Shown here: piece by piece, positions 1 through 64,000 of the stretch
How positions within the stretch are numbered: the stretch's first letter is position 1
How the letters are laid out: each line of letters begins with the position of its first letter
Origin: Polyangium sp. 15x6
GTDB lineage: Bacteria > Myxococcota_A > Polyangia > Polyangiales > Polyangiaceae
Reading direction: 5' to 3'
NCBI RefSeq assembly: GCF_029960785.1
Contig: NZ_JASBQE010000005.1
Span: 1-64,000 of the forward strand
Length of the DNA stretch: 64,000 bases
The notes under the pieces: generated by a model
The model's input: only the letters and a program-made list of their open reading frames with translations
The model's database searches: none
Told to the model about the DNA's origin: nothing
Translations under genes and position numbers: made by a program

Positions 1-234
1 GGGGCCGGCGGCGCGGGCGGAAACGGCGGGGCCGGCGGCGCGGGCGGAAACGGCGGGGCCGGCGGCGCGGGCGGAAGTGGCGGAAGTGGCGGAAGTGGCG
101 GGGCCGGCGGCGCGGGCGGCGCGGGCGGAAGTGGCGGAAGTGGCGGAAGTGGCGGAAGTGGCGGAAGTGGCGGAAGTGGCGGAAGTGGCGGAAGTGGCGG
201 AAGTGGCGGAAGTGGCGGAAGTGGCGGAAGCGGC
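1..234 (+). repeat. GC-rich tandem repeat: 27-bp units followed by about twelve 9-bp units
   Basis: Positions 1-81 hold three copies of a 27-bp unit starting GGGGCCGGCGGCGCGGGCGG. After a short transition, 127-234 is a run of twelve 9-bp units (GGAAGTGGC; the last copy has GGAAGC). All periods are multiples of three, so copy-number changes would keep the reading frame. The array is likely to expand and contract by slippage and is a plausible site of strain variation or assembly error. Confidence 0.85.
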
Positions 235-297
235 GGGGCCGGCGGCGCGCAGCAAAACAGCGGGGCCGGCGGCGCGGGCGGAAGGGGCGCGCCATGA
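1..297 (+). CDS. 3' end of a Gly/Ala/Ser-rich tandem-repeat protein (truncated by window edge)
   Basis: The reading frame that begins at base 1 is open from the left edge to a TGA at 295-297. It encodes almost only Gly, Ala, Ser and Asn: three copies of a GAGGAGGNG-like nonapeptide, then a long GGS run, and a tail ending GGAGGRGAP. Nothing upstream is visible, so the globular part and the function are unknown. Similar Gly-rich tracts occur in myxobacterial surface proteins and lipoproteins and in mycobacterial PE_PGRS proteins, but here only composition is shared. The DNA repeat stays open in other frames too, so the choice of frame rests on the biased composition and the clean stop just after the repeat. 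Confidence is moderate. Confidence 0.5.
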   Translation, partial: GAGGAGGNGGAGGAGGNGGAGGAGGSGGSGGSGGAGGAGGAGGSGGSGGSGGSGGSGGSGGSGGSGGSGGSGGSGGSGGAGGAQQNSGAGGAGGRGAP

Positions 298-480
298 AAG
301 CCGCACATCACGCGCGCCGAGCGACGCTCGGAGGATGCGGACCATCTACCCAGAGAACGGCGTTGACGACCTCCCGCGCATGAGCCGCGGGCCACCTGCT
401 TCCACTGCGCATCGGTCAGGTCGTGTCACGCGTCGGCGTCCGTGTTCACGATCTGGAGGGCGCTCGCGGCGTTTCTCAGC

Positions 481-1134
481 CTAGCGACGCTTGTTTCCGC
501 GCTCCCGCACCCAGTCCATGATCCGGATCAGAAAGAGCCCCGCGAGCACGGCCCCATAGATGGCCGGCTCGGTGACGTCCTTCTTCACCCGCATGACGAA
601 ATGGATGACGCCGAGGATCGCGACCACGTACGCGAGCCGATGCAATCGTTTCCACCGGGCGAAGCCCATCCGCTTGAGGGCCTTGGCCGTCGACGTCGCG
701 GCCAGCGGGATGAGCAGGACGAACCCGGCGAACCCGACGAGGATGAACGGGCGCTTCGTGATGTCCTCGGCGATCGCGCGCAGGGCAAGCGATTGGTCCA
801 CGAGCGCGTACACCAGGAAATGCGCGCAGACGTAAAAGAAGCCGAGCAGGCCGAGCGATTTGCGGATGCGAATCGGCCATTTCCAGCCCGTGACGAGCTG
901 GAGCGGCGTCGCGGCGAGCGAGAGGAGCAGGAGGACGAGCGCGAGCAGCCCGAGCTGGTTCATCGCCTCGGCGATCGGGTTCGCCCCGAGGTCGCCTTTC
1001 GCCGCGCGTGCAGCGAGCACGACGGCCGGAACGAGGCCTCCCGTGACGATCGCGGGGACGAGCCAGCCGAGCTTGCGCGCGCCCGCGCGCGGCGCTGCGG
1101 GTTTGTCCGGGGTGGTGATTGCGCTCGTCGCCAT
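481..1134 (-). CDS. msrQ: MsrQ, heme-binding membrane subunit of the MsrPQ sulfoxide reductase
   Basis: The 217-residue integral membrane protein has about six hydrophobic segments and the ferric-reductase-like fold of YedZ/MsrQ; E. coli MsrQ is 211 residues. The family passes electrons from the quinone pool or flavin reductases through b heme to MsrP, which repairs oxidised methionines in envelope proteins. The start codon overlaps the msrP stop (CATCA on the plus strand at 1132-1136, i.e. ATGA), so the two are translationally coupled. A short cytoplasmic, Pro/Lys-rich N-terminus precedes the first helix near residue 25. The partner, the order and the length all agree, so the call is secure. 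Confidence 0.93.
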   Translation of the reverse strand: MATSAITTPDKPAAPRAGARKLGWLVPAIVTGGLVPAVVLAARAAKGDLGANPIAEAMNQLGLLALVLLLLSLAATPLQLVTGWKWPIRIRKSLGLLGFFYVCAHFLVYALVDQSLALRAIAEDITKRPFILVGFAGFVLLIPLAATSTAKALKRMGFARWKRLHRLAYVVAILGVIHFVMRVKKDVTEPAIYGAVLAGLFLIRIMDWVRERGNKRR

Positions 1135-2147
1135 CAGTAATACATCCGGAGGTCCATGCCCGTGTAGAGGTGCGCGACCTCCTCGGCGTAGCCGTTGAAC
1201 GGGAGTGTCGGGCGTTTTTCGACGTCGCCGATGCGCCGCTCCATCGCCTGGCTCCAGCGCGGGTGCGCGACGTCCGGGTTCACGTTCGCGTAAAACCCGT
1301 ATTCACGCGAGGCGGCCATGTTCCACGACGTTTGCGGTTCCTTCTCGACGAGCGCGATCCGCACGATCGACTTGATCCCTTTGAACCCATACTTCCACGG
1401 CACGACGAGGCGCAGCGGGGCGCCGTTTTGCCCGGGGAGCGATTTTCCGTAGAGCCCGGCCGCGAGGATCGTGAGCGGGTGCATGGCCTCGTCGAGGCGC
1501 AGCCCCTCGCGGTAGGGCCATTCGAGCACGTCCGTGAGCTGGAACGGGAGCTGCTCCGGATCCATCAGCGTCGTGAAGGCCACGTACTTCGCCCGCGACG
1601 TCGGTTCGAGCCGTTCGAGGAGTTTTCCCAGGGGAAAGCCGAGCCACGGGATCACCATCGACCACGTCTCCACGCACCGCATGCGGTAGACGCGCTCCTC
1701 CAGGGGGAACCATTTCAAGAGCGTATCGACGTCGACACGCTGGGGCTTTTTGATCTCGCCCTCGAAGACGACGGTCCAGGGCCGCGGCTTCAGGGTTTTC
1801 GCGTTGCGCGCCGGATCTTCCTTGTCGAGGCCGAGCTCGTAATAATTGTTGTACGTCGTCACGTCCTCGTAAGGCGTGCGAGGCTCGTCCGTCGTGAAAG
1901 GATTCCGCGCGGCAGCCGAACCGGCGGGCGCGGCGGATGCGGGCGGCGGCACGACGAGGTCCGCGGGCAGCGGCTCGGCCGTGATGGTGGCGCGGCGGCC
2001 GCGGCCCGTGAGTGCGACGAGGCCCGTGCCCATCGCAGCGGCCGTCCCCACGAACAGGCCCGCGCTCTTCAGGATCTCGCGGCGGCGCAGGTACCGCGCT
2101 TCGGGCGTGATCTCGGAGCTCGGGGGCGGCGGAGGCAGCCTGCGCAT
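1134..2147 (-). CDS. msrP: MsrP, molybdopterin catalytic subunit of methionine-sulfoxide reductase
   Basis: The protein is 337 residues from the chosen ATG (E. coli MsrP 334). It has a twin-arginine signal (RRREILK at about 21-27, followed by a hydrophobic stretch) for folded export with its molybdenum cofactor. The sulfite-oxidase-fold core contains the Mo-ligand cysteine C158 in [10 protein letters not shown] and ends with the typical GMDLRMYY. A frame 51 codons longer exists, but it has no export logic and would cross the promoter: a TACAAT hexamer lies at 2154-2159, six bases before the ATG at 2147. There is no Shine-Dalgarno, so a leaderless start is likely. It forms an operon with msrQ and is divergent from an SDR gene. 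Confidence 0.93.
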
Positions 2148-2153
2148 GCGGCG

Positions 2154-2196
2154 ATTGTAGGCGATCCGCGTTGCGACGTCGCGCGTGACGTACGAT
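2154..2196. promoter_or_regulatory. Divergent promoter pair for msrP (minus) and the SDR gene (plus)
   Basis: On the minus strand TACAAT (2154-2159) sits 6 nt before the msrP ATG. On the plus strand TACGAT (2191-2196) sits 10 nt before the ATG at 2207. Neither start has a Shine-Dalgarno. No strong -35 is visible on either strand. The call rests on match to TATAAT and position. Confidence 0.5.
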
Positions 2197-2206
2197 GATC
2201 GCCCGC

Positions 2207-2830
2207 ATGAAGGTCTTGGTCTTCGGGGCTTCGGGGCCCACCGGGCGGGAGGTCGTCGCGCAGGCGCTCGACGCGGGGTACGAGGTGCGGGCGTTCGCAC
2301 GCAGGCCCGCGGCCGTCGGCGCCTGGTCGCCGCGCCTCGAGCTCGTGCAAGGAGACGTGCTCGAGTGGGGCCAGGTCGGGCCCGCGATGCGCGGCGTGGA
2401 CGCGGTGATCTCGGCGCTCGGGACAGGAAAGGACTTCGGCGAGACGAATCTGTATTCGGACGGGTTCGCGGCCATCCTGTGGGCGATGGCCGAGGCCCGC
2501 GTGCGCAGGTTCGTGTGCGTGACGTCCGCCGGGACGATCGAGGACCCGAACGAGCCGCTCTGGTACCGGACCGTGGGCCGATGGATGGCGCGTCACGTGT
2601 ATGCCGATCAACGAAGGGCGGAGGAGCGGCTGCACGCGAGCGACTCGGACTGGACCATCGTGCGCCCGCCGCGCCTCCTCGACGGACCGAAGAGGGGTGA
2701 TTACAAGATCGTGAAGGACGGGCCCGCCGGCAAGTCGTACGAGGTGAGCCGCGCGGACCTCGCCGAGTTCATGGTGGCAGAGATGATGGCGATGAAGTAC
2801 GTCCAGGCCGCCGTGGGAATCGGATATTAA
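2207..2830 (+). CDS. Atypical short-chain dehydrogenase (NAD(P)-binding, BVR-B/NmrA-like)
   Basis: The 207-residue single-domain Rossmann protein opens directly with [16 protein letters not shown], whose GxxGxxG loop binds the NAD(P) phosphate. The family includes flavin/biliverdin reductase B-like enzymes and NmrA-like redox sensors; the substrate here cannot be read from sequence. A segment [17 protein letters not shown] follows strand 5, and the usual YxxxK catalytic pair is not evident, which points to the 'atypical SDR' group. An ATG four codons upstream (2195) overlaps the TACGAT -10 candidate, so 2207 is preferred. The gene is divergent from msrPQ and one base before the pirin gene, so a redox-related operon is likely. 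Confidence 0.8.
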
Positions 2831-2831
2831 G

Positions 2832-3860
2832 ATGAGCTCCAGAAGCGATATCGTGCTCGAAACGCGGCCCCTTGGTTTCCCCTGGGAGACGGCCGATCCG
2901 TTCCTGTTCTGCGTGCACCACGACGACGCATACCCCGCGGGCAACGAGCGCATGGGGCCGGCGGCTTCGCTCGCGGGGCGCAACATCGGCCAGGACTTCG
3001 CGGGCAAGGACGGCTGGCGCATGTACCACGGCGAGGTCGTGCCCGGTTTTCCGCAGCATCCGCACCGCGGCTTCGAGACGGTGACGATCGTGCGTCGCGG
3101 GCTCATCGATCACGCGGATTCGCTCGGCGCCGCGGCGCGCTTCGGCGCGGGCGACGTGCAATGGCTGACGGCGGGCGAGGGGATCAGCCATTCCGAGATG
3201 TTCCCGTTGCTCGATCGGGCGAACCCGAACCCGGTGGAGCTGTTTCAGATCTGGCTGAACCTGCCGGCCGAGGACAAGCTCGTGCCGCCGCATTTCGCGA
3301 TGTTGTGGAGTAGCACGATCCCGCGGTGCACGTTCCTCGACGAGGGAGGGCGCTCGACGGAGGTGACGGTCATTGCGGGTTCGCTCGACGGGAAACGCGC
3401 GCCGTCGCCGCCGCCGCGCTCGTGGGCGTCGCGGCCGGACACGGACGTGGCGATCTGGAGCATTCGAATGGCCCCGGGCGCCACGTGGACGCTGCCGAAG
3501 GCGGCGCACCCGCAATCGGTGCGGACGTTGTACTACTTCAAAGGCGCGTCGTTGCGCATCGGGGAGCATGCGCTTTCGGGGCACGTGGCAGCGCGGGTCC
3601 GGAGCGACGTGGACGTGCGGCTCGAAGCCGGCGACGCGGAGACGGAGATCCTGCTCTTGCAGGGGCGTCCGATCGGGCAGCCGGTGGTGCAGTACGGTCC
3701 GTTCGTGATGAACAGCCGCGAGCAGATCCAGCGCGCGATGATGGATTACCAGCGGACGCGGTTCGGCGGGTGGCCGTGGACGAGCGATGACCCGGTGCAC
3801 GGGCACGAGGGGCGGTTCGCGCGGCATGCGGATGGACGGGTGGAGCGGGCCGGGACCTGA
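2832..3860 (+). CDS. Pirin-family bicupin protein
   Basis: The 342-residue protein has the Pirin N-terminal cupin signature: FPQHPHRGFETVTIV supplies the metal-binding histidines, followed by GDVQWLTAGEGISHSEMF with a further His and Glu. A second cupin (Pirin_C) follows at about residues 190-300. Pirins bind Fe(II); some have quercetinase activity and others act as redox-sensitive partners of regulators or metabolic enzymes. The ATG lies one base after the upstream stop, so it is cotranscribed with the SDR. It is longer than the usual 230-300 residues because of a linker of about 40 residues rich in Pro and Arg between the cupins. The biological role is not determined. Confidence 0.88.
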   Translation: MSSRSDIVLETRPLGFPWETADPFLFCVHHDDAYPAGNERMGPAASLAGRNIGQDFAGKDGWRMYHGEVVPGFPQHPHRGFETVTIVRRGLIDHADSLGAAARFGAGDVQWLTAGEGISHSEMFPLLDRANPNPVELFQIWLNLPAEDKLVPPHFAMLWSSTIPRCTFLDEGGRSTEVTVIAGSLDGKRAPSPPPRSWASRPDTDVAIWSIRMAPGATWTLPKAAHPQSVRTLYYFKGASLRIGEHALSGHVAARVRSDVDVRLEAGDAETEILLLQGRPIGQPVVQYGPFVMNSREQIQRAMMDYQRTRFGGWPWTSDDPVHGHEGRFARHADGRVERAGT

Positions 3861-3913
3861 CCCGGTCGCTCCTCCACGTTCCGCCGATCTTCCAGGCGTG
3901 ATCTCACGCGCTC

Positions 3914-3960
3914 TTGACGTGGTGTCGGTTCGACACTAAGGTTCGTGTACATCCTACACG
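3914..3960 (+). promoter_or_regulatory. Promoter with two perfect inverted repeats in front of the NrtR-like operon
   Basis: TTGACG (3914-3919) and TAAGGT (3937-3942) are separated by 17 bp and form a sigma-70-like promoter. Palindrome 1, GTGTCG-N3-CGACAC (3922-3936), fills the spacer. Palindrome 2, CGTGTA-N5-TACACG (3944-3960), lies across the expected start of transcription. Their centres are 23 bp apart, about two helical turns, and GGTTCG is directly repeated at 3927 and 3940. The layout fits a repressor, most simply the Nudix/winged-helix protein encoded at 3970, blocking RNA polymerase. The regulator assignment is inference. Confidence 0.7.
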
Positions 3961-3969
3961 GACCCGATC

Positions 3970-4659
3970 ATGAGCGTGACCTACAAGCACCCGCGCCCGG
4001 CGCTCGCCGTGGATTGCGTCGTTTTTGGCCTCGACGAGGAGGATCTCAAGGTCCTGCTCATCCGGCGCGGCGTCGAGCCATTCGCCGGGCGCTGGGCTTT
4101 GCCCGGCGGGTTCGTGCACGAAGACGAGACGCTCGACGAGGCCGCGCGGCGCGAGCTCCGCGAGGAGGCCGGCATCGAAAAGGTGTACCTCGAACAGCTT
4201 TATACGTTCGGGGCCGTCGACCGGGATCCACGCGAGCGCGTCGTCTCCGTGACCTATTACGCGCTCGTGAAGCTCTCCGAGCACGCGGTCCGCGCAGCCA
4301 CGGATGCGCGCGAGGCTGCGTGGTTCGCCATCGACGACCTGCCGCGGCTCGCGTTCGATCACGAGGAAATCGTGGACAAGGCGATCGCGCGGCTACGCGG
4401 CAAGGTGCGGTACGCGCCGATCGGATTCGAGCTTTTGCCGAAGAAGTTCACGCTGACCCAGCTCCAGCGCGTGTACGAAAAGGTCCTCGGGCAGGAGCTC
4501 GACAAGCGGAATTTCCGCAAGAAGGTGGCCGCGACGGGGCTCTTGATCGAGCTCGACGAGGTGGAGCAAGACGTCGCGCATCGGGCGGCGCGGCTCTACA
4601 CGTTCGACGAGAAGACGTATCGCAAGCTCGAAAAAGAGGGCTTTTTGTTCGAGATTTGA
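3970..4659 (+). CDS. Nudix hydrolase / NrtR-type transcriptional regulator
   Basis: The 229-residue protein has a Nudix domain at about 8-140 and a winged-helix DNA-binding domain at about 155-229, the NrtR architecture. NrtR regulators repress NAD metabolism genes and respond to ADP-ribose. The Nudix box is intact (G47-x5-E53-x7-R61-E-L-R-E-E-A-G-I69), so ADP-ribose pyrophosphatase activity may be retained, whereas several NrtR proteins have lost it. The gene is first of five same-strand genes with 12-25 nt gaps, and the operon includes a nicotinamidase-like enzyme, which supports an NAD link. Twin palindromes at 3922-3960 suggest autoregulation. A non-regulatory Nudix enzyme is possible but less likely given the C-terminal domain. 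Confidence 0.85.
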
Positions 4660-4674
4660 GGCGAGGAGGGTGTC

Positions 4675-5499
4675 ATGCGCGAGGACGGGCGATTCGAGGT
4701 GGCCGCCGGCAGCGTGACGGGGCGATCGCACGTCCTCGCCGGGAAGCCGAATCAGGATGCATTCGCGTTCCGGTCGGGCGAATGCGGGATCGTCGGCGTG
4801 GTTTGTGACGGGTGCGGGAGCGGCGCGCACAGCGAGATCGGCGCGGCGATGGGAGCGCGGGTCGTCGCTTCGCAGGTGCTCCGCGAGATGGAGGCGGGCG
4901 CGTCGATCGGCGAGGAGGCGACGTTCGCGCGTGTGCGGGAGAGGCTGCTCCTTTCGCTCGCGTCGGTCGCAGAGGACATGGGCGTCGGGCATGCGCGGGG
5001 CGTGGCCGAGTTTTTCCTGTTCACCGTGCTCGGCGTGGCGATCTCGGCCGAGCGGGCCGTCGTGTTCGGCGTCGGGGACGGGATGTTCGTCGTGGGGGAC
5101 GAGGTCGTGCGGCTCGGGCCGTTTCCCGGCAATGCGCCGCCGTACCTCGGGTACGGGCTCTCGGGGGCGGGGCCGCAGTTCTCGATCCACCGCGTATTGC
5201 CCGCGTCGGCGATCAGCTCGGTGCTCGTCGGCACGGACGGCGTCGCCGATTACGATGCGCTTGCAGGGGCCGTGATCGCCGGGGCGCGCGGGGAGCGCGT
5301 GCCGCCGCTGCGGGCGTTCTGGTCGGAGGATCGGTATTTTCGGAACGCAGATGCGGTGCGGCGATCGCTTTCGCTCGTCAATCGTGAGGTGACGCGGCCG
5401 ATCTGGGACGAGCGGCGGATCCACAAGGAGCCAGGGCTGCTCGAAGACGATACGACGCTGCTCGTCGTGCGTCGCAAGAAGATCAGCGCCGCCGCGTAG
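4675..5499 (+). CDS. PP2C-family Ser/Thr phosphatase (YegK / TerY-P type)
   Basis: The 274-residue protein has the PP2C_2 fold. Metal-binding motifs are visible as NQDAF (26-30), VCDGCGSG (43-50), a TDGVADYD segment near residue 190 and EDDTTLLVV at the C-terminus. The N-terminus (AAGSVTGRSHVLAGKPNQDA) is typical of the phosphatases that accompany YegI-type kinases and TerY-type vWA proteins. It probably removes phosphates placed by the kinase encoded next. A strong SD (GAGGAGG, ending at 4669) precedes the ATG. The gene is second in the operon, 15 nt after the regulator and 12 nt before the kinase. The substrate is unknown. Confidence 0.87.
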   Translation: MREDGRFEVAAGSVTGRSHVLAGKPNQDAFAFRSGECGIVGVVCDGCGSGAHSEIGAAMGARVVASQVLREMEAGASIGEEATFARVRERLLLSLASVAEDMGVGHARGVAEFFLFTVLGVAISAERAVVFGVGDGMFVVGDEVVRLGPFPGNAPPYLGYGLSGAGPQFSIHRVLPASAISSVLVGTDGVADYDALAGAVIAGARGERVPPLRAFWSEDRYFRNADAVRRSLSLVNREVTRPIWDERRIHKEPGLLEDDTTLLVVRRKKISAAA

Positions 5500-5511
5500 G
5501 AGAGGTTTTCG

Positions 5512-7455
5512 ATGAAGTGGCCGTTCGGGCTCGCCGCGAGGCGAGGACGGGAGACGTGTGCCATGGATGTGTACATTGACGACAAACGCATTCGCGTGAG
5601 CCCGCAGGCCTCGATTGGCAAGGGCGGCGAGGCGGACGTCTTCGACCTCGGCGGCGGCCTCGCGCTGAAGCTGTGGAAGGGGCCCGAGCATCCGGACGTG
5701 GCCGGCATTTCGGTCGAGACGCGCGCGGCGGCGGACAGGCTCGCGCTCGTGCAGGAGAAGATGCCGCATTTCCCGGCGGGATTGCCGGAGCGGGTCGCCT
5801 CGCCGATCGCGCTCGCGAAGGATCGAAAGGGGCGCACGATCCTCGGGTACACGATGCGCTTGATTGCGGGCGCCGAGCCGCTCATGGGCCTCGGCGAGCC
5901 GGCGCGGCGGAGGGCCCTCGGGGGGGATGCGGCGGCGCGGGTCCTTTTGGATCTCCGCGCGACCGTGGCGGCCGTTCATCACGCGGGCGCGGTGATCGGT
6001 GATTTCAACGATCTGAACGTGCTCGTGCGGGAGGGCGAGGCGCACCTCGTGGACGCGGACAGCTTTCAGTTCGGCCGGTTTCCGTGCCCCGTGTACACCG
6101 AGCGGTTCGTCGATCCGCTGCTCTGCGACGCGAGCGAGCCACGTCCGCGGCCCGTGCGGCCGTTCTCCGCGGAATCGGACTGGTATGCGTTCGCCGTGAT
6201 GGTGATGGGCACGCTGCTCTGCGTGGGGCCCTATGGTGGCGTGTATCGGCCGCGGGAGCCGGCGAGGCGTGTCCCCGAGGCGGCGAGGCCGTTGCGACGG
6301 ATCACGATCTTCGATCCCGAGGTGCGATATCCCAAGCCGGCGATTCCGTACCGGGTTTTACCGGACGACCTCTTGCACCTGTTCTCGTCGATCTTCGAGC
6401 GTGACGCGCGGGCGCCGTTTCCGCTCGCGCTGCTCGAGAATCTACGTTTCACGGCGTGCGTATCGTGCGGGGCCGAGCACGCGCGGGTGCGTTGTCCGGT
6501 CTGTGATCACGGCGCTGCGCGCGAGGTGGTGGTCGTGCGGGGGCACGTGAAGGCGTCTCGCAGATTCGCCACGTCCGGCACGATCGTCGCGGCGTCGCTC
6601 GTGGGCGACGCGCCAGCGTACGTGGTGCACGAGGACGGGGTTTACAAGCGGGAGGACGGTGCGGTGCTGGCGCGGGGGCCGCTCGAGGGGGCGCTACGGT
6701 TCTGGATCCAGGGGAAAACCACGTTCATCGGGCGGCGCGGGCGCGTCGTGGCATTCGAGGCCGGGCAGGCGGAGCAGGCGATTGCGGTGGACGTCCTCGG
6801 GCAGGAGCCTGCCTTCGTGGTGAATGATCGATATCGATGGTTCGTCCATGGAGGGCGCCTGTTCCGGCGCGCCGCGCGGCCTTCCGGTTCGCCCCTCGCG
6901 GGGCTCGCGGATGGCGCGGCGGAGCCCTGGGGCGAGGTGCTCGCCGGGCAGACGCGGATCTGGGTCGGCGAGCGGCTCGGCTTCGGGTTTTACCGGGCGG
7001 GCGCGGTCTCGGTCGCGTTCACGTGGGATACCGAGCGGCGCGGGATTCGCGATACGGTGAAGCTGCCCTGGCCGAGCGGGCAGATCGTGGCCGCGCACGC
7101 CGCAATCGACAACGACAGGGTTTGGTTTTTCGTGACGTACGTGCGTGCCGGTCGAACGATGAACCGGTGCGTCGTGGTGGCCGAGGGCGGCGCGCTGCTC
7201 GGCGCGGCCGAGGCCGAGGCGGGCGACGGGTCGTGGCTCGGGTCGATCGCGGGGAAAAAGGCGATCGGGGGCGCGCTGCTCGCGGCCACGGACGGTGGTC
7301 TCGTGCGGGTCGAGCTCGGCCCGGGCGGGCCCGCGGAGGCGCGGCGGTTCTTGGATACCGAGCCGTTCGTGCAGGAAGGCGCGCGGATTCTCGCGGGAGC
7401 CGCAGGGCTCTGGGTCGTGGGGGCGCGTGAGATCGCCGCGCTCGCAATGGGTTGA
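5512..7455 (+). CDS. YegI/TerY-P-type protein kinase with zinc ribbon and C-terminal beta-rich region
   Basis: The 647-residue protein has an atypical kinase domain at about 30-310: glycine loop IGKGGEADVF, lysine in LALKLW, catalytic loop VIGDFNDLNVLV in place of HRDxKxxN (D164, N169), and DADSFQF in place of DFG (D181/D183). This is the COG4248/YegI kinase of TerY-P triads. A four-cysteine zinc ribbon follows (C316-x2-C319, C328-x2-C331). Residues about 340-647 are beta-rich with repeated short strand-turn units, possibly a beta-propeller sensor; that is inference from composition. The SD TAGGAGAGG overlaps the previous stop. A shorter start at M18 is possible. It lies between its presumed phosphatase and a nicotinamidase-like gene. 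Confidence 0.82.
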   Translation: MKWPFGLAARRGRETCAMDVYIDDKRIRVSPQASIGKGGEADVFDLGGGLALKLWKGPEHPDVAGISVETRAAADRLALVQEKMPHFPAGLPERVASPIALAKDRKGRTILGYTMRLIAGAEPLMGLGEPARRRALGGDAAARVLLDLRATVAAVHHAGAVIGDFNDLNVLVREGEAHLVDADSFQFGRFPCPVYTERFVDPLLCDASEPRPRPVRPFSAESDWYAFAVMVMGTLLCVGPYGGVYRPREPARRVPEAARPLRRITIFDPEVRYPKPAIPYRVLPDDLLHLFSSIFERDARAPFPLALLENLRFTACVSCGAEHARVRCPVCDHGAAREVVVVRGHVKASRRFATSGTIVAASLVGDAPAYVVHEDGVYKREDGAVLARGPLEGALRFWIQGKTTFIGRRGRVVAFEAGQAEQAIAVDVLGQEPAFVVNDRYRWFVHGGRLFRRAARPSGSPLAGLADGAAEPWGEVLAGQTRIWVGERLGFGFYRAGAVSVAFTWDTERRGIRDTVKLPWPSGQIVAAHAAIDNDRVWFFVTYVRAGRTMNRCVVVAEGGALLGAAEAEAGDGSWLGSIAGKKAIGGALLAATDGGLVRVELGPGGPAEARRFLDTEPFVQEGARILAGAAGLWVVGAREIAALAMG

Positions 7456-7480
7456 TTCGTCGAAAAGAAGAGAGGACATC

Positions 7481-8527
7481 ATGAACCACAAGGAACTTCC
7501 TCTGCCGGTTTTTTACGATCACAAGAGCGCCGAGAAATGGGGCCATCGTCCCAAGGAGGAGCTCGTCTTCGTGGCCGCCGAGGACTGGCGCAAGGCGCTC
7601 GAGATCCGGCCGGCCGGCGCGGACAAGACGAACGTGCACCTCTTGCTCATCGACGTGCAGAAGGATTTTTGCCACCCCGAAGGCGCGCTCTTCGTGGCGG
7701 GAAGGAGCGGGCGAGGCGCGATCGACGATAGCCGGCGGATCGCCGAGTTCATCTACAAGAACCTCGACGTGCTCACGGCGATCACGACGACGATGGATAC
7801 ACATTTCTCGCACCAGATCTTCTTCCCGTCGTTCTGGGTGGACCGCGAGGGCAAGCCGCTCTCGGCGCACCGCGTGATCACGATGCGCGACATCGACGCG
7901 GGCGAGGTGCGGCCGAACCCGGCCATGGCGAAATGGCTCTGCGGCGGGAACTACACGTGGCTCGTGAAGCAGGTGCGGCATTACTGCGAGGAGCTGGAGA
8001 AGGCCGGGAAGTACACGCTTTACTTGTGGCCGCCGCATTGTCTGCTCGGGAGCGATGGGCACGCGCTCGTGGGGGCGATTCACGAGGCGCGGCTCTTCCA
8101 CTCGTACGTGCGCGGGGCGCAGTCGTGGGTGGAGGTGAAAGGGGGCAATCCGCTGACGGAGAACTATTCGGTGCTGTCGCCCGAGGTGCTCACGCGCTTC
8201 GACGGGCAGCCGCTCGGGCAGAAGAACACGCTGTTCTTGAAGACGTTGCTCGCGGCGGACGCGGTCATCATCGCAGGGCAGGCGGCGAGCCATTGCGTGA
8301 AGAGCTCGATCGACGACATCCTGAGCGAGATCGCCTCGGTCGATGCGGCGCTCGCGAGGAAGATTTACCTGCTCACGGATTGCATGTCGGCCGTGACGGT
8401 GCCGGACGGCAAGGGCGGGTTCGCGGCGGATTTCACGCCCGAGGCCGACAAGGCGCTCGCGAAGTTCGCGGCCGCCGGGATGAAGCTCGTGAAGAGCACG
8501 GACGAGATCGGGAGCTGGTTGAAATAG
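7481..8527 (+). CDS. Nicotinamidase-like cysteine hydrolase (isochorismatase fold)
   Basis: The protein is 348 residues from the ATG that follows an AGAGGA Shine-Dalgarno; an open frame 62 codons longer only overlaps the kinase gene. The catalytic triad is readable: D58 in LLLIDVQKDF, K220 in VEVKGGNPLTENYS, nucleophile C272 in AGQAASHCVKSS. Candidate metal ligands are D106, H108 and H111 in TTMDTHFSH. WPPHCLLGSDGHAL matches the nicotinamidase WPxHCxxGT block. It is much longer than the usual 180-220 residues, with about 45 extra N-terminal residues and an enlarged central part. The likely reaction is nicotinamide to nicotinate in NAD salvage, though related amidases cannot be excluded. It is embedded in the TerY-P operon. 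Confidence 0.82.
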   Translation: MNHKELPLPVFYDHKSAEKWGHRPKEELVFVAAEDWRKALEIRPAGADKTNVHLLLIDVQKDFCHPEGALFVAGRSGRGAIDDSRRIAEFIYKNLDVLTAITTTMDTHFSHQIFFPSFWVDREGKPLSAHRVITMRDIDAGEVRPNPAMAKWLCGGNYTWLVKQVRHYCEELEKAGKYTLYLWPPHCLLGSDGHALVGAIHEARLFHSYVRGAQSWVEVKGGNPLTENYSVLSPEVLTRFDGQPLGQKNTLFLKTLLAADAVIIAGQAASHCVKSSIDDILSEIASVDAALARKIYLLTDCMSAVTVPDGKGGFAADFTPEADKALAKFAAAGMKLVKSTDEIGSWLK

Positions 8528-8541
8528 GAGAGGAGGTCGTC

Positions 8542-9339
8542 ATGACGAATGGGAATGGGAAAGGGAACGAGATCCGGCGGCTGTTCGAGGCGGCGGAGGA
8601 GGAAGGGACGTTGTCGCCGGAGGCGCTCGCGGCGCTCGCGGCGATCGATATCGGAGCGCAGATCCAGGCCGGGCTCGGCGTGGGCGTGGATGACGTGCAG
8701 GCGTCCGAGGTCGTGCTCGTGACGATCATGCCGGATGATTCGGGGTCGATCCGTTTTTCCGGGAACGCCGATGCCGTGCGGGAAGGGCACAACACGGTGG
8801 TCGAGGCGCTCGCGTCGTCGAAGCAGAAGGATTCGATCCTGGCGCACACGCGGTACTTGAATGGATTCGTGCTCTATCCGTACCGGCCCGTCGCGCTCGC
8901 CGAGCGGATGACGCCGAAGAACTACGATCCCGCGCTGGGGACGCCGCTCTACGATCAAACGGTCGTGCTGCTCGGGACGGTGATCGCGAAGGCGCAGGAG
9001 TTCGCGCAGAGCGGGGTGCCCGTGCGGAGCGTGACGTTGATCCTCACGGACGGGGCCGACGAGGGGTCGCGCAAAGCCAAGGCGAGCGACGTGCGGCCGC
9101 TCGTGCGCGACATGCTGGCGAGCGAGCAGCACATCGTGGCGGCGATGGGGATCGATGACGGGCATACGCCGTTCCGGGACGTGTTCCGGGCGATGGGGAT
9201 CGAGGATCGATGGATCCTCACGCCGCGGAGCGACGCGGGCGAGATCCGGCGGGCGTTCCGGATGTTCTCGCAATCGGCGATGCGCGCGAGCCAGCACGCG
9301 GGGTTTTCGCGGGCGGCGGCGGGCGGGTTTCTCGGGTAA
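8542..9339 (+). CDS. vWA-domain protein (TerY/YegL type)
   Basis: The 265-residue protein carries a von Willebrand A domain with a complete metal-ion-dependent adhesion site: D65-x-S67-x-S69 (MPDDSGSI), T134 in LGTPLYDQT and D170 in LILTDGADEG. It has no signal peptide, so it acts in the cytosol, where TerY-like vWA proteins are thought to scaffold the kinase-phosphatase pair. The C-terminal part, rich in Arg, Ala and Gly, follows the domain. The SD AGGAGG (8531-8536) is optimal. It is the last gene of the five-gene unit; the next gene, a VOC protein, is 66 nt away. The longer open frame starting inside the nicotinamidase gene is a shadow. Confidence 0.85.
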   Translation: MTNGNGKGNEIRRLFEAAEEEGTLSPEALAALAAIDIGAQIQAGLGVGVDDVQASEVVLVTIMPDDSGSIRFSGNADAVREGHNTVVEALASSKQKDSILAHTRYLNGFVLYPYRPVALAERMTPKNYDPALGTPLYDQTVVLLGTVIAKAQEFAQSGVPVRSVTLILTDGADEGSRKAKASDVRPLVRDMLASEQHIVAAMGIDDGHTPFRDVFRAMGIEDRWILTPRSDAGEIRRAFRMFSQSAMRASQHAGFSRAAAGGFLG

Positions 9340-9405
9340 CGAGGGGCTTGCCAGGAGGGGCCGGGCCGTGCTGAATTGCGCATGCGCGCGACGAAAGGAC
9401 AAACC

Positions 9406-9774
9406 ATGCACGGCACATTCGTTTGGAACGAGCTGACGACGAAGGACGTGGAGGCCGCGAAGGCGTTTTACGCCGAGACGCTGGGCTGGACGTTCGAGGA
9501 GTTCGCCATCCCGGACGGCAAATACTGGGTCGCGAAGTCGGGGGATCAGATCGTGGCAGGGCTCGGCGGGATGGAGGCGGGCGCCATTCCCGAGGCCACG
9601 GAGTCGTACTGGTTCTCGCTCATCGGGGTGGACGACGTGGACGCGTGTGTCGAGAAGGCCGTGGCCCGCGGCGCCACCGTGGTGCGGCCCCCGGTGGACG
9701 TGCCGAACGTCGGGCGCGTCGCCATCGTTCGGGATCCGACGGGCGCGGCCGTCGGCTGGATGAAGGGTATCTGA
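9406..9774 (+). CDS. VOC-family protein (glyoxalase/bleomycin-resistance fold)
   Basis: The 122-residue protein has one vicinal-oxygen-chelate domain made of two beta-alpha-beta-beta-beta repeats: FVWNELTTKDVEAAKAFYAE in the first half and SYWFSLIGVDDVDACVEKAV in the second, ending DPTGAAVGWM. Such proteins range from metal-dependent lyases to antibiotic-binding proteins; the ligand here is unknown. The ATG at 9406 follows an AAAGGA Shine-Dalgarno; an ATG ten codons upstream (9376) lacks one. The protein resembles the many small 'VOC family' proteins of myxobacteria and actinobacteria. It ends five bases before the convergent ABC permease gene and is probably a separate transcript from the NrtR operon. 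Confidence 0.85.
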   Translation: MHGTFVWNELTTKDVEAAKAFYAETLGWTFEEFAIPDGKYWVAKSGDQIVAGLGGMEAGAIPEATESYWFSLIGVDDVDACVEKAVARGATVVRPPVDVPNVGRVAIVRDPTGAAVGWMKGI

Positions 9775-9778
9775 ATCG

Positions 9779-10564
9779 CTAGCCGCCGAACGCCCCGAAC
9801 CGCCGCACGCCCGCGCGGAAGACGAGGATGGCGGCGGTGGCGGCGGCCGCGGCATACGTGTATTGCACGGCGAGGCCGCGGAGCGCGGTCTTCGTGTCCA
9901 TGAGGCCAATCACGACCTCGACGGGGAATCCGAGCGTGTAGCGGAACGGCAATGCTTCCGCGACCCCGCGCACCCAGCCGGGGAAGAGCTCGAGCGGGAC
10001 GACGTAACCCGAGAGCAACATGAACGTGATGAGCCAGAGCTCGAAGACGCTCGTGGAGCTCTCCAGGAAAAACGCGAGCGAGCCGATGATGGCCATCGTG
10101 AAGAAATTGATGAGCCACGCGCCGAGGAGGGACGCGAAAAAGATCGCGAGCAGAGGGCCGCTCCGGGTGAGGTCGGCATACACGACGGCCACGACGACGA
10201 CCGGGAGGCATAACGCGGCCCGGAGCGGCAACGCGGCGAGGTTCTCCGCGCTGTAGAACCAAAGCGGGTGGATGGGCTTCAGGAGGCGCTGCGAGAGCGT
10301 GCCCTGGCGGATCTCCTGGTTCATCTCCCAGACGAGCCAGGAGCCCGTGACCTGGCGGACGACGAGCGCGGCCAGGAAATACCCCACGAATTCGCCGGGG
10401 CCATAACGACCGACGGGCGCCTCCCGCGCGACGGCGGTCCAGATCGAGAGGCTGACGAGCGGCATCGTGGTCGTCAGCATCCAGATCACGAGCTCGGCGC
10501 GATAGGCGAGCGCCGCCGAGAAGCCCACCCGGAGGAGTGTCGGATAGGCTTTCAAGACATTCAT
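9779..10564 (-). CDS. ABC-2-type exporter permease
   Basis: The 261-residue protein has six predicted membrane segments and resembles the COG3694/COG4587 permeases that work with the ATPase encoded just upstream. These systems are annotated as ABC-2 exporters, some linked to drug or lipid export. The start codon overlaps the ATPase stop (TCAT on the plus strand at 10561-10564, i.e. ATGA), giving translational coupling. Most operons of this class encode two different permeases. Here only one is present, because the following gene is convergent and unrelated. The transporter may therefore be a homodimer, or the second permease lies elsewhere. Confidence 0.85.
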   Translation of the reverse strand: MNVLKAYPTLLRVGFSAALAYRAELVIWMLTTTMPLVSLSIWTAVAREAPVGRYGPGEFVGYFLAALVVRQVTGSWLVWEMNQEIRQGTLSQRLLKPIHPLWFYSAENLAALPLRAALCLPVVVVAVVYADLTRSGPLLAIFFASLLGAWLINFFTMAIIGSLAFFLESSTSVFELWLITFMLLSGYVVPLELFPGWVRGVAEALPFRYTLGFPVEVVIGLMDTKTALRGLAVQYTYAAAAATAAILVFRAGVRRFGAFGG

Positions 10565-11565
10565 TTCGTGGCCTCGTTCGGCTCCTCGGCGGGGCGCGCG
10601 AAGAGATCCCGCATGACCTCTTCGAGCGGCGGATCCTCGATCGTGAGGTCACTCGCGTCCGCGCTCGCGACGAGGTGACCCACGGCCTCGCGCACCTCCG
10701 ATTGCGGAACACGCAGCACGGCACGCGTGCCTTCGAGCTCGACGATCGTCCCGACCCGCTCGAGCGCCGCGCGATCCGGCGGCGCCGGGAAGACGAGGAC
10801 GATACGTTTGTCCGGTCGGATCGACTTCACGAGGGTCGCGAGGTCGCCGTCGTAGCGGAGTTTGCCCCGGTCGATGACGATGACGCGCGGGCAGAGCGAG
10901 GCGACGTCGTCCATGTAATGGGACGTGAGCAGGATCGTGGCGCCGTGCTTCTCGTTGTACTTGCGGATGAATTCACGCACGACGAGCTGCATGGAGACGT
11001 CGAGGCCGATCGTGGGCTCGTCGAGGAAGAGGATGCGGGGGCGATGCAGGAGCGCCGCCGCGAGCTCGCATTTCATGCGCTCGCCGAGCGAGAGCTGGCG
11101 CGTGGGCTTTTTCGTGAGGGCGCCGATGTCGAGCAGGGTCTCGAGCTCGCGCAGGGTCTCGGCGAAGGCCTGGTCGGGGACGCCGTAAATCGCGCGGTTC
11201 AAGTCGAAGGTCTCGGCCGGCGGCAGGTCCCAGAGGAGCTGCTGCTTCTGGCCCATGACGAGCGTGATCGCCCGCAAAAAGCTGGCCTCGCGTTGCCGCG
11301 GGACGTGGCCCGAGACACGCACCTCGCCGCTCGTCGGGTGCAAAAGGCCCGAGAGGATCTTCAAGGTGGTCGTTTTGCCGGCGCCATTCGGGCCGAGGAA
11401 GCCGACGCGCTCGCCAGGCTCGATCGTGAAGGAGAGATCCTCGACCGCCCGGACTTCCTTGTACGTTCGGCGGAAAACGCTGCGCAGCGCGGCCGCGAGG
11501 CCCGCCGGGCGCTCGTGGACCCGATAGACCTTCGTGAGTGCGCGGACCGCGACGGCGGCTTCCAT
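10561..11565 (-). CDS. ABC transporter ATPase (ABC-2 exporter, COG4586-like)
   Basis: The 334-residue nucleotide-binding subunit has Walker A GPNGAGKTTTLK, signature LSLGERMKCELA, Walker B ILFLDEPTIGLD and an H-loop in TSHYMDDV. The C-terminal 90 residues form the accessory region seen in NatA/DrrA-like ATPases. The start chosen is the ATG at 11563-11565 that gives MEAAVAVRALTKVY. A very long open frame on this strand extends far upstream but only shadows the kinase and FIST genes. An extended -10 (TGC-TACCCT, 11575-11583) lies 9 nt before the ATG and no SD is seen. It is divergent from the kinase at 11626. Confidence 0.92.
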   Translation of the reverse strand: MEAAVAVRALTKVYRVHERPAGLAAALRSVFRRTYKEVRAVEDLSFTIEPGERVGFLGPNGAGKTTTLKILSGLLHPTSGEVRVSGHVPRQREASFLRAITLVMGQKQQLLWDLPPAETFDLNRAIYGVPDQAFAETLRELETLLDIGALTKKPTRQLSLGERMKCELAAALLHRPRILFLDEPTIGLDVSMQLVVREFIRKYNEKHGATILLTSHYMDDVASLCPRVIVIDRGKLRYDGDLATLVKSIRPDKRIVLVFPAPPDRAALERVGTIVELEGTRAVLRVPQSEVREAVGHLVASADASDLTIEDPPLEEVMRDLFARPAEEPNEATK

Positions 11566-11574
11566 GGGCGGCGG

Positions 11575-11583
11575 AGGGTAGCA
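11575..11583 (-). promoter_or_regulatory. Extended -10 for the ABC exporter operon
   Basis: Reading on the minus strand, TGC-TACCCT ends 9 nt before the ATG of the ATPase gene. No Shine-Dalgarno and no clear -35 are present. The hexamer matches TATAAT only at three positions, so this is a weak call supported by similar sites elsewhere in the window. Confidence 0.35.
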
Positions 11584-11625
11584 CCGAACGAGCCCCAGAT
11601 CGGTTAGCCTCCGTCGCAGCCGTAC

Positions 11626-13998
11626 ATGACCGACTTCAAGGCGACCCCCACGTCCGCGGACCCCATCAGCGAGGCGCCGACAGGCTTGCTCCTTTCGGTC
11701 GCGCCAGGCGAACGCGTCGCCGGGCGATACTCGCTGCTCGGCCTGCTCGGGGTCGGCGGCATGGGCAGCGTCTACCGCGCCCGCGACGAGGAGCTCGAAG
11801 AGGTCGTGGCCCTGAAGGTGCTGCGGCAAGACCTCGTGAACGAGCCCGGGATGCTCGAACGGTTCCGCCGCGAAGTGAAGCTCGCGCGCCGCGTCACCCA
11901 CAAGAACGTGGCCCGCGTCTTCGACATCGGCGAGCACGGCGCCGACAAGTACCTGACCATGGAATACGTCGAGGGCGAGCCCCTCAACGTGGTCCTCGCG
12001 CGGCAAGGCGCGATGCCGGTCGCCCGCGTCGCGGAGATCGCGACGGCCATCTGCGCAGGTCTCGCCGCCGCGCACGCGGCGGGCGTCGTGCACCGGGATC
12101 TGAAGCCCGAGAACGTGCTCATGGCGAAGGACGGGCGCGTGGTGATCACCGATTTCGGGATCGCGCGGATGCACGAGCCCGGAGGCGCGCGCACGCAGGT
12201 CGGCGCGGTGATCGGGACACCGGCCTACATGGCGCCCGAGCAGGTGCAGGGGCTCGCGGACATCGACGCGCGCGCGGACATCTACGCGCTCGGCGCGATG
12301 CTTTACGAGCTCTTTACGGGTGAAAAGGCGTGGCGCGGGGAGTCGATCGTGAGTGTCGCGGCCGCGCGGCTTTTGCAGCCGCCGCCGGATCCACGCGCGA
12401 AGCGGCCCGATTTGCCGACGGCGTGCGGGACGCTCGTCCTCAAGTGCATGGCGCGCGAGCGCGACGATCGATATCGCACGGCAGAGGAGGTGGCCGAGGA
12501 GCTTTCGAGCCTGACGATGCCGGCCATGAACAAGCTGCCCGTGACGACGCTCGTGACGCCCGCCGCGCCCGCGGCCGGCGGAGGCACGCCGCCGCCGGCC
12601 GCGCAGGTATCGTCGGGCGACAAGACGGTCGCGGTGCTGCCGTTCCGGAACAGCGGGCCGCCGGACGACGAGTACCTCGCCGAAGGTCTCACCGACGATT
12701 TGATCGATACGCTGTCGATGACGCGGGGCCTGAAGCTCAGGCCCCGCGGCGTGGTGATGCGCTGGAAGGGCGTGGATCAGGATCCGCGCGAGATCGGGCG
12801 CGAGCTCGAGGTGCAGGTCGTCGTCGAGGGCAGCGTGCGCAGGACGCCGGCGGGCGTGCGGATCAGCGCGCGCGTGCTCAGCGTGGCCGACGGGTTTCAG
12901 CTCTGGGCGAAGCGATTCGATCGACCGGAGAAAGATCTCTTCGTGGTGAACGACGAGGTCGCGAAGGCGATCGCCGACGCGCTGACCGTCGACCTGGCCC
13001 AGCCCGCGCGCGAGTCGCCGACCGATCCCGTGGCCGTCGAGCTCTACCTGAAGGCGCGCGTCGAGTACCGGAAGTTCTGGGTGCAGCACGTGCGCGAAGC
13101 CGTGAAGCTGCTCGAGCAGGCGCTCGCGCGCGCGCCGCAGGATCCGACGATCCTGTCCGGCTACGCGAGCGCGCTCGCGCGGATGTCGTTCTTCAACGGG
13201 GACAACGCGATCCTCTCGAAACAAGCGGCCGAGCGCGCGCTCGCCGTGGCGCCGCACCTCGCGGAGGCGCACCTCGCCATGGCGCACGGGCTGTTCCAGT
13301 TCGGCGACGTGGCCGGCGCGGTGCGAAGCGCGCGGCAGGCCATCACGCGCGCGCCCGCGCTCGCCGAGGCGTATGGCCTCGTCGGGATGATCCTCTCGGA
13401 GTCGGGCCCGCTCGACGAGGCGGCGCGGGTGCTCGAGACGGCGCGGTCGCTCGATCCGGCGGCGCCGTCGGTGGGCCGGAACCTCGCGCGTGTCTTCGTG
13501 CTGCGCGGCGACTGGGACGGCGCGCTGAAGCTCCTCGAGCAGGTGCGGACGATCGAGGGCGAGTTCGCGTATTTCGCGGGCCTCACGCGGTACGCGATGT
13601 GGTTCCGCGACGAGGCGCTCACGAAGGACGTCGCCCACCGGCTCCGGGACGTGAAGACCGACGCGCCGATCCAGATGGCGATCCGCGACGCGCTGCTCGA
13701 CAGGATCTCGCCGTTCGATTCGCCGGTCTTCCAAGAAGCGGTGGCGAACCGCGACGGCGGCTGGAGGCGGAACGCCTATTTCCGGCAGGTCGAGATCGAG
13801 CTCGCGGTGTACGTGGGCGACGTGGCGCGCGCCGCCTCCTCGATCGTGCCCTGCGCGCAGAGCGGGCTCATCGATCTCCTGTGGATGGATCGTTGCCCGC
13901 TGGTCGATCCGATCCGCGCGACGCCGGAGTTCCTCGCGGCGCGCGTGATCGTGGACGAGCGGGTGTCGCGGATGCTGGAGGCGCTGCGCGCCGGCTAG
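11626..13998 (+). CDS. Ser/Thr protein kinase fused to a TolB-like domain and TPR repeats
   Basis: The 790-residue cytosolic Hanks-type kinase has a catalytic domain at about 34-300: glycine loop GVGGMGSVY, K64, HRDLKPEN (156-163), DFG (176-178), APE (204-206). A FlgO/TolB-like module follows at about 335-455 (KTVAVLPFRNSG... FQLWAKRFDR), a domain usual in adenylate cyclase-TPR proteins. The remainder is alpha-helical TPR-like repeats (about 470-760). No transmembrane segment is seen. This kinase-TolB-TPR order is common in myxobacteria and acidobacteria and suggests a signal-gated scaffold; the substrates are unknown. The gene ends with a 4-bp tail-to-tail overlap with the FIST gene. Confidence 0.88.
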   Translation: MTDFKATPTSADPISEAPTGLLLSVAPGERVAGRYSLLGLLGVGGMGSVYRARDEELEEVVALKVLRQDLVNEPGMLERFRREVKLARRVTHKNVARVFDIGEHGADKYLTMEYVEGEPLNVVLARQGAMPVARVAEIATAICAGLAAAHAAGVVHRDLKPENVLMAKDGRVVITDFGIARMHEPGGARTQVGAVIGTPAYMAPEQVQGLADIDARADIYALGAMLYELFTGEKAWRGESIVSVAAARLLQPPPDPRAKRPDLPTACGTLVLKCMARERDDRYRTAEEVAEELSSLTMPAMNKLPVTTLVTPAAPAAGGGTPPPAAQVSSGDKTVAVLPFRNSGPPDDEYLAEGLTDDLIDTLSMTRGLKLRPRGVVMRWKGVDQDPREIGRELEVQVVVEGSVRRTPAGVRISARVLSVADGFQLWAKRFDRPEKDLFVVNDEVAKAIADALTVDLAQPARESPTDPVAVELYLKARVEYRKFWVQHVREAVKLLEQALARAPQDPTILSGYASALARMSFFNGDNAILSKQAAERALAVAPHLAEAHLAMAHGLFQFGDVAGAVRSARQAITRAPALAEAYGLVGMILSESGPLDEAARVLETARSLDPAAPSVGRNLARVFVLRGDWDGALKLLEQVRTIEGEFAYFAGLTRYAMWFRDEALTKDVAHRLRDVKTDAPIQMAIRDALLDRISPFDSPVFQEAVANRDGGWRRNAYFRQVEIELAVYVGDVARAASSIVPCAQSGLIDLLWMDRCPLVDPIRATPEFLAARVIVDERVSRMLEALRAG

Positions 13999-15137
13999 CT
14001 CGGCGAACGGAAGAGCGCGAGCACGCTGGTATAAAGGTCGAGCCGTGATGGACGGCCTTCGCGCGGGCTGATCTCGAACGCCGCGTGCATGCCGGCGATC
14101 GGGAGATCGCCAAAGCGCTGACGGAGGATACGCACCTCGGCGTCGGGCGCGCCGTGCAAGCCCTGGCCGCGGCCCGCGCAGCTCAGGTAGAGCGCGAAGC
14201 GCGGCGCCGCGCCGAGAGCGTTCTTGGAGACGACACGCGCCATCGTCTCGAGGTCGGCCTTCGCCATCTGCGCGTCTCGCACCGCGAACGCCATGCGCAT
14301 CCCCGGGCGCGCGTCCGCGCCGATCATCACGCCGCGCCGGGAAGGATCGATCCCTCGCACGGGCCGGATCACGAAGCGCGGGCGCCCGTCCTCCGTGACG
14401 TCGTCGGGCTCGGCGAGCGCGGCGAACACGAGCGGGGAGGATGCGCCCGGGTTCGACGCGCCGGGCGCGCACCGCGACAGCTCGTCGAGCGCGCCGCGGC
14501 CGCCGAGGCGCAGCACGAGGCCCGCGTTGACCTCGTCGATCGGCGTGAGATCGGAGACGAGGCGACACGCGGGCGAGGCCGCGACGATCGGCGACGCGAG
14601 CCCCTTGATCGACATCCCCACGGCGCGGGCCACGCGCTCTTCCCCCTCGGCGGTGATCACCACGCCTCCCGCGCCGACCGTGCCTGCGCCGAACACGCAG
14701 GCCGAGGGCGCTGTGGCCGCGACGCCTTCGAGCAGGCTCGTGTCGAAGCCCTCGGTTCGGTGAAAGAGCAGCGCCGTGGAGGGGCGCGCGCCGAGGGCCT
14801 GGCCTATCGACTCGCCGAGCGCGCGTGGCGAATCCTCCACGTCGCCGAGCGCGAACGGCGTCACTTGCCCGCCGCTCCAGAGGATGCCGCTCGCGGCGGG
14901 GACCCCTTCGAGCTCGGCGCGTTCGTGCAGCACGCCGGCGCCGGGCACGAGCACGGTCGGCACGCCTTTCCATGCGGCCGCCACGCGCGCCGCGAGCGTG
15001 TGGAGGTGCGGCACGAGCGGGCTGGTCACGAAGACGAGCCCACCTGTCGGGGAGGTGACCGCTCCGCGTGTCTCCCGGAGAACGCGGGAGAGCCCATCGG
15101 GGGAGGTCACGCTGGTGCAGAAGCTCCGCGCTGCCAT
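13995..15137 (-). CDS. FIST-domain sensory protein (FIST N + FIST C)
   Basis: The 380-residue protein spans the FIST_N module (about 20-200; ILWSGGQVTPFALGDV, then FGAGTVGAGGVVITAEGEE) and the FIST_C module (about 220-375; LYLSCAGRGQGLHG, IAGMHAAFEISP). FIST modules are intracellular sensors thought to bind small ligands such as amino acids and usually act with kinases or chemoreceptors. This one stands alone, with no output domain, beside a Ser/Thr kinase gene on one side and a PP2C gene on the other, so it may feed into that pair. The TAGACT hexamer at 15150-15155 (minus strand) could be the -10, 12 nt before the ATG. No signal peptide is present. Confidence 0.87.
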   Translation of the reverse strand: MAARSFCTSVTSPDGLSRVLRETRGAVTSPTGGLVFVTSPLVPHLHTLAARVAAAWKGVPTVLVPGAGVLHERAELEGVPAASGILWSGGQVTPFALGDVEDSPRALGESIGQALGARPSTALLFHRTEGFDTSLLEGVAATAPSACVFGAGTVGAGGVVITAEGEERVARAVGMSIKGLASPIVAASPACRLVSDLTPIDEVNAGLVLRLGGRGALDELSRCAPGASNPGASSPLVFAALAEPDDVTEDGRPRFVIRPVRGIDPSRRGVMIGADARPGMRMAFAVRDAQMAKADLETMARVVSKNALGAAPRFALYLSCAGRGQGLHGAPDAEVRILRQRFGDLPIAGMHAAFEISPREGRPSRLDLYTSVLALFRSPS

Positions 15138-15225
15138 GGGTCGCGAGGGAGTCTACCCGAGCGGACGGCCCTCTCGACAGGGGGGCCTGGGGCGGATTAT
15201 CGTCGGCCGAAGTACGAGCTCCCCG

Positions 15226-16044
15226 ATGAGCACACCGCACGACCGGAATAACGCCCTGCGTCAGAACGAGGTCCCGACGCACCGAGGGCGGTGGCCCGTC
15301 CGTTCGGCGGCGCGAACCGACGTCGGCAAGCACCGAAAGACGAACGAGGATGCGTTTTTCCACGACGACGAGCTCGGGCTCTACATCGTGGCGGACGGGA
15401 TGGGCGGGCACGCCGCGGGCGAGGTCGCGAGCCATCAGGCGGTGGACACGATCCACGGGATGGTGAAGCGCGGGCTCAGCGAGCTCGGGACGATCGACGG
15501 GGAGCTCGACGAGGCGCAGGCGCGCGCGGCGTGTCGGCTCATGGAGGGGGCGATCCAGGCGGCGACGTACCTCATCTTCGCGATGGCGGAGCTCGAGCGT
15601 GACAAGCTCGGGATGGGCACGACGATCAGCGCGGCGCTCTTCCTCGGCCGATCGCTGGTGACGGGGCAGGTGGGTGATAGCCGCATTTACCAGATCCGCG
15701 AAGGCGCCGCGGTGCAGCTCACCGAGGATCACACGCTCCTCGCGTGGCAGATCAAGCAAGGCCTGCTGACGCCCGCGGAGGCGGCGACGGCCACGCACAG
15801 GAACGTGATCACGCGCGCGGTGGGCAACCGCGACTACGTGGAAGTGGACACGGCGGTGCTCGCGGTGCGGGCGGGGGACCGATACCTGCTCTGCTCGGAC
15901 GGGCTGCACGGCTACCTCAACACCGAGGAGATCCCGGAGATCACGACGCTCGGGGCCGTCGACGCGGTGACGCGGTTCATCGACCTCGCGAACGGGCGAG
16001 GCGGGAAAGACAACATCACCGCCGTACTTGTCGAGGTCGTCTAG
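15226..16044 (+). CDS. PP2C-family protein phosphatase
   Basis: The 272-residue protein is a classical bacterial PP2C (Stp1/PrpC type). It shows NED at 40-42, VADGMGGHAAGEVAS from 55, GQVGDSRIY, a CSDGLHGY segment and the terminal GGKDNITAVLVEV, which together supply all metal-binding aspartates. It would dephosphorylate Ser/Thr-kinase targets, possibly those of the kinase at 11626. The ATG giving MSTPHDRNN was chosen because the conserved fold starts near residue 25. The longer open frame reaches into the divergent FIST gene. The region between the FIST and PP2C starts is 88 nt and shows no strong promoter match. Confidence 0.92.
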   Translation: MSTPHDRNNALRQNEVPTHRGRWPVRSAARTDVGKHRKTNEDAFFHDDELGLYIVADGMGGHAAGEVASHQAVDTIHGMVKRGLSELGTIDGELDEAQARAACRLMEGAIQAATYLIFAMAELERDKLGMGTTISAALFLGRSLVTGQVGDSRIYQIREGAAVQLTEDHTLLAWQIKQGLLTPAEAATATHRNVITRAVGNRDYVEVDTAVLAVRAGDRYLLCSDGLHGYLNTEEIPEITTLGAVDAVTRFIDLANGRGGKDNITAVLVEVV

Positions 16045-16169
16045 TACCGCGGAATCCGGAGCAGATTTGAAGTTGTCCGTTTTGTTGACCCCTTCGTCGA
16101 TTGTCTGATACCCGCCGGCAAGAAGGTCGTGACGTGGTCCGAGCGTTCACGTCGACGGAGGTGGATTCG

Positions 16170-17174
16170 ATGAAGAGGCGATCGATGCGGAGGCGGGTCG
16201 GCGTGATCATGGGTGGCTCGTCGTCGGAGCTGTCCGCCGGACATGCCGTCGCGGAGGCGCTCTCCGCGCGGGGCCACGAGGTGGTCCAGCTGTCGCTCGG
16301 CGAGAGTTACGGTCCCGACCTCGCGTCCGTGGTCCAGAAAGCCCGGATCGACGTGGCCTTCCTGGCCCTCTCCGGCCGCATGGGCGAGGACGGCTGCGTG
16401 CAAGGGCTCCTGGAACTGCTCCGCATCCCGTACACGGGGTCCTCCGTGCTCGCGAGCGCGCTCGCGATGGACAAGCTGAAGGCGAAGGAGATGTTCCGCC
16501 TGCACAACGTGCCGACGCCGCCTTATTACACGGTGTCGGAGGACGCGGACCTCACGGACCTCGAGGGGATGCACGGCTCGTTCGGGTACCCGGCGATCGT
16601 GAAGCCGCGCGGGGAGGGGTCGAGCCAGGGCGTGTCGCGGGTGACGAACCTCGCGGAGCTGCGGGCGGCGCTGGAGCAGGCGTTCGAGTACGACGACATC
16701 GCGCTCGTGGAGCGGTTCGTGACGGGCGTGGAGATCAACGTCGCGATCCTGGACGGGCAGGTGCTCGGCTCGGTCGAGGTGGCGACGCCGAAGGCGATGC
16801 TGGAGGATCCCGGCGCGGAGCTCGTGAAGGTGGAGCTGTCGCCGCAGCGCGAGCGCGGGGTGCAGAACCTGGCGGAGCGGGCGGCGCGGGCGCTCGGCTG
16901 CACGGGCGCGGTGCGGGTCGATCTGCTCGTGACGGCGGGCGAGAACGAGTACGTGCTCGAGGTGAACACGCTGCCGGCGCTCTCGCCGGACGGCCTGCTC
17001 GCCCGGGCGGCCGCGGCGAAGGGCTACGATTTCAGCGAGCTCTGCGAGGCGGTGCTCGACGGCGCGAAGCTGAACCAGCCGGCGCGCCGGAAGACGCCGG
17101 TGGAGACGCTCTCGGCGGGCAGCTACCGCGCGAACGCGGCGGCGCCGGTCGCGATGATGAAGTCGGTGGGCTGA
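16170..17174 (+). CDS. Divergent D-alanine-D-alanine ligase-like ATP-grasp enzyme
   Basis: The 334-residue ATP-grasp protein has most Ddl landmarks: GGSSSE at 15-20 with the conserved Glu, GRMGEDGCVQG, IPYTGSSVLASALAMDK, the KPRGEGSSQGV nucleotide loop and LEVNTLPALS. Two features are off-family: the usual ALHG is ALSG, so the substrate-binding His is Ser68, and the YDYxAKY omega-loop motif is replaced by ATPKAMLEDPGAELVKVELSP. It may still make D-Ala-D-Ala or may join other substrates. The ATG at 16170 follows an ideal GGAGGT Shine-Dalgarno (16157-16162), so the frame opening 23 codons earlier is not needed. It is 125 nt after the PP2C gene. Confidence 0.75.
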   Translation: MKRRSMRRRVGVIMGGSSSELSAGHAVAEALSARGHEVVQLSLGESYGPDLASVVQKARIDVAFLALSGRMGEDGCVQGLLELLRIPYTGSSVLASALAMDKLKAKEMFRLHNVPTPPYYTVSEDADLTDLEGMHGSFGYPAIVKPRGEGSSQGVSRVTNLAELRAALEQAFEYDDIALVERFVTGVEINVAILDGQVLGSVEVATPKAMLEDPGAELVKVELSPQRERGVQNLAERAARALGCTGAVRVDLLVTAGENEYVLEVNTLPALSPDGLLARAAAAKGYDFSELCEAVLDGAKLNQPARRKTPVETLSAGSYRANAAAPVAMMKSVG

Positions 17175-17492
17175 GCAGCCCCTCGATCCCCGAACCCCCC
17201 CGAAAATCGTCTCTCGTTCCCCGATCCTCGCGTCGAGGCTCGCTGGTCATCGTTGCCAGCGGGTGTCGACGCGCGTCGAGGGCCCTTGGTCATCGTGATC
17301 CGCGTGGGTTGATGCGCGTCGAAGGGCGCTTGGTCATCGTGATCCGCGGGTGTCGACGCGCGTCGAGGGGCGCTGGTCATCGTGATCCGCGTGGGTTGAT
17401 GCGCGTCGAGGGCCCTCGGTCATCGTTGCCAGCGGGTGTCGACGCGCCATCGAGGGCCGCTGGTCACCGCTTTCAGCGTGGGTTGACGCGCG
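17175..17492. repeat. Alternating 43/44-bp tandem repeat between convergent genes
   Basis: Six contiguous units start at GGTCA at 17245, 17288, 17332, 17375, 17418 and 17462, spaced 43 or 44 bp. They alternate between type A (core GGTGTCGACGCG) and type B (core GTGGGTTGATGCG or its TTGACGCG variant), so the true period is an 87-bp A-B pair in three copies. Units 1 and 3 contain the 14-bp perfect palindrome TCGACGCGCGTCGA. The last unit runs into the 3' end of the hydroxylase gene. Nothing codes here; 17175-17244 shows no other feature. It may act as a transcription barrier between two convergent genes. Confidence 0.85.
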
Positions 17493-18173
17493 TCAGCCCC
17501 CTTCGTCGTCGTTTCTCTGCTGACCGAGCGTCCCGAAGAGCCAGTCGCAGAGCGGGAACGTGATGTTGAAGTTCTCGTGCGCCATGCGGCCGAGGTCGTG
17601 ATGGAGCGCGTGCCTCCGGCGCAGAGCGCGGATGGGGCGGCCTCGCGCGAGGAAGGATCCCTCCGGCAGGTGGTAGGCGAAGTGGAGCCACTCGTACGTG
17701 AGGAAGTACGCCATGGCGGTGGCCACGAAGAGCCAGCCGGCGTTCGGGGTCGCGACGGCGAAGAGGAGGAGCGCGACCGGCAGGGCCACGCCGCCGAGGA
17801 CCACGAGGATCATCACGGGGGGAAAGAGGACGATGGGGAAGTCGGCCGCGGAGTCGCAAGCCATCGCCTCGCGCGTGAAGAAGCGGTGGTGCCGCAACGT
17901 GTGGCGCTCGTAGAGGATCGGCAGGAGCTTCTTGCGCCGGTGCATCGGGCCGCGGTGCACGAGGTACTCGACGAGGTTCGCGAACAGGAAGGTGCCCGGC
18001 ACGACGAGCGCTTCGAGGAGGCGGACGCGCTCGACGCGGGAGGCGGAAAAGACGATGGCGCCGAGCGAGGCGAGGCTCGTGAAGGCGAAATGCGTCCAGC
18101 CGGCCGCGCGCGTGCTCGGCCTTCGTTCGGCGCGGTCCTGGCCGCGGAAGGCGAGCACGTGAGGCGGGGGCAT
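17493..18173 (-). CDS. Sterol desaturase / fatty acid hydroxylase-superfamily membrane enzyme
   Basis: The 226-residue membrane protein has about four hydrophobic segments and the histidine clusters of the di-iron FA_hydroxylase family: HRGPMH, HTLRHH, EWLHFAYH and RRHALHHD, ending NFNITFPLCDWLFGT. Members hydroxylate fatty acids, sterols or carotenoids; the substrate here is unknown, and myxobacteria make hydroxylated fatty acids and some sterols. A near-consensus TAGAAT (18180-18185, minus strand) lies exactly 6 nt before the ATG, with no SD, so the mRNA is probably leaderless. The gene is convergent with the Ddl-like gene across the tandem repeat. Confidence 0.88.
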   Translation of the reverse strand: MPPPHVLAFRGQDRAERRPSTRAAGWTHFAFTSLASLGAIVFSASRVERVRLLEALVVPGTFLFANLVEYLVHRGPMHRRKKLLPILYERHTLRHHRFFTREAMACDSAADFPIVLFPPVMILVVLGGVALPVALLLFAVATPNAGWLFVATAMAYFLTYEWLHFAYHLPEGSFLARGRPIRALRRRHALHHDLGRMAHENFNITFPLCDWLFGTLGQQRNDDEGG

Positions 18174-18179
18174 GTTCGA

Positions 18180-18185
18180 ATTCTA
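18180..18185 (-). promoter_or_regulatory. -10 element TAGAAT of the hydroxylase gene (leaderless start)
   Basis: TAGAAT matches TATAAT at five of six positions and is followed by six bases and the ATG, placing the expected transcription start on the start codon. The sequence around it is otherwise highly GC-rich. Confidence 0.6.
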
Positions 18186-18302
18186 GTGCGCGGGAGCCGC
18201 GGCCCGGCGGTTTTCCGATGGCATTCTGCAGGGATGCTCCGGACGAACGGACGCAATGAAAACCCCACGCCTCGGACGCTCTCGTCGCGCCGCGCTTCGT
18301 GC

Positions 18303-18308
18303 TAGGTT
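18303..18308 (+). promoter_or_regulatory. Extended -10 (TGC-TAGGTT) of the DUF4912 gene
   Basis: TGC at 18300-18302 and TAGGTT at 18303-18308 form an extended -10; nine bases separate it from the ATG at 18318. No Shine-Dalgarno is present. Confidence 0.45.
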
Positions 18309-18317
18309 GCGCGCGAA

Positions 18318-19766
18318 ATGGAGCGGCACGAGCTCGAGGGTTTGACGCGGGAGGAGCTGATCGCGCTGGCGGAAGAGCTCGGCATTGCGCGTCCGCGCGC
18401 GTTCACGATTCCGGAGCTCGTGGACGAGATCGTGACGCGCACGGCGCGGAGCGAGCGAGACCGCGCGCGGTCGCGTGGATGGATGGGGCGAGCGAGGGAT
18501 CTGCTCGCCGGGGTGATCGAGCGAGGTCTGCACCTGCCCGACGTGGCGAACGCGGTGCGGAGCACGCCGCCCCCGGCGAAAGGCTGGCCGACGGCGCCGC
18601 CGCCGCTCGCGACGGTGACGCTCGCGGAGATCTACGCGGCGCAGGGGTTCGTGGAAAAAGCGATCGGCGTGCTCGACGAGGTGCTCGCGCGAGAGCCGGA
18701 GCACACGGAAGCGCGCGTGCTGAGGCAGCGGCTCGTCACAGGAGGCGCGGCGCCCGCGGTCGATGAAGAGAAGGGGGAGGAAGTCGTGACCACGCCGAGC
18801 GAGACGGACAGCGAGCCCCAGCCAGCCGAGGAAGAGAGCACGACGGAGGCCGCGGTCGCGCCGGCCTCTGCCGCAGCGGACGCGGAGGCGGCCCTGGAGG
18901 CAGAGGCAGAGCCGGTCGCGCCGAAGGCGATCGCGAAGGCGATCGTGGAAGCGGCCCTCGAGGCGGAAGCGGAGGCGGAAGCGGAGGCGGCGCCGGCTGC
19001 GGAAGCGGAAGCGGTTGCAGAAGCGGTTGCAGAAGCGCCTTCGTGGTCGGCGCCCGAGGTGGACGCCATCGAGGAGCTGCCGCTGCCCGAGCGCTACGAC
19101 GTCGACGAGATCGTGGCCATCGCCGTCGATCCCGCGACGATCTACCTCTACTGGGAAGTGCGCCCCGTGAGCCTCGCGCGAGCGCGGGCTCGGCATACCG
19201 ACGGCGCGCTCGTCGTGCGCATGGCCCAGGTCACGCCGAGCTGGGATGGTCCGATCGTCGAGCAGCGGGATCTGCGCATCGACGCGCTCTTCGGCGACGC
19301 GTACCTCCGCAACTTGCGGCCGGGATCGAACGTGCGCGTGAGCATCGGCTGGCTCGCGCACGGCATGTTCGAGCCGTTCGCCATCGGCTCCGAGGTCATG
19401 ACGTCGCGAAGCGAGCCCACCACGTCGGTGTCGCTCCGCGTCGCGCAATGGACGCCCGAGCGAGGCGCGCCTGCGCAGGCCGGCGTCGCGGCCGCAGCGC
19501 CGGCTCGCGCGGAGGCCGGCGCGCCCGCGCCTGCCGAGATCGAGTCGATGCTCGCGCCGATCCTGTCGGGCACGGCGGCTCCTGTGCAGACGGGGGGCGG
19601 CGGGCGGAGCGAGGCGATCGGCGACCGCTGGCCCACGCTCGATTTCGGCGACCGCGGCCTGCCCGTCGATGCATCGAGGCCGAGCGCGCCGACGCGTGGC
19701 GGCGCGAGCGAGCTTCCGCGTGGGGGCGCGAGCGAGCAGGTTCGTCCCGGACCACGCGAACGGTAG
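18318..19766 (+). CDS. DUF4912 protein with N-terminal SAP/Rho-N-like helix pair and Ala/Glu linker
   Basis: The 482-residue protein has an N-terminal helical module of Rho_N/SAP type (about 3-40, LEGLTREELIALAEELGI), a TPR-like helical hairpin at about 95-135 (EIYAAQGFVEKAIGVLDEVL), a low-complexity Ala/Glu-rich linker (about 150-245), the DUF4912 domain at about 250-380 (LPERYDVDEIVAIAVDPAT... YLYWEV), and an Ala/Pro/Gly-rich tail. DUF4912 proteins are conserved in Myxococcota and some Bacillota, but their role is unknown; the SAP-like start hints at nucleic-acid binding. It is divergent from the hydroxylase and probably leaderless. Confidence 0.82.
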   Translation: MERHELEGLTREELIALAEELGIARPRAFTIPELVDEIVTRTARSERDRARSRGWMGRARDLLAGVIERGLHLPDVANAVRSTPPPAKGWPTAPPPLATVTLAEIYAAQGFVEKAIGVLDEVLAREPEHTEARVLRQRLVTGGAAPAVDEEKGEEVVTTPSETDSEPQPAEEESTTEAAVAPASAAADAEAALEAEAEPVAPKAIAKAIVEAALEAEAEAEAEAAPAAEAEAVAEAVAEAPSWSAPEVDAIEELPLPERYDVDEIVAIAVDPATIYLYWEVRPVSLARARARHTDGALVVRMAQVTPSWDGPIVEQRDLRIDALFGDAYLRNLRPGSNVRVSIGWLAHGMFEPFAIGSEVMTSRSEPTTSVSLRVAQWTPERGAPAQAGVAAAAPARAEAGAPAPAEIESMLAPILSGTAAPVQTGGGGRSEAIGDRWPTLDFGDRGLPVDASRPSAPTRGGASELPRGGASEQVRPGPRER

Positions 19767-19826
19767 AGCGCGACGACGATCGTCGGATCGTGCGCAACTC
19801 GTCGCGGGCCGCGTCGATGTACGTGC

Positions 19827-20795
19827 ATGGTCCAACGAGTTTGCCCTGAGGTTTGCTTTCCATTTCTATTGGCCCTGGCCGCGGCGCTCGCCGCGCTCCT
19901 CCACGTAACGCCGGCGCGCGCCGCAGCGACGTTGCTGGACGACGACTGGGCGTTCCACGCGGTCGCGGATCTCGACGACGCGCAGGCGCACGAGCTCTGG
20001 AGCGACGGCGCCGCGCAGGGATCGTTGTGGGTCTGCCTGCAGGCGTCGTTCGTTCGTCGCGATGAGGGAAAAAACGATCTCGGCGCGATGGTGCTCGTCG
20101 GGGTTCCGATCGAACGGATCGCCGAGCCTGCGAGGACGCGGCGCGCGCGTGGTCGCATCGCCAAGGCCACGAGCGTTGATCCGCCCGCGCCTTCGCCGGA
20201 GCCCGCGCCTTCCACGGCTGCCGAGACGCCCGCGGAGCCACCACGTGCTCCGCTGCGGCTCTTGATCTCGCCGTCGGTCGCGCGTGCCGTCGTGTCGGCG
20301 GCGATCGAGCATGCGCGCCTCGAAGAGCACGTCACGCGGATCGATCGTGTGGCATCCCGAGCGCGCGCGTCTGCGCTCCTGCCCGAGCTTCGGCTGCGCG
20401 TGACACGCCTGCTCGACGAGTCGCGCGCGCTCTCGCCGACGGAGTACGATCCGGATCGCGTCACGGCCACCGGAGGCTCGAGCTTGTGGCTCGAAGCGCG
20501 CGCGACGTTTCGCCTCGACCGGCTGGTCTTCGCCGACGAGGAGGTCGCGCTCGAACGGCTCCGCGAGGAGCGCGCCGCCGCGAGGCACAAGCTCGAAGCG
20601 CGCGTGCTCGAAGCGCTCTTCACGTGGCAACGCGCGTGCGTGGAGCGCGACGACGAGACACGTGATCCCGAGGCACGCACGCGCGCTGAGCTGACGGCGA
20701 TGGAGGCGGACGGCACACTCGACGTGCTGACGGGTGGCTTCTGGTCGCGATGGAAAACGACGCGACTCGGGGAGTCAGCGACAGCAACGCGCTGA
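19827..20795 (+). CDS. Hypothetical exported protein with coiled-coil C-terminus
   Basis: I do not recognise this 322-residue protein. It starts with a plausible Sec signal (about 1-33, ending in ARA), followed by a globular stretch, a Pro/Ala-rich linker (about 115-145), and a helical region (about 160-280) with repeated Arg/Leu/Glu heptad-like patterns (ARASALLPELRLRVTRLL; LERLREERAAARHKLEARVL). The second half recalls helical hairpins of TolC-like or adaptor proteins, but nothing diagnostic is seen. It is 60 nt downstream of the DUF4912 gene on the same strand, so it may be cotranscribed, and it is followed by a cluster of hairpins. Function unknown. Confidence 0.65.
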   Translation: MVQRVCPEVCFPFLLALAAALAALLHVTPARAAATLLDDDWAFHAVADLDDAQAHELWSDGAAQGSLWVCLQASFVRRDEGKNDLGAMVLVGVPIERIAEPARTRRARGRIAKATSVDPPAPSPEPAPSTAAETPAEPPRAPLRLLISPSVARAVVSAAIEHARLEEHVTRIDRVASRARASALLPELRLRVTRLLDESRALSPTEYDPDRVTATGGSSLWLEARATFRLDRLVFADEEVALERLREERAAARHKLEARVLEALFTWQRACVERDDETRDPEARTRAELTAMEADGTLDVLTGGFWSRWKTTRLGESATATR

Positions 20796-20800
20796 TCCCT

Positions 20801-20903
20801 TGCATCGACCGCATCGCGGTCGATGCACCCTTGGTCCAGGGCTGCGCCCTGGTCCGGGTCCAGGGGCGGATAGCCCCTGGTCGGGCCCGGGGTGAAACCC
20901 CGG
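20801..20903. terminator. Array of four perfect stem-loops between convergent genes
   Basis: Four hairpins occur in 103 nt: a 12-bp stem with a 3-nt loop (20801-20827, TGCATCGACCGC arms), CCAGGGC-TGC-GCCCTGG (20836-20852), CCAGGGGC-N5-GCCCCTGG (20860-20880) and CCGGGGT-GAA-ACCCCGG (20887-20903). No U-run follows, so these are not canonical intrinsic terminators. Their position between two convergent 3' ends suggests a bidirectional termination or mRNA-end-stabilising element. Confidence 0.65.
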
Positions 20904-20914
20904 CGCAACGGCCG

Positions 20915-21838
20915 TCAGAGAATATCCGACGACAACTTCACCCAGCGCTCTGCCGTGCCGACGTCGCCGTCCTTGTCCTTCACGCTGGCCTTCACGAGGA
21001 GCGTCTTACCGAGGAGCGGCTCGATGTCCGTCGCGCCGTCGATCTGGAACCGCAGGCCGTAGAGCTTGCAGAACCCGCCCTCGTCGGGATCGAACGTGAA
21101 GATCACGGTGAACGGGTTGATGTCGAGGTCGAGCTCCTCGACGTGGCCCGTGAGCGTCGTGATGCTCCCCGACTGCCGCAGGTTCTTCATCCGCAGCGCG
21201 ATCCAGATGTGATGCCCGCCCTGCGGACCCGCCTCGACCTGCGCGAGATCGTAGTCGCTCGTCGGCAGGTAATCGGCCTGGCCCTTGCCCACGAAGAGCG
21301 TCGGCGGGCCATCGTTCGCCTTGCAGATGTCCGTCTTTCCTTTGGACCAGCTGGAGCTGTACTCCTCGAGCATCGCGGGGCTCACGTACGACGCGCCGCA
21401 GACGCCGCCCGTGCACGTCTGCGGCGCGTCGCAGGTCGGCGCCGTCGAGCCGGCACACGCGGAGGCGAGATCGGCCCGCAAGAGAAGCGTGCGACCCGCC
21501 TGGATGGTGCTGCCCGCGGTGCGGACGACGAGCGGCGTGCTCGTGCTGCCGAAGGCCTCGATCTCGACGTCGACGTCGTCGCCGTCCTCGAGGTCCGTGA
21601 AGCTGATCTCGAGCGGGATCTGAAAGGGAGACGCGCCGTCGGAGAAGAGCTCCTCGTCGCTGACGACCGCGCCGTTGACCTTGCGGATCACGTGCAAGCG
21701 CACGACGTCGACGCCGACGCGCAGATCACTCGTGACGCCGACGACGAGGCCGCCCCGCGTCGGCGCACCGCCGGAGCAACCAGGAAGGACGAGGAGGAGG
21801 GTGACGAGGAGGGAGAGAAGCCGGACGACGTTACGCAT
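20915..21838 (-). CDS. Hypothetical lipoprotein
   Basis: The 307-residue protein has a lipoprotein signal (MRNVVRLLSLLVTLLLVLPG, with the lipobox Cys at 21). The N-terminal third is beta-rich (GLVVGVTSDLRVGVDVVRLHVI), a style found in myxobacterial lipoproteins with immunoglobulin-like folds. A four-Cys segment CAGSTAPTCDAPQTCTGGVC follows at about 130-150. The C-terminal half has strands with acidic loops (DLDINPFTVIFTFDPDEGG) and ends KLSSDIL. No catalytic motif is apparent and I cannot assign a function. It lies 48 nt downstream of the DsbD-like gene on the same strand, so the two may be cotranscribed and the disulphides of this protein could be a DsbD-pathway client. Confidence 0.75.
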   Translation of the reverse strand: MRNVVRLLSLLVTLLLVLPGCSGGAPTRGGLVVGVTSDLRVGVDVVRLHVIRKVNGAVVSDEELFSDGASPFQIPLEISFTDLEDGDDVDVEIEAFGSTSTPLVVRTAGSTIQAGRTLLLRADLASACAGSTAPTCDAPQTCTGGVCGASYVSPAMLEEYSSSWSKGKTDICKANDGPPTLFVGKGQADYLPTSDYDLAQVEAGPQGGHHIWIALRMKNLRQSGSITTLTGHVEELDLDINPFTVIFTFDPDEGGFCKLYGLRFQIDGATDIEPLLGKTLLVKASVKDKDGDVGTAERWVKLSSDIL

Positions 21839-21886
21839 GACGGACCTCGCGACGGGGGAGGATGCGAGGTGGCGCGGGCGCGTCCG

Positions 21887-23284
21887 TCAGTCGATGCCCT
21901 CGATGGCCTTGAGGAACCTGTCGGCAGGGACGAACTCGGTGAACCGCTGCCGCTCCTTGCCGTTCGAGTCGAAGATGACCACCGTCGGAAGCCCAACCAC
22001 CCCGTACTTCTTCTTCACCTGCTCGACCTGCGGATCCTCGTCGTCGGTCGCGTCGAACTTGACCGCGACGAAGTTGCCCGCCTTTTCCATGACGCGTGGA
22101 TCGGAGAAGGTGTGCTTCGTGAACTCTTTGCAAGCGCCGCACCAGTCGGCCGTGAAGTCGACCATCAGCGGCCGCTTCTCGCGCTGCGCCCTCTCCGTCG
22201 CTTCCTTCTCCGAGTGCTCCCACGCGAGGAGCTTCTTGCCGGCCGCCGCCTCCGCCGTCGCCACGACGTGCGGCATCTCGGGCGGCAGCTCGATGCTGAT
22301 CCAGAGGATGAAGCCACCCGCCGTCGCCGCCGTGATGCCGAGCGCCTTGCGGATCTTCACGCCGATGCCGCCGTCGCTCCAGTCGAGGTGCACCGCGCCG
22401 AGCAGGATCCCGAACAGGATCGCTCCGCCGCCCGCGACCATGAACATCGTGTCATGGCGTGCCACCTTGGTCATCGCCGGGATGGCGTAACGCAGGAAGT
22501 AGAGCGCGCAGACGAGCAGGACGGTGCCGAAGAACGACTTCACCGAGACCATCCACTTGCCGCTCTTCGGCAGGCCGACAGCGAACGCGCCGACGAGGAA
22601 GAAGGGCAGGCCGAGGCCGAGCGCGTAGCAGAAGCCCACGAGCGCGCCGAGCACCACGTTCTGCGTCTTGCCGATCCAGAGCAGCACGCCCGTGAGCACG
22701 GGGCCCGTGCACGGCGCGGCGATCAAGCTGCTCACGAGGCCGAGCGCAAACGCGCCGCCGTAACCGACGCCGCCGACGCTGGAGAGCCGCTGCATCAAGC
22801 TGTCGGGGAGCGTGAGCTCGAAGGCGCCGAACATCGACGCGGCCATCGCGCCCATCACGAGCGCGATCCCGACGTTGACCCACCACTTCTGCAGCGCCGC
22901 GCCGAACAGGCCGCCCGTGAGCGCCGCGCCGACGAGCAGCGTGGTGAAGAGGACCGCGATGCCCATGACGAACGAGAGCGAGAGCAGAACGGCCTGCTTC
23001 CGGCTCGACGCCTGCTTGGCCCCGAAGACGCTGACCGTGATCGCGATCATCGGGTAGACGCAGGGCGTGAGGCACGTGAGGAGGCCGCCGGCGAACGCGC
23101 CTACCGCGCCGCCGACGAGGCCGTAGTCCTCGCGCAGGCGCGTGAAGAGGTCGCGGCTGTCCTCCGCCGCGAAGGCCGCGGAGGGCGAGAGCAAGAGCAC
23201 CCCGAGCGCGAGCGCGGCGAGGCAAAGCGGCGCGAGCGATCGAGGCCCGGAGAGAGGCTGAGCACGTCGGAAGGCGGGTCGCAC
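21887..23284 (-). CDS. DsbD-like thiol:disulfide interchange protein with C-terminal thioredoxin domain
   Basis: The protein is 465 residues from a GTG start. It begins with a signal peptide, followed by the CcdA/DsbD transmembrane electron-transfer domain (about eight helices) with redox cysteines in LTCLTPCVYPMI and LIAAPCTGPVLTG. A periplasmic thioredoxin domain follows near 350-465 with active site DWCGACKEF. The N-terminal immunoglobulin-like domain of E. coli DsbD (565 residues) is absent. The chain carries electrons from cytosolic thioredoxin to periplasmic substrates. An in-frame TTG at 23350 would start in the upstream stop; the GTG at 23284 is preferred because it is 7 nt after a TAACAT hexamer and starts a clean signal peptide. 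Confidence 0.85.
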   Translation of the reverse strand: MRPAFRRAQPLSGPRSLAPLCLAALALGVLLLSPSAAFAAEDSRDLFTRLREDYGLVGGAVGAFAGGLLTCLTPCVYPMIAITVSVFGAKQASSRKQAVLLSLSFVMGIAVLFTTLLVGAALTGGLFGAALQKWWVNVGIALVMGAMAASMFGAFELTLPDSLMQRLSSVGGVGYGGAFALGLVSSLIAAPCTGPVLTGVLLWIGKTQNVVLGALVGFCYALGLGLPFFLVGAFAVGLPKSGKWMVSVKSFFGTVLLVCALYFLRYAIPAMTKVARHDTMFMVAGGGAILFGILLGAVHLDWSDGGIGVKIRKALGITAATAGGFILWISIELPPEMPHVVATAEAAAGKKLLAWEHSEKEATERAQREKRPLMVDFTADWCGACKEFTKHTFSDPRVMEKAGNFVAVKFDATDDEDPQVEQVKKKYGVVGLPTVVIFDSNGKERQRFTEFVPADRFLKAIEGID

Positions 23285-23291
23285 GGCGCGT

Positions 23292-23297
23292 ATGTTA
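23292..23297 (-). promoter_or_regulatory. -10 element TAACAT of the DsbD-like gene
   Basis: On the minus strand TAACAT is followed by seven bases and the GTG start. This supports the GTG over the longer TTG frame and suggests a leaderless mRNA. Confidence 0.45.
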
Positions 23298-23346
23298 CCA
23301 AAGGGTCGGACGTTCGGCCCGATCCGCGAGCGACACGCGCTTCGAT

Positions 23347-24264
23347 TCAATCGGCCGGGAGGCGAGCGAGCGCCTGGCGGGCGGCCTCGATCTCATCGCG
23401 GAGCGCGATGGCGGCGGCTCTCCGGCCCGACATGGTGCGGTCGACGAAGGCTTCGAGCCAACGGCGGGCGTCGTCCGGTCGGCCGGCATGCAGGGCCAGG
23501 AGGCCGAGCACGAAGCGGCCGTATCCGTTCCCCGCGGGCGCGACGATCAGCCTGTCGATGATGTCGCCAATCCCCTCCACGGTTTGCCCGAGCGCGAGGC
23601 GGGCGAGCGCGAGGTGCCCGTGATAGAGCGGCTTGTCCGTCGTGCCCCAGCGCGCGGCGCGTGACATCGCGGCGATCGCCTCGGCGTAGCGGTGGTGCAG
23701 GTAGAAGAGGCTGCCGAGGGTCCAGTAGTGGAACGCCTTGCGGCTCGCGGGGCCGATGCGCGCGGCGAGCCGGAGATGCGCGGCCGCGCCCTCGACATCG
23801 CCGAGCGCCTGTTTGGCGCGCGCGGCATCTTGATGCGCGACGTCGGGCAGCACGTCGAGTGTCAGCGCTTGCTCGGCGATCGCGGCGGCCTGCACGAAGC
23901 GGCCCTCCTCGTAGTAGGCGAGGTAGAGCTGACGGAGCAGCATCGCCTGCGTCGTGCGATCGAGCTGCGCACGTGTGGCGAGGCCGCGCCGCGCCCAGAG
24001 CGCGCGTGAGCGTGGCGTCGGCGCTTCGAGCGCGCGGCGGAGCATGTCCTCGGCGAGCACGGATTTCGGACGCGCGGGCCGCTTCTTCGCCGGTGCCTTC
24101 GCGCGCTCGCGGCGCGCGGAAGTTTTCTTCGTGGCTGTAGCGGCGCTGTCCGCCTCGCGTTCGCGCTCCGGTTCACGCGACGCGCGCCGCGGCGCCTTTG
24201 GCTTGGCCGTCTTCCCCGCTCCTGCGGGGGCGAAGGAAGCTGGGTTGTCCTTCGCCTTGCTCAC
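23347..24264 (-). CDS. TPR-repeat protein with basic N-terminus
   Basis: The 305-residue cytosolic protein has a long Lys/Arg/Ala/Pro-rich disordered N-terminus (about 1-70), then helical pairs of TPR type from about 75 to 300 (MLLRQLYLAYYEEGRFVQAA, TLGSLFYLHHRYAEAIAAM, LLALHAGRPDDARRWLEAF). No signal peptide or membrane segment is seen. It probably mediates protein-protein contacts, and the basic tail could bind nucleic acid or ribosomes. The start is a GTG preceded at 6 nt by an extended -10 (TGC-TAATCT; 24271-24279 on the plus strand). It is divergent from the small lipoprotein gene at 24387 and 62 nt upstream of the DsbD-like gene. Confidence 0.75.
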   Translation of the reverse strand: MSKAKDNPASFAPAGAGKTAKPKAPRRASREPEREREADSAATATKKTSARRERAKAPAKKRPARPKSVLAEDMLRRALEAPTPRSRALWARRGLATRAQLDRTTQAMLLRQLYLAYYEEGRFVQAAAIAEQALTLDVLPDVAHQDAARAKQALGDVEGAAAHLRLAARIGPASRKAFHYWTLGSLFYLHHRYAEAIAAMSRAARWGTTDKPLYHGHLALARLALGQTVEGIGDIIDRLIVAPAGNGYGRFVLGLLALHAGRPDDARRWLEAFVDRTMSGRRAAAIALRDEIEAARQALARLPAD

Positions 24265-24270
24265 GGATCG

Positions 24271-24279
24271 AGATTAGCA
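24271..24279 (-). promoter_or_regulatory. Extended -10 (TGC-TAATCT) of the TPR gene
   Basis: Reading on the minus strand, TGC-TAATCT is separated from the GTG at 24264 by six bases, and no SD is present. This is another example of the window's leaderless-type arrangement. Confidence 0.45.
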
Positions 24280-24386
24280 AGGCCTATACAAGCGTCCAGA
24301 ATTCGACAGGGCCTCCCGTGCGAGGTCGTGACCCCTCGCGCGGCGAGGTTGCGCCTCGGGCGGAGGCACGCCAAGGTCTCGACGCC

Positions 24387-24722
24387 ATGGGCCAGCGGGT
24401 AATGGAGCAGGGTGGTTCGAGCGCGAGGAGGGGCCTCGCCGGGGCCTCCCTGATGCTCGCGCTCGGGTTCTTCGGGGTCGGGTGTGGTCGCCCGGCGACG
24501 CGCGCGGAGTGCGACGAGATCCTCGACAAGAGCGCCGCGATCGAGCTCGCCGCGCAGAACGTCACCGATCCGGCCGAGGTGCAGAAGAGGACGGCCGCCG
24601 TCCGCGCCGCGCGGGGGGAGGAGCTCGTCAGCAAGTGCGTCGGCCGCCGGATCACGCAGCGCGCGATGGAGTGCGTGCGCAAGGCCACGACGGCCGATCA
24701 GGTCGATCAGTGCCTCAATTGA
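24387..24722 (+). CDS. Small four-cysteine lipoprotein
   Basis: The 111-residue protein has a lipoprotein signal with lipobox GVGC near residue 30; a start at the second ATG (24402) would also serve. The mature part is helical, charged and has four regularly placed cysteines (AEC, SKC, MEC, DQC), ending QCLN. The same Cys order, and an AxxADxxxxCL end, are found in the next gene, so the two are paralogues. Small Cys-rich proteins of this kind are common in myxobacteria, with no known function. Its stop overlaps the TTG start of that gene (TTGA at 24719-24722), implying coupled translation. Confidence 0.7.
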   Translation: MGQRVMEQGGSSARRGLAGASLMLALGFFGVGCGRPATRAECDEILDKSAAIELAAQNVTDPAEVQKRTAAVRAARGEELVSKCVGRRITQRAMECVRKATTADQVDQCLN

Positions 24723-25057
24723 GCTCGCCCGCGACCCGCGCGGAGGTGATCGCGACGCTCCTGATCGTGCTCGCCGCCGTGGGGTTCGTCCTGTCGAAGC
24801 CGCTCCGACGCTCCTTGTCGTCGCATCCTTCTCCAGACACGTGCGCGGCCCTGCTCGATCGTTACGTGGAGCACATCGTCCACGCGATCAACGACAAGCC
24901 GCCGGCCTCCGAGCTCGCCTCGCGCAAGGCGCAGGCGCGCACGCTCGCGTCGACGGATCCCAAGTTTGCCCGCTGCCCGACCTACCTCACGGTGGACGAG
25001 GCCGCGTGTGCGATGCGCGCGAACAACGCCGACGAGTTCGAGCGATGTCTTCCGTAA
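24719..25057 (+). CDS. Small four-cysteine membrane-anchored paralogue of the preceding protein
   Basis: The protein is 112 residues from a TTG that overlaps the upstream TGA. A single N-terminal hydrophobic helix (about 8-26, AEVIATLLIVLAAVGFVL) anchors a helical periplasmic domain with four cysteines in the same order as its neighbour (DTCAALL, ARCPTY, AACAM, ERCLP). The spacing and terminal NADEFERCLP parallel the partner's TADQVDQCLN, so a tandem duplication with one copy lipidated and one membrane-anchored is likely. The longer open frame that starts inside the first gene has no codon-level support. The function is unknown. Confidence 0.68.
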   Translation: MSSPATRAEVIATLLIVLAAVGFVLSKPLRRSLSSHPSPDTCAALLDRYVEHIVHAINDKPPASELASRKAQARTLASTDPKFARCPTYLTVDEAACAMRANNADEFERCLP

Positions 25058-25199
25058 GGAAGAACGACAATCCCGGAGAGCGGTGCCTGCGAGGGCGCAA
25101 GATTTCAGCGGTCGTGTCGATCTGTGCGTCGTTTCTTGGTCGCGTCGGCGGACCCTATGGTAGGGTCTCTTCGGGCCTTCAGGAGCCTTATCGATCGCC

Positions 25200-26039
25200 G
25201 TGAAAGTCATCTCACCGCTTCTCGGCTTCAACAACAACGTCAAACACAAGGGACGTGTCTTCCATATTCAAACGGAAGACTCGGGGCACCGTCACCCGCA
25301 TGTAATCACGCATCTTTTTGCGGACGGCGGGCGCATCCTGAAGACCCTGAAGACCTCCTACGCGGAGCACCTCAACGAGGCGAACGTGCAGGAGATCGTC
25401 CGTCAGCTGATGAAAGATCAGCACAAGGCGATGTTCGTCGCTTTGCGAGACGGACAGTTCGACCACATTTTCGAGGAGAAGACCGAGGCGCCCGCGCCCG
25501 CTGCGGCGCCCGCGCCTGCCGCTGCGGCGCCCGCGCCTCCTCCTCCGGCGCCCGAGCCCGCAGCGCCTCCGCCGAGCTTCAAGCCGGATCTGCCGCAGCG
25601 CCCCTCCGTGCTGATGAACGCGGCGGATCTGCAGGCCGCGCTTCGGGGCAATCCGCCTTCGCCGCGGCCGCCGCTGGCGTCGGTATCGCCCGCGGACATC
25701 GATGCCTCGCTGGCCGGGCTCGAGGAGCAGACGAAAGCGCCCGAGACGGCGGCGTTCGTGCAGCAGACGCAGGACGTTCCGCCGCCGCCCACGTCGGTCA
25801 AGAAGGGCGGCGCGCTCTTCACGGCAGGCGTCTACCGCGCGCTCGGCACGCCGGAGCCCGCGTCGTCGCCGTCCTCCGCGGGTCGTTACGCGCAGACCCG
25901 CCCCCCGGCCATCTTCGCGACCGCGCGCCCCGCGCAGGGAACCTCGATCTTCGGAGAGGATCTCATCAGCGAGAAATCGCTCGACGAGGTCATCCTGAGC
26001 TACCTGGCCGAGGACCTCGAGGGCGGCGAGAGCCCGTAG
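25200..26039 (+). CDS. Conserved myxobacterial protein with an 'FNNNVKHKGRVFHIQTEDSG'-type N-terminal domain
   Basis: The 279-residue protein starts with GTG after AGGAG in the leader. Residues about 5-95 form a compact domain (GFNNNVKHKGRVFHIQTEDS, then ITHLFADGGRILKTLKTSY, then MFVALRDGQFD) that I recognise as recurring in Myxococcota, where it is of unknown function and often fused to Pro/Ala-rich tails. The tail (about 98-150) is Ala/Pro-rich; residues 150-279 contain short hydrophobic motifs, and the C-terminus ends in acidic residues (SYLAEDLEGGESP). No signal peptide is present, so it is cytosolic. It is 28 nt before the DUF2254 gene and likely shares its transcript. Confidence 0.78.
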   Translation: MKVISPLLGFNNNVKHKGRVFHIQTEDSGHRHPHVITHLFADGGRILKTLKTSYAEHLNEANVQEIVRQLMKDQHKAMFVALRDGQFDHIFEEKTEAPAPAAAPAPAAAAPAPPPPAPEPAAPPPSFKPDLPQRPSVLMNAADLQAALRGNPPSPRPPLASVSPADIDASLAGLEEQTKAPETAAFVQQTQDVPPPPTSVKKGGALFTAGVYRALGTPEPASSPSSAGRYAQTRPPAIFATARPAQGTSIFGEDLISEKSLDEVILSYLAEDLEGGESP

Positions 26040-26067
26040 CCGCGCTCTCGTCCTCTCGAGGAGGCTC

Positions 26068-27720
26068 GTGCGTAAAGCTCGCCTCACGTTCTCGAACAGC
26101 TTGTGGCTCTACCCGCTGTCGATCCTCGCGATCGTCAGCGTGACGGCGTTCGTCGCGTTCCGGCTCCTCGATCTCTCGCACGCGCAGCCCGGCGGCGTGA
26201 CCGCGCTCTTCGGCGAGATGTCGCCCGACGACGCGAGCCGGATCATGGGCGGCACGGGCGAGGTGATCGCCGCGATCCTCGGCATCGTCATCACGGTCGC
26301 GTCGATCATCGTGCAGCTCGCGGCGACGCGGTACACGCCGCGCATCACGGACATGTTCTTCCGGGACCGTACGAACCGCGCGGTGATCGCGTTCTTCGTG
26401 GTCTCGGCTGTCTTCTCGCTCTGGGTGAACTACGCGATCCGGCAGGCGCCCGATCCCGCGCAGTCCTTCGTCCCGCGCTTCGGCGTCATGGGCTCGATCG
26501 TGCTGCTCACGCTGAGCCTCCTCGTGATGGCGCCGTACTTCAATTACGTCTTCGACTTCCTCGAGCCCGACAAGATCGTCGAGCGCATCCGCAGGGGCGG
26601 CGTGGCGCAGGCGCTGCGCAAATCGAGCGACGAGTCGGAGGAGGAGGTCGACGGCCGGCGCATGACGGCGCTCTCGGCGCTCGAGCACCTCGCCGACATC
26701 GGGCTCAACGCGATCGAGCAGAAGGACAAGGGCATCGCCTCGAACACGGTCGACGCGATCTGCGACCTCGTGGTCGCGTACATGCCGCACAAGCGCGAGC
26801 TCGACGATCGGTGGTTCTCGATCCGCGGCCGATTGCTCAAGGACGCCGACTTCGTGAGCATGAACGAGATCGCGCTCGGCAAGCTCCAGAGCGATCGGAC
26901 CTGGCTCGAATACAAGGCGCTGCGGCAGTTCTTGATGGTCTACCGCGAGGCGCTCACGGAGATGCCCGACATCGTCAACCGCATCGCGATCGGCACGCGG
27001 TACATCGGGCTCGCGGCGCTCGCGGCGGAGGAGCGGGCCGCGCTCGCGACGGTGATCAAGTTCTTCAACACGTACATGCGCCGCGCGCTGAACGCGCGGG
27101 ACGTGCCCGCGGCCTACAACTGCCTGAACCAGTACCGCTACCTCGGCGAGAAGATCCTCTCGCAGGGCTGGGGCGACGAGGCGCTCCGGATCGCGGGGCA
27201 CTTCAAGTACTACGCGCAGACGGCCCACGCGATGAAGCTCGCGTTCGTCACGGAGACCGTGGCCTTCGATCTCTGCGCGCTGAACGAGCTCGCCTACGAT
27301 CTCGGCGCGGACGTGCGTGACGAGCTCTTGCAGATCTTCCTCGAGGTCGACAAGGAGGCCGAGGTGGCGCAGCAGGAGCTGTCGCTCCGCGGCGTGCGCA
27401 AGGCCCAGGTCAAGCTCGCGACGTACTACCTGCAGAAGGGCGAGATCGATCTCGCGCGGCGGATCCACCGCGACATGCGCGACGAGCGGCCCGATCGGCT
27501 GCGCTCGATCAAGAACGAGATGCTCTCCGTGACCACGAACGAGTTCTGGGAGATCAACGATCGGGGGGTGGTCTTCGAGTACATCGAGCCGGCGAGGCAC
27601 GCCCACTTGCACCAGTTTTTCGAGTGGTTTCCCCACCTCGAAGGGCACGACCGCGAGGCGGGCGGGCCGAAGCAGGCCGCGCCCGCGGCCCTCACGCCCG
27701 GCGGCGCGCACGAAGGCTGA
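26068..27720 (+). CDS. DUF2254 family membrane protein
   Basis: The 550-residue protein has three to four transmembrane segments in its first 170 residues (LYPLSILAIVSVTAFVAFRL, VIAAILGIVITVASIIVQLA, AVIAFFVVSAVFSLWV, VLLTLSLLVMAPYFNYVFDF), as in the DUF2254 predicted membrane proteins, followed by a large helical cytosolic region (about 190-530). That part has TPR-like character (LKDADFVSMNEIALGKLQ; QKGEIDLARRIHRDM). The start is a GTG behind a CGAGGAGG Shine-Dalgarno. DUF2254 proteins have no established function. The C-terminus is Ala/Pro-rich. Cotranscription with the gene at 25200 is likely from the spacing. Confidence 0.8.
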   Translation: MRKARLTFSNSLWLYPLSILAIVSVTAFVAFRLLDLSHAQPGGVTALFGEMSPDDASRIMGGTGEVIAAILGIVITVASIIVQLAATRYTPRITDMFFRDRTNRAVIAFFVVSAVFSLWVNYAIRQAPDPAQSFVPRFGVMGSIVLLTLSLLVMAPYFNYVFDFLEPDKIVERIRRGGVAQALRKSSDESEEEVDGRRMTALSALEHLADIGLNAIEQKDKGIASNTVDAICDLVVAYMPHKRELDDRWFSIRGRLLKDADFVSMNEIALGKLQSDRTWLEYKALRQFLMVYREALTEMPDIVNRIAIGTRYIGLAALAAEERAALATVIKFFNTYMRRALNARDVPAAYNCLNQYRYLGEKILSQGWGDEALRIAGHFKYYAQTAHAMKLAFVTETVAFDLCALNELAYDLGADVRDELLQIFLEVDKEAEVAQQELSLRGVRKAQVKLATYYLQKGEIDLARRIHRDMRDERPDRLRSIKNEMLSVTTNEFWEINDRGVVFEYIEPARHAHLHQFFEWFPHLEGHDREAGGPKQAAPAALTPGGAHEG

Positions 27721-27764
27721 CCCGGCGCCGCGCATTTCCCACGCAAAGCGGCAGGATCCGGGGG

Positions 27765-27770
27765 TAGACT
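27765..27770 (+). promoter_or_regulatory. -10 element TAGACT of the lipoprotein operon
   Basis: TAGACT lies seven bases before the ATG at 27778, with no SD, in GC-rich surroundings. The expected transcription start falls on or next to the ATG. Confidence 0.5.
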
Positions 27771-27777
27771 GCTCGGC

Positions 27778-29145
27778 ATGCTCGGGCGGATGGCCCGCTA
27801 CGTCCTGGTCCTTTCGGCGCTCCTCGGCGCGGGCTGCACGCCCGAGCTCGGCGACGTGCCGTTCGCATGCGAAACCGGCGGAGTCTGCCCCGAAGGGTAC
27901 TCGTGCCAGGCCACGGTCTGCGTGCGCGACGGCGCGAGCCCCACGAGCCGCAGGCCGAAGCGTGTTGCCTGGATCAATCCGCCGGAGATGTTCTGGCTCT
28001 CGTCCGAAGGCGAGGGCGCGACGCTCATCGTGAACGACGGTTTCACCCCGGGCGCGCGCGGGATCTACGAGATTCGCGTCGCGCCCGACGGCAAGCTGTC
28101 CGAGCCGCGCGCGCTCTTCACGTACGGCGGCGGGACGATCTCCTCGGCCGTGGTGCCGCTGCCCGATGGCCGCTACGGCGTGGTGCTCGTGCGGTTCCCA
28201 AACGTCGAGTCCGACGAGATGACGCTCGAGCTCCTGGGGATCGAGCGCACGTCGGCGAGCGGCTCGACGCCCGCCGTGGAGAAACTCTTCTCCACGACGA
28301 CGCCGTTCCTCGGCGGCGCGGAGCCGCCGTACGTCGGCGCCTCGATCGACGGAACCACGCTGAACATCGCGTGGACCGTGCCCTCGGGCGGCGGTCGTGT
28401 GGAGGTGCTGCACCTCGAGCGGGAAGGCTCGCTCTGGAACCCCACGTGGAAGGCGTCGACGAACCTGCCGCCGGACGTGCCGCCGCTTTCCGGCGACTGC
28501 CAGATCTTCCGCGACGACAGCGGCCTGCTCACGGTGCGCGTGGGCTTCGAGAGCTACGCGCTCTCGACGGTGGATCCCGCGACCGTGATGGGCGGCATGG
28601 GCTCGATGACCGAGTTTGCGCCGACCACCGACGAGCCGCTCTTCGGCTGGAAAGACGGCGTCTTCGCGTTGCGACTCGGCGACTACGATCCGGCGAAGGC
28701 GGCGCACGCGGTGAGCTACGTCTTCACCCCCACGATGGGCATGCCCACGGAGGACAAGGGCTTCACGATGCCGGAGACGGCCACGCCGTTCGTGGGCACG
28801 CCGTTCGAGGGTGGTGCGCTCGTGGCGCCGGTCTCGCGTGATCCGAAGCTGCCCACGATCGACGTCGCGTGGCGCTCGCCGACGGAGCCGTTGCGGATCG
28901 TGGCGAGCGTGCCGCGGACGAGCACGGGATCGATCTTCACGGCGCGCGCCTTTGGCCTCGGCGACAAGGCGTACGTCGCGTGGACCGAGTTCTACGAGTC
29001 GAACATGGACCTCTGGATCGGCGTGTCGGATCTGCGCCGTGGGGGCGTGGGGACGCTCCTCGGTCGATCGGCGCGCGCGCGCGGGTTCGCGCGGCCGACC
29101 GAAGGGCCGCGGATCGAGAAGGCGCAAGGACAGGGGGCACCTTGA
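27778..29145 (+). CDS. Hypothetical lipoprotein with Cys-rich N-terminal module (paralogue 1)
   Basis: The 455-residue protein has a lipoprotein signal (MARYVLVLSALLGAGC; lipobox Cys near 20). A Cys-rich module follows at about 35-55 (CETGGVCPEGYSCQATVC), a pattern frequent in myxobacterial envelope lipoproteins. The rest is beta-rich, with repeated blocks of the type GGGTISSAVVPLPDGRYGVV, suggestive of a beta-propeller. No catalytic motif is visible. The next gene encodes a protein of nearly the same length with the same Cys module, so they form a tandem paralogous pair. A TAGACT -10 just before the ATG suggests a leaderless mRNA. Confidence 0.78.
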   Translation: MLGRMARYVLVLSALLGAGCTPELGDVPFACETGGVCPEGYSCQATVCVRDGASPTSRRPKRVAWINPPEMFWLSSEGEGATLIVNDGFTPGARGIYEIRVAPDGKLSEPRALFTYGGGTISSAVVPLPDGRYGVVLVRFPNVESDEMTLELLGIERTSASGSTPAVEKLFSTTTPFLGGAEPPYVGASIDGTTLNIAWTVPSGGGRVEVLHLEREGSLWNPTWKASTNLPPDVPPLSGDCQIFRDDSGLLTVRVGFESYALSTVDPATVMGGMGSMTEFAPTTDEPLFGWKDGVFALRLGDYDPAKAAHAVSYVFTPTMGMPTEDKGFTMPETATPFVGTPFEGGALVAPVSRDPKLPTIDVAWRSPTEPLRIVASVPRTSTGSIFTARAFGLGDKAYVAWTEFYESNMDLWIGVSDLRRGGVGTLLGRSARARGFARPTEGPRIEKAQGQGAP

Positions 29146-30515
29146 CGGGATCGAGGGGACGGGTTTTTTCGGGCGCCCTGGTGGCCGCGCTCGGGATGTT
29201 CGGGGCGGGCTGCGGGGAACCTTCGTTCGGGGAGATGCCGGCGCTCTGCGCGGAGGGCGGCTCTTGCCCCGAGGGATACGACTGCATTCACGGCGTCTGC
29301 GCGCTGCCGGGCACGGCCGTGCCCATCACCGTTGGCGTCGTCCCGTACCTGCGCGGCTCGGACGTGCGCATGGTGCCGCAAGCCTCGGGCGTGCTCGTCG
29401 TGTGGGAGACGTACGCGTACTCCGACGAAGGGCAGCGCTTCGTGGGCGCGCGCGTCACGCCCGCGGGCGACGTGAGCCCGCGCATGGACATCGTGGGTCG
29501 CTACGTCGCGGACGCCGACTCGCTCGAGCCCTACTTCGACGTCCTGCCCGTGGGCGGTGATCGCGTGCTCGTGGCGATCAGCGCGCCTTCGCTCCCCGAC
29601 GATCCCACCGTCGAGCCGCGCCTCGTCACGTACCGCGTCGATCTGCCTCCCGAGGGGCGCGAGGATCAGCCGGCCGCGTTCGAATCCGCGTGGGCCAAGG
29701 AGGAACGCCTCGCGACCGTGGGATACGGCGCGGTGAGCTTTCCGAAGCTCCTCCACCGCGGCGATCGTGTCGAGCTCGGCTACGTGCGTTCGCGGACGGC
29801 GACCATCGACAACAACCTGGAGACGGTCGCGGAGCTCGCGATCTTCTCGATGCAGGAGGACGGCACGCTCTTCTCGCCGGAGCCCACGTATCACCCGGCG
29901 CGCGCGAATTTGCCCGTCGCCGTCGGTGTCCTCGGCGCGTTCGGCGTGAGCACGGGCGCGTGGTGGATCCTCGACAACGAGCGGCCGAGCGCGGTGCTCT
30001 TGCCCGACGGCGGTGGTGAAGCCGAAGTGAAGCTCGGTCGCCTCGCGATCCCCGTCGCCGCGGATGACGCGTCCCTCACGTACATCGAGCCCTCGGCGCG
30101 TCAGGGGGACAAGCAGCCGACGGATCCCGTCTCGGGTCCGGCCGGGCTTCGCTCGGTCGCGGCGCCCGTGATCGGTGATCCCACGCCGCCCGTCGAGACC
30201 TCGATCGGCGCGCTTCCAGGCCTGCGCGACACGCCGCGCCCCACGTGGATCGGACGCGAAGGCGCAAAGCCGATCCTCGTGACGCCCGGCGAGGCCGTCG
30301 ATGCGCCGGAGATAGCGGTCTACCTCGTCGATCCGGCGAGCGCGGAGGCGTCGCGCGTGGCTTCGATCCCGCGGCTCTCCACGCGCAGCATCGGCGCGCT
30401 CCATGCGGTCCTCACCTCGGGCAAGCTCTTCGTCGGCTGGCTCGAGACGGACGAAACGTCGGCCACGATCCGCATGGCCGTCCTACCCGAGCCCGAGCCC
30501 CCGGCGGCACCTTGA
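29142..30515 (+). CDS. Hypothetical lipoprotein with Cys-rich N-terminal module (paralogue 2)
   Basis: The protein is 457 residues from a TTG start that overlaps the preceding TGA (TTGA, 29142-29145). It has a lipoprotein signal with lipobox AGC near residue 22 and the same CxxGGSCPEGYDCIHGVC module as its neighbour, followed by beta-rich repeats (VMVPQASGVLVVWETYAY-like blocks). Reading the frame further upstream would cross the paralogue without export logic, so the TTG is chosen. Overall length, order and module identity indicate duplication followed by divergence. The last codon is eight bases before the kinase gene at 30523, so kinase and lipoproteins may share one transcript. Function unknown. 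Confidence 0.75.
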   Translation: MTGSRGRVFSGALVAALGMFGAGCGEPSFGEMPALCAEGGSCPEGYDCIHGVCALPGTAVPITVGVVPYLRGSDVRMVPQASGVLVVWETYAYSDEGQRFVGARVTPAGDVSPRMDIVGRYVADADSLEPYFDVLPVGGDRVLVAISAPSLPDDPTVEPRLVTYRVDLPPEGREDQPAAFESAWAKEERLATVGYGAVSFPKLLHRGDRVELGYVRSRTATIDNNLETVAELAIFSMQEDGTLFSPEPTYHPARANLPVAVGVLGAFGVSTGAWWILDNERPSAVLLPDGGGEAEVKLGRLAIPVAADDASLTYIEPSARQGDKQPTDPVSGPAGLRSVAAPVIGDPTPPVETSIGALPGLRDTPRPTWIGREGAKPILVTPGEAVDAPEIAVYLVDPASAEASRVASIPRLSTRSIGALHAVLTSGKLFVGWLETDETSATIRMAVLPEPEPPAAP

Positions 30516-30522
30516 GGCGCGT

Positions 30523-32370
30523 ATGAGCATCGGCTCCATTGGCTCCCAGCCTCTGTTCGCAGGCAAGTACCGCCTCCTCCGCATGCTCGGCAAGGGCGCG
30601 ATGGGTGAGGTTTGGCTCGCCGAGGAGGAAGGGCCGCGCAACTTCCGCCGCCGCGTCGCGGTGAAGCGGCTGCTCACCGCGGGCGACATCGGCGACGTCG
30701 CGACCGACTCGTTCGTCGCCGAGGCCCAGGTGATCGCGCGCCTCGATCATCCGAACGTCGTGCGCCTGATCGAGCTCGGCAACGCCGAGGGGGGTCTCTA
30801 CCTCGTGCTCGAGTTCGTCGACGGCGCCGCGCTCGATCGCATCTTCAAGCGCACGGGGACGCTCGCGCCCGCGACGGTCGCGTACATCGGACGCGAGGTC
30901 GCGCGCGCGCTCGAGGCCGTGCACGGCATGTGCGACGAGAACGGCAACAACGTCGGTGTCGTGCATCGCGACGTCACGCCGTCGAACATCCTCGTCGCGC
31001 GTGACGGCCGCGTGCGGCTCTCGGACTTCGGCGTGGCGCGGATCTCGGGCCTCGGCGGCGAGAAGACCGAGACCGGCGTGTTCAAGGGCAAACTCCCGTA
31101 CATGCCGCCCGAGCAGGCGCGCGGCGAGCCCTTCGATGGTCGCGCCGACGTGTTCGCGCTCGGCATCACGCTCTTCGAAGGCCTCCTCGGGCGCAGGCTG
31201 CGCAAGGCCGAGACGCAGACGCAGCTCCTCATGATGATCGCGAGCGAGCCGGTCGCGCGCGTGCACGAGCTCATGCCGGGCGTCCCGGATGCGCTCGCAC
31301 ACGCCATCGATCGCGCGACGGAGCTCGATCCGCGCCGGCGCATCGCGGACGGCGGAGAGCTCGCGTATCTCATGGACGAGGCGCTCCGCGCGCTCGGTCC
31401 GAGCGCCGTGAAGGAAGCGCAGGCCGAGCTTCGCGCGCGTGTCGAGCAGGTGGCGGGCGCGCCGGCCGGTGGCTCGAGCGCGCCGGGCACGGGGCAAGCG
31501 AAGCGGCCGCAGGAGTGGAGCATGCAGCTCGGCACGGGCGCGCAGCGACCGAGCGCGTTTCCGGTGGAGACCACGCGTTCGTCCGACGCACCGGCGCAAC
31601 CCTCGTACGGCACGCACGGTGGCATGATGCAGCCGGGGACGGGCGCGGGGCGGATCTCGGCGCCCGGATATCACCCGTCGATGGTGGGCGCGCCGGGATC
31701 GGCGCCTGGATCGAACACGACGAGCGGCGGCCTTGGCGTGACGAACGTCGGGAATTTCGCGGACGCGGGCGCGCCGTCGAGCTTGCAGACGAGGGGGCGA
31801 CGCTCGATGGTCCTGCCCGTGCTCGCGCTCGCGGGCTTCACGATCCTCGGCGGCGTGACGGCATTCTTCGTGCTCTCGCGGAGCGCGTCGGGGCCGCGTA
31901 CGGATCAAGCCGTCACGTCGGCGTCGCCGTCCGCGATCGCGCCGGCGCCGACCGCGACGGTCGCCGCGGCGCCGAGCACGACGGGCCCCGAGGCGCAGCC
32001 GACGACGACCACGTCGACGGGCGTGCCCTCGTCTGCGCCGACGGCGACGATCGCGCAGGGGACGGGCGGACGTTTCGATCCCAAACGAACGGGGCAAGGA
32101 TCGACGGCCGCGCCGACCGCGTCCGCGTCGGCCGAGGAAGCGAACTCGAACGAGCCGGGCACGCTCGTCGTGTCCGTCTCGCCTTGGGCCGACGTGACCG
32201 TGGATGGTCGTTCGGTCGGGACCACGCCGCTCGCGCCGATCTCGCTCGCGCCGGGCCCGCACTCGGTGGTCTTGCGCAACAGCGAGCTCGGCGCGTCGCG
32301 CAGCCTGTCGGTCACCATCAAGCCGGGCAAACCGTCGTCGGTCCGGGTGGATCTGCGCAGGGCGGAGTAA
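30523..32370 (+). CDS. Membrane Ser/Thr protein kinase with C-terminal PEGA domain
   Basis: The 615-residue Hanks-type kinase has a catalytic domain at about 15-285: glycine loop LGKGAMGEV, K48, HRDVTPSN (148-155), DFG (168-170), and PPE (195-197) in place of APE. A long Ser/Pro/Gly/Thr-rich juxtamembrane linker leads to one transmembrane helix at about 428-448 (VLPVLALAGFTILGGVTAFF), a second low-complexity stretch and a PEGA domain at 546-615 (VSVSPWADVTVDGRSVGT). The PEGA part is probably periplasmic. The ATG giving MSIGSIGSQP starts eight bases after the lipoprotein stop. The next gene, another PEGA-like exported protein, probably belongs to the same operon. Confidence 0.9.
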   Translation: MSIGSIGSQPLFAGKYRLLRMLGKGAMGEVWLAEEEGPRNFRRRVAVKRLLTAGDIGDVATDSFVAEAQVIARLDHPNVVRLIELGNAEGGLYLVLEFVDGAALDRIFKRTGTLAPATVAYIGREVARALEAVHGMCDENGNNVGVVHRDVTPSNILVARDGRVRLSDFGVARISGLGGEKTETGVFKGKLPYMPPEQARGEPFDGRADVFALGITLFEGLLGRRLRKAETQTQLLMMIASEPVARVHELMPGVPDALAHAIDRATELDPRRRIADGGELAYLMDEALRALGPSAVKEAQAELRARVEQVAGAPAGGSSAPGTGQAKRPQEWSMQLGTGAQRPSAFPVETTRSSDAPAQPSYGTHGGMMQPGTGAGRISAPGYHPSMVGAPGSAPGSNTTSGGLGVTNVGNFADAGAPSSLQTRGRRSMVLPVLALAGFTILGGVTAFFVLSRSASGPRTDQAVTSASPSAIAPAPTATVAAAPSTTGPEAQPTTTTSTGVPSSAPTATIAQGTGGRFDPKRTGQGSTAAPTASASAEEANSNEPGTLVVSVSPWADVTVDGRSVGTTPLAPISLAPGPHSVVLRNSELGASRSLSVTIKPGKPSSVRVDLRRAE

Positions 32371-32378
32371 GGTTTGCC

Positions 32379-33671
32379 ATGAAGAACGGGAGGCGGAGCA
32401 TGGGCGCTCGGCTCGGGCGAGTCGCGGTGGCTCTTTCGGTGGTTGTGGCCCTCGGCGCCGCCGGGACGGAGGCGCGAGGGGAGGATCTCGCGAGCGTCGT
32501 GGCGAGGGCGCGCGAGCAGGTCGAGAGCGGCGCGTTCGCGGACGCGCTCCGCACGCTGAACACGCTGCCCAAGTCGGAGCTCCCGCCGACGCTCGCGGTG
32601 GAGGCGGGCCTGCTCGAGACGCAGGCCGCGCTGGTCACGCGCGGCGAGGCCGCGGGCGCGCAGGCGTGCACGAAGGCGGTCGTGGCGGCGGGTTACGATC
32701 CCGAGGTCGCGCGTGATCAATCGCCGAAGGTGCGCGCGGCCTGTCGCACGGCCGCGGAGAGCGCGCGCAAAGATCGGATCGAACGTGCGGGCGTGAAGCT
32801 CTCGGACCTCGAGCTCGAAGCGCCGGAAGTGGCGTGGGCGCCCGTGCGGATCTCCGCGACGGCGAGCGTCACGCCTCCTTGGCTGCGCGTGATCGCGCGG
32901 GTTCGATCGAGCGCGATCGAAGGATCGTTCGATCTGCCGCTCGCGCCTTCGCCCGACGGGCCTCTGCGCGGCACGCTCGATCCTTCGTTCATCCGGCCGA
33001 AGGCCAAGCTCGACATCACGATCGTCGCGCAGGACAAGTTCGGGGATCTCGCGACGACCGCGCTCACGAAGTCGCTCACGGTGCCTGGGCAGGAAGCGAT
33101 TGTCGCGCTCGGCGACGTGCCGGGCTCGGCCGTGGTGCTCGTCGACGACAAGCCCGTCGATCCGGACGACGACGGCCGCGTCGCCGTCGAGCCGGGCAAA
33201 CACGAGGTCGAGATGCAGGTGGACGGCGCGACGTCGAGCACGGTCGTCACCGTGCAGCGCGGAAGCGTGGCGCGCGTGGCGCTGTCGCCGACGAAGGGCG
33301 GCGGGCGCACGTTCGCCTGGATCGCGACCGGTTTGACCGTCGGGCTCGGCGCTGCCTCGGGCGTGTTTCTCTACACGGCGGCTTCGCGCACGAGCGAGAT
33401 CGAGGACCTCGCGGCGCTACGCGAGCCGGGCACGAGCTTGCCCGCGACGGACTATGCCGAGATCAAGGCGCGGGACGACGAGCGACGGACGTTCCAGACG
33501 GTGGGCCTCGGCCTCGCGATCGGCGGCGGCGTGATGGGCGCGCTCGCGCTCACGTTCTGGCTTTTGCCCTCGGGCGGTGGGAAAAAAGCGCCGAAGAAGG
33601 ACGCGCATCTCGCGCCCGTGGTCGTGCCGTACATCGGGCCGGGGAGCGTGGGTTTGTCGGGTACGTTCTAG
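32379..33671 (+). CDS. Exported helical/PEGA-like protein with C-terminal membrane segments
   Basis: The 430-residue protein starts with a Sec signal (about 1-37, ending EARGEDL). A helical region (about 38-130) has TPR-like character (VVARAREQVESGAFADALRTL). Residues about 140-310 are beta-rich and end with a PEGA-like segment (GSAVVLVDDKPVDPDDDGRV... EVEMQVDG). Two hydrophobic segments follow (FAWIATGLTVGLGAASGVFL and LGLAIGGGVMGALALTFWLL). This layout is typical of proteins encoded beside myxobacterial kinases; a similar one follows the kinase at 51658. It begins eight bases after the kinase stop and is likely translated with it. The role is unknown. Confidence 0.75.
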   Translation: MKNGRRSMGARLGRVAVALSVVVALGAAGTEARGEDLASVVARAREQVESGAFADALRTLNTLPKSELPPTLAVEAGLLETQAALVTRGEAAGAQACTKAVVAAGYDPEVARDQSPKVRAACRTAAESARKDRIERAGVKLSDLELEAPEVAWAPVRISATASVTPPWLRVIARVRSSAIEGSFDLPLAPSPDGPLRGTLDPSFIRPKAKLDITIVAQDKFGDLATTALTKSLTVPGQEAIVALGDVPGSAVVLVDDKPVDPDDDGRVAVEPGKHEVEMQVDGATSSTVVTVQRGSVARVALSPTKGGGRTFAWIATGLTVGLGAASGVFLYTAASRTSEIEDLAALREPGTSLPATDYAEIKARDDERRTFQTVGLGLAIGGGVMGALALTFWLLPSGGGKKAPKKDAHLAPVVVPYIGPGSVGLSGTF

Positions 33672-33682
33672 GAGAAACGCCG

Positions 33683-34534
33683 ATGTCCGAAGGCCCGCTC
33701 GTCACGGTGGACTGGCTCGCGGCGCATGCAACCGATCCGCGTGTCCGCGTGGTCGACGTGCGCTGGTATCTCTCGGGCAAGCGCGGCGTGGATGCGTATG
33801 CAGCGGGCCACATCCCCGGCGCGTCGTTCGCTGATCTCGACGTGGAGCTCGCGGGGGATCCTGCGCGAGGCCCGGGCCGTCATCCGCTGCCCGAACCTGA
33901 CAAATTCGCCGCGTTGCTCTCGCGCCTCGGCGTCACCGAGGATTCGATCGTCGTCGCCTACGACGACGCCGGCGGCGCGATCGCGGCGCGCATGTGGTGG
34001 CTGCTTCGCTACTTCGGGCATCACGGCGGTCGTGTCCTCGACGGCGGCATCGGCGCCTGGATCGCTTCCGGCCGCGCGCTCAGCACCGACCTTCCGCACA
34101 TCACGCCCGCGCCCTCCCTCGCGCTTCGGCCCGGCGGTGCTCCCGTCGTGGACAAGGTCGACGTCGCTCGCTTTGCCGCGCTCGGCTCGCCGGCGGCCCT
34201 CGTCCTCGATGCGCGGGCTCGCGAGCGGTACGAGGGCCGCTCGGAGCCGATCGACGCGCGCGCCGGGCACGTCCCCGGCGCCCGGAATGCGCCTTTCGTG
34301 GAGAACCTCGTTTCGCCCGGCGGGGCTTTCCTTTCGCGCGAGGCGCTCGCCGCGCGGTACCGGGCGCTCGGCGCGCTCGATGCGAAGAACGTCGTTTGTT
34401 ACTGCGGCTCCGGCGTCACCGCCTGCCACGATCTCCTCGCCCTCGCGATCCTCGGCCGCGAGGACGTCGCTCTGTACGAGGGATCCTGGAGCGACTGGGC
34501 GCGGGACGCGGCCCTCCCGATCGAGACTGGCTGA
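33683..34534 (+). CDS. Sulfurtransferase (rhodanese family, SseA-like)
   Basis: The 283-residue protein has two rhodanese domains. The N-terminal one (about 5-135) is inactive; the C-terminal one (about 155-280) carries the catalytic Cys241 in CGSGVTACHD, the loop typical of 3-mercaptopyruvate sulfurtransferases rather than thiosulfate sulfurtransferases. RYEG and GHVPGA substrate-binding segments are present. It probably handles cysteine-derived sulphur or cyanide detoxification in the cytosol. The ATG was chosen behind an AGGAGA Shine-Dalgarno at the previous stop. It overlaps no other real gene and is 11 nt downstream of the exported protein gene. Confidence 0.9.
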   Translation: MSEGPLVTVDWLAAHATDPRVRVVDVRWYLSGKRGVDAYAAGHIPGASFADLDVELAGDPARGPGRHPLPEPDKFAALLSRLGVTEDSIVVAYDDAGGAIAARMWWLLRYFGHHGGRVLDGGIGAWIASGRALSTDLPHITPAPSLALRPGGAPVVDKVDVARFAALGSPAALVLDARARERYEGRSEPIDARAGHVPGARNAPFVENLVSPGGAFLSREALAARYRALGALDAKNVVCYCGSGVTACHDLLALAILGREDVALYEGSWSDWARDAALPIETG

Positions 34535-34643
34535 GCCTCGATCCGGGAAGCCCCTTGCGCCGTCGCAACTCCGGTGCTTTGGGGTTTGGGGTGTAGGACG
34601 CCGAAGGCGATCTGGAGCCGCAAGCGTCGACCAGAGGAAAGCC

Positions 34644-36035
<1,392 letters not shown>

Positions 36036-36044
36036 GACCCGACG

Positions 36045-36075
36045 AAAAGAGCCCGGCGCATCCGGGCTCTTTTTT
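36045..36075 (+). terminator. Intrinsic terminator after asnS
   Basis: A perfect 9-bp stem (AGAGCCCGG, 36048-36056; CCGGGCTCT, 36062-36070) closes the loop CGCAT and runs into TTTTT (36071-36075). Three A residues before the stem pair with the first Ts, so it also terminates in the opposite direction to some extent. It is the only canonical intrinsic terminator I see in the window. Confidence 0.92.
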
Positions 36076-36087
36076 CTGTTCAATTAC

Positions 36088-36118
36088 GTGCATGGATGCA
36101 ATCATTTGATCCGTGCAC
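36088..36118 (+). promoter_or_regulatory. Imperfect palindrome immediately upstream of the MarR gene (candidate operator)
   Basis: GTGCATGGAT (36088-36097) and ATCCGTGCAC (36109-36118) are inverted repeats matching at 9 of 10 positions around an 11-bp centre. The second arm ends on the base before the ATG at 36119. A TTTGAT hexamer (36105-36110) inside the palindrome could be the -10. This is the usual position for a MarR autoregulatory site. Confidence 0.55.
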
Positions 36119-36583
36119 ATGAATGCCGAGGACCGCCGAGCGCTGCGAGAAAGCATCCGTGTCACGCGGATGGCGACGGCGCGCGACTTCTTGATCGGGG
36201 CGATCGCCTCGCTCGACGAGGTCGAGCTGACGCTCCTCCAGCTCGGCGTGCTGCTCCTGCTCGACGACGGCGTGCCGCGCACGTTGAAGGAGCTCGCAGA
36301 GCTCATCGGTCGTTCCCCCTCGGCGACGAGCCGCCTCGTCGATCAGCTCGTGCGGCGCAAGCTGCTCCTGCGCGAGGAGGATCCCGAGGACCGGCGCGCG
36401 CGGCGCGTGACGAGGAGCCCGCGCGCGGCGCGCCTCGTCGCAGAGCTCTTGGATCGGCGCACGGACGCGCAGATCCGCGTGATGGAGGCGCTCTCGGACG
36501 AGGAGCGCGCGCTCGTACTGCGGGCCTTCACCCTCCTGGGCGAGGCCGCGAAGAGGAAGACGACGAAGGAGGTCCGACGATGA
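36119..36583 (+). CDS. MarR-family transcriptional regulator
   Basis: The 154-residue helical protein has a winged-helix centre: helix LKELAELIGRSPSATSRLVDQLVRRKLLLRE (about 60-90, recognition helix RSPSATSRLVDQL) and a wing with EDRRARRVT, flanked by dimerisation helices. MarR proteins are small-molecule-responsive repressors, typically of drug-resistance genes. A GTG at 36113 is an alternative start, but it lies in the palindrome, so the ATG at 36119 is preferred. The stop overlaps the ATG of the next gene (ATGA, 36580-36583). This coupling makes the rifampin-phosphotransferase-like enzyme its probable regulatory target. Confidence 0.85.
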   Translation: MNAEDRRALRESIRVTRMATARDFLIGAIASLDEVELTLLQLGVLLLLDDGVPRTLKELAELIGRSPSATSRLVDQLVRRKLLLREEDPEDRRARRVTRSPRAARLVAELLDRRTDAQIRVMEALSDEERALVLRAFTLLGEAAKRKTTKEVRR

Positions 36584-39249
36584 CGACAGAAGGCACGGTG
36601 CTCCCGCTCTCGGCGCTCGATCGATCCTCGCTCCCCATCGCCGGCGGAAAAGCGGCAAACCTCGGCGAAATGCTCCGCGCCGGGGTGCCGGTCCCGCCGG
36701 GGTTCGTCCTGACGACCTCCGCGTTCCGCGCCGCGGCTCGAGCGGCGAACATCGACCCGAAGCTCGAAGCGCTCGCGAAGGCGGAGCCGACGGATCGCGC
36801 CCGCCTCGCCGAGCTCGCGGCCGAGATCCGCGCCGCGCTCTCGTCCGTGACCGTGCCCGACGCGATCGCCGAGGCGTGCATCCGCGCGTACGACATGGAG
36901 CTCGGCGGCGTCGCCGTGGCCGTGCGCTCGTCGGCCACGGCCGAGGATCTGCCGGATGCGAGCTTCGCCGGGCAACAGGACACGTACCTCGGCGTGCTCG
37001 GCAAGGATGCCTTGCTCGACGCTGTTCGTCGTTGCTGGGCGTCGCTCTTCACCGAGCGTGCCGTCGTGTACCGCGCGGATCGGTCCATCGATCCGCGCGA
37101 GGTCTCGCTCGCGGTCGTCGTGCAGCGCCTCGTGCATGCGCGCGTCGCGGGCGTGCTCTTCACGGCGAACCCCGTGACGGGTCGTCGCCGTGAAGCGGTG
37201 ATCGATGCGGCGCCGGGGCTCGGTGAGGCCGTCGTGAGTGGCGCGACGAACCCCGATCACCTGGAGGTCCGCGTCGACACGGGCGAGATCGTCGCGCGTC
37301 GCCTCGGGGACAAACGTGTCGTGATCGAGGCGCTGCCCGGCGGAGGAACGCGCCACGAAGAGCGCGCGGATGGCTCGGCGGAGGCCTGCATCTCCGACGC
37401 GGAGGCACGCGCGCTCGCGGTCATGGGTGCGCGCGTCGAGGCGCACTTCGGCGCGCCGCAGGACATCGAGTGGGCGATCGATCCCGAAGGAAAGATCCTC
37501 CTCGTGCAGTCGCGACCGATCACCACGCTCTTCCCGATCCCCGAAGGTCCTTGGTCCTCCAAGGAAGGACCGCGCGTCTACTTCAGCTTCAACGTGGCGC
37601 AGGGGGTGTTTCGCCCGTTCTCGCCGATGGGCCTTCAGTTCTGGCGCGCATTCTCGGGCAATGCCGCGAGGGCGACGGGCCTCTGGGACGGCGATCCTCT
37701 GGAGGGCGCGCCCTTCTGGGCCATCGGCGCGAACCGGTTGTTCCTCGACATCACGGGCGTCCTTCGTAATCCGCTTGGCCGCCGCGCCTTCCTCTTCGCC
37801 TCGACACGGATGGAAGCACGTACGGGCGCCGTGGTGCGCACGCTCCTGGAAGACGAGCGCCTCGGCCTCGTGCACACGCCTTCCTGGAGGACTGCGCGGA
37901 GCGTCGCTCGTGCTCTCGTGTCGATCGGTGCCCCGCGGATGGTCTTGCGCGGGCTCGTGAAGCCAGACGCCGTCTCGGCGAAGATCGCGGCCGATGCCGA
38001 TGCCACGATCGCGCTCGGCGAGGTTACAGAGGGTTCGCCTCCGTCGGCCTATCTCGACGCGGTCGAGCGCATGCTCCGTGCTCCCTTCTTCATCTTCCTG
38101 AACATGCCGAGCGTTGCGGTCGGCTTCGTCGCGTTGCGTGTCCTCCGCGGCTTGCTGGGAGATGACCTGGACGAGGCCGAGGTCCACACGCTCCTGCGGT
38201 CGCTCCCGAACAACCCAACGACGGAGATGGATCTCGAGCTCTGGGCGCTCTCGCGCCGCGTGGGCGCTGATCCCGCGTCCCGGAGCGCGCTGCGCGAGGA
38301 GGCGCCTCTTGCGCTGGCGAAGCGCTTCGCCGATCGCTCGCTGCCGGCCGTGCTTCAACGTGAGCTCCAAACGTTCCTCGCGCGCTGGGGCGCGCGCGGG
38401 GTGGCGGAGATCGACATCGGCGTGCCGCGGTGGCGCGACGATCCGACGCACATCCTCGGCAGCGTCGCGAATTATCTCTCGCTAGGCGAGGACGCGGCCC
38501 CGCCGGACGTGGCCTTCGAGCGCGGCGCGCGCGAGGCGGAGCGGAAGGCGGAGGAGCTCGTGGCGCGTGCGCGCGCGAAGGGTGTCCTGCGTGGTGAGGT
38601 CGTGCGGTTCGCGGCGAGCCGAGTGCGCAGGCTCATGGGGGTTCGCGAGGCACCGAAGTTCGGCATCGTGCGCATCATCGCGCACGCCCGCGCGCTCCTG
38701 CTCGAGGCCGGTCGCCTGCTCGTGCAAGAGGGCAAGCTCGCCGCCGAGGACGACGTATTCCTCCTCGACCTGCGCGAGCTCCGCGCCGTCGTCGCGGGCG
38801 AGGATCTACGTGCGCTCGTGGCCGAGCGTCGGCGAATCATGGCGCAGGAGCTCGGCCGCAAACACGTGCCGCGCATCTTGCTCTCGGACGGCACGGAGCC
38901 CGAAGTGATGGCCGCCGCCGCATCGGGCGAAGGAGGTTTGTCGGGTACGCCTGCTTCGGCGGGCCGTGTCACGGGCAAGGCGCGTGTGGTGCTCGATCCC
39001 GTGGGCGCGAAGATCGAGCCCGGCGAGATCCTGGTCGCGCCGTCGACGGATCCCGGCTGGACGCCGCTGTTCCTGACGGCGGGTGGGCTCGTGATGGAGA
39101 TGGGCGGGAGCATGTCGCACGGCGCGGTGGTCGCGCGTGAGTACGGGATCCCGGCCGTGGTCGGCGTCGCCGGCGCGACGGCGCGGATCACGACGGGGCA
39201 GCAGATCACCGTGGATGGAGGCGCGGGGCGGGTGGGGGTCGAGGCGTAA
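36580..39249 (+). CDS. Rifampin-phosphotransferase-like PEP-utilising enzyme
   Basis: The 889-residue protein has an N-terminal ATP-grasp domain (about 10-325; GGKAANLGEM, RSSATAEDLPDASFAGQQ), a middle domain (about 335-770) and a C-terminal swivelling phospho-His domain with H847 in GGSMSHGAVVAREYGIPAVVG. It lacks the TIM-barrel of PEP synthase, and its length matches rifampin phosphotransferases (about 865). The middle domain has a YFSFNVAQGVFRPFSPMGLQ block and GANRLFLDITGVLRNPLGRR resembling the rifampin-binding domain. Such enzymes transfer the beta-phosphate of ATP via His to the drug. Residues lining the drug site differ, so the substrate may be another ansamycin or a self-made metabolite. 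Coupled to MarR upstream. Confidence 0.82.
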   Translation: MTTEGTVLPLSALDRSSLPIAGGKAANLGEMLRAGVPVPPGFVLTTSAFRAAARAANIDPKLEALAKAEPTDRARLAELAAEIRAALSSVTVPDAIAEACIRAYDMELGGVAVAVRSSATAEDLPDASFAGQQDTYLGVLGKDALLDAVRRCWASLFTERAVVYRADRSIDPREVSLAVVVQRLVHARVAGVLFTANPVTGRRREAVIDAAPGLGEAVVSGATNPDHLEVRVDTGEIVARRLGDKRVVIEALPGGGTRHEERADGSAEACISDAEARALAVMGARVEAHFGAPQDIEWAIDPEGKILLVQSRPITTLFPIPEGPWSSKEGPRVYFSFNVAQGVFRPFSPMGLQFWRAFSGNAARATGLWDGDPLEGAPFWAIGANRLFLDITGVLRNPLGRRAFLFASTRMEARTGAVVRTLLEDERLGLVHTPSWRTARSVARALVSIGAPRMVLRGLVKPDAVSAKIAADADATIALGEVTEGSPPSAYLDAVERMLRAPFFIFLNMPSVAVGFVALRVLRGLLGDDLDEAEVHTLLRSLPNNPTTEMDLELWALSRRVGADPASRSALREEAPLALAKRFADRSLPAVLQRELQTFLARWGARGVAEIDIGVPRWRDDPTHILGSVANYLSLGEDAAPPDVAFERGAREAERKAEELVARARAKGVLRGEVVRFAASRVRRLMGVREAPKFGIVRIIAHARALLLEAGRLLVQEGKLAAEDDVFLLDLRELRAVVAGEDLRALVAERRRIMAQELGRKHVPRILLSDGTEPEVMAAAASGEGGLSGTPASAGRVTGKARVVLDPVGAKIEPGEILVAPSTDPGWTPLFLTAGGLVMEMGGSMSHGAVVAREYGIPAVVGVAGATARITTGQQITVDGGAGRVGVEA

Positions 39250-39264
39250 TCCGCCCCCGCGGCG

Positions 39265-40689
39265 TCACTTTTTCTCGCTGAGCTTCTTCACGTGCTCGAG
39301 CACGCGCGTGTGGATCGCGTGGATCGCGCTGTCCGACCAGAACGCCCAGTACACGTTCGGCGACATCTCGAGCTCGTACCACGTCGTCCCTTCGAGCCGC
39401 GTCCGCCCGCCAGGCAGCTCCGTCAGCAGGAACTGACCATGTTTTGACCTCAAACTACCGTCGAGGTGCGGCGCGTGCACGTACTGGAACGGGCTCCACT
39501 CCTTCATCGCGTGCGGCTGCTTCGACACGTCGAACGCGAGCCGATGCGGCTTGTCCCAGACCGTGATCGGCTCGACGAACGGCCCCGTCGAGAACTCGCA
39601 GTACCGCACGGCGCCCACGCCCTCGCCTTCGAGACGCGCGCGCACCGGGTAGGCGATCCCCGTGTGGAAGAACCATTCCGACGGCGGCGCAAGCTCGCCG
39701 AAGCCGATCACGTTCTCCCAGACGCGATCCGGCGGCGCGTCCACCTCGATCACCGTCTTCACCTCGCGCAGCTCCGGCTTCGCGACCGCCGCCTCCGCGC
39801 TCACGATCCCCGGCAGCATCAGCACCGCCGCCGCTGCGTGGGATCGCGGCGTCTTCGCCTGCAGCGCGATCGCGCGGCCCAGGATCGCGCCGATCACCGC
39901 CACCACGCCCGCGATCGGCGCGGCCATCAGGAGGCACACGAGCCCCTCCAGCGCGAACAGGAGCATCGCCCCGCCCGTGAGGGCCACGGACAAACACGCG
40001 ACCGCGACTGCACGGCGGAGCGGCTGCGGCGTGTCGCGGTTCAGGAGGAACGCGCTCACCGCGCCCATCACGAACGGCGTCACGAAGAAGAGCGACCAAC
40101 CGTAGAGCTCCAGCGTGCACGCGCTGAGCCCCGCCATCCCGAGCCCCACCGCGACCGCGACCGCGACGCCGAGCAGCGCGCTCCGCAGCGTGCTCTCGAT
40201 CTTCGGCTGGATCTTCTCCTGCGACCCGCCCGTGCGATACGGCGACGTCGGGTCCGGCTTCCACGTGTCCCCGCGCTCGGGGATCGCCGCGAGGGCAATC
40301 ATCGCGAGGTAGTTCAGTCCCGGCACGAGGAACGTCAGCCCTCCCCAGGGCGACAGGCCCGCGTTCGCCGCGCGGCGGATGCTCATCGACACGCCGATCC
40401 ACAGGAACGGCAGCGTCGCGACGCCCATCGCCACGAAGAGCCACTCAGGTGCGTCCGGGATACTCTTCGTACGGAACGTGAAGACCGGGTTCAGGTAGGC
40501 GAGCGGCGAAAAGAGCACGCCCGACGCGAGGTACACGAGCAGCGCGTCGATGCCGTACTTCAGCGCCATCAACGTGACGCCCGTGAACAGATAAGCGCGT
40601 CTGCCAACAGGCGCTTCGAGGCCGAACCAGAGCCTCGCCACCTCACGCACGGGCGAGCGCGGGCGAGACGAGGGCGGTGTGTCGCTCAT
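39265..40689 (-). CDS. Membrane protein with N-terminal DUF805-like and C-terminal SRPBCC domains
   Basis: The 474-residue protein has an N-terminal membrane region (about 25-190) with the DUF805-like motif MSIRRAANAGLSPWGGL, further helices at about 200-300, and a C-terminal START/SRPBCC (polyketide cyclase-like) domain from about 305 (VIEVDAPPDRVWENVIGFGE... EGTTWYEL). The combination of a multi-span membrane part with a lipid-binding-type domain is unusual, and I know no assigned function. A CATAAT hexamer (40698-40703, minus strand) lies 8 nt before the ATG. The gene is convergent with the phosphotransferase and nine bases downstream of the HIT gene. Confidence 0.8.
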   Translation of the reverse strand: MSDTPPSSRPRSPVREVARLWFGLEAPVGRRAYLFTGVTLMALKYGIDALLVYLASGVLFSPLAYLNPVFTFRTKSIPDAPEWLFVAMGVATLPFLWIGVSMSIRRAANAGLSPWGGLTFLVPGLNYLAMIALAAIPERGDTWKPDPTSPYRTGGSQEKIQPKIESTLRSALLGVAVAVAVGLGMAGLSACTLELYGWSLFFVTPFVMGAVSAFLLNRDTPQPLRRAVAVACLSVALTGGAMLLFALEGLVCLLMAAPIAGVVAVIGAILGRAIALQAKTPRSHAAAAVLMLPGIVSAEAAVAKPELREVKTVIEVDAPPDRVWENVIGFGELAPPSEWFFHTGIAYPVRARLEGEGVGAVRYCEFSTGPFVEPITVWDKPHRLAFDVSKQPHAMKEWSPFQYVHAPHLDGSLRSKHGQFLLTELPGGRTRLEGTTWYELEMSPNVYWAFWSDSAIHAIHTRVLEHVKKLSEKK

Positions 40690-40698
40690 GGGCGCGCA

Positions 40699-41124
40699 TT
40701 ATGCGGGAGATCGCAGCGCCGTACGTAGCGCCTCCGCGACACGCGCCATCTCGTCCTCGCTCTCGTATTTCGCGCGAGGCCAGAAGAACCCTCGCAATCC
40801 ATCCTTTTTGCGCCGCGGCACCACGTGCACGTGCAGGTGCGGCACGCTCTGGCTGATCTTGTTGTTCATCGCGACGAAAGAACCCTCCGCCGAGAGCGCC
40901 GGCTCGATCGCGCGGGCGATGCGCTGCGCGGCGCCGAAGAGCGGCGCGATCGAGGGCTCGGGTAGGTCGAGCAGCGTCGGCACGTGTGCGCGCGGCACGA
41001 CGAGGCAGTGGCCAGGGAACAGGGGGCTGCGATCGAGGAACGCGAGGACCTCGGGTTCGTCGAGCACGACGTGGGCAGGAAGCTCACCGATCGCAATACG
41101 ACAAAAGGAGCATGCCTGGGCCAT
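40699..41124 (-). CDS. HIT-family hydrolase
   Basis: The 141-residue histidine-triad protein carries HLHVHVVPR (H96, H98, H100) and an N-terminal CSFC. HIT enzymes act on nucleoside phosphoramidates, dinucleoside polyphosphates or AMP-lysine. In length and organisation it matches bacterial HinT/Fhit-like proteins. It lies on the same strand and 9 nt upstream of the SRPBCC gene. A second HIT gene, of a different subgroup, is at 44075, so the window has two. The start ATG at 41122-41124 has no visible SD. Confidence 0.92.
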   Translation of the reverse strand: MAQACSFCRIAIGELPAHVVLDEPEVLAFLDRSPLFPGHCLVVPRAHVPTLLDLPEPSIAPLFGAAQRIARAIEPALSAEGSFVAMNNKISQSVPHLHVHVVPRRKKDGLRGFFWPRAKYESEDEMARVAEALRTALRSPA

Positions 41125-41254
41125 GGAAGAGAATTTCGTCGCAGGTGGATGTGCTCGTTTGCCTTCGCACGAAGATTCGTCCAGCGCGGCGGGGCGGGGG
41201 CTGGCGATGCCGTGGGCAGGTCAGTAGAGTGGCACGCCTTTGCCGGCGGGGACC

Positions 41255-41638
41255 ATGGGCACGATCGAGCAGGGGAGCCGCGGCGTCCTCATCGTCGAGG
41301 ACGATCCCGATATCCGTGAGACCATTGCGCAAATCCTCGAGGAAGAGGGGTACGAGGTGCGCGGCGCGAGCAATGGCAAGCAGGCTCTCGACCTGCTTCG
41401 CGAGGGAGCGCGCCCACAGCTCATCCTGCTCGACCTGATGATGCCCATCCTGGATGGCTGGGGCTTTCGGGCCGAGCAGCGCAGCGATCCGAGGATCGCC
41501 GACATCCCCGTCATCGTGATCTCGGCCGACGGGAACCTGCGGCAGCAGGCCGCGAAGATCCAGGCGAACGGCTACCTGCGCAAGCCCGTCGGCATCGAGA
41601 CGCTTCTCAGCACGGTCCAGCGTTACCTGAAGCCGTAG
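41255..41638 (+). CDS. Single-domain response regulator (receiver only)
   Basis: The 127-residue CheY-like receiver has phospho-acceptor D60 in LILLDLMMP, acidic pocket E15/D16/D17 in VEDDPD, S90 in VISADG and K110 in YLRKPV. There is no output domain. The partner histidine kinase is not in the window. The ATG at 41255 was chosen; a TTG at 41240 would add five residues. A TAGAGT hexamer (41225-41230) is a plausible -10. It is convergent with the gene at 41639, ending one base before it. Confidence 0.93.
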   Translation: MGTIEQGSRGVLIVEDDPDIRETIAQILEEEGYEVRGASNGKQALDLLREGARPQLILLDLMMPILDGWGFRAEQRSDPRIADIPVIVISADGNLRQQAAKIQANGYLRKPVGIETLLSTVQRYLKP

Positions 41639-42634
41639 CTACGACCGGCGATACTCCATCTTGCGCGGGATCATGCCGCTCTTCGAGATCATCTCGAAGG
41701 CCTCTTTTTCGAGGAGAGGGTGCACGCCCTTCGGCGACACGCCGCCGGGGATCTTCTTCTTCGTGATGAACGACGCGAGGTACTGCGGGTTGATCGCCGA
41801 GAGCTGCCGCAGGATCTGCTTCATCCGCTTCGTGTCGTTCGTCCACGCGTAGGCGAACGCCCGCGAGCGCAGGAGCTGCGGCTTGATGTCGGCGAACGTC
41901 GCGTCGTTCGGATCGAGCGTGTCGAGCAGCTCCACGGCCTTCTTCGCCTGACCGCCGCGCGCCCACGCCTCGCCCACGATCGCCGCGATCGTCGCCCGGC
42001 TCTTCGCGTCCTTGTGCCGGCCGAGATCGATCTTGTCGACGAGGCCCTTGGCCGCCTCGGTCTCGCCGAGCACGAGGTGGATCATCGCGCGCTGCGCCCG
42101 CGCCTCGTCCGCGACGGGCGGCATCACCTTGTCGAGCTTGATGCTCTCCAGCGTGGCGAGCGCCTTCTTGGGATCCTCCTGCAACTCGAGCTGCGCGCGC
42201 GCGAACACAGCCGCGGGGTCGTCCTTGCCGAACTCGCTCTCGAGCTTCTCGATCGCCTCCTTGCGCGCCTCGGGCGTGTCCGCGCCGCGCACGAGGTTCG
42301 CCACGGCGCGCGAGCGCTTCGCGTACCGGACCACCCAGACGACGAGCCCCGCGACCGCGATCGTCACGACGAGCGCCACGACCTTCGAGACCCAGCCCGA
42401 GATGAAGAGCGCGATGATCCAGACGATCGCGAGCGGGATGCCGATCCGGACCGCGAGCTTCTTCGGCTCGAGCATCTGGAGCGGATCGGGCTGCGCGGCT
42501 TGCTTGTCGCGCGCGGACGCGATGAGCGCCTCGCGCGCGTCCTTCGCGCTCGCCGGCTTTGCCGCGGCCTTCGGCTTGTCCGCGGTCTTCGGTTTCTCCT
42601 GCGTGTTGCTCTTCGGCTTGTCGGACGTCTTCAA
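41639..42634 (-). CDS. Hypothetical membrane protein with Lys/Ala/Pro tail and TPR-like helices
   Basis: The 331-residue protein begins with a Lys/Pro/Ala-rich disordered segment (about 1-40), followed by two transmembrane helices (about 62-80 and 84-105, IGIPLAIVWIIALFISGWV and VALVVTIAVAGLVVWVV). Helices with TPR-like spacing follow (about 120-310), ending in basic residues. This suggests a tail- or loop-anchored scaffold with cytosolic helical repeats. The start is TTG, preceded by TATGAA at 9 nt, which could be a -10. It ends one base after the convergent response regulator. Function unknown. Confidence 0.7.
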   Translation of the reverse strand: MKTSDKPKSNTQEKPKTADKPKAAAKPASAKDAREALIASARDKQAAQPDPLQMLEPKKLAVRIGIPLAIVWIIALFISGWVSKVVALVVTIAVAGLVVWVVRYAKRSRAVANLVRGADTPEARKEAIEKLESEFGKDDPAAVFARAQLELQEDPKKALATLESIKLDKVMPPVADEARAQRAMIHLVLGETEAAKGLVDKIDLGRHKDAKSRATIAAIVGEAWARGGQAKKAVELLDTLDPNDATFADIKPQLLRSRAFAYAWTNDTKRMKQILRQLSAINPQYLASFITKKKIPGGVSPKGVHPLLEKEAFEMISKSGMIPRKMEYRRS

Positions 42635-42692
42635 GGCGAGCGCTTCATACCACGTGCCACGGGAAACAGTAGCGCGGGCCCTCCCGACTTCG

Positions 42693-44078
42693 TCAGCCCG
42701 CGGCGCCTGCTTCGGGCTCGGGCGGCGTCGCCTTCACGTCCGGACGCACCTTCGCGGCGGGGGGGTGCGTCGACATGGGATCGGGGAGGCCCATCGTGGA
42801 CTCGCGGAAGTGCAGGAAGATGGTCTGGGCGATGGACATGCACGGCACCGCGAAGAGCGCGCCCGTGATCTGGAAGAAGTGCTCGCCCACGAGCAGCGAG
42901 AAGACGACGAGGACGGGGTGGATCTTCGCCGCGTCGCCGATGATCTTCGGGTTCAGGAAGTTCGCCTCGAGCTGGTGGATGCCGACGATCCACGCGAGCA
43001 CGCCGACCGCCGTCATGGGCGACTGCGTCAGGCCGATGAGCACGGCCGGCACCGAGCTCAGGATCGAGCCGAAGATCGGGATGAGCGACATCACGGCCGC
43101 GAGGATCGAGAGGATCGGCCAGTACTTCAGGTGGAAGAGCCAGAAGCCGATCGCCGAGAGCACGCCGTTCACGAGGCAGATGAGGAGCTGCCCGCGCACG
43201 ACGCCGGACAGGCCTCGATCGAGCCTTCGCATGAAGCGCTCGAACGCGTGGTGCGAGGTCGGGTCCCAGAGATCGCGGAAGAAGGCGAGGATCTTCTCGT
43301 GGGTCAGGATGATGTAACCCGCGAGCATCAACGTCATGAAGAGGTTGAAGATCCCGCGCGAGATCGCGCCCGCGATCCGCTGGCCGATCTGCAGCACGAC
43401 GGTCGCGTTCTGCCGCAGGTAGAGCAGCCCCTTGTCGAACCCTTCACGCAAGAGGCCCGCGCTCGACAGCCGCTTCGGCTCCTGGTTCACGACCTCCCAC
43501 GTGCCGTGCTGCACCTCGTGCAGGCGCAGATCCTCGCTCACGAAGACGTCGTACGAGCCGTCGTCGCGCTTCACGATCCGCAGCGGCGGCCGCTCGTCTG
43601 CCCGCGCGTCGGCCTTGCTCGGCTCGCCCGCGCCGATCTCCGAGCTCGGGTTCGGCGTGGGAGCCGGCGTGGCCTCCTCCGCGGGGCGTTGCCCCGACCA
43701 GCGTACGAGCCGCGAGTCGATCGCAGGCAACCACTCGTTCCGCACCTTGCGCGTGAGGTTCGGCCACTCGCTCGCGAGCGCCTGCCCCTCGGTGACGAGG
43801 CGCGGGACGATCATCCCGATGAACCCGCCGATCGCTCCGAGCGTCATCGCATAGACGAGCAGGATCGCGGCCCAACGCGGCACGCGCATGCGCTCGACGC
43901 GCAGCACCGCGGGCGTGAGCACGTACGCGACGACGAGCGCCAGCACGAACGGCAGCATCACCTCGTGCGCGACGATGCAGAGTGAGACGACGAGCACCGC
44001 GCTCGTCGCGAGGAAGATGCGGCGCGCGGTCTTGCGCTCCGGGGGCAGGGGGGTGACGGGCGGCGACGCTTCGCTCAC
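42693..44078 (-). CDS. AI-2E/PerM-family membrane transporter
   Basis: The 461-residue protein has eight or more membrane segments of the AI-2E transporter family (formerly PerM/UPF0118), with a family-typical pattern: helices at about 20-80, a soluble middle insertion (about 110-215, Pro/Asp/Glu-rich, larger than usual) and a C-terminal group including VVRGQLLICLVNGVLSAIGF and PNPKIIGDAAKIHPVLVV. Family members export autoinducer-2 or act as Na+/H+ antiporters; the substrate here is unknown. The start codon overlaps the stop of the HIT gene (ATGA, 44075-44078), so the two are coupled. Confidence 0.87.
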   Translation of the reverse strand: MSEASPPVTPLPPERKTARRIFLATSAVLVVSLCIVAHEVMLPFVLALVVAYVLTPAVLRVERMRVPRWAAILLVYAMTLGAIGGFIGMIVPRLVTEGQALASEWPNLTRKVRNEWLPAIDSRLVRWSGQRPAEEATPAPTPNPSSEIGAGEPSKADARADERPPLRIVKRDDGSYDVFVSEDLRLHEVQHGTWEVVNQEPKRLSSAGLLREGFDKGLLYLRQNATVVLQIGQRIAGAISRGIFNLFMTLMLAGYIILTHEKILAFFRDLWDPTSHHAFERFMRRLDRGLSGVVRGQLLICLVNGVLSAIGFWLFHLKYWPILSILAAVMSLIPIFGSILSSVPAVLIGLTQSPMTAVGVLAWIVGIHQLEANFLNPKIIGDAAKIHPVLVVFSLLVGEHFFQITGALFAVPCMSIAQTIFLHFRESTMGLPDPMSTHPPAAKVRPDVKATPPEPEAGAAG

Positions 44079-44611
44079 GGGTTTCCGGCTCCCTCGCTCG
44101 CCGCGGGCAAACGCACGCCCGGCAGATCCGCGAAGAAGGGCACGAGGTAGTCGCGCGTCTTTTCGAGGGCCTGGGGCACGACGCGTACGTCGGCGAGCAC
44201 CGGCATGAAGTTCGTGTCTCCGCTCCAGCGCGGGACGATGTGCGCGTGCAGGTGCTCGGCGATGCCAGCGCCCGCAGCCGCGCCGAGGTTCAATCCGACG
44301 TTGAGCCCCTCGGGCTTCACCGCCGCGCGCAGCCGCACCGTCGCCTCGCGCACGAGATCGAAGAGCGCGTGATGATCCTCGTGCGACAGCTTCTCGAGCG
44401 CGTCGACGTGCGCGTGCGGCACGATCAAGAGGTGCGCCGCGGCGAACGGATAGCGGTTGAGCACGACAAACGCGCGCGGCGTGTCACACACCACGAGCCG
44501 CGCGCGGAGCTCCTCCGGCGGAGCAGCCTCAATGCCGCAAAACACGCAGGAACCACCCTTTTTCGAAAGGATGTACTCCATGCGCCACGGCGCCCAGAGC
44601 GGATTGCCCAT
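44075..44611 (-). CDS. HIT-family hydrolase (AP4A-phosphorylase-like subgroup)
   Basis: The protein is 178 residues from the ATG giving MGNPLWAPWRMEYI, the start typical of this HIT subgroup. It has a CVFC zinc pair (C22, C25), the HIT triad HLHAHIVPR (H120, H122, H124) and NRYPFAAAHLLIVP. It may split dinucleoside polyphosphates. An upstream in-frame GTG (44623) is not used because it falls in the extended -10 TGC-TAGCGT (44622-44630 on the plus strand). It is coupled to the AI-2E gene. Confidence 0.9.
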   Translation of the reverse strand: MGNPLWAPWRMEYILSKKGGSCVFCGIEAAPPEELRARLVVCDTPRAFVVLNRYPFAAAHLLIVPHAHVDALEKLSHEDHHALFDLVREATVRLRAAVKPEGLNVGLNLGAAAGAGIAEHLHAHIVPRWSGDTNFMPVLADVRVVPQALEKTRDYLVPFFADLPGVRLPAASEGAGNP

Positions 44612-44650
44612 CGATCGCGGCACGCTAGCACCGGCACCGGCTGGTGGCGA

Positions 44651-45049
44651 TCAACGCGCGGGCGCCGGCCTACCGGATTTCTCGGTCGGGGAAGGCGAAA
44701 GGGCGTAATCGATGGCGACCGAGACGCCGAGCCCCACCGCGGTCCCCAGGAGATCCCAGGCGAAGTCCTTCCACGACGGCGTGCCGAACCCCGCGGCGTC
44801 GAGGATTTCCTTGGTGTACCCAGCACCGAGCGCGACGGCCATGCCGACGGCGACACGGTTCGCTCGCCCGTCGAGTCCATACAGGGCAGAGGCGCCGTAC
44901 GCGCCGCCCGCGAGCGCGGCCGAGAAGCCGAAGTGCAGCGCCTTGTCGCGGCCGAAAAAAGGATCGGGGTCGCTCGGCGGATCCGCGCGCGCCGGGAGCG
45001 CGGTGACGAGTGCGGCGAGGACGATGGGCGCGACGAGGCGTCGAGACAT
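44651..45049 (-). CDS. YfiM-like (DUF2279) small envelope protein
   Basis: The 132-residue protein has a signal peptide (about 1-22, LVAPIVLAALVTALPARA) and the conserved DUF2279 pattern: GRDKALHFGFSAALAGGAY, GAGYTKEILDAAG and SWKDFAWDLLGTAVG. It has two to three hydrophobic helices. Function unknown. A TACGAT hexamer (45056-45061, minus strand) lies 6 nt before the ATG, with no SD, indicating a leaderless start. It stands alone between the HIT gene and rpsA on the same strand. Confidence 0.82.
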   Translation of the reverse strand: MSRRLVAPIVLAALVTALPARADPPSDPDPFFGRDKALHFGFSAALAGGAYGASALYGLDGRANRVAVGMAVALGAGYTKEILDAAGFGTPSWKDFAWDLLGTAVGLGVSVAIDYALSPSPTEKSGRPAPAR

Positions 45050-45055
45050 GCGCCG

Positions 45056-45061
45056 ATCGTA
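45056..45061 (-). promoter_or_regulatory. -10 element TACGAT of the YfiM-like gene
   Basis: TACGAT matches TATAAT at four positions and is followed by six bases and the ATG at 45049. No SD is present, so the start of transcription probably coincides with the ATG. Confidence 0.5.
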
Positions 45062-45138
45062 GGGACAAAACGCCCGCGGCGCCTCTCCCTCTCGCGAGGG
45101 GGAAGGCGCCGCGTACGGTCACCGGAGAAGGGGCAGGA

Positions 45139-46920
<1,782 letters not shown>

Positions 46921-46989
46921 CTGGTCTTTTGAAACCGTCCTTCCCTAGGATTTCCCGGAGCATCGGAGGCGATGCACCGCGCGAGCGTG

Positions 46990-47081
46990 CGGCTCGAATT
47001 GAGCCGGCCTCGGGCACACGTCGGGCGTCGAGCCGGATCCGGGAGAGCGGTCCCTCTAGTCCGAGGCCAGCGCCTTGTCAA
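46990..47081 (-). promoter_or_regulatory. rpsA promoter (TTGACA-N17-TAGAGG) and leader hairpin
   Basis: On the minus strand TTGACA (47076-47081) and TAGAGG (47053-47058) are exactly 17 bp apart, the best -35/-10 pair in the window. Transcription would start near 47046, leaving about 125 nt of leader. The leader contains a 6-bp stem CGGCTC-N5-GAGCCG (46990-47006), a plausible site for S1 feedback control. The whole 46921-47153 interval carries no gene. Confidence 0.72.
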
Positions 47082-47153
47082 TGCAGTGCCCCGCGCACGT
47101 CCGTTTTGTCCGACCGGACCCGGGAGCACGACGTTCGCCCGGAGCGACCGAAA

Positions 47154-48314
47154 TCAAGGCTTTTTGTCGGGGATTTCCGCCCCTCGGAGCTTGCCCGCGA
47201 GCTTCTCCGCCGCCCGATCCAGTCCGTCGTACGGCCAGGCCGCGCGGAGCACGACGACATCTCCCTCGCGCTTCACGGTGGTCGCGCGGAGCGCCTCCTT
47301 CTCTCCCGCGACGTCCGGCACGAGCAAGAGCGCGAGTCCGAGATCGGAGAGCAGCGCGCGCGTGCCTTCTTCGAGCTTCGGCGCGTCCGCGGCCTTCGTC
47401 GGTTCGAGACGAACGACGAGCTCCGGCGAACCACCGAGCGCCAGCGTGCCCGTGGCCCGCTCGACCGTGCCGAGAACGGACGCGCGCGGCGTGATCGCGC
47501 CCGCCCCGGAGATCGCCTCGAACGCCTGCCGCGCGATCGCGAACGTGACCGCGCCCTTCTCGGGCAAACCGAGCTTCTGCCCTTCCTCCGTCGCGGGGAG
47601 CGCGGCCTCCACGATCGATCGATCCGTGCCGACGAGGATCGTCCCGTCGTCCGCCTGTCCGATCACGATCGAAGGTCCCACGAAGAGCTCGCCTTCACGC
47701 CGGAACCCGGCCCAGCCCTCCTCGCGCGCGACCTCCGCGAGTCCTTTGACGAACCTCCCGCGCTCGATGCGACCGCCGAGCAGCGCGACCCAGCTCTTGC
47801 CGTCCATCGACGCGACGACGACCTCGCGCAGGTCCGCGGGCAAACGCACGCCCGTGTGATCGTGGATGCGCGCGGCGCGCGAGGGGCGCGACGGCGCCGA
47901 GGCCTCGGGCGCGCTGCCTTCATCGAGCGCGAGCTTCACGAGGTGCTCGCGCACGGGGCCGAAGAGCACGAGGTCCGCCGCTTCGATCCGGATCGCGACG
48001 TTCGTCCCCGCAGGCACGTGCTCGCGCGCCGTGGGGCGATACCGCAGGACGAAGTTCCAGAACGCGAGCGCCGCGATCGCCGCGACCACGAAGACCGCGG
48101 CCACGGCCACGAGCACGATGCGCGACGGGCGCGGCTTCGGGCGCGGCGCTTCGACGCGAGGCTCGGGCGGCGCTTCGGGCGGCGCTTCGGGCGGCGGTTC
48201 GGGTGGAGCGACCGCGGGCGCTTCCGGCGCAGGTGCGGGCGCCGCTCCGAGCGCGTCGGGATCGCGCTGCGTGGGCGGGACGGGCTCGATCGGATCCACG
48301 AGCGTGTCGGCCAT
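47154..48314 (-). CDS. Hypothetical membrane-anchored protein in the aroA-rpsA cluster
   Basis: The 386-residue protein has a Pro/Ala/Glu-rich N-terminus (about 1-60), one transmembrane helix at about 65-90 (IVLVAVAAVFVVAAIAALAF) and an extracytoplasmic alpha/beta domain with repeated motifs (VPAGTNVAIRIEAADLVLF, GKSWVALLGGRIERGRFVKGL). I recognise the general style of myxobacterial DUF3352-like envelope proteins but no clear family. The ATG giving MADTLVDPIEP is chosen; the frame further upstream shadows the lipoprotein gene. It is 19 nt after that lipoprotein gene and on the same strand. Function unknown. Confidence 0.7.
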   Translation of the reverse strand: MADTLVDPIEPVPPTQRDPDALGAAPAPAPEAPAVAPPEPPPEAPPEAPPEPRVEAPRPKPRPSRIVLVAVAAVFVVAAIAALAFWNFVLRYRPTAREHVPAGTNVAIRIEAADLVLFGPVREHLVKLALDEGSAPEASAPSRPSRAARIHDHTGVRLPADLREVVVASMDGKSWVALLGGRIERGRFVKGLAEVAREEGWAGFRREGELFVGPSIVIGQADDGTILVGTDRSIVEAALPATEEGQKLGLPEKGAVTFAIARQAFEAISGAGAITPRASVLGTVERATGTLALGGSPELVVRLEPTKAADAPKLEEGTRALLSDLGLALLLVPDVAGEKEALRATTVKREGDVVVLRAAWPYDGLDRAAEKLAGKLRGAEIPDKKP

Positions 48315-48333
48315 CGCCCCCGAGCGTAAGCGT

Positions 48334-49275
48334 TCAGCGCTCGCCTTGCATCCTCTCCGGCGCCGCGAGCTTGCCTTCGAGCAGCGCGCGCAGGACCTCC
48401 GAGGAGAGATCCCAGCGCACACGCACGGCGCGATCGACACGCTCGATCCGGATGTCCTCGAAGAGCACCGCGTACCGGCTGCCCTGTCCACCCTCGCGCA
48501 GCGCGCGGAGCAAGTTCTCGGCTTTGCCCGCAGCTTGCCCCGTGCCGGCCGTGATCTCCGCGTCGACGCGGAGCGCGTCGCCGACCATGACCGCGCTCGC
48601 GCGCGCTCTCTCGAGGCCGCCGATGATCGACGCGATCGAGGGGAAGCGCCGCTCGAGCGAGGGCGGCAAGCGCCGCGCGCGGAGATCCGCGCTGACGAGG
48701 CCCTCGGCGGCGGGATCACGCCGGCGGTTGTCCGGGCCCTTGAGGAGCACACGCTCGACGCTGTCCACCTCGATCGGCGTGACGAACACGATCATGCGGT
48801 CGGCGAAGGCGTGGATGCGCGCGGTCGTGGCGCGGCCGAGGGGCCCGTTTCGCTCCCAGGTCCGGACATCGTCCGCGATCGGTGGATCGACGAGACGGAA
48901 CAGCCTGGGATCGGGGCGCACGTCCTCCACGTCGCCCTCGACCACGAGCACGCGATCGCCGACCTCGGCGTCCGCGGCGCGAAGGCCGATCCACACGACC
49001 TTGGCGCGCGTGATCGCCTGCGAGACGAGCGCCTCCTCGCCGCCGCTCTCCTCCTCGACGCGCGCGGAGAGCGCGTCCGCCAGGGGGCCGAGCTGCGCGC
49101 GCATGCGGCCGAGATCGACGCGCAGCACGAGATCGAGATCGTCCGGGAAGAGCTCGGCAGGATCGAGGATGTCGCGTTTGCCCCGGGACGGGGTCTTCGG
49201 GGCCGGCACCTCGCCGCCGCACGCCGCGGCGAACACGAGCGCGCCGAGGCCGAGCACGAACGCGCGGCGGAACAC
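48334..49275 (-). CDS. Hypothetical lipoprotein between cmk and rpsA
   Basis: The protein is 313 residues from a GTG (49275) that lies one base after the cmk stop; this gives a short lipoprotein signal (MFRRAFVLGLGALVFAAAC). A TTG at 49308 would add eleven residues and overlap cmk. The mature part is mixed alpha/beta (ELFPDDLDLVLRVDLGRM; GDRVLVVEGDVEDV), with features in common with its downstream neighbour: an N-terminal anchor and an inhibitor-like or receptor-like domain. No recognised family. Both probably ride in the aroA-cmk-rpsA transcript. Confidence 0.7.
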   Translation of the reverse strand: MFRRAFVLGLGALVFAAACGGEVPAPKTPSRGKRDILDPAELFPDDLDLVLRVDLGRMRAQLGPLADALSARVEEESGGEEALVSQAITRAKVVWIGLRAADAEVGDRVLVVEGDVEDVRPDPRLFRLVDPPIADDVRTWERNGPLGRATTARIHAFADRMIVFVTPIEVDSVERVLLKGPDNRRRDPAAEGLVSADLRARRLPPSLERRFPSIASIIGGLERARASAVMVGDALRVDAEITAGTGQAAGKAENLLRALREGGQGSRYAVLFEDIRIERVDRAVRVRWDLSSEVLRALLEGKLAAPERMQGER

Positions 49276-49276
49276 C

Positions 49277-49999
49277 TCAGCCGGCGCGCTCGCGCTGTTC
49301 GACGACAAGCGCCATCTCCTCGACGAGCTCGGCGACGTCCCGGTGGCTCGAGTCGACGACGATCGCGTCGTCGGCCTGCCGGAGCGGCGCCACGGGTCGC
49401 TCCGTGTCGGCCTTGTCGCGGCGCTCGACGTCCGCGAACGTCGTCTCGTAGGTCGCTTCCTTGCCCTGCGCGACGAGCTCCTCGTAGCGCCTGCGCGCGC
49501 GGACCTCGGGCGATGCGGTCAGGAAAAACTTCACCTCGGCGTCCGGGAAGACGACCGTGCCGATGTCGCGACCTTCGAGCACCACGCCGCCCTCGGCGCC
49601 TTGTCCGCGCTGCATGTCGAGCAACGCGGCGCGCACCGCGGGCACGGCCGATACGCGGCTCGCGCCGAGGCTCACGTCCGGCGAGCGGATCGCGGTCGAG
49701 ACGTCCTCGCCGTCGAGCAGGACACGCATCCCGCTGCCGCCGCCCGTCGCGCCCTCGGCGCGCTCGATGACCATGCGCTTGCGGGCCACGAGATCCGCGG
49801 CGAGCGCGCCGAGCGCCTCGGGATCGTCCCAGCGGATGGGGGCGCGCACGGCCGCGAGCGCGACCGTGCGGTAGAGCGCGCCCGTGTCGAGGAGCAGGTA
49901 GCCGAGCCGCTCCGCGAGCCTGCGCGCGACCGTGCTCTTGCCCGCGCCCGCCGGCCCGTCGATCGCGACCCGTACTGCCCTCCGCCGTCCGCTGCTCAT
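49277..49999 (-). CDS. cmk: Cytidylate kinase
   Basis: The 240-residue P-loop kinase phosphorylates CMP and dCMP. It shows DGPAGAGKSTVARRLAERLG, DTGALYRTVAL, LEGRDIGTVVFPDAEVKFFL and the LID region RRRYEEL. It is slightly longer than E. coli Cmk (227). The ATG overlaps the aroA stop (ATGA, 49996-49999), so the genes are coupled, the usual neighbour pair in Proteobacteria. The longer open frame runs into aroA and is a shadow. Confidence 0.95.
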   Translation of the reverse strand: MSSGRRRAVRVAIDGPAGAGKSTVARRLAERLGYLLLDTGALYRTVALAAVRAPIRWDDPEALGALAADLVARKRMVIERAEGATGGGSGMRVLLDGEDVSTAIRSPDVSLGASRVSAVPAVRAALLDMQRGQGAEGGVVLEGRDIGTVVFPDAEVKFFLTASPEVRARRRYEELVAQGKEATYETTFADVERRDKADTERPVAPLRQADDAIVVDSSHRDVAELVEEMALVVEQRERAG

Positions 50000-51360
50000 G
50001 GAGTTCCTCCGCCCGACTCCACCTCGATCCGTGCCCCGAGCGCGCGCATCGTGCCGACGAACCGCGGGAAGCTCGTCGCGATGTTGTCGGCGTCGCGCAC
50101 GCGCGTGGGCCCGTCCGCGAGGAGCCCGAGCACGCACGATGCCATGGCGATGCGGTGATCGCCGCCGCTCTCGATGTCGGCCGCCTTGAGCTTGCCTTCC
50201 GGCTGCCCCTCGATGGCGAGCCCGTCCGGCCGCTCCTCGCACGTCACGCCGAACGCCCGCAGCACGCGCGCCATCATGGCGATGCGATCGCTCTCCTTCA
50301 CGCGGAGCTCGGCCGCGTCCTCGATGAGCGTCGTGCCGCTCGCGCGCGCCGCGAGCGCGCAAAGGATCGGCACCTCGTCGATCGTGCGCGCCACGAGCTC
50401 GCCGCCGAGCCGACCCTTATGCAGATCCGCCGCGCTGGCGTGCAGGTCGCCGATCGGCTCGCCCATCTCCTCGCCCTTCGGCTCGAGCACGAGCGAACCG
50501 CCCATGTCGCGTAGCACCTCGAAGAGCCCGGTGCGCGTCGGGTTCAGGCCCACGCGACGCACGGTCACGCGGCTGCCCGGGACGAGCTGCGCGGCCGTGA
50601 CGAGGAACGACGCGGACGAAGGATCCCCCGGCACCGTGATCGAGAACGCCGGGAGCTTGCCCGAGAACGCGGGGCCGTCGAGCTCGATGATCGCGCCGAC
50701 CGTGCGCAGCGGCACGCCGAGCGCGAGCAAGAGCCGCTCGGTGTGATCGCGCGACACGAGCGGCTCGCGCACGTACGTCGATCCGTCGGCGTAGAGGCCC
50801 GAGAGCAGGATCGCGCTCTTCACCTGCGCGCTCGCGACGGGCATCTCGTACTCGAGGGGCCCGAGCACATTGGGCTCGGGCAGCGGACCGATGTGGAGCG
50901 GCGCCGTGATCTCTCCGACGCGCTTCGGATCGAGCTTGCCCTCGATGCGTCCGCCGCGCAGGCGCAGCGGCCTCGCGATGCGCTCCATCGGCCGGCGCGA
51001 GAGCGACTCGTCGCCGATGAGCACGGTGGCGAAGCGCTGCGCGACGAGCACGCCGGAGAGCAGGCGCATCGTCGTGCCCGAGTTGCCGCAGTCGATGGGC
51101 TCGCTCGGCGCGCGCAGGCCGTAGAGGCCCTTGCCGCCGACGAGCAGCGTCTCGTTCTGCTCCTCGGTGGTGATGCCCATCGCGCGGAGCGCGCCGAGCG
51201 TGGACATGTTGTCTGCGCCGAGCGCGCCACCTTCGATGCGGCTCTGTCCTTCGGCGAGACCGGCCAGGAGGATGGCCCGGTGGGCGATGCTCTTGTCGCC
51301 GGGGACCGGGACGCTGCCCGTCAGAGGGCGTTCGGATGGAAAGACGACGAGGTCGGTCAC
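49996..51360 (-). CDS. aroA: 3-phosphoshikimate 1-carboxyvinyltransferase (EPSP synthase)
   Basis: The 454-residue shikimate-pathway enzyme condenses shikimate-3-phosphate and PEP. Landmarks are PGDKSIAHRAILLAGLA (K23), NSGTTMRLLSG (G95, the glyphosate-site glycine), SAQVKSAILLSGLYADG, DEVPILCALAA (catalytic Asp) and KESDRIAMMARVLRAFG. The glycine and NSGTT form argue for a glyphosate-sensitive type, by family knowledge. The GTG at 51358-51360 lies six bases after an extended -10 (TGC-TAGAGC), with no SD, so the mRNA is probably leaderless. It heads the aroA-cmk-rpsA cluster. Confidence 0.96.
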   Translation of the reverse strand: MTDLVVFPSERPLTGSVPVPGDKSIAHRAILLAGLAEGQSRIEGGALGADNMSTLGALRAMGITTEEQNETLLVGGKGLYGLRAPSEPIDCGNSGTTMRLLSGVLVAQRFATVLIGDESLSRRPMERIARPLRLRGGRIEGKLDPKRVGEITAPLHIGPLPEPNVLGPLEYEMPVASAQVKSAILLSGLYADGSTYVREPLVSRDHTERLLLALGVPLRTVGAIIELDGPAFSGKLPAFSITVPGDPSSASFLVTAAQLVPGSRVTVRRVGLNPTRTGLFEVLRDMGGSLVLEPKGEEMGEPIGDLHASAADLHKGRLGGELVARTIDEVPILCALAARASGTTLIEDAAELRVKESDRIAMMARVLRAFGVTCEERPDGLAIEGQPEGKLKAADIESGGDHRIAMASCVLGLLADGPTRVRDADNIATSFPRFVGTMRALGARIEVESGGGTP

Positions 51361-51657
51361 GGGCAGGCTCTAGCAGAAGCCGAGGGCCGAGGGGATGGCT
51401 GTCGCGCGGGGCAGGTGGGACGCATGCGAGCCGCCTCCGGGGCGGCTGCCCGGGGCGACCCGGTCCGTGCGCGGCAGGGCAGGGGAGCGGGGCGCCCCGT
51501 CCGGGGCGTCATTTCATTATTAGCTGATGACAAACCATTGACGGTTCGTCCCCATTTTACGGGTTCCAGCCGGAACGGCGCGGCTCGCGGAAGCGTCGAG
51601 ATCGCCCGCCTTCGATTGTGTTTCCGCCCTCGCGCGCTATCGTGAAACACGGGGATC
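51361..51657. promoter_or_regulatory. Divergent intergenic region of aroA and a kinase gene
   Basis: This 297-nt region contains the aroA extended -10 (TGC-TAGAGC; 51367-51375, minus strand), a TATCGT hexamer (51638-51643) 14 nt before the kinase ATG at 51658, and a stem CGCCCCG-TC-CGGGGCG (51493-51508) next to an AT-rich patch (51511-51530) that is unusual for this GC-rich window. I see no gene or operator with confidence. Confidence 0.4.
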
Positions 51658-53076
51658 ATGGGGGGTATGAAGAGCGCGGAATATGCGATCGACGTCGACG
51701 TCGATCTCGGCGAGGCCTCGCTGCCGCGCCAGGGCGACGTGGTCGCGGGGAAATATCGGGTCCTGCGGGCCCTCGGCGCCGGGGGGATGGGGGTCGTGGT
51801 CGAGGCGGAGCACACGAGCCTCCGGCAGCGCGTCGCGCTCAAGTTCCTGCATCCCAAGGTGGCGGCGAGCGACGTCTCCGTGACGCGGCTGCTCCGCGAG
51901 GCGCGAGCCGCGAGCGCGATCAAGAGCGAACACGTGGCGCGCGTGCTCGACATGGGCACGCTGCCCTGGGGCTCGCCGTTCGTCGTGATGGAATATCTCA
52001 CCGGAATCGACCTCCGGGGCATGCTCGGGCGCCGCGGCCCGCTGCCCGTGGAGGACGCGGTCGATTACATCCTCCAGGCCTGCGAGGCGCTCGCCGAGGC
52101 GCATTCCCTGGGCATCGTCCATCGCGACATCAAGCCCTCGAACCTTTTTCTCACGAGCCGCGCCGACGGCTCGCCGCTCATCAAGGTTCTCGATTTCGGC
52201 ATCGCCAAGGTCCTGCGCCCGAGCGGCGCCACGCAGGCCGAGGACGTCGTCACGCTCACGGGCAATGGGCTCGTGGTGGGGTCGCCGCGGTACACGTCGC
52301 CCGAGCGGCTGCGGGATCCGACGCACGTCGATCCACGCACCGACATCTGGTCCCTCGGCATCGTTTTGCACGAGCTTTTGACGGGCCAGAGCCCCTTCGA
52401 GGCGAAGACCATTTCGTCGCTTTACTTCCGCATCGCCGCGGACCCGCCCGCGCGGGTGCGGGATGTGCGTCCGGACGTACCCGAGGGGCTCGAGAATGCG
52501 ATCCTCCAGTGCCTGCAAAAAGATCCGAGCAAGCGCACGCCCGACGTGGCCGAGCTCGCGGCGTCGCTCCGGCCCTTCGCGCCCGAGCGCAGCGAGACCA
52601 GCGTGCGACGGGCGATCCGCGTGCTCGGCATAACGCCGGAAAAATTGTCCACGTATGCAGGATGGACCGGGAGCCGCGAGGCCGACGGCCCGCGCGGCTC
52701 GCTCTCGACGGCCCTCTTGCCCGCAGCGCTGCGGCGCTCGGCGCGCATCCGCGCCGGGCTCGGCCTGCTCGGCGTGACGCTGCTCGTGGTGGGGGCGCTC
52801 GTCGTATCGAGCGGAGATGCGCCCGAGGAAATCGCGCCCGCGCCGGGACAGGCCCACGGGGCCCCCGAGCGGCGAAACGAGCCCTCGGTCGAGGTCGCGC
52901 CGGCCGATCGGAGCGCCCCGACCGCCGAGGGCCCCGACGAGCCCGCGGCCCCCGCGTCGAGCTCGGCGGCCAAGGAGCAAAAGGGTGGCACGACTTCGCC
53001 TTATCGAACCTCTGGGGCCCCCGCGGGGCGCCGCAAAGGAGGGAGCTTCCTTGATCCGCTGGGCAGCCGCAAATAG
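51658..53076 (+). CDS. Membrane Ser/Thr protein kinase
   Basis: The 472-residue Hanks-type kinase has a catalytic domain at about 30-300: LGAGGMGVV, K62, HRDIKPSN (155-162), DFG (179-181), SPE (in TSPERLRD). One transmembrane helix lies at about 365-385 (GLGLLGVTLLVVGALVV) after a basic juxtamembrane stretch, and the periplasmic tail is Pro/Ala/Ser-rich, with no PEGA domain. Either ATG (51658 or 51667) could start it. The next two genes overlap it or each other, so a sensor-kinase operon with exported TPR and DUF1566 proteins is likely. Confidence 0.9.
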   Translation: MGGMKSAEYAIDVDVDLGEASLPRQGDVVAGKYRVLRALGAGGMGVVVEAEHTSLRQRVALKFLHPKVAASDVSVTRLLREARAASAIKSEHVARVLDMGTLPWGSPFVVMEYLTGIDLRGMLGRRGPLPVEDAVDYILQACEALAEAHSLGIVHRDIKPSNLFLTSRADGSPLIKVLDFGIAKVLRPSGATQAEDVVTLTGNGLVVGSPRYTSPERLRDPTHVDPRTDIWSLGIVLHELLTGQSPFEAKTISSLYFRIAADPPARVRDVRPDVPEGLENAILQCLQKDPSKRTPDVAELAASLRPFAPERSETSVRRAIRVLGITPEKLSTYAGWTGSREADGPRGSLSTALLPAALRRSARIRAGLGLLGVTLLVVGALVVSSGDAPEEIAPAPGQAHGAPERRNEPSVEVAPADRSAPTAEGPDEPAAPASSSAAKEQKGGTTSPYRTSGAPAGRRKGGSFLDPLGSRK

Positions 53077-54019
53077 GAGATACGTTCGTCGAGACAACCG
53101 ACTTCTTCTCCCCGGACTCGTGATGCTCGTCCTCACGGCCGGAGGGACCGCCCGCGCGGGAGATTCCGCAGCGGAGGAGGCGGAGGCCCTCTTCCGCGAG
53201 GGCAAGCAGCTCATGGCGGAGAAGCGGTATGCCGAGGCTTGTCCGAAGCTCGCGGAGAGCCATCGGCTCGATCCGGGCGGCGGGACGATCCTGAACCTCG
53301 CCCTCTGCCACGAGGCGGAAGGCAAGACGGCGACGGCCTACCGCGAGCTCGGCGAGGCCCTCGCGTGGGCGCGCACGGACGCGAGGCCCGACCGCGCGGA
53401 GATCGCCCATGAGCGGCTCGAGGCGCTCGAAGACGATCTCGCGCGGCTCGTGGTGGTGCTCGGGCCCGGCGCGCGCGCCGCGGGGATGGAGATCGAGCGT
53501 GACGGGACGTCGATCGCGGAGGCGTCGCTCGGCGAGCCCGCGCCGGTCGATCCAGGCGAGCACATGGTCGTCGCGAAGGCCGACGGGAAGGAGCCGTTTC
53601 GCACGACGGTGCGGGTCGCGCCGGGCGCGCGGGTCACGGTGGTGGTGCCCGCGCTCGCGCCGTCACGGGGACCGTCGGGCACGCGCATCGCGGCGCACGT
53701 GACCGCGGGGCTCTCGGCGGCCGCGCTCGGCGCGGGGGCGTTCTTCGGGATCCGCGCGCTGGTGAAAGAGAACGAGGCGCGCGCGCGGTGCCAGGGCGCG
53801 CTTTGCCCCGACGCGGCGTCGCTCGGCGTGGCCGAGGAGGGTCGGACGGCCGCGCGGATCGCCGACGTGACGCTCGGCGTGGGCGCGCTCTTCCTGGTCA
53901 CGTCCGCGACCCTCTACTGGGTGTCGCGCTCGAAGAGCCCCGCGGATCCACGTGCTTCGATCGCGATCGCGCCGTCCGCTGGATCGGGCGCGACGTTGCT
54001 CCTGGGAGGAACATTTTGA
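53051..54019 (+). CDS. Exported TPR/PEGA-like protein of a kinase operon
   Basis: The protein is 322 residues from a TTG that is preceded by an excellent SD, AAAGGAGGG (53035-53043), and overlaps the end of the kinase gene by 26 nt. It has a Sec signal (about 1-37, ending ARA), a TPR region (about 38-125; ALFREGKQLMAEKRYAEACPKLAESHRL), a PEGA-like segment (about 135-200) and two C-terminal hydrophobic segments (about 215-300). It parallels the companion of the kinase at 30523, so the module kinase plus exported TPR/PEGA protein occurs twice in the window. Confidence 0.78.
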   Translation: MIRWAAANRRYVRRDNRLLLPGLVMLVLTAGGTARAGDSAAEEAEALFREGKQLMAEKRYAEACPKLAESHRLDPGGGTILNLALCHEAEGKTATAYRELGEALAWARTDARPDRAEIAHERLEALEDDLARLVVVLGPGARAAGMEIERDGTSIAEASLGEPAPVDPGEHMVVAKADGKEPFRTTVRVAPGARVTVVVPALAPSRGPSGTRIAAHVTAGLSAAALGAGAFFGIRALVKENEARARCQGALCPDAASLGVAEEGRTAARIADVTLGVGALFLVTSATLYWVSRSKSPADPRASIAIAPSAGSGATLLLGGTF

Positions 54020-55035
54020 GTACAAAACGAACGGTGATCCCTCCGTTCGCCCGGTTCGTCGCGTGGCCGCTCCTCCTCGCGAGTCCTCTCGGCTGCGAGA
54101 TCGTGGCGGGGATCGAGCCACGAAGGCTCGCGCCGGCGGCCGCGCCCGAGAGCGTGTGCACCGAGATCGCGGGCGCGGGCTTCCCCGACTCGGCGACGCG
54201 GTTCTGCTCCGATGGCGCCTCCGAGGTGTCCTGCGACGACACGAGCCTCGGGGCGGGGCAGGATGGTCACGTGCTCGGCGTCCTGCCGAGCTACACGGAG
54301 GCTCCTTTCGGCAAGGCCGCGGGCGGCGGCGTGCGCGACGAGATCCTCGACCTCGTGTGGGAGAGCGACGCGGCCCCGGCACCCGTCTCGTGGGAGGAAG
54401 CGCGCGCGCGTTGTGAAAAACGCGGCGGCGGCGCGCGGCTGCCTTCCCGCGTGGAGCTCGTCTCGCTCGTGGACTACGGGCGTGACGGGCCCGCGATCAA
54501 CCCCTCGATGATCTCCGTGCCCACGTCGTCCACGGATCTCTACTGGACCGCGACGTCGGCGATGGATGGCGTGTGGGTGGTCGGGTTCGTCGATGGATCG
54601 ATGACGTCCCTCGATCGCACGCTCGCGGCGCGTACCCGTTGCGTCACGGGTCCTCCGCGCGCGTCGTGCCTCGAGGAGGGCGCGGGCGGCGAGACGTTGA
54701 TCGACGAGCGCACGGGCCTCGTGTGGCAACGGGTGAGCACGCCGGAGGTGAGCTCGTGGCAAGGCGCCCTCGCGTTCTGCGCGTCGCTCATGCTCGGCGA
54801 CGCCAAGGGCTTCCGGCTGCCGAGCATCAAGGAGCTCGTGAGCCTCGGCCTCGGCGACAGCGCCGGCGAAGATCCCACGTCCACGGCGATGTCGTTTCCC
54901 GATGGGGAAGGCCGCTTCTGGTCGTCGACGCCCGTCGCCGCCGCGCCGTCCGAAGCGTGGCTCCTCGACGGCCTCACGGGCCGCATCGATCACCAGCCGG
55001 TGGCCATGAAGGCGCGCGTGCGTTGCGTGCGATGA
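54016..55035 (+). CDS. DUF1566 lipoprotein
   Basis: The protein is 339 residues from a TTG that overlaps the preceding TGA (54016-54019), with the SD GGAGGAA upstream. It has a lipoprotein signal (ARFVAWPLLLASPLGC; lipobox Cys near 27), then two DUF1566 repeats (about 95-205 and 225-335), each with a WxxA...C segment (SWEEARARCEKRGGGARLPS; SWQGALAFCASLMLGDAKGF) and a RLPS strand. DUF1566 is a C-type-lectin-like fold found on bacterial surface proteins. It probably forms the exported output or sensor part of the kinase operon. Function unknown. Confidence 0.82.
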   Translation: MSTKRTVIPPFARFVAWPLLLASPLGCEIVAGIEPRRLAPAAAPESVCTEIAGAGFPDSATRFCSDGASEVSCDDTSLGAGQDGHVLGVLPSYTEAPFGKAAGGGVRDEILDLVWESDAAPAPVSWEEARARCEKRGGGARLPSRVELVSLVDYGRDGPAINPSMISVPTSSTDLYWTATSAMDGVWVVGFVDGSMTSLDRTLAARTRCVTGPPRASCLEEGAGGETLIDERTGLVWQRVSTPEVSSWQGALAFCASLMLGDAKGFRLPSIKELVSLGLGDSAGEDPTSTAMSFPDGEGRFWSSTPVAAAPSEAWLLDGLTGRIDHQPVAMKARVRCVR

Positions 55036-55045
55036 CGCGCGCGCT

Positions 55046-56041
55046 TCAAGCCCAGGCCGAGCCCGCCTCGGGGTCCGGCGTGATGCCTTCGATCGCGCGG
55101 CGCGCCTCCTCGGCGTCCCGCGCGATCTGCGCCTTCAGCGCGTCGAGCCCCGCGAAGCGTTGCTCGGGGCGAATGTGGCGCGCGAGGTGCACGCGCAGCC
55201 GCGCGCCGTACAGATCCTCGTCCCGATCGAAGACGTGCACCTCGAGCCGCGGGCGCGCCGCTGTGGGATCCACCGTGGGCCGCACCCCGAGGTTCGCGAC
55301 GCCCCCGCCAAGCACCGTCGCGCCGCGCTCGCCCGCCCCTTCCGCGGGCAAACGATCGATCAAGACGGCGTACACGCCGAACGGGGGGAGCGCCTCCGGC
55401 GCATCGAGGATGTTCGCCGTGGGGAACCCGATCGTCCGCCCGCGTTGGTCTCCGGCCACGACGGTCCCCGAGAGCGCGTGCCATCGACCGAGGATGCGCC
55501 GCGCCTCGTCGAGATCGCCGCGCGCGATCGCCTCTCGCGCGCGCGTGCTCGACCAGGGACCGGTCGCGTCGCCGACGAGCGCGTGGGATCGTGTCTCGAA
55601 GCCGAGCTCCTTGCCGAGTCGCTCGAGCTCGGCGAAATCGCCGGCCCGCTGCGCGCCGAACCGGAAGTTCTGCCCGACCATCACCACGCGCGCGCCGAGA
55701 TCGCCGAGCACGCGCTCGGCGAATTCGCGCGGGCTCTGCGCGGCGAACGTGCGGTCGAAGTGCGCCACGGAGACCCGGAGGCCCGGCACGGCGCGCTCGC
55801 AGAGGGCGATCTTGCGCGCGAGCGGCGTGAGCAGCGGCGGCGCCTTGCGGCCGAGGACCTCGGCCGGGTGCGGATCGAACGTCAGCACCACGGGATCGAG
55901 CCCGCGCTCTCGAGCCATCCGAGCGGCTTCTTCCAGGACGGCGCGGTGGCCTCGGTGGAGGCCGTCGAAGTTGCCGATCACGACGACCGTGCCGGTACGT
56001 CCGCTCGTCTCGCCGCGCTGGGAGCCGCTCTGCCGATCCAC
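55046..56041 (-). CDS. ribF: Bifunctional riboflavin kinase / FAD synthetase
   Basis: The 331-residue protein has an N-terminal adenylyltransferase domain (about 15-190; GNFDGLHRGHRAVLEEA, STRAREAIARGD) and a C-terminal riboflavin kinase domain (about 195-325; GFPTANI, PPFGVYAVLID, LEVHVFDRDEDLYG). It makes FMN and FAD. The length fits E. coli RibF (313). The start is GTG, 200 nt before the divergent prs gene. No SD is visible on the minus strand. It converges on the DUF1566 gene. Confidence 0.96.
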   Translation of the reverse strand: MDRQSGSQRGETSGRTGTVVVIGNFDGLHRGHRAVLEEAARMARERGLDPVVLTFDPHPAEVLGRKAPPLLTPLARKIALCERAVPGLRVSVAHFDRTFAAQSPREFAERVLGDLGARVVMVGQNFRFGAQRAGDFAELERLGKELGFETRSHALVGDATGPWSSTRAREAIARGDLDEARRILGRWHALSGTVVAGDQRGRTIGFPTANILDAPEALPPFGVYAVLIDRLPAEGAGERGATVLGGGVANLGVRPTVDPTAARPRLEVHVFDRDEDLYGARLRVHLARHIRPEQRFAGLDALKAQIARDAEEARRAIEGITPDPEAGSAWA

Positions 56042-56240
56042 GATCGCGCTACCTAGTCAAACACGAGGCCCCGCGCAAAGCCGAGGTCGTTCCATGATGC
56101 ATTGACCAGAAGATCCTTGACGGAAGTAGGGGTGGCTGGTAGAGCCGCGCCGCCGTTGACCCTTCGGCGTTCGGGGTTGTCGTGGTCGCTCGGACAGGCC
56201 GAGCGTCGACCGAACCCTCGGCAGGCAGGGAGGCTGGCCG

Positions 56241-57185
56241 ATGTTCAAGAGAGTGAGCATCTTCTCGGGGAACGCGAACCCCACGCTCACGCAGGAGATT
56301 TGCCAGTGCCTCGAGTTCCCGCTCGGGAAATGCCGCGTTTCGCGGTTCTCCGACGGGGAGACGTTCTGCGTGATCCAGGAGAACGTCCGTGGCGTGGACA
56401 CGTACGTCGTGCAGCCGACGTGCTCGCCGGTGAACGACAGCGTGATGGAGCTGCTCATCATGGTGGACGCGCTCCGGCGCGCCTCCGCGGGCTCCATCAC
56501 CGCGGTCATCCCGTACTACGGTTATGCCCGGCAGGACCGCAAGGCCGCGCCGCGCACGCCGATCACGGCGAAGCTCGTGGCCGATCTCCTCGTCGCCGCG
56601 GGCGTGCACCGCATCGTCGCGCTCGATCTGCACGCGGGCCAGATCCAGGGGTTCTTCAACATCCCCTTCGATCACCTGCACGCGATGCCGGCGTTCCTCG
56701 ATCAGCACCTTCGTGAGCACTACAGCCGCGACTGTGTGATCGTCTCGCCGGACGCGGGCGGCGTCGAGCGCGCGCGCGCGTATGCGAAGCGCCTCGATGG
56801 CACGCTCGCCATCATCGACAAGCGCCGCGAGCGTGCGAACGAGAGCGAGGTGATGAACATCATCGGCGAGGTCGAGGGCAAGCGTTGCCTCATCCTCGAC
56901 GACATCATCGACACGGCGGGCACGCTGGTGAACGCGGCGAACGCGCTCATGAAGGCGGGCGCGAAGAGCGTCGCGGCCTGCGCCACGCACGCCGTGCTCT
57001 CGGGCCCGGCGCTGTCGCGGATCATGGAGTCGCCGCTCGCCGAGGTCATCGTCTCCAATTCGATCCCGCTCTCCGAGGAAGCCAAGGCGTGCGGGAAGTT
57101 CAAGGTCGTCAGCGTGGCGCGCCTGCTCGCGGAGGCCATCCGCCGGATCCACCACTCGGACTCGGTGAGCTCCCTCTTCGTCTAG
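56241..57185 (+). CDS. prs: Ribose-phosphate pyrophosphokinase
   Basis: The 314-residue class I PRPP synthetase shows the flexible ATP loop [16 protein letters not shown], the divalent-metal/catalytic segment [19 protein letters not shown] and the PRPP loop [16 protein letters not shown]. It supplies PRPP for nucleotides, NAD, His and Trp. The neighbours rplY and pth form the usual bacterial trio prs-rplY-pth. The SD AGGGAGGC lies before the ATG. In the 199-nt upstream interval a TTGACG/TAGAGC pair (56117-56145) is a weak promoter candidate. Confidence 0.97.
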
Positions 57186-57310
57186 CGTCCTCGCCCCCCG
57201 TTCGTCGTTTCGTATCCCCCTAAGCGCCTGGACAACCGTGCAGTTTCCTCTCAGGCTTCTGGCTTCGCCTCGGAGGATCGTCGGAAGAGGCGCACAACCC
57301 GATCGATCTC

Positions 57311-57319
57311 TGCTATAGC
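57311..57319 (+). promoter_or_regulatory. Extended -10 (TGC-TATAGC) of rplY
   Basis: TGC-TATAGC lies 34 nt before the ATG of rplY in the 168-nt prs-rplY interval, with no convincing -35, which extended -10 promoters do not need. It suggests rplY has its own promoter in addition to any prs read-through. Confidence 0.5.
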
Positions 57320-57353
57320 GCCGCGTCTCGGATCGGAACCGGAGAGTCGTCCC

Positions 57354-58085
57354 ATGATGGAAATCATCAAGCTCAGCGCCACCCGTCGTCAGGAAAGCGG
57401 AAAGGGCCCGTCGAACAGGCTCCGCCGCACGGGGAACATCCCTGCCATCTGCTACGGCAAGGGCCTCGAAGCGTTCCCGGTTGCCGTCTCTCCGAAGGCC
57501 CTCCTCGAGGTGCTGAAGTCGGCGCACGGGAAGAACTCGGTCATCGAGCTGGCCGTCGAGAGCGGCGAGAAGCTCACCGTCATGGTGCGCGACTACGGCT
57601 ATCACCCGATCTCGCGCGAGCTCGTCCACGCCGACTTCCTCCAGGTCAAGCTCGACCAGCCGGTCGACGTGGACATCCCCGTCCGTTGCGTCGGCAAGTC
57701 GAAGGGCGTCGCGGGCGGCGGCATCCTCCAGCAGATCTTCCGCAACCTGCCCATCCGCTGCCTGCCCGAGAAGATCCCGGCGGTCGTCGAGATCGACATC
57801 AGCGAGCTCGACCTCGGCGACACGGTGAAGGCCGGCGCGGTTCCGCTCCCCGAGGGCGTGAAGACGCGTCTGCCCGAGGATCAGACGGTCGTCGTCGTGG
57901 CCGTTCCCGAGAAGGGTGAGGAAGGCGCGGCTGCGGCTCCGGGCGCCCCGGGCGCTGCGGCTCCTGCGGCCGGCGCGAAGGGCGCGGCGCCCGCGGCGAA
58001 GGCTGCGGCTCCTGCGGCCGGCGCGAAGGCTGCGGCGCCTGCGGCGAAGGCTGCGGCTCCCGCCAAGGACGCCAAGAAGAAGTAG
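57354..58085 (+). CDS. rplY: 50S ribosomal protein L25 (long, CTC-type) with Ala/Pro/Lys-rich tail
   Basis: The 243-residue protein is of the CTC-type (long L25). The N-terminal 5S-rRNA-binding beta-barrel spans about 5-95 (ATRRQESGKGPSNRLRRTG), the second, TL5-type domain about 95-190 (PVDVDIPVRCVGKSKGVAGG... PEKIPAVVEIDISELDLGD), and residues about 195-243 form an Ala/Pro/Gly/Lys repeat tail (AAPAAGAKGAAPAAKAAAPA). The tail is basic, probably binds RNA and is of a kind common in Myxococcota ribosomal proteins. Two ATGs in tandem (57354, 57357) are equally possible starts. Confidence 0.96.
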   Translation: MMEIIKLSATRRQESGKGPSNRLRRTGNIPAICYGKGLEAFPVAVSPKALLEVLKSAHGKNSVIELAVESGEKLTVMVRDYGYHPISRELVHADFLQVKLDQPVDVDIPVRCVGKSKGVAGGGILQQIFRNLPIRCLPEKIPAVVEIDISELDLGDTVKAGAVPLPEGVKTRLPEDQTVVVVAVPEKGEEGAAAAPGAPGAAAPAAGAKGAAPAAKAAAPAAGAKAAAPAAKAAAPAKDAKKK

Positions 58086-58184
58086 TTTCAGCACCAACGG
58101 TCCGAGCGATCCGCCCCGCGGCGCGCGCCTCCAAGCGAGGAGCTCCGCGGGGCACGGTCGTCTTCGGGCCTCGACTTCTTCGTC

Positions 58185-58877
58185 ATGCTGCTCGTCGTCG
58201 GCCTGGGCAACCCGGGCGAGAAATACGCGTCGCACCGGCACAACGTCGGCTTCATGGCCGTCGAAGCGCTCGCGGCGCGCGCTCGCGCCGATGCGTTCCG
58301 CGAGAAGTTCTCGGGCGTGTGGTCGCGCGCGACGCTCGGGGATGAGCCGGGCGTGCTCCTCCAGCCGATGACGTACATGAACGAGTCGGGCCGGAGCGTT
58401 CAGCCCGCCCTCGCGTTCTTCAAGATCGCCCCGAAGGAGCTCGTCGTGATCCACGACGAGCTCGATCTTCCGTTCGGGGACGTTCGCCTCAAGTTCGGCG
58501 GCGGACATGCCGGGCACAACGGGCTGCGGTCCATCATGTCCCACGTCGGCACGGGCGACTTCGCGCGCGTCCGCGTGGGCGTGGGACGACCCCCGCCGGG
58601 GTATCGCGGGGAGGTGGCGGACTACGTGCTGTCGCCGTTCGACGCGGTCGAACGCTCGCGCCTGCCCGACATCTTGAAGCTCGTGACGGATTCTGTGCTA
58701 GAAGTCGCGACCCGCGGCCTCGACGCCGCGATGAACGTTCGAAACAGCCGGCCGAAAGCCGGCAAGAAGCAAGCGAAGGAGCGGAGCGAGGCGCGCACGT
58801 CGCCCGAGCCCGCGAACGCGAAGGCGGCGGAGGACAAACCGTCGGTTTCGCCTGGCGAAAAGCGCGAGGGAGAGTAA
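58185..58877 (+). CDS. pth: Peptidyl-tRNA hydrolase
   Basis: The 230-residue Pth hydrolyses peptidyl-tRNA released by stalled ribosomes. The catalytic region is LGNPGEKYASHRHNVGFMA with the active-site His of HRHN, followed by NESG, HDELDLPFGDVRLKFGGG and HAGHNGLRSI. The C-terminal 35 residues (Lys/Ala/Glu-rich) extend beyond the usual 190-195. A TGC-TAGAAG hexamer inside the gene (58696-58704) may be a weak internal promoter for the ribosomal operon downstream. It is 124 nt before rpsF. Confidence 0.95.
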   Translation: MLLVVGLGNPGEKYASHRHNVGFMAVEALAARARADAFREKFSGVWSRATLGDEPGVLLQPMTYMNESGRSVQPALAFFKIAPKELVVIHDELDLPFGDVRLKFGGGHAGHNGLRSIMSHVGTGDFARVRVGVGRPPPGYRGEVADYVLSPFDAVERSRLPDILKLVTDSVLEVATRGLDAAMNVRNSRPKAGKKQAKERSEARTSPEPANAKAAEDKPSVSPGEKREGE

Positions 58878-59000
58878 CCCGGACGTTTTCCGCACCTTCG
58901 TGAGGCGCGAACGTCGGTTTGTCCCTGTGGACGGCCGGCGGGCGCGCCATCCTCGCTCCGGGGCACGACGTCTCCGGGGCCATCGTCCAAGAGGAGAAGC

Positions 59001-59540
59001 ATGAGTCGACTCGTGACGGCGCCGAACCGCGCCAGAGAATACGAAACGATCTACATCCTGAAGCCCGACGTCGACGCGGATACCGCCGAGCGCGTCGGCT
59101 CGCGCCTGTCCGACGTGATCGGCCGTGAGCAAGGCCGGCTGACCAAGGTCGAGAACTGGGGCCGCCGCCGGCTCGCCTACGACATCCGCAAGCACCGCCG
59201 CGGCGTGTACATCTACCTCAAGTACCTCGGCACGGGCCGCGTGGTCTCCGAGCTCGAGCGCAACCTCCGCCTGATGGACGGCGTGATCAAGTACCAGACC
59301 GTCCTCGTCCGCAACGACGTGGAGGTCGCGGGGATCGCGATCGCCGAGGAGGACGTGAAGTTCGAGCGCGTCGAGCTGCCGCCGATCGAGGAGGAGCGCG
59401 ACGAGTCGAGGGAGCGTCAGCTCGGCCTGATCGAGCCGGAGCGTCGTCAGGAGCGGACCAGCGAGGCGCCGGCCTCGGGCGAGTTCGACGACCTCGAGGG
59501 CGAGGCGGACATGACCGGCACCGAGGAAGAGGGAGGCTGA
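59001..59540 (+). CDS. rpsF: 30S ribosomal protein S6 with acidic C-terminal extension
   Basis: The 179-residue protein has the ferredoxin-like S6 fold at about 10-110 (YETIYILKPDVDADTAERV, GRRRLAYDIRKHRRGVYIYLKY, ERNLRLMDGVIKYQTVLVRN). Residues about 120-179 are a charged tail rich in Glu, Arg and Asp, ending GTEEEGG; E. coli S6 is 131-135 residues. It pairs with S18 in the small subunit. The SD AGGAG lies before the ATG. It leads the rpsF-rpsR-rplI operon. Confidence 0.96.
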   Translation: MSRLVTAPNRAREYETIYILKPDVDADTAERVGSRLSDVIGREQGRLTKVENWGRRRLAYDIRKHRRGVYIYLKYLGTGRVVSELERNLRLMDGVIKYQTVLVRNDVEVAGIAIAEEDVKFERVELPPIEEERDESRERQLGLIEPERRQERTSEAPASGEFDDLEGEADMTGTEEEGG

Positions 59541-59543
59541 GCC

Positions 59544-59861
59544 ATGAATCAACGAGGAATGGATTCGGGCAGCCGCAACATGGACATGGACGACCGCGAT
59601 TTCGGGCGGACGCCGGATCTGAACGCCGACGCCCCCGGACGCCGCCGCACCGGTCGCAAGCGCGTCTGCCGTTACTGCGCCGACAAGGCGCTCTTCATCG
59701 ACTACAAGGACCCGCAGGCGCTCAAGTACTTCATCTCGGAGCGCGGCAAGGTCGTCCCGCGCCGCATCAGCGGCAACTGCGCGCGACATCAGCGCAAGGT
59801 CACGCTCGCCATCAAGCGGGCGCGCAACATCGCGCTCTTGCCGTTCACCGTGACGGCGTAA
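59544..59861 (+). CDS. rpsR: 30S ribosomal protein S18 (C+ zinc-ribbon type, N-terminal extension)
   Basis: The 105-residue protein (E. coli 75) starts three bases after rpsF. The N-terminal 35-40 residues, rich in Asp, Arg and Gly, are additional. The core from about 38 has the zinc-binding C+ form: CRYCADKA and NCARHQ supply Cys/Cys and Cys/His. The remaining core [16 protein letters not shown] and [10 protein letters not shown] is conventional. The C+ form usually indicates growth not limited by zinc, as bacteria with C- paralogues use those in zinc starvation. Confidence 0.95.
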
Positions 59862-59874
59862 CGAGGAGGACGTC

Positions 59875-60330
59875 ATGGCCAACTACATTCACGTGGTCCT
59901 GACCGAGGACCTCCCCAACGTCGGCAAGAGCGGCGAGCTCGTCCGAGTTCGTCCGGGCTACGCCCGCAACTTCCTGGTCCCCCGCGGCCTCGCGGTCGGC
60001 GCGACGGCGGAGAACGTCGCTCGCATCGAGCACGAGAAGAAGGTCGCCGAGGCGCGCGCGGCGAAGACCAAGAAGGCGGCCGAGGAGCTCTCGCAGAAGC
60101 TCGCGAACGTGAAGATCACGATCACGAAGCCCGTCGGCGAGGGTGATCGGCTCTACGGCTCGGTGACGTCGCGCGACGTCGAAGAGGCGCTCGCGGCGCA
60201 GGGCTACACGGTGGATCGTCGTCGCATCGAGCTCGACACGATCAAGGCGCTCGGCACCTACCAGGTTCCGATCCGCCTCGCGACGAACGTCACCGCGACG
60301 ATCGACGTCACGGTCGCCGCGAAGTCCTGA
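59875..60330 (+). CDS. rplI: 50S ribosomal protein L9
   Basis: The 151-residue protein has the usual L9 N-domain (HVVLTEDLPNVGKSGELVRV... GYARNFLVPRGLA), a long connecting helix (about 45-78, rich in Lys, Ala and Glu) and the C-terminal domain (KITITKPVGEGDRLYGSVTS). It binds domain V of 23S rRNA at the base of the L1 stalk. The SD GAGGAGGA lies before the ATG. It closes the rpsF-rpsR-rplI operon, followed by a stem-loop at 60351-60389. Confidence 0.97.
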   Translation: MANYIHVVLTEDLPNVGKSGELVRVRPGYARNFLVPRGLAVGATAENVARIEHEKKVAEARAAKTKKAAEELSQKLANVKITITKPVGEGDRLYGSVTSRDVEEALAAQGYTVDRRRIELDTIKALGTYQVPIRLATNVTATIDVTVAAKS

Positions 60331-60350
60331 TCTCGTAAGCGTCAAGCGTT

Positions 60351-60389
60351 GGCCCGGGTCGAAAGGCGAAGAGCCGATCGGTCCGGGCC
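60351..60389. terminator. Stem-loop between rplI and the convergent PfkB gene
   Basis: GGCCCGG (60351-60357) pairs with CCGGGCC (60383-60389) over a long loop, followed by TTCGTTCATTT. With no run of Ts it is a weak terminator candidate, but the position between convergent genes makes a bidirectional role plausible. Confidence 0.4.
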
Positions 60390-60394
60390 TTCGT

Positions 60395-61414
60395 TCATTT
60401 GACCACCGACGATCTCTCCACGAGAGATGCTCGCGCGACCTCGTTGCCGCGCAGGATCGCGCGCTCGATCGCCGCGCGATCCCGGAGCGCCGTCCGCCCC
60501 TCGCGCGCGAGCACCGAGATGAACCCCGCGACGAACGCGTCGCCCGCGCCGAACGTGCTCTCCACCGCGAGCGCCGGTCCTCCCGCGCGCACCTCGCCGA
60601 AAGGCCCGAGCGCGCGTGTCTCCGCCGCGCCGAACGTCGCGACCACGATCGCATCGGGCCGGAGCACGGGCGCGAGATCCCGCGGATCGGCCGCGCCGAG
60701 CAGCCGCAGATCGTCCTCGCTCACCTTGAGCACGGAGGCCTCGGCGAAGAGCCTCCGCGGATCTGCGCGCCCGAGCGCGTCGCCGGCCCAGAGCCGAGGC
60801 CGGAGGTTTGCGTCGATCGTGACGAGCGCTCCCTCGTGTTGCGCCTGCCGCGCCGCTCGTTCGAGCGCGAGCAAGCACGCGCGCGACGGCAGGAGCCCGG
60901 AGAAGTGGACGACGCTCGCGTCGAAGGAGCGCGGCAAGGCGTCACGCAGCGCGAGCGCCTCTTCCAGCACGGCGCGATACGCCACGGCACGCGGCGGCGC
61001 GTGGGTCAAGAACACGAGCCCCGTGCGGGTCGACTTCACGGCGCGCACGCGGGACACATCGACCCCGCGCCGCGACAGATGTGCCACGAGCGCGTGGCCC
61101 ACCGGATCGTCTCCCACCGACGCCACGAGCCCTGCGCGCAGGCCGAGCTGTGCCAGCGTGAGCGCCACGTTCACCGCGCCGCCGCCCGGCGTGAGGGAGA
61201 GCTGTGTGGCATCGTCGAGGGACGTACCCGGCGACGTGGAGAGGTCCCAGAGTGCCTCACCCACACACACCACGTCGGCGGATGTCGTCGTTTCCTCGCG
61301 ATCGTCTTGCCGATCCGGGTACCGCGCGCGGGTGTTTCCTGGTAGATCGCTCGTCGATCCCGACGCCTCGGAGGGCCCGCCCTTCGGGGCGTCTCCCATT
61401 TGGGGCCTCACCAT
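60395..61414 (-). CDS. PfkB-family carbohydrate/nucleoside kinase
   Basis: The protein is 339 residues from the ATG at 61414. Ribokinase-fold landmarks are GGGAVNVALTLAQLGL (substrate and dimer strand), VTIDANLRPRLW and the C-terminal anion-hole signature ESTFGAGDAFVAGFISVL, whose Asp is the base. Family members phosphorylate sugars, ribose, fructose, or nucleosides; the substrate is not identified. The start is uncertain: an ATG at 61462 shares the CATG with the dnaB start and would make the starts overlap, while 61399 would also be in frame. It is inserted antiparallel in the rplI-dnaB pair. Confidence 0.86.
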   Translation of the reverse strand: MVRPQMGDAPKGGPSEASGSTSDLPGNTRARYPDRQDDREETTTSADVVCVGEALWDLSTSPGTSLDDATQLSLTPGGGAVNVALTLAQLGLRAGLVASVGDDPVGHALVAHLSRRGVDVSRVRAVKSTRTGLVFLTHAPPRAVAYRAVLEEALALRDALPRSFDASVVHFSGLLPSRACLLALERAARQAQHEGALVTIDANLRPRLWAGDALGRADPRRLFAEASVLKVSEDDLRLLGAADPRDLAPVLRPDAIVVATFGAAETRALGPFGEVRAGGPALAVESTFGAGDAFVAGFISVLAREGRTALRDRAAIERAILRGNEVARASLVERSSVVK

Positions 61415-61460
61415 GTGGATATCTTCGGGATTGATTGGGGCCATCTGGTGAAGAAGTGCC

Positions 61461-62966
61461 ATGCAGATCGCTCAGCAGCGTCGTGGACGTTCGAACCAAC
61501 CGATGGAACCGGCCCCTGTCGCGGGTCGTGTTCCCCCGCATGACCTCGACGCCGAGGCCGCGGTGCTCTCGGCTGTGCTCCTCGAGCGTGATGCGCTCGA
61601 TCGAGTCCTCGAGATCCTGAAGCCGGAACACTTTTACAGTGACGCGAACAAGCGCATCTTCGAGGCGGCGACCGCGCTCGCCCTCTCCGGCACGCCGATC
61701 GACATCGTCTCCATAGCCTCCTGGCTACGCGATCGCGAGTGGCTCGCCCAGATCGGCGGCCCGAGTTATCTCGCGCAGCTCGCCGATGCGACGCCCGCCG
61801 TCGCGCACGTCGCCGCGCACGCCAAGGTCGTCTCCGAAAAGTGGCGGCTGCGGCAGCTCATCGCCACCTGCCAGCGCGTCGCGGCCGAGGGGTACGGCGA
61901 CGTCGGCACCGTGCAGGAGTTCATCGACAACGCCGAGCAATCGATCTACGCGCTCGCGCGCACCGCGCAGTCGACGAGCGTGCAGCCGATCGCGCAGGTC
62001 CTGAAGGCCGCGTTCGAGCAGATCACGGCCGCGGCCGAGCGTGGCGATCGCATCACGGGCATCTCCACGGGCTACGAGCGGCTCGATTCGAAGACCGCGG
62101 GCCTCCACGACGGTGATCTGATGATCGTCGCCGCGCGCCCCGGCATGGGCAAGACGTCGTTCGTCCTCAACATCGCCGTGAACGTCGCCTCGCCGCGCAC
62201 GGTGGCCGCCGGCCCGGGCGAGCCGGACCATGGCTACGATCGGCAGGAGCCCGGCTACGGCGTCTGCGTGTTCTCGCTCGAAATGCCCCGTGAGCAGCTC
62301 GCGAGTCGTATGGTCTGCACCGAGGGCCGCGTCGATCTCGGCAAGCTGCGCCAGGGCTTCTTGCAGCCGGACGACTGGCGCAGGCTCACCGAGAGCGCGT
62401 CGTATCTGTCGACGCTCCCGATCTGGGTCGACGACACGCCCGCGATCACGCTCCTCGAGCTCCGCGCCAAGGTCCGCCGCATCCAGGCCGAATACAACCG
62501 CTCGGCGGGGCCGGGCCAGCCCGACAGGCGCGTGGGGCTCGTCATCATCGACTACCTCCAGCTCATGAAGGGCCGCGACGGCGTGACCAGCCGCGAGCAG
62601 GAGATCAGCGAGATCTCCCGAGGCTTGAAGCAGCTCGCCAAGGAGGTTCGTGTCCCCGTGATCGCGCTCTCGCAGCTCAACCGCTCCGTCGAGACCCGCA
62701 CGAACAAGGACAACGGCAAGCGTCCTCAGCTCAGCGATCTGCGCGAGTCCGGCGCCATCGAGCAGGACGCGGACACGATCATGTTCATCTATCGCGACGA
62801 GTACTACAACCCGGAGACCACGAACGCGAAGGGCATCGCCGAGATCATCATCGCGAAGCAGAGGAACGGTCCCACGGGCAAGGTGCTCGTGCGGTTCGCG
62901 TCATCGTACACGCGCTTCGACAACCTCGCGCCCGGCGACTACCCCGAGATGGTCGACGACGAGTGA
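61461..62966 (+). CDS. dnaB: Replicative DNA helicase DnaB
   Basis: The 501-residue protein has the N-terminal DnaB helicase domain (about 25-130; PPHDLDAEAAVLSAVLLERD, GPSYLAQLADATPA), the linker and the RecA-like C-terminal domain with Walker A ARPGMGKTSF near 225-234, Walker B GLVIIDYLQLM and an arginine-finger region. Between Walker A and the next strand (VFSLEMP) lies an insertion of about 20 residues (SPRTVAAGPGEPDHGYDRQE) beyond typical DnaB. The gene is next to rpsF-rpsR-rplI, its usual neighbours. The start is the ATG at 61461; no strong SD is seen. Confidence 0.95.
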   Translation: MQIAQQRRGRSNQPMEPAPVAGRVPPHDLDAEAAVLSAVLLERDALDRVLEILKPEHFYSDANKRIFEAATALALSGTPIDIVSIASWLRDREWLAQIGGPSYLAQLADATPAVAHVAAHAKVVSEKWRLRQLIATCQRVAAEGYGDVGTVQEFIDNAEQSIYALARTAQSTSVQPIAQVLKAAFEQITAAAERGDRITGISTGYERLDSKTAGLHDGDLMIVAARPGMGKTSFVLNIAVNVASPRTVAAGPGEPDHGYDRQEPGYGVCVFSLEMPREQLASRMVCTEGRVDLGKLRQGFLQPDDWRRLTESASYLSTLPIWVDDTPAITLLELRAKVRRIQAEYNRSAGPGQPDRRVGLVIIDYLQLMKGRDGVTSREQEISEISRGLKQLAKEVRVPVIALSQLNRSVETRTNKDNGKRPQLSDLRESGAIEQDADTIMFIYRDEYYNPETTNAKGIAEIIIAKQRNGPTGKVLVRFASSYTRFDNLAPGDYPEMVDDE

Positions 62967-63006
62967 CGTCCCAAGATCCGGCGCGTTCGCGCGTCGGAGG
63001 CTCATC

Positions 63007-64000
63007 ATGCCGCCCGGCTCCCCCACGAAACGCCTCGCGCTCGGAACCCTCCTCCTCGGCCTCGCGACGGGCCTCGCCGCCTGCGTCGAGCCCATCCAGA
63101 GCGGCGGCGTCGTCATGTTCGGCGGCGAAGGCGCGCGCATCGCCGCGATGTGCCGCTTTCGCCGCGGCACCGAGGGCAAGGCCGGGGTCTGCGCGCCGGA
63201 GCCGGAGGCACCCGCCCCGGTCACCCTCGCGCGGGTCGAAACGAATCCGAGGCTGTTCGTGGGCAAGCTCGTCGAGGCGAAAGCGGGTGACGTCCTCCTC
63301 GACAACGGCGCGATCGCGGCGGTGATCAGCGCCTCGGACGGCGCGCTCGTGGACGCCGGCGACGTCGAGGTCCGCGAGGACGCGCTCGGACGTGTCACGA
63401 CATGCCTCGGCGCGCCGCTCGGCTGCCTGACCGGCGTGACGATGAGCCTCTCGCAAGGGCGCGACGGATCGGCGCAGGTGCTCGCGCGTGGCCATGCCGA
63501 GGGCGATCCGCGCGTGACGATCGCCACGCGGTACATGCTCGTCCCGGGCGCGCGCGTGATCCTCGTGTCGACCCTGATTGCCTCGAAGGCCGACGAGCCC
63601 GTGGTGATCCCGAGCCTCGGCGACGTCGTCCAGTGGGGCGTGGCGGAGCCCGTGCCCGCGGCCGCCAAAGCGCCGCCGCCTCCCACGGCCGCCGTGGCCC
63701 AAGCCCCGTTCGTGGCTGCGCTCGGTCACTACGTGGCGTATGCGATCGCGCCTGCCGACGATCGACCCACGCTCGAGATCGAAGGCGCCGCGCGGACGGT
63801 GAGCCTCCGCTTCGGCCGGAACGTCACGCTGCCGCCCGGCGGCTCGGCGCGCTATGAGCGTCTCTTCATGGTGGCCCCGCGCGGCGACACCCTCGGCGTG
63901 GTCACCGAGCTCGCCCTCGTCCGCGAGGGGCGCGTCCCGGGCGCGATCGAGCTTCGTTTCGTGGATGAAGCAGGCAAGCCGATTCCTCCGCCCGCGGACG
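63007..64000 (+). CDS. Hypothetical lipoprotein (3' end beyond the window)
   Basis: The frame is open from the ATG at 63007 to the right edge (331 codons, no stop). A lipoprotein signal is present (RLALGTLLLGLATGLAAC, lipobox LAAC). The mature part begins with a Met/Cys-containing segment and continues as beta-rich sequence (FVGKLVEAKAGDVLLDNGAI, VPGARVILVSTLIASKADEP), then a Pro/Ala linker (about 218-235) and more strands. There is no recognisable catalytic motif. It is 40 nt after dnaB on the same strand but probably separate. The function is unknown; the C-terminus cannot be judged. Confidence 0.7.
   Translation, partial: MPPGSPTKRLALGTLLLGLATGLAACVEPIQSGGVVMFGGEGARIAAMCRFRRGTEGKAGVCAPEPEAPAPVTLARVETNPRLFVGKLVEAKAGDVLLDNGAIAAVISASDGALVDAGDVEVREDALGRVTTCLGAPLGCLTGVTMSLSQGRDGSAQVLARGHAEGDPRVTIATRYMLVPGARVILVSTLIASKADEPVVIPSLGDVVQWGVAEPVPAAAKAPPPPTAAVAQAPFVAALGHYVAYAIAPADDRPTLEIEGAARTVSLRFGRNVTLPPGGSARYERLFMVAPRGDTLGVVTELALVREGRVPGAIELRFVDEAGKPIPPPAD

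Follow-up and report, generated by a model that had tools for sequence, protein, structure and literature searches.

Dispersed palindromic tandem arrays with a near-constant count of seven units in Polyangium genomes

Small gene-less non-autonomous elements such as MITEs and REPINs reside between genes and carry terminal inverted repeats (TIRs) and target duplications. Other described systems are built from short palindromes or from tandem repeats. REPs usually occur in more than 100 genomic copies, and BIMEs, modules that are proposed to be copied by a transposase through a rolling-circle mechanism, differ extensively in length between strains, according to the available part of PMC2817692. 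The available part of PMC3733652 describes CGTC-tagged REPs as having no dedicated transposase, being mostly dimers and being rarely clustered. The sopC site of the F plasmid consists of a 43-bp repeat in twelve copies, and every copy contains a 16-bp inverted repeat, as given in the available part of PMC9178275.

The array that we describe here lies in a 64,000-nucleotide stretch of Polyangium sp. 15x6 (contig NZ_JASBQE010000005.1, positions 1 to 64,000), hereafter the window, and belongs to a family whose members resemble several of these systems. With BIME-2 of E. coli and the BIMEs of Stenotrophomonas, as far as the available descriptions go, the Polyangium arrays share dispersed extragenic palindromes, a regular tandem layout and complementary changes in the palindrome arms; abundant extragenic palindromes, the mark of REPs and BIMEs, are what we find in Polyangium as well. 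They differ from BIMEs in that two palindromes, P1 and P2, follow each other head to tail in fixed 43-bp units, seven of them in 74 of 84 arrays, and from REP/BIME systems with their cognate RAYT (Y1) in that PF01797 is missing from three of the six genomes. The likeness to sopC, within the available part of its description, resides in 43-bp tandem repeats with an inverted repeat in each, whereas sopC is one plasmid site beside sopAB and the Polyangium arrays are many, chromosomal, mostly of seven units and made of array-specific palindromes. A ParB/sopC centromere has one conserved palindrome beside parAB; the window array has ligase-like and hydroxylase-like neighbours instead. Like a MITE, the Polyangium element is small, gene-less and intergenic, and relatives have sites from which the whole element is absent (L033 and L036); unlike a MITE, its body is a tandem array. 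Some end sequences are shared between copies, and we found neither clear terminal inverted repeats nor target duplications. Short palindromes in many copies also recall the CGTC- and GTAG-tagged REPs as partially available to us. Those REPs have their tag unpaired at one end, and here CGTC is present by eye inside P2 in many units and missing from others. The available part of PMC3733652 has no mention of fixed seven-unit arrays, and words with 'Myxo' or 'Sorangium' are missing from its main text. The variable copy number that defines a VNTR is not the picture given by the 84 arrays, of which 74 have seven units, and where a CRISPR has different spacers between identical repeats, the spacers here repeat with the unit.

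Tandem Repeats Finder (TRF) places the window array at 17229-17494 with a period of 43 bp (6.1 copies, score 267) and reports the same span at a period of 87 bp (3.1 copies, score 376); 20 first-order Markov versions of the window score 93 at best. The initial annotation had described six units alternating between two types, A and B, with a true period of 87 bp, and a perfect 14-bp palindrome in two A units. Both observations hold, the two perfect TCGACGCGCGTCGA palindromes lying at 17266 and 17353. The span it gave, 17245-17500, covers a real array that is nevertheless longer, extending over about 17228-17513 with seven units when counted on P2, the first of them truncated. Unit anchors (GGTCATCG, once GGTCACCG) are found at 17245, 17288, 17332, 17375, 17418 and 17462. 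The array takes up the whole gap between a D-alanine--D-alanine ligase-like gene on the left (16101-17174, + strand; longest ORF, start uncertain) and a convergent fatty-acid-hydroxylase-like gene on the right (17493-18173, - strand), whose stop codon lies inside the last array unit.

On the + strand, a half of P1 (ATCGTCTCTCG, 17206-17216, read from the sequence) probably marks the left edge of the element. The seven-unit array itself (17228-17513), P2-centred with 43/44-bp units around the TRF core, opens with the truncated P2 of unit 1 (TCGCGTCGA, 17228-17236), followed by the first P1 palindrome (CGCTGGTCATCGTTGCCAGCG, 17241-17261). The P2 of unit 2 (17266-17279) is the perfect 14-bp palindrome and corresponds to type A, and the second P1 is at 17284-17304. 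The P2 of unit 3 (TTGATGCGCGTCGA, 17309-17322) corresponds to type B. The third P1 (17328-17348), the perfect type-A P2 of unit 4 (17353-17366), the fourth P1 (17371-17391) and the type-B P2 of unit 5 (17396-17409) continue the alternation. The fifth P1 (17414-17434) precedes the P2 of unit 6 (17439-17453), which is A-like with one extra base, and the sixth P1 (17458-17478) precedes the P2 of unit 7 (TTGACGCGCGTCAG, 17483-17496), which overlaps the stop-codon end of the hydroxylase-like gene. Arrays at this locus in other genomes start with ATCATCTCTCG, ACATCGTCTCTCG or ACATCGTGTCTCG. Elsewhere in the window, positions 1-249 and 18960-19037 hold other tandem repeats (GGCGGAAGT-type, periods 9-54; GAGGCGGAAGCG-type) that are unlike the array family.

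Each unit combines a CGCTGGTCAtcgTGACCAGCG-like P1 of about 21 bp with a TTGACGCGCGTCAA-like P2 of about 14 bp; the spacers between them are four bases long, and the first is G-rich. Adjacent REPs of a BIME alternate in orientation; here P1 and P2 are near-palindromes in their own right, repeated head to tail, with an orientation that is partly undefined. The spacing between P2 centres in 58 arrays is 43 bp in 287 of 345 cases (83%), 44 bp in 47 (14%) and another value in 11, three of which are spacings of 86 from one array with every second centre missed. Since array edges often fall near a P1 centre, the body is best read as seven 43-bp units, each centred on P2, with a spacer that is mostly G-rich and half of P1 at each edge.

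The palindrome sequences differ strongly between arrays within one genome, and changes in the arms of P1 and P2 partly compensate each other. In 52 arrays we counted 122 double-changed cells compared to 68.4 +- 6.0 in shuffles (0/500), paired cells reached 75.6% compared to 69.5% (0/500), and the covariation score was 0.273 compared to 0.185 when shuffled (0/500) and at most 0.147 with the partners slid. In the same arrays there was no excess of pairs with a double change (18 versus 17.5, 235/500) or of further pair types (52 versus 48.3, 64/500). These two of the five measures are the ones least misled by relatedness and they fail likewise in a smaller set, which weakens the claim of symmetry. 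The clearest support for symmetry comes from P1 positions 4-6 paired to 16-18 and from P2 positions 2 and 5 with their partners; at some other positions pairing does not exceed expectation or falls below it (for example P1 7/15, 0.35 versus 0.42 expected).

As the initial annotation had suggested, the array's own genome and relatives were searched. BLAST with the window array gave 11 matches in its own genome (G000, 13.38 Mb), itself included, with arrays on five other contigs, and array matches in all five other Polyangium genomes. Contrary to the absence from all close relatives that the initial annotation had named as speaking against it, an array adjoins the same hydroxylase gene in all six genomes. 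Outside the genus BLAST found only matches of 26-40 bp in three genera (G008, G029 and G038), which we take as chance matches, loci L015-L017 being without an array by eye. The covariance models R1 and R2, each spanning two units and built from 26 array windows and from 52 arrays respectively, match 6 of the 183 genomes of the order, all six of them Polyangium (E up to 1e-5 / 1e-3). Neither model matches any of the 177 non-Polyangium genomes among the best 24 candidates scored per genome, a depth at which weaker relatives in other genera could be missed. No match was found in phage or plasmid collections. The family is not described in the titles and abstract openings, mostly of open-access papers, that we searched on Polyangium and myxobacterial repeats, BIME/REP, MITE and concerted evolution, nor in the available parts of PMC3733652, PMC9304148, PMC3696898 and PMC2817692. 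As far as searched, the array family is a genus-specific set of dispersed palindromic repeats, and its constant unit number is the surprising part.

The resulting list holds at least 84 arrays, the model search having scored the best 150 candidates per genome. G005 supplies most of them, with 29 arrays read, most of seven units. The arrays are intergenic: an overlap of more than 60 bp with an open frame was flagged for 1 of 58, and with the limit at 90 bp none of the 84 was flagged. By a neighbour-gene rule the first 58 arrays form 11 shared clusters and 17 single loci; orthologous arrays are not independent, and the rule can join near neighbours, as in one cluster that holds two G004 arrays. 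Two loci, matched by their neighbouring genes, have an array in all six genomes, namely the window locus and a second one with L,D-transpeptidase-like and OsmC-like neighbours by eye. At the window locus of G003 the array is separated from the ligase gene by about 2 kb of other DNA. None of 36 hydroxylase-related loci, taken with flanks of up to 1.5 or 3 kb, gave an outgroup empty site for this locus; the ligase gene was found only in the Polyangium orthologues L137-L139.

Copy number in tandem repeats normally drifts. We counted the P2 units by wrap-around alignment with our own script and found seven units in 74 of the 84 arrays, eight in 8, four in 1 and two in 1 (mean 7.00, variance 0.50). 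The first 58 arrays contribute 54 with seven units, 3 with eight and 1 with four. Fourteen further arrays, 11 from R2 and three by BLAST only (G003 C146, G003 C160 and G004 C86), contribute 10 with seven, 3 with eight and 1 with two. Twelve more arrays came from BLAST with a 1.4-kb query containing a seven-unit array, which may favour similar length, and have seven units in 10 and eight in 2. By eye, six of the eight-unit counts look like a spurious edge match and two (L080 and L197) look real; all were left as counted. TRF, which uses no profile, gives a 42-45-bp row in 83 of the 84 arrays with a mean of 6.2 copies (SD 0.72, maximum 7.4), a mean below seven that probably reflects the trimming of divergent end units. 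For comparison, 91 other tandem arrays at the same loci (period 15-120) have 1.9-12.2 copies.

The unit sequence varies from array to array while the count stays constant. The suggestion in the initial annotation that such an array may be an unstable locus finds no support in this strikingly constant unit number. A constant seven requires either selection or a counting step, and mobility alone does not explain it. It is conceivable, and we propose it tentatively as an idea that is more probably wrong than right, that the array is counted, a copying machinery or bound complex measuring seven 43-bp units so that unit sequences turn over freely while number, helical phase and dyad symmetry are conserved across dozens of loci in six species. 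The combination of fast sequence change inside the arrays with a fixed seven makes the family a natural system for studying how a cell or a mobile element counts repeats.

Units are most alike within an array. In the first 58 arrays unit identity is 0.811 within the array, 0.682 at the same locus in other species, 0.645 at other loci of the same species and 0.583 otherwise, with end units less alike (0.75-0.76) than inner units (0.81-0.82). Identity at lag 2 exceeds that at lag 1 in only 21 of 54 arrays, and alternation as a family-wide rule is rejected on this count. Duplication of an A-B pair, as first proposed, survives as a two-unit copying step that fits the window array and one subfamily (AACGTT, below), while alternation is no hallmark of the family. 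We also compared eight orthologous array pairs between G003 and G005. Where both flanks can be aligned, in three pairs, the array differs more than its flanks: array identity is 0.82 compared to 0.97 and 0.955 for the flanks of L038/L067, 0.79 compared to 0.965 and 0.91 for L047/L075 and, with a weak contrast, 0.896 compared to 0.945 and 0.899 for L029/L071. One or both flanks are unaligned in the remaining five pairs, including L032/L074, where the array (0.88) is more alike than the sole alignable flank (0.81).

Clean empty sites, from which the whole element is absent, were obtained at two loci only. Array L033 of G005 sits between convergent genes and is missing in G003, where the flanks match 75800-76523 and 76525-77457, 1 bp apart, and in G000, where 17 bp separate them. 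For G002, G004 and G001 the alignment covers the right flank and part of the left flank (query 1-422, 1-434 and 1-150), and in none of the five relatives does it show an array beside the right flank. This absence in five relatives makes an insertion in G005 likelier than five losses. Within the left gene of L033, a 45-bp stretch (2690-2735) has dozens of matches of 82-97% identity, spread over all five genomes; at a guess, it may be a low-complexity Ser/Gly-coding sequence. The second locus, L036, is empty in G002, with the flanks 12 bp apart. Its site in G004 holds another 140-bp sequence instead, and no array lies beside the right flank in G003, G000 or G001. An interspersed repeat of about 165 bp adjoins the L036 array (2801-2967); it is far more abundant, with 83-95% identity among the matches listed, occurs in all five genomes searched and is missing together with the array at the G002 empty site. 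A small hairpin repeat (GAGCGCCGA...TTCGGCGCTCTGCGAGATCGCGAAGCGAGCTCGCC) adjoins array L177 and is also present at the G004 L036 site, where there is no array. A third locus, L171, gave no clean empty site: in G003 and G000 its flanking sequences either lie scattered or carry arrays. Neither a target-site duplication nor a clear terminal inverted repeat could be defined for the elements, which have some end sequences in common.

The order of units within arrays bears on how they spread. In the AACGTT subfamily, picked by eye and BLAST, units at the same position in eight G005 loci have an identity of 0.762 compared to 0.694 +- 0.005 when the order is shuffled (0/1000), and the inner five units of these arrays have 0.758 compared to 0.708 (0/1000). 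Eight G003 arrays give 0.745 compared to 0.695 (0/1000; inner units 4/1000). Over three genomes the values are 0.730 versus 0.679 for 19 arrays, a set without L196 and L197 and with L041, L173 and L175 (counted as eight) cut to their first seven units, and 0.719 versus 0.675 for all 21 members (0/1000). Identity in these arrays is higher at even than at odd offsets, which is the A-B-A-B pattern, and several of them have 42-87 bp of immediately adjacent flank in common. Since unit order is kept between loci, seven-unit AACGTT elements appear to have been copied whole, and the control within single genomes strengthens this claim for one subfamily. An autonomous partner with the AACGTT left end was also considered and set aside, most matches falling on known arrays with no transposase neighbour established.

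In ten type-S arrays of G005 the unit order is not conserved from locus to locus, except for an effect of the end units (0.801 versus 0.795; inner units 0.795 versus 0.794, 250/1000). We take this as rapid homogenisation; an independent origin of the arrays would give the same result. Taken together, the comparisons establish dispersal for the AACGTT subfamily, and we infer it for the rest of the family, the window copy included.

The genes around the 84 arrays are codirectional in 38 cases, convergent in 22, divergent in 16 and undecided in 8. The initial annotation had placed its array between convergent genes, which is true in the window (gene ends at 17174 and 17493) and is not a rule of the family, and these orientation counts lead us to reject a specificity for convergent ends. 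It had further suggested that such arrays may act as transcription barriers. We found no GC hairpin with a downstream T run, the signature of an intrinsic terminator, in window positions 17100-17600 and no promoter in the window array, and what could be seen does not favour a barrier. Overall, the initial observation is confirmed and its interpretation is supported in part.

One explanation for the arrays would be a transcribed structural element, in which a multi-hairpin RNA serves as a bidirectional terminator, an mRNA stabiliser or a small RNA. On either strand the window array folds better than its shuffles do (z -5.2 and -4.3), although any palindromic DNA folds well, and convergent ends are frequent among arrays with an NCGT P1 centre (19 of 37) and rare among those with an ACG or GCG centre (1 of 18), 3 of the 58 arrays fitting neither class and orthologues being non-independent. 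This explanation seems improbable to us given that the window array has no terminator-like site, that Rfam has no match in the window at gathering score, that 16 of the 84 arrays are between divergent genes and that arrays between codirectional genes point either way, against them in 24 cases and along with them in 14. The G-rich strand has T-G mismatches at 0.95 of expectation and A-C mismatches at 0.74; T-G is only somewhat better tolerated, which is no clear sign of one-strand RNA pairing, and we reject an RNA-strand signal. An ordinary minisatellite (VNTR), originating independently by slippage at many sites, would account for units that are homogenised within arrays and most divergent at the ends, for the A-B duplication step of the window array and for the type-S arrays without unit order between loci. 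It is nonetheless very hard to believe, as the same unit consensus and the same unit number are met again at loci without any relation and in different species, as unit order is common to loci of one genome in the AACGTT subfamily, and as slippage would spread the copy number, a prediction already contradicted by the constant count.

As the main rival reading, the array may be a host nucleoprotein platform, whereby a nucleoid, gyrase-like or ParB-like protein binds the dyads and needs seven units for a complex of fixed size. With 43 bp corresponding to about 4.1 helical turns and the P1 and P2 centres about 21.5 bp apart, the dyads would lie on approximately one helical face. The constant period and unit number, the partial symmetric compensation, the two loci kept in all six genomes and an architecture close to that of F-plasmid sopC, as far as the available part of PMC9178275 describes it, all agree with such a platform. 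So does the greater likeness of arrays across loci of the same genome (0.645 versus 0.583), which dispersal within the genome would match too. We regard a platform as rather unlikely, since array-specific palindromes within one genome are hard to reconcile with one sequence-specific protein and whole arrays are missing at some sites in relatives. We favour instead, with moderate confidence, the reading that the array is a genus-specific, BIME-like, non-autonomous mobile repeat that is moved in trans, homogenised in place and held at seven units.

In such a mobile repeat, a putative enzyme acting in trans would place copies of the complete element between genes, and it would probably recognise the units by their hairpins or dyad symmetry. 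Once inserted, the array may be homogenised by gene conversion or unequal exchange, which would also obscure the original unit order. Selection against losses and gains of units, or their reversal when the element is copied, would keep the number at seven. The window copy would be an old one that reached its site before the divergence of the six species. Hairpin recognition, whole-body copying and homogenisation are steps that we infer. No transposase could be linked to the element. PF01797 (Y1, IS200/IS605-RAYT) is present in three of the six genomes, with none in G002, G004 and G005, which makes the usual REP mover doubtful here and leads us to reject a RAYT as the mover in all six. If the family is BIME-like, it thus occurs in genomes half of which lack the usual transposase type. 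The arrays would also serve as markers with which small mobile DNA can be tracked through the large genomes of myxobacteria.

A recurrent neighbour of the arrays is a paralogous gene of about 235 aa, two members of which were compared to Pfam and NCBIfam and gave no match. At six loci in five genomes (L051:1275-1979, L055:2175-2864, L063:2136-2840, L066:1970-2668, L069:3412-4116 and L082:3413-4117) an array is located 125-135 bp upstream of its predicted start.
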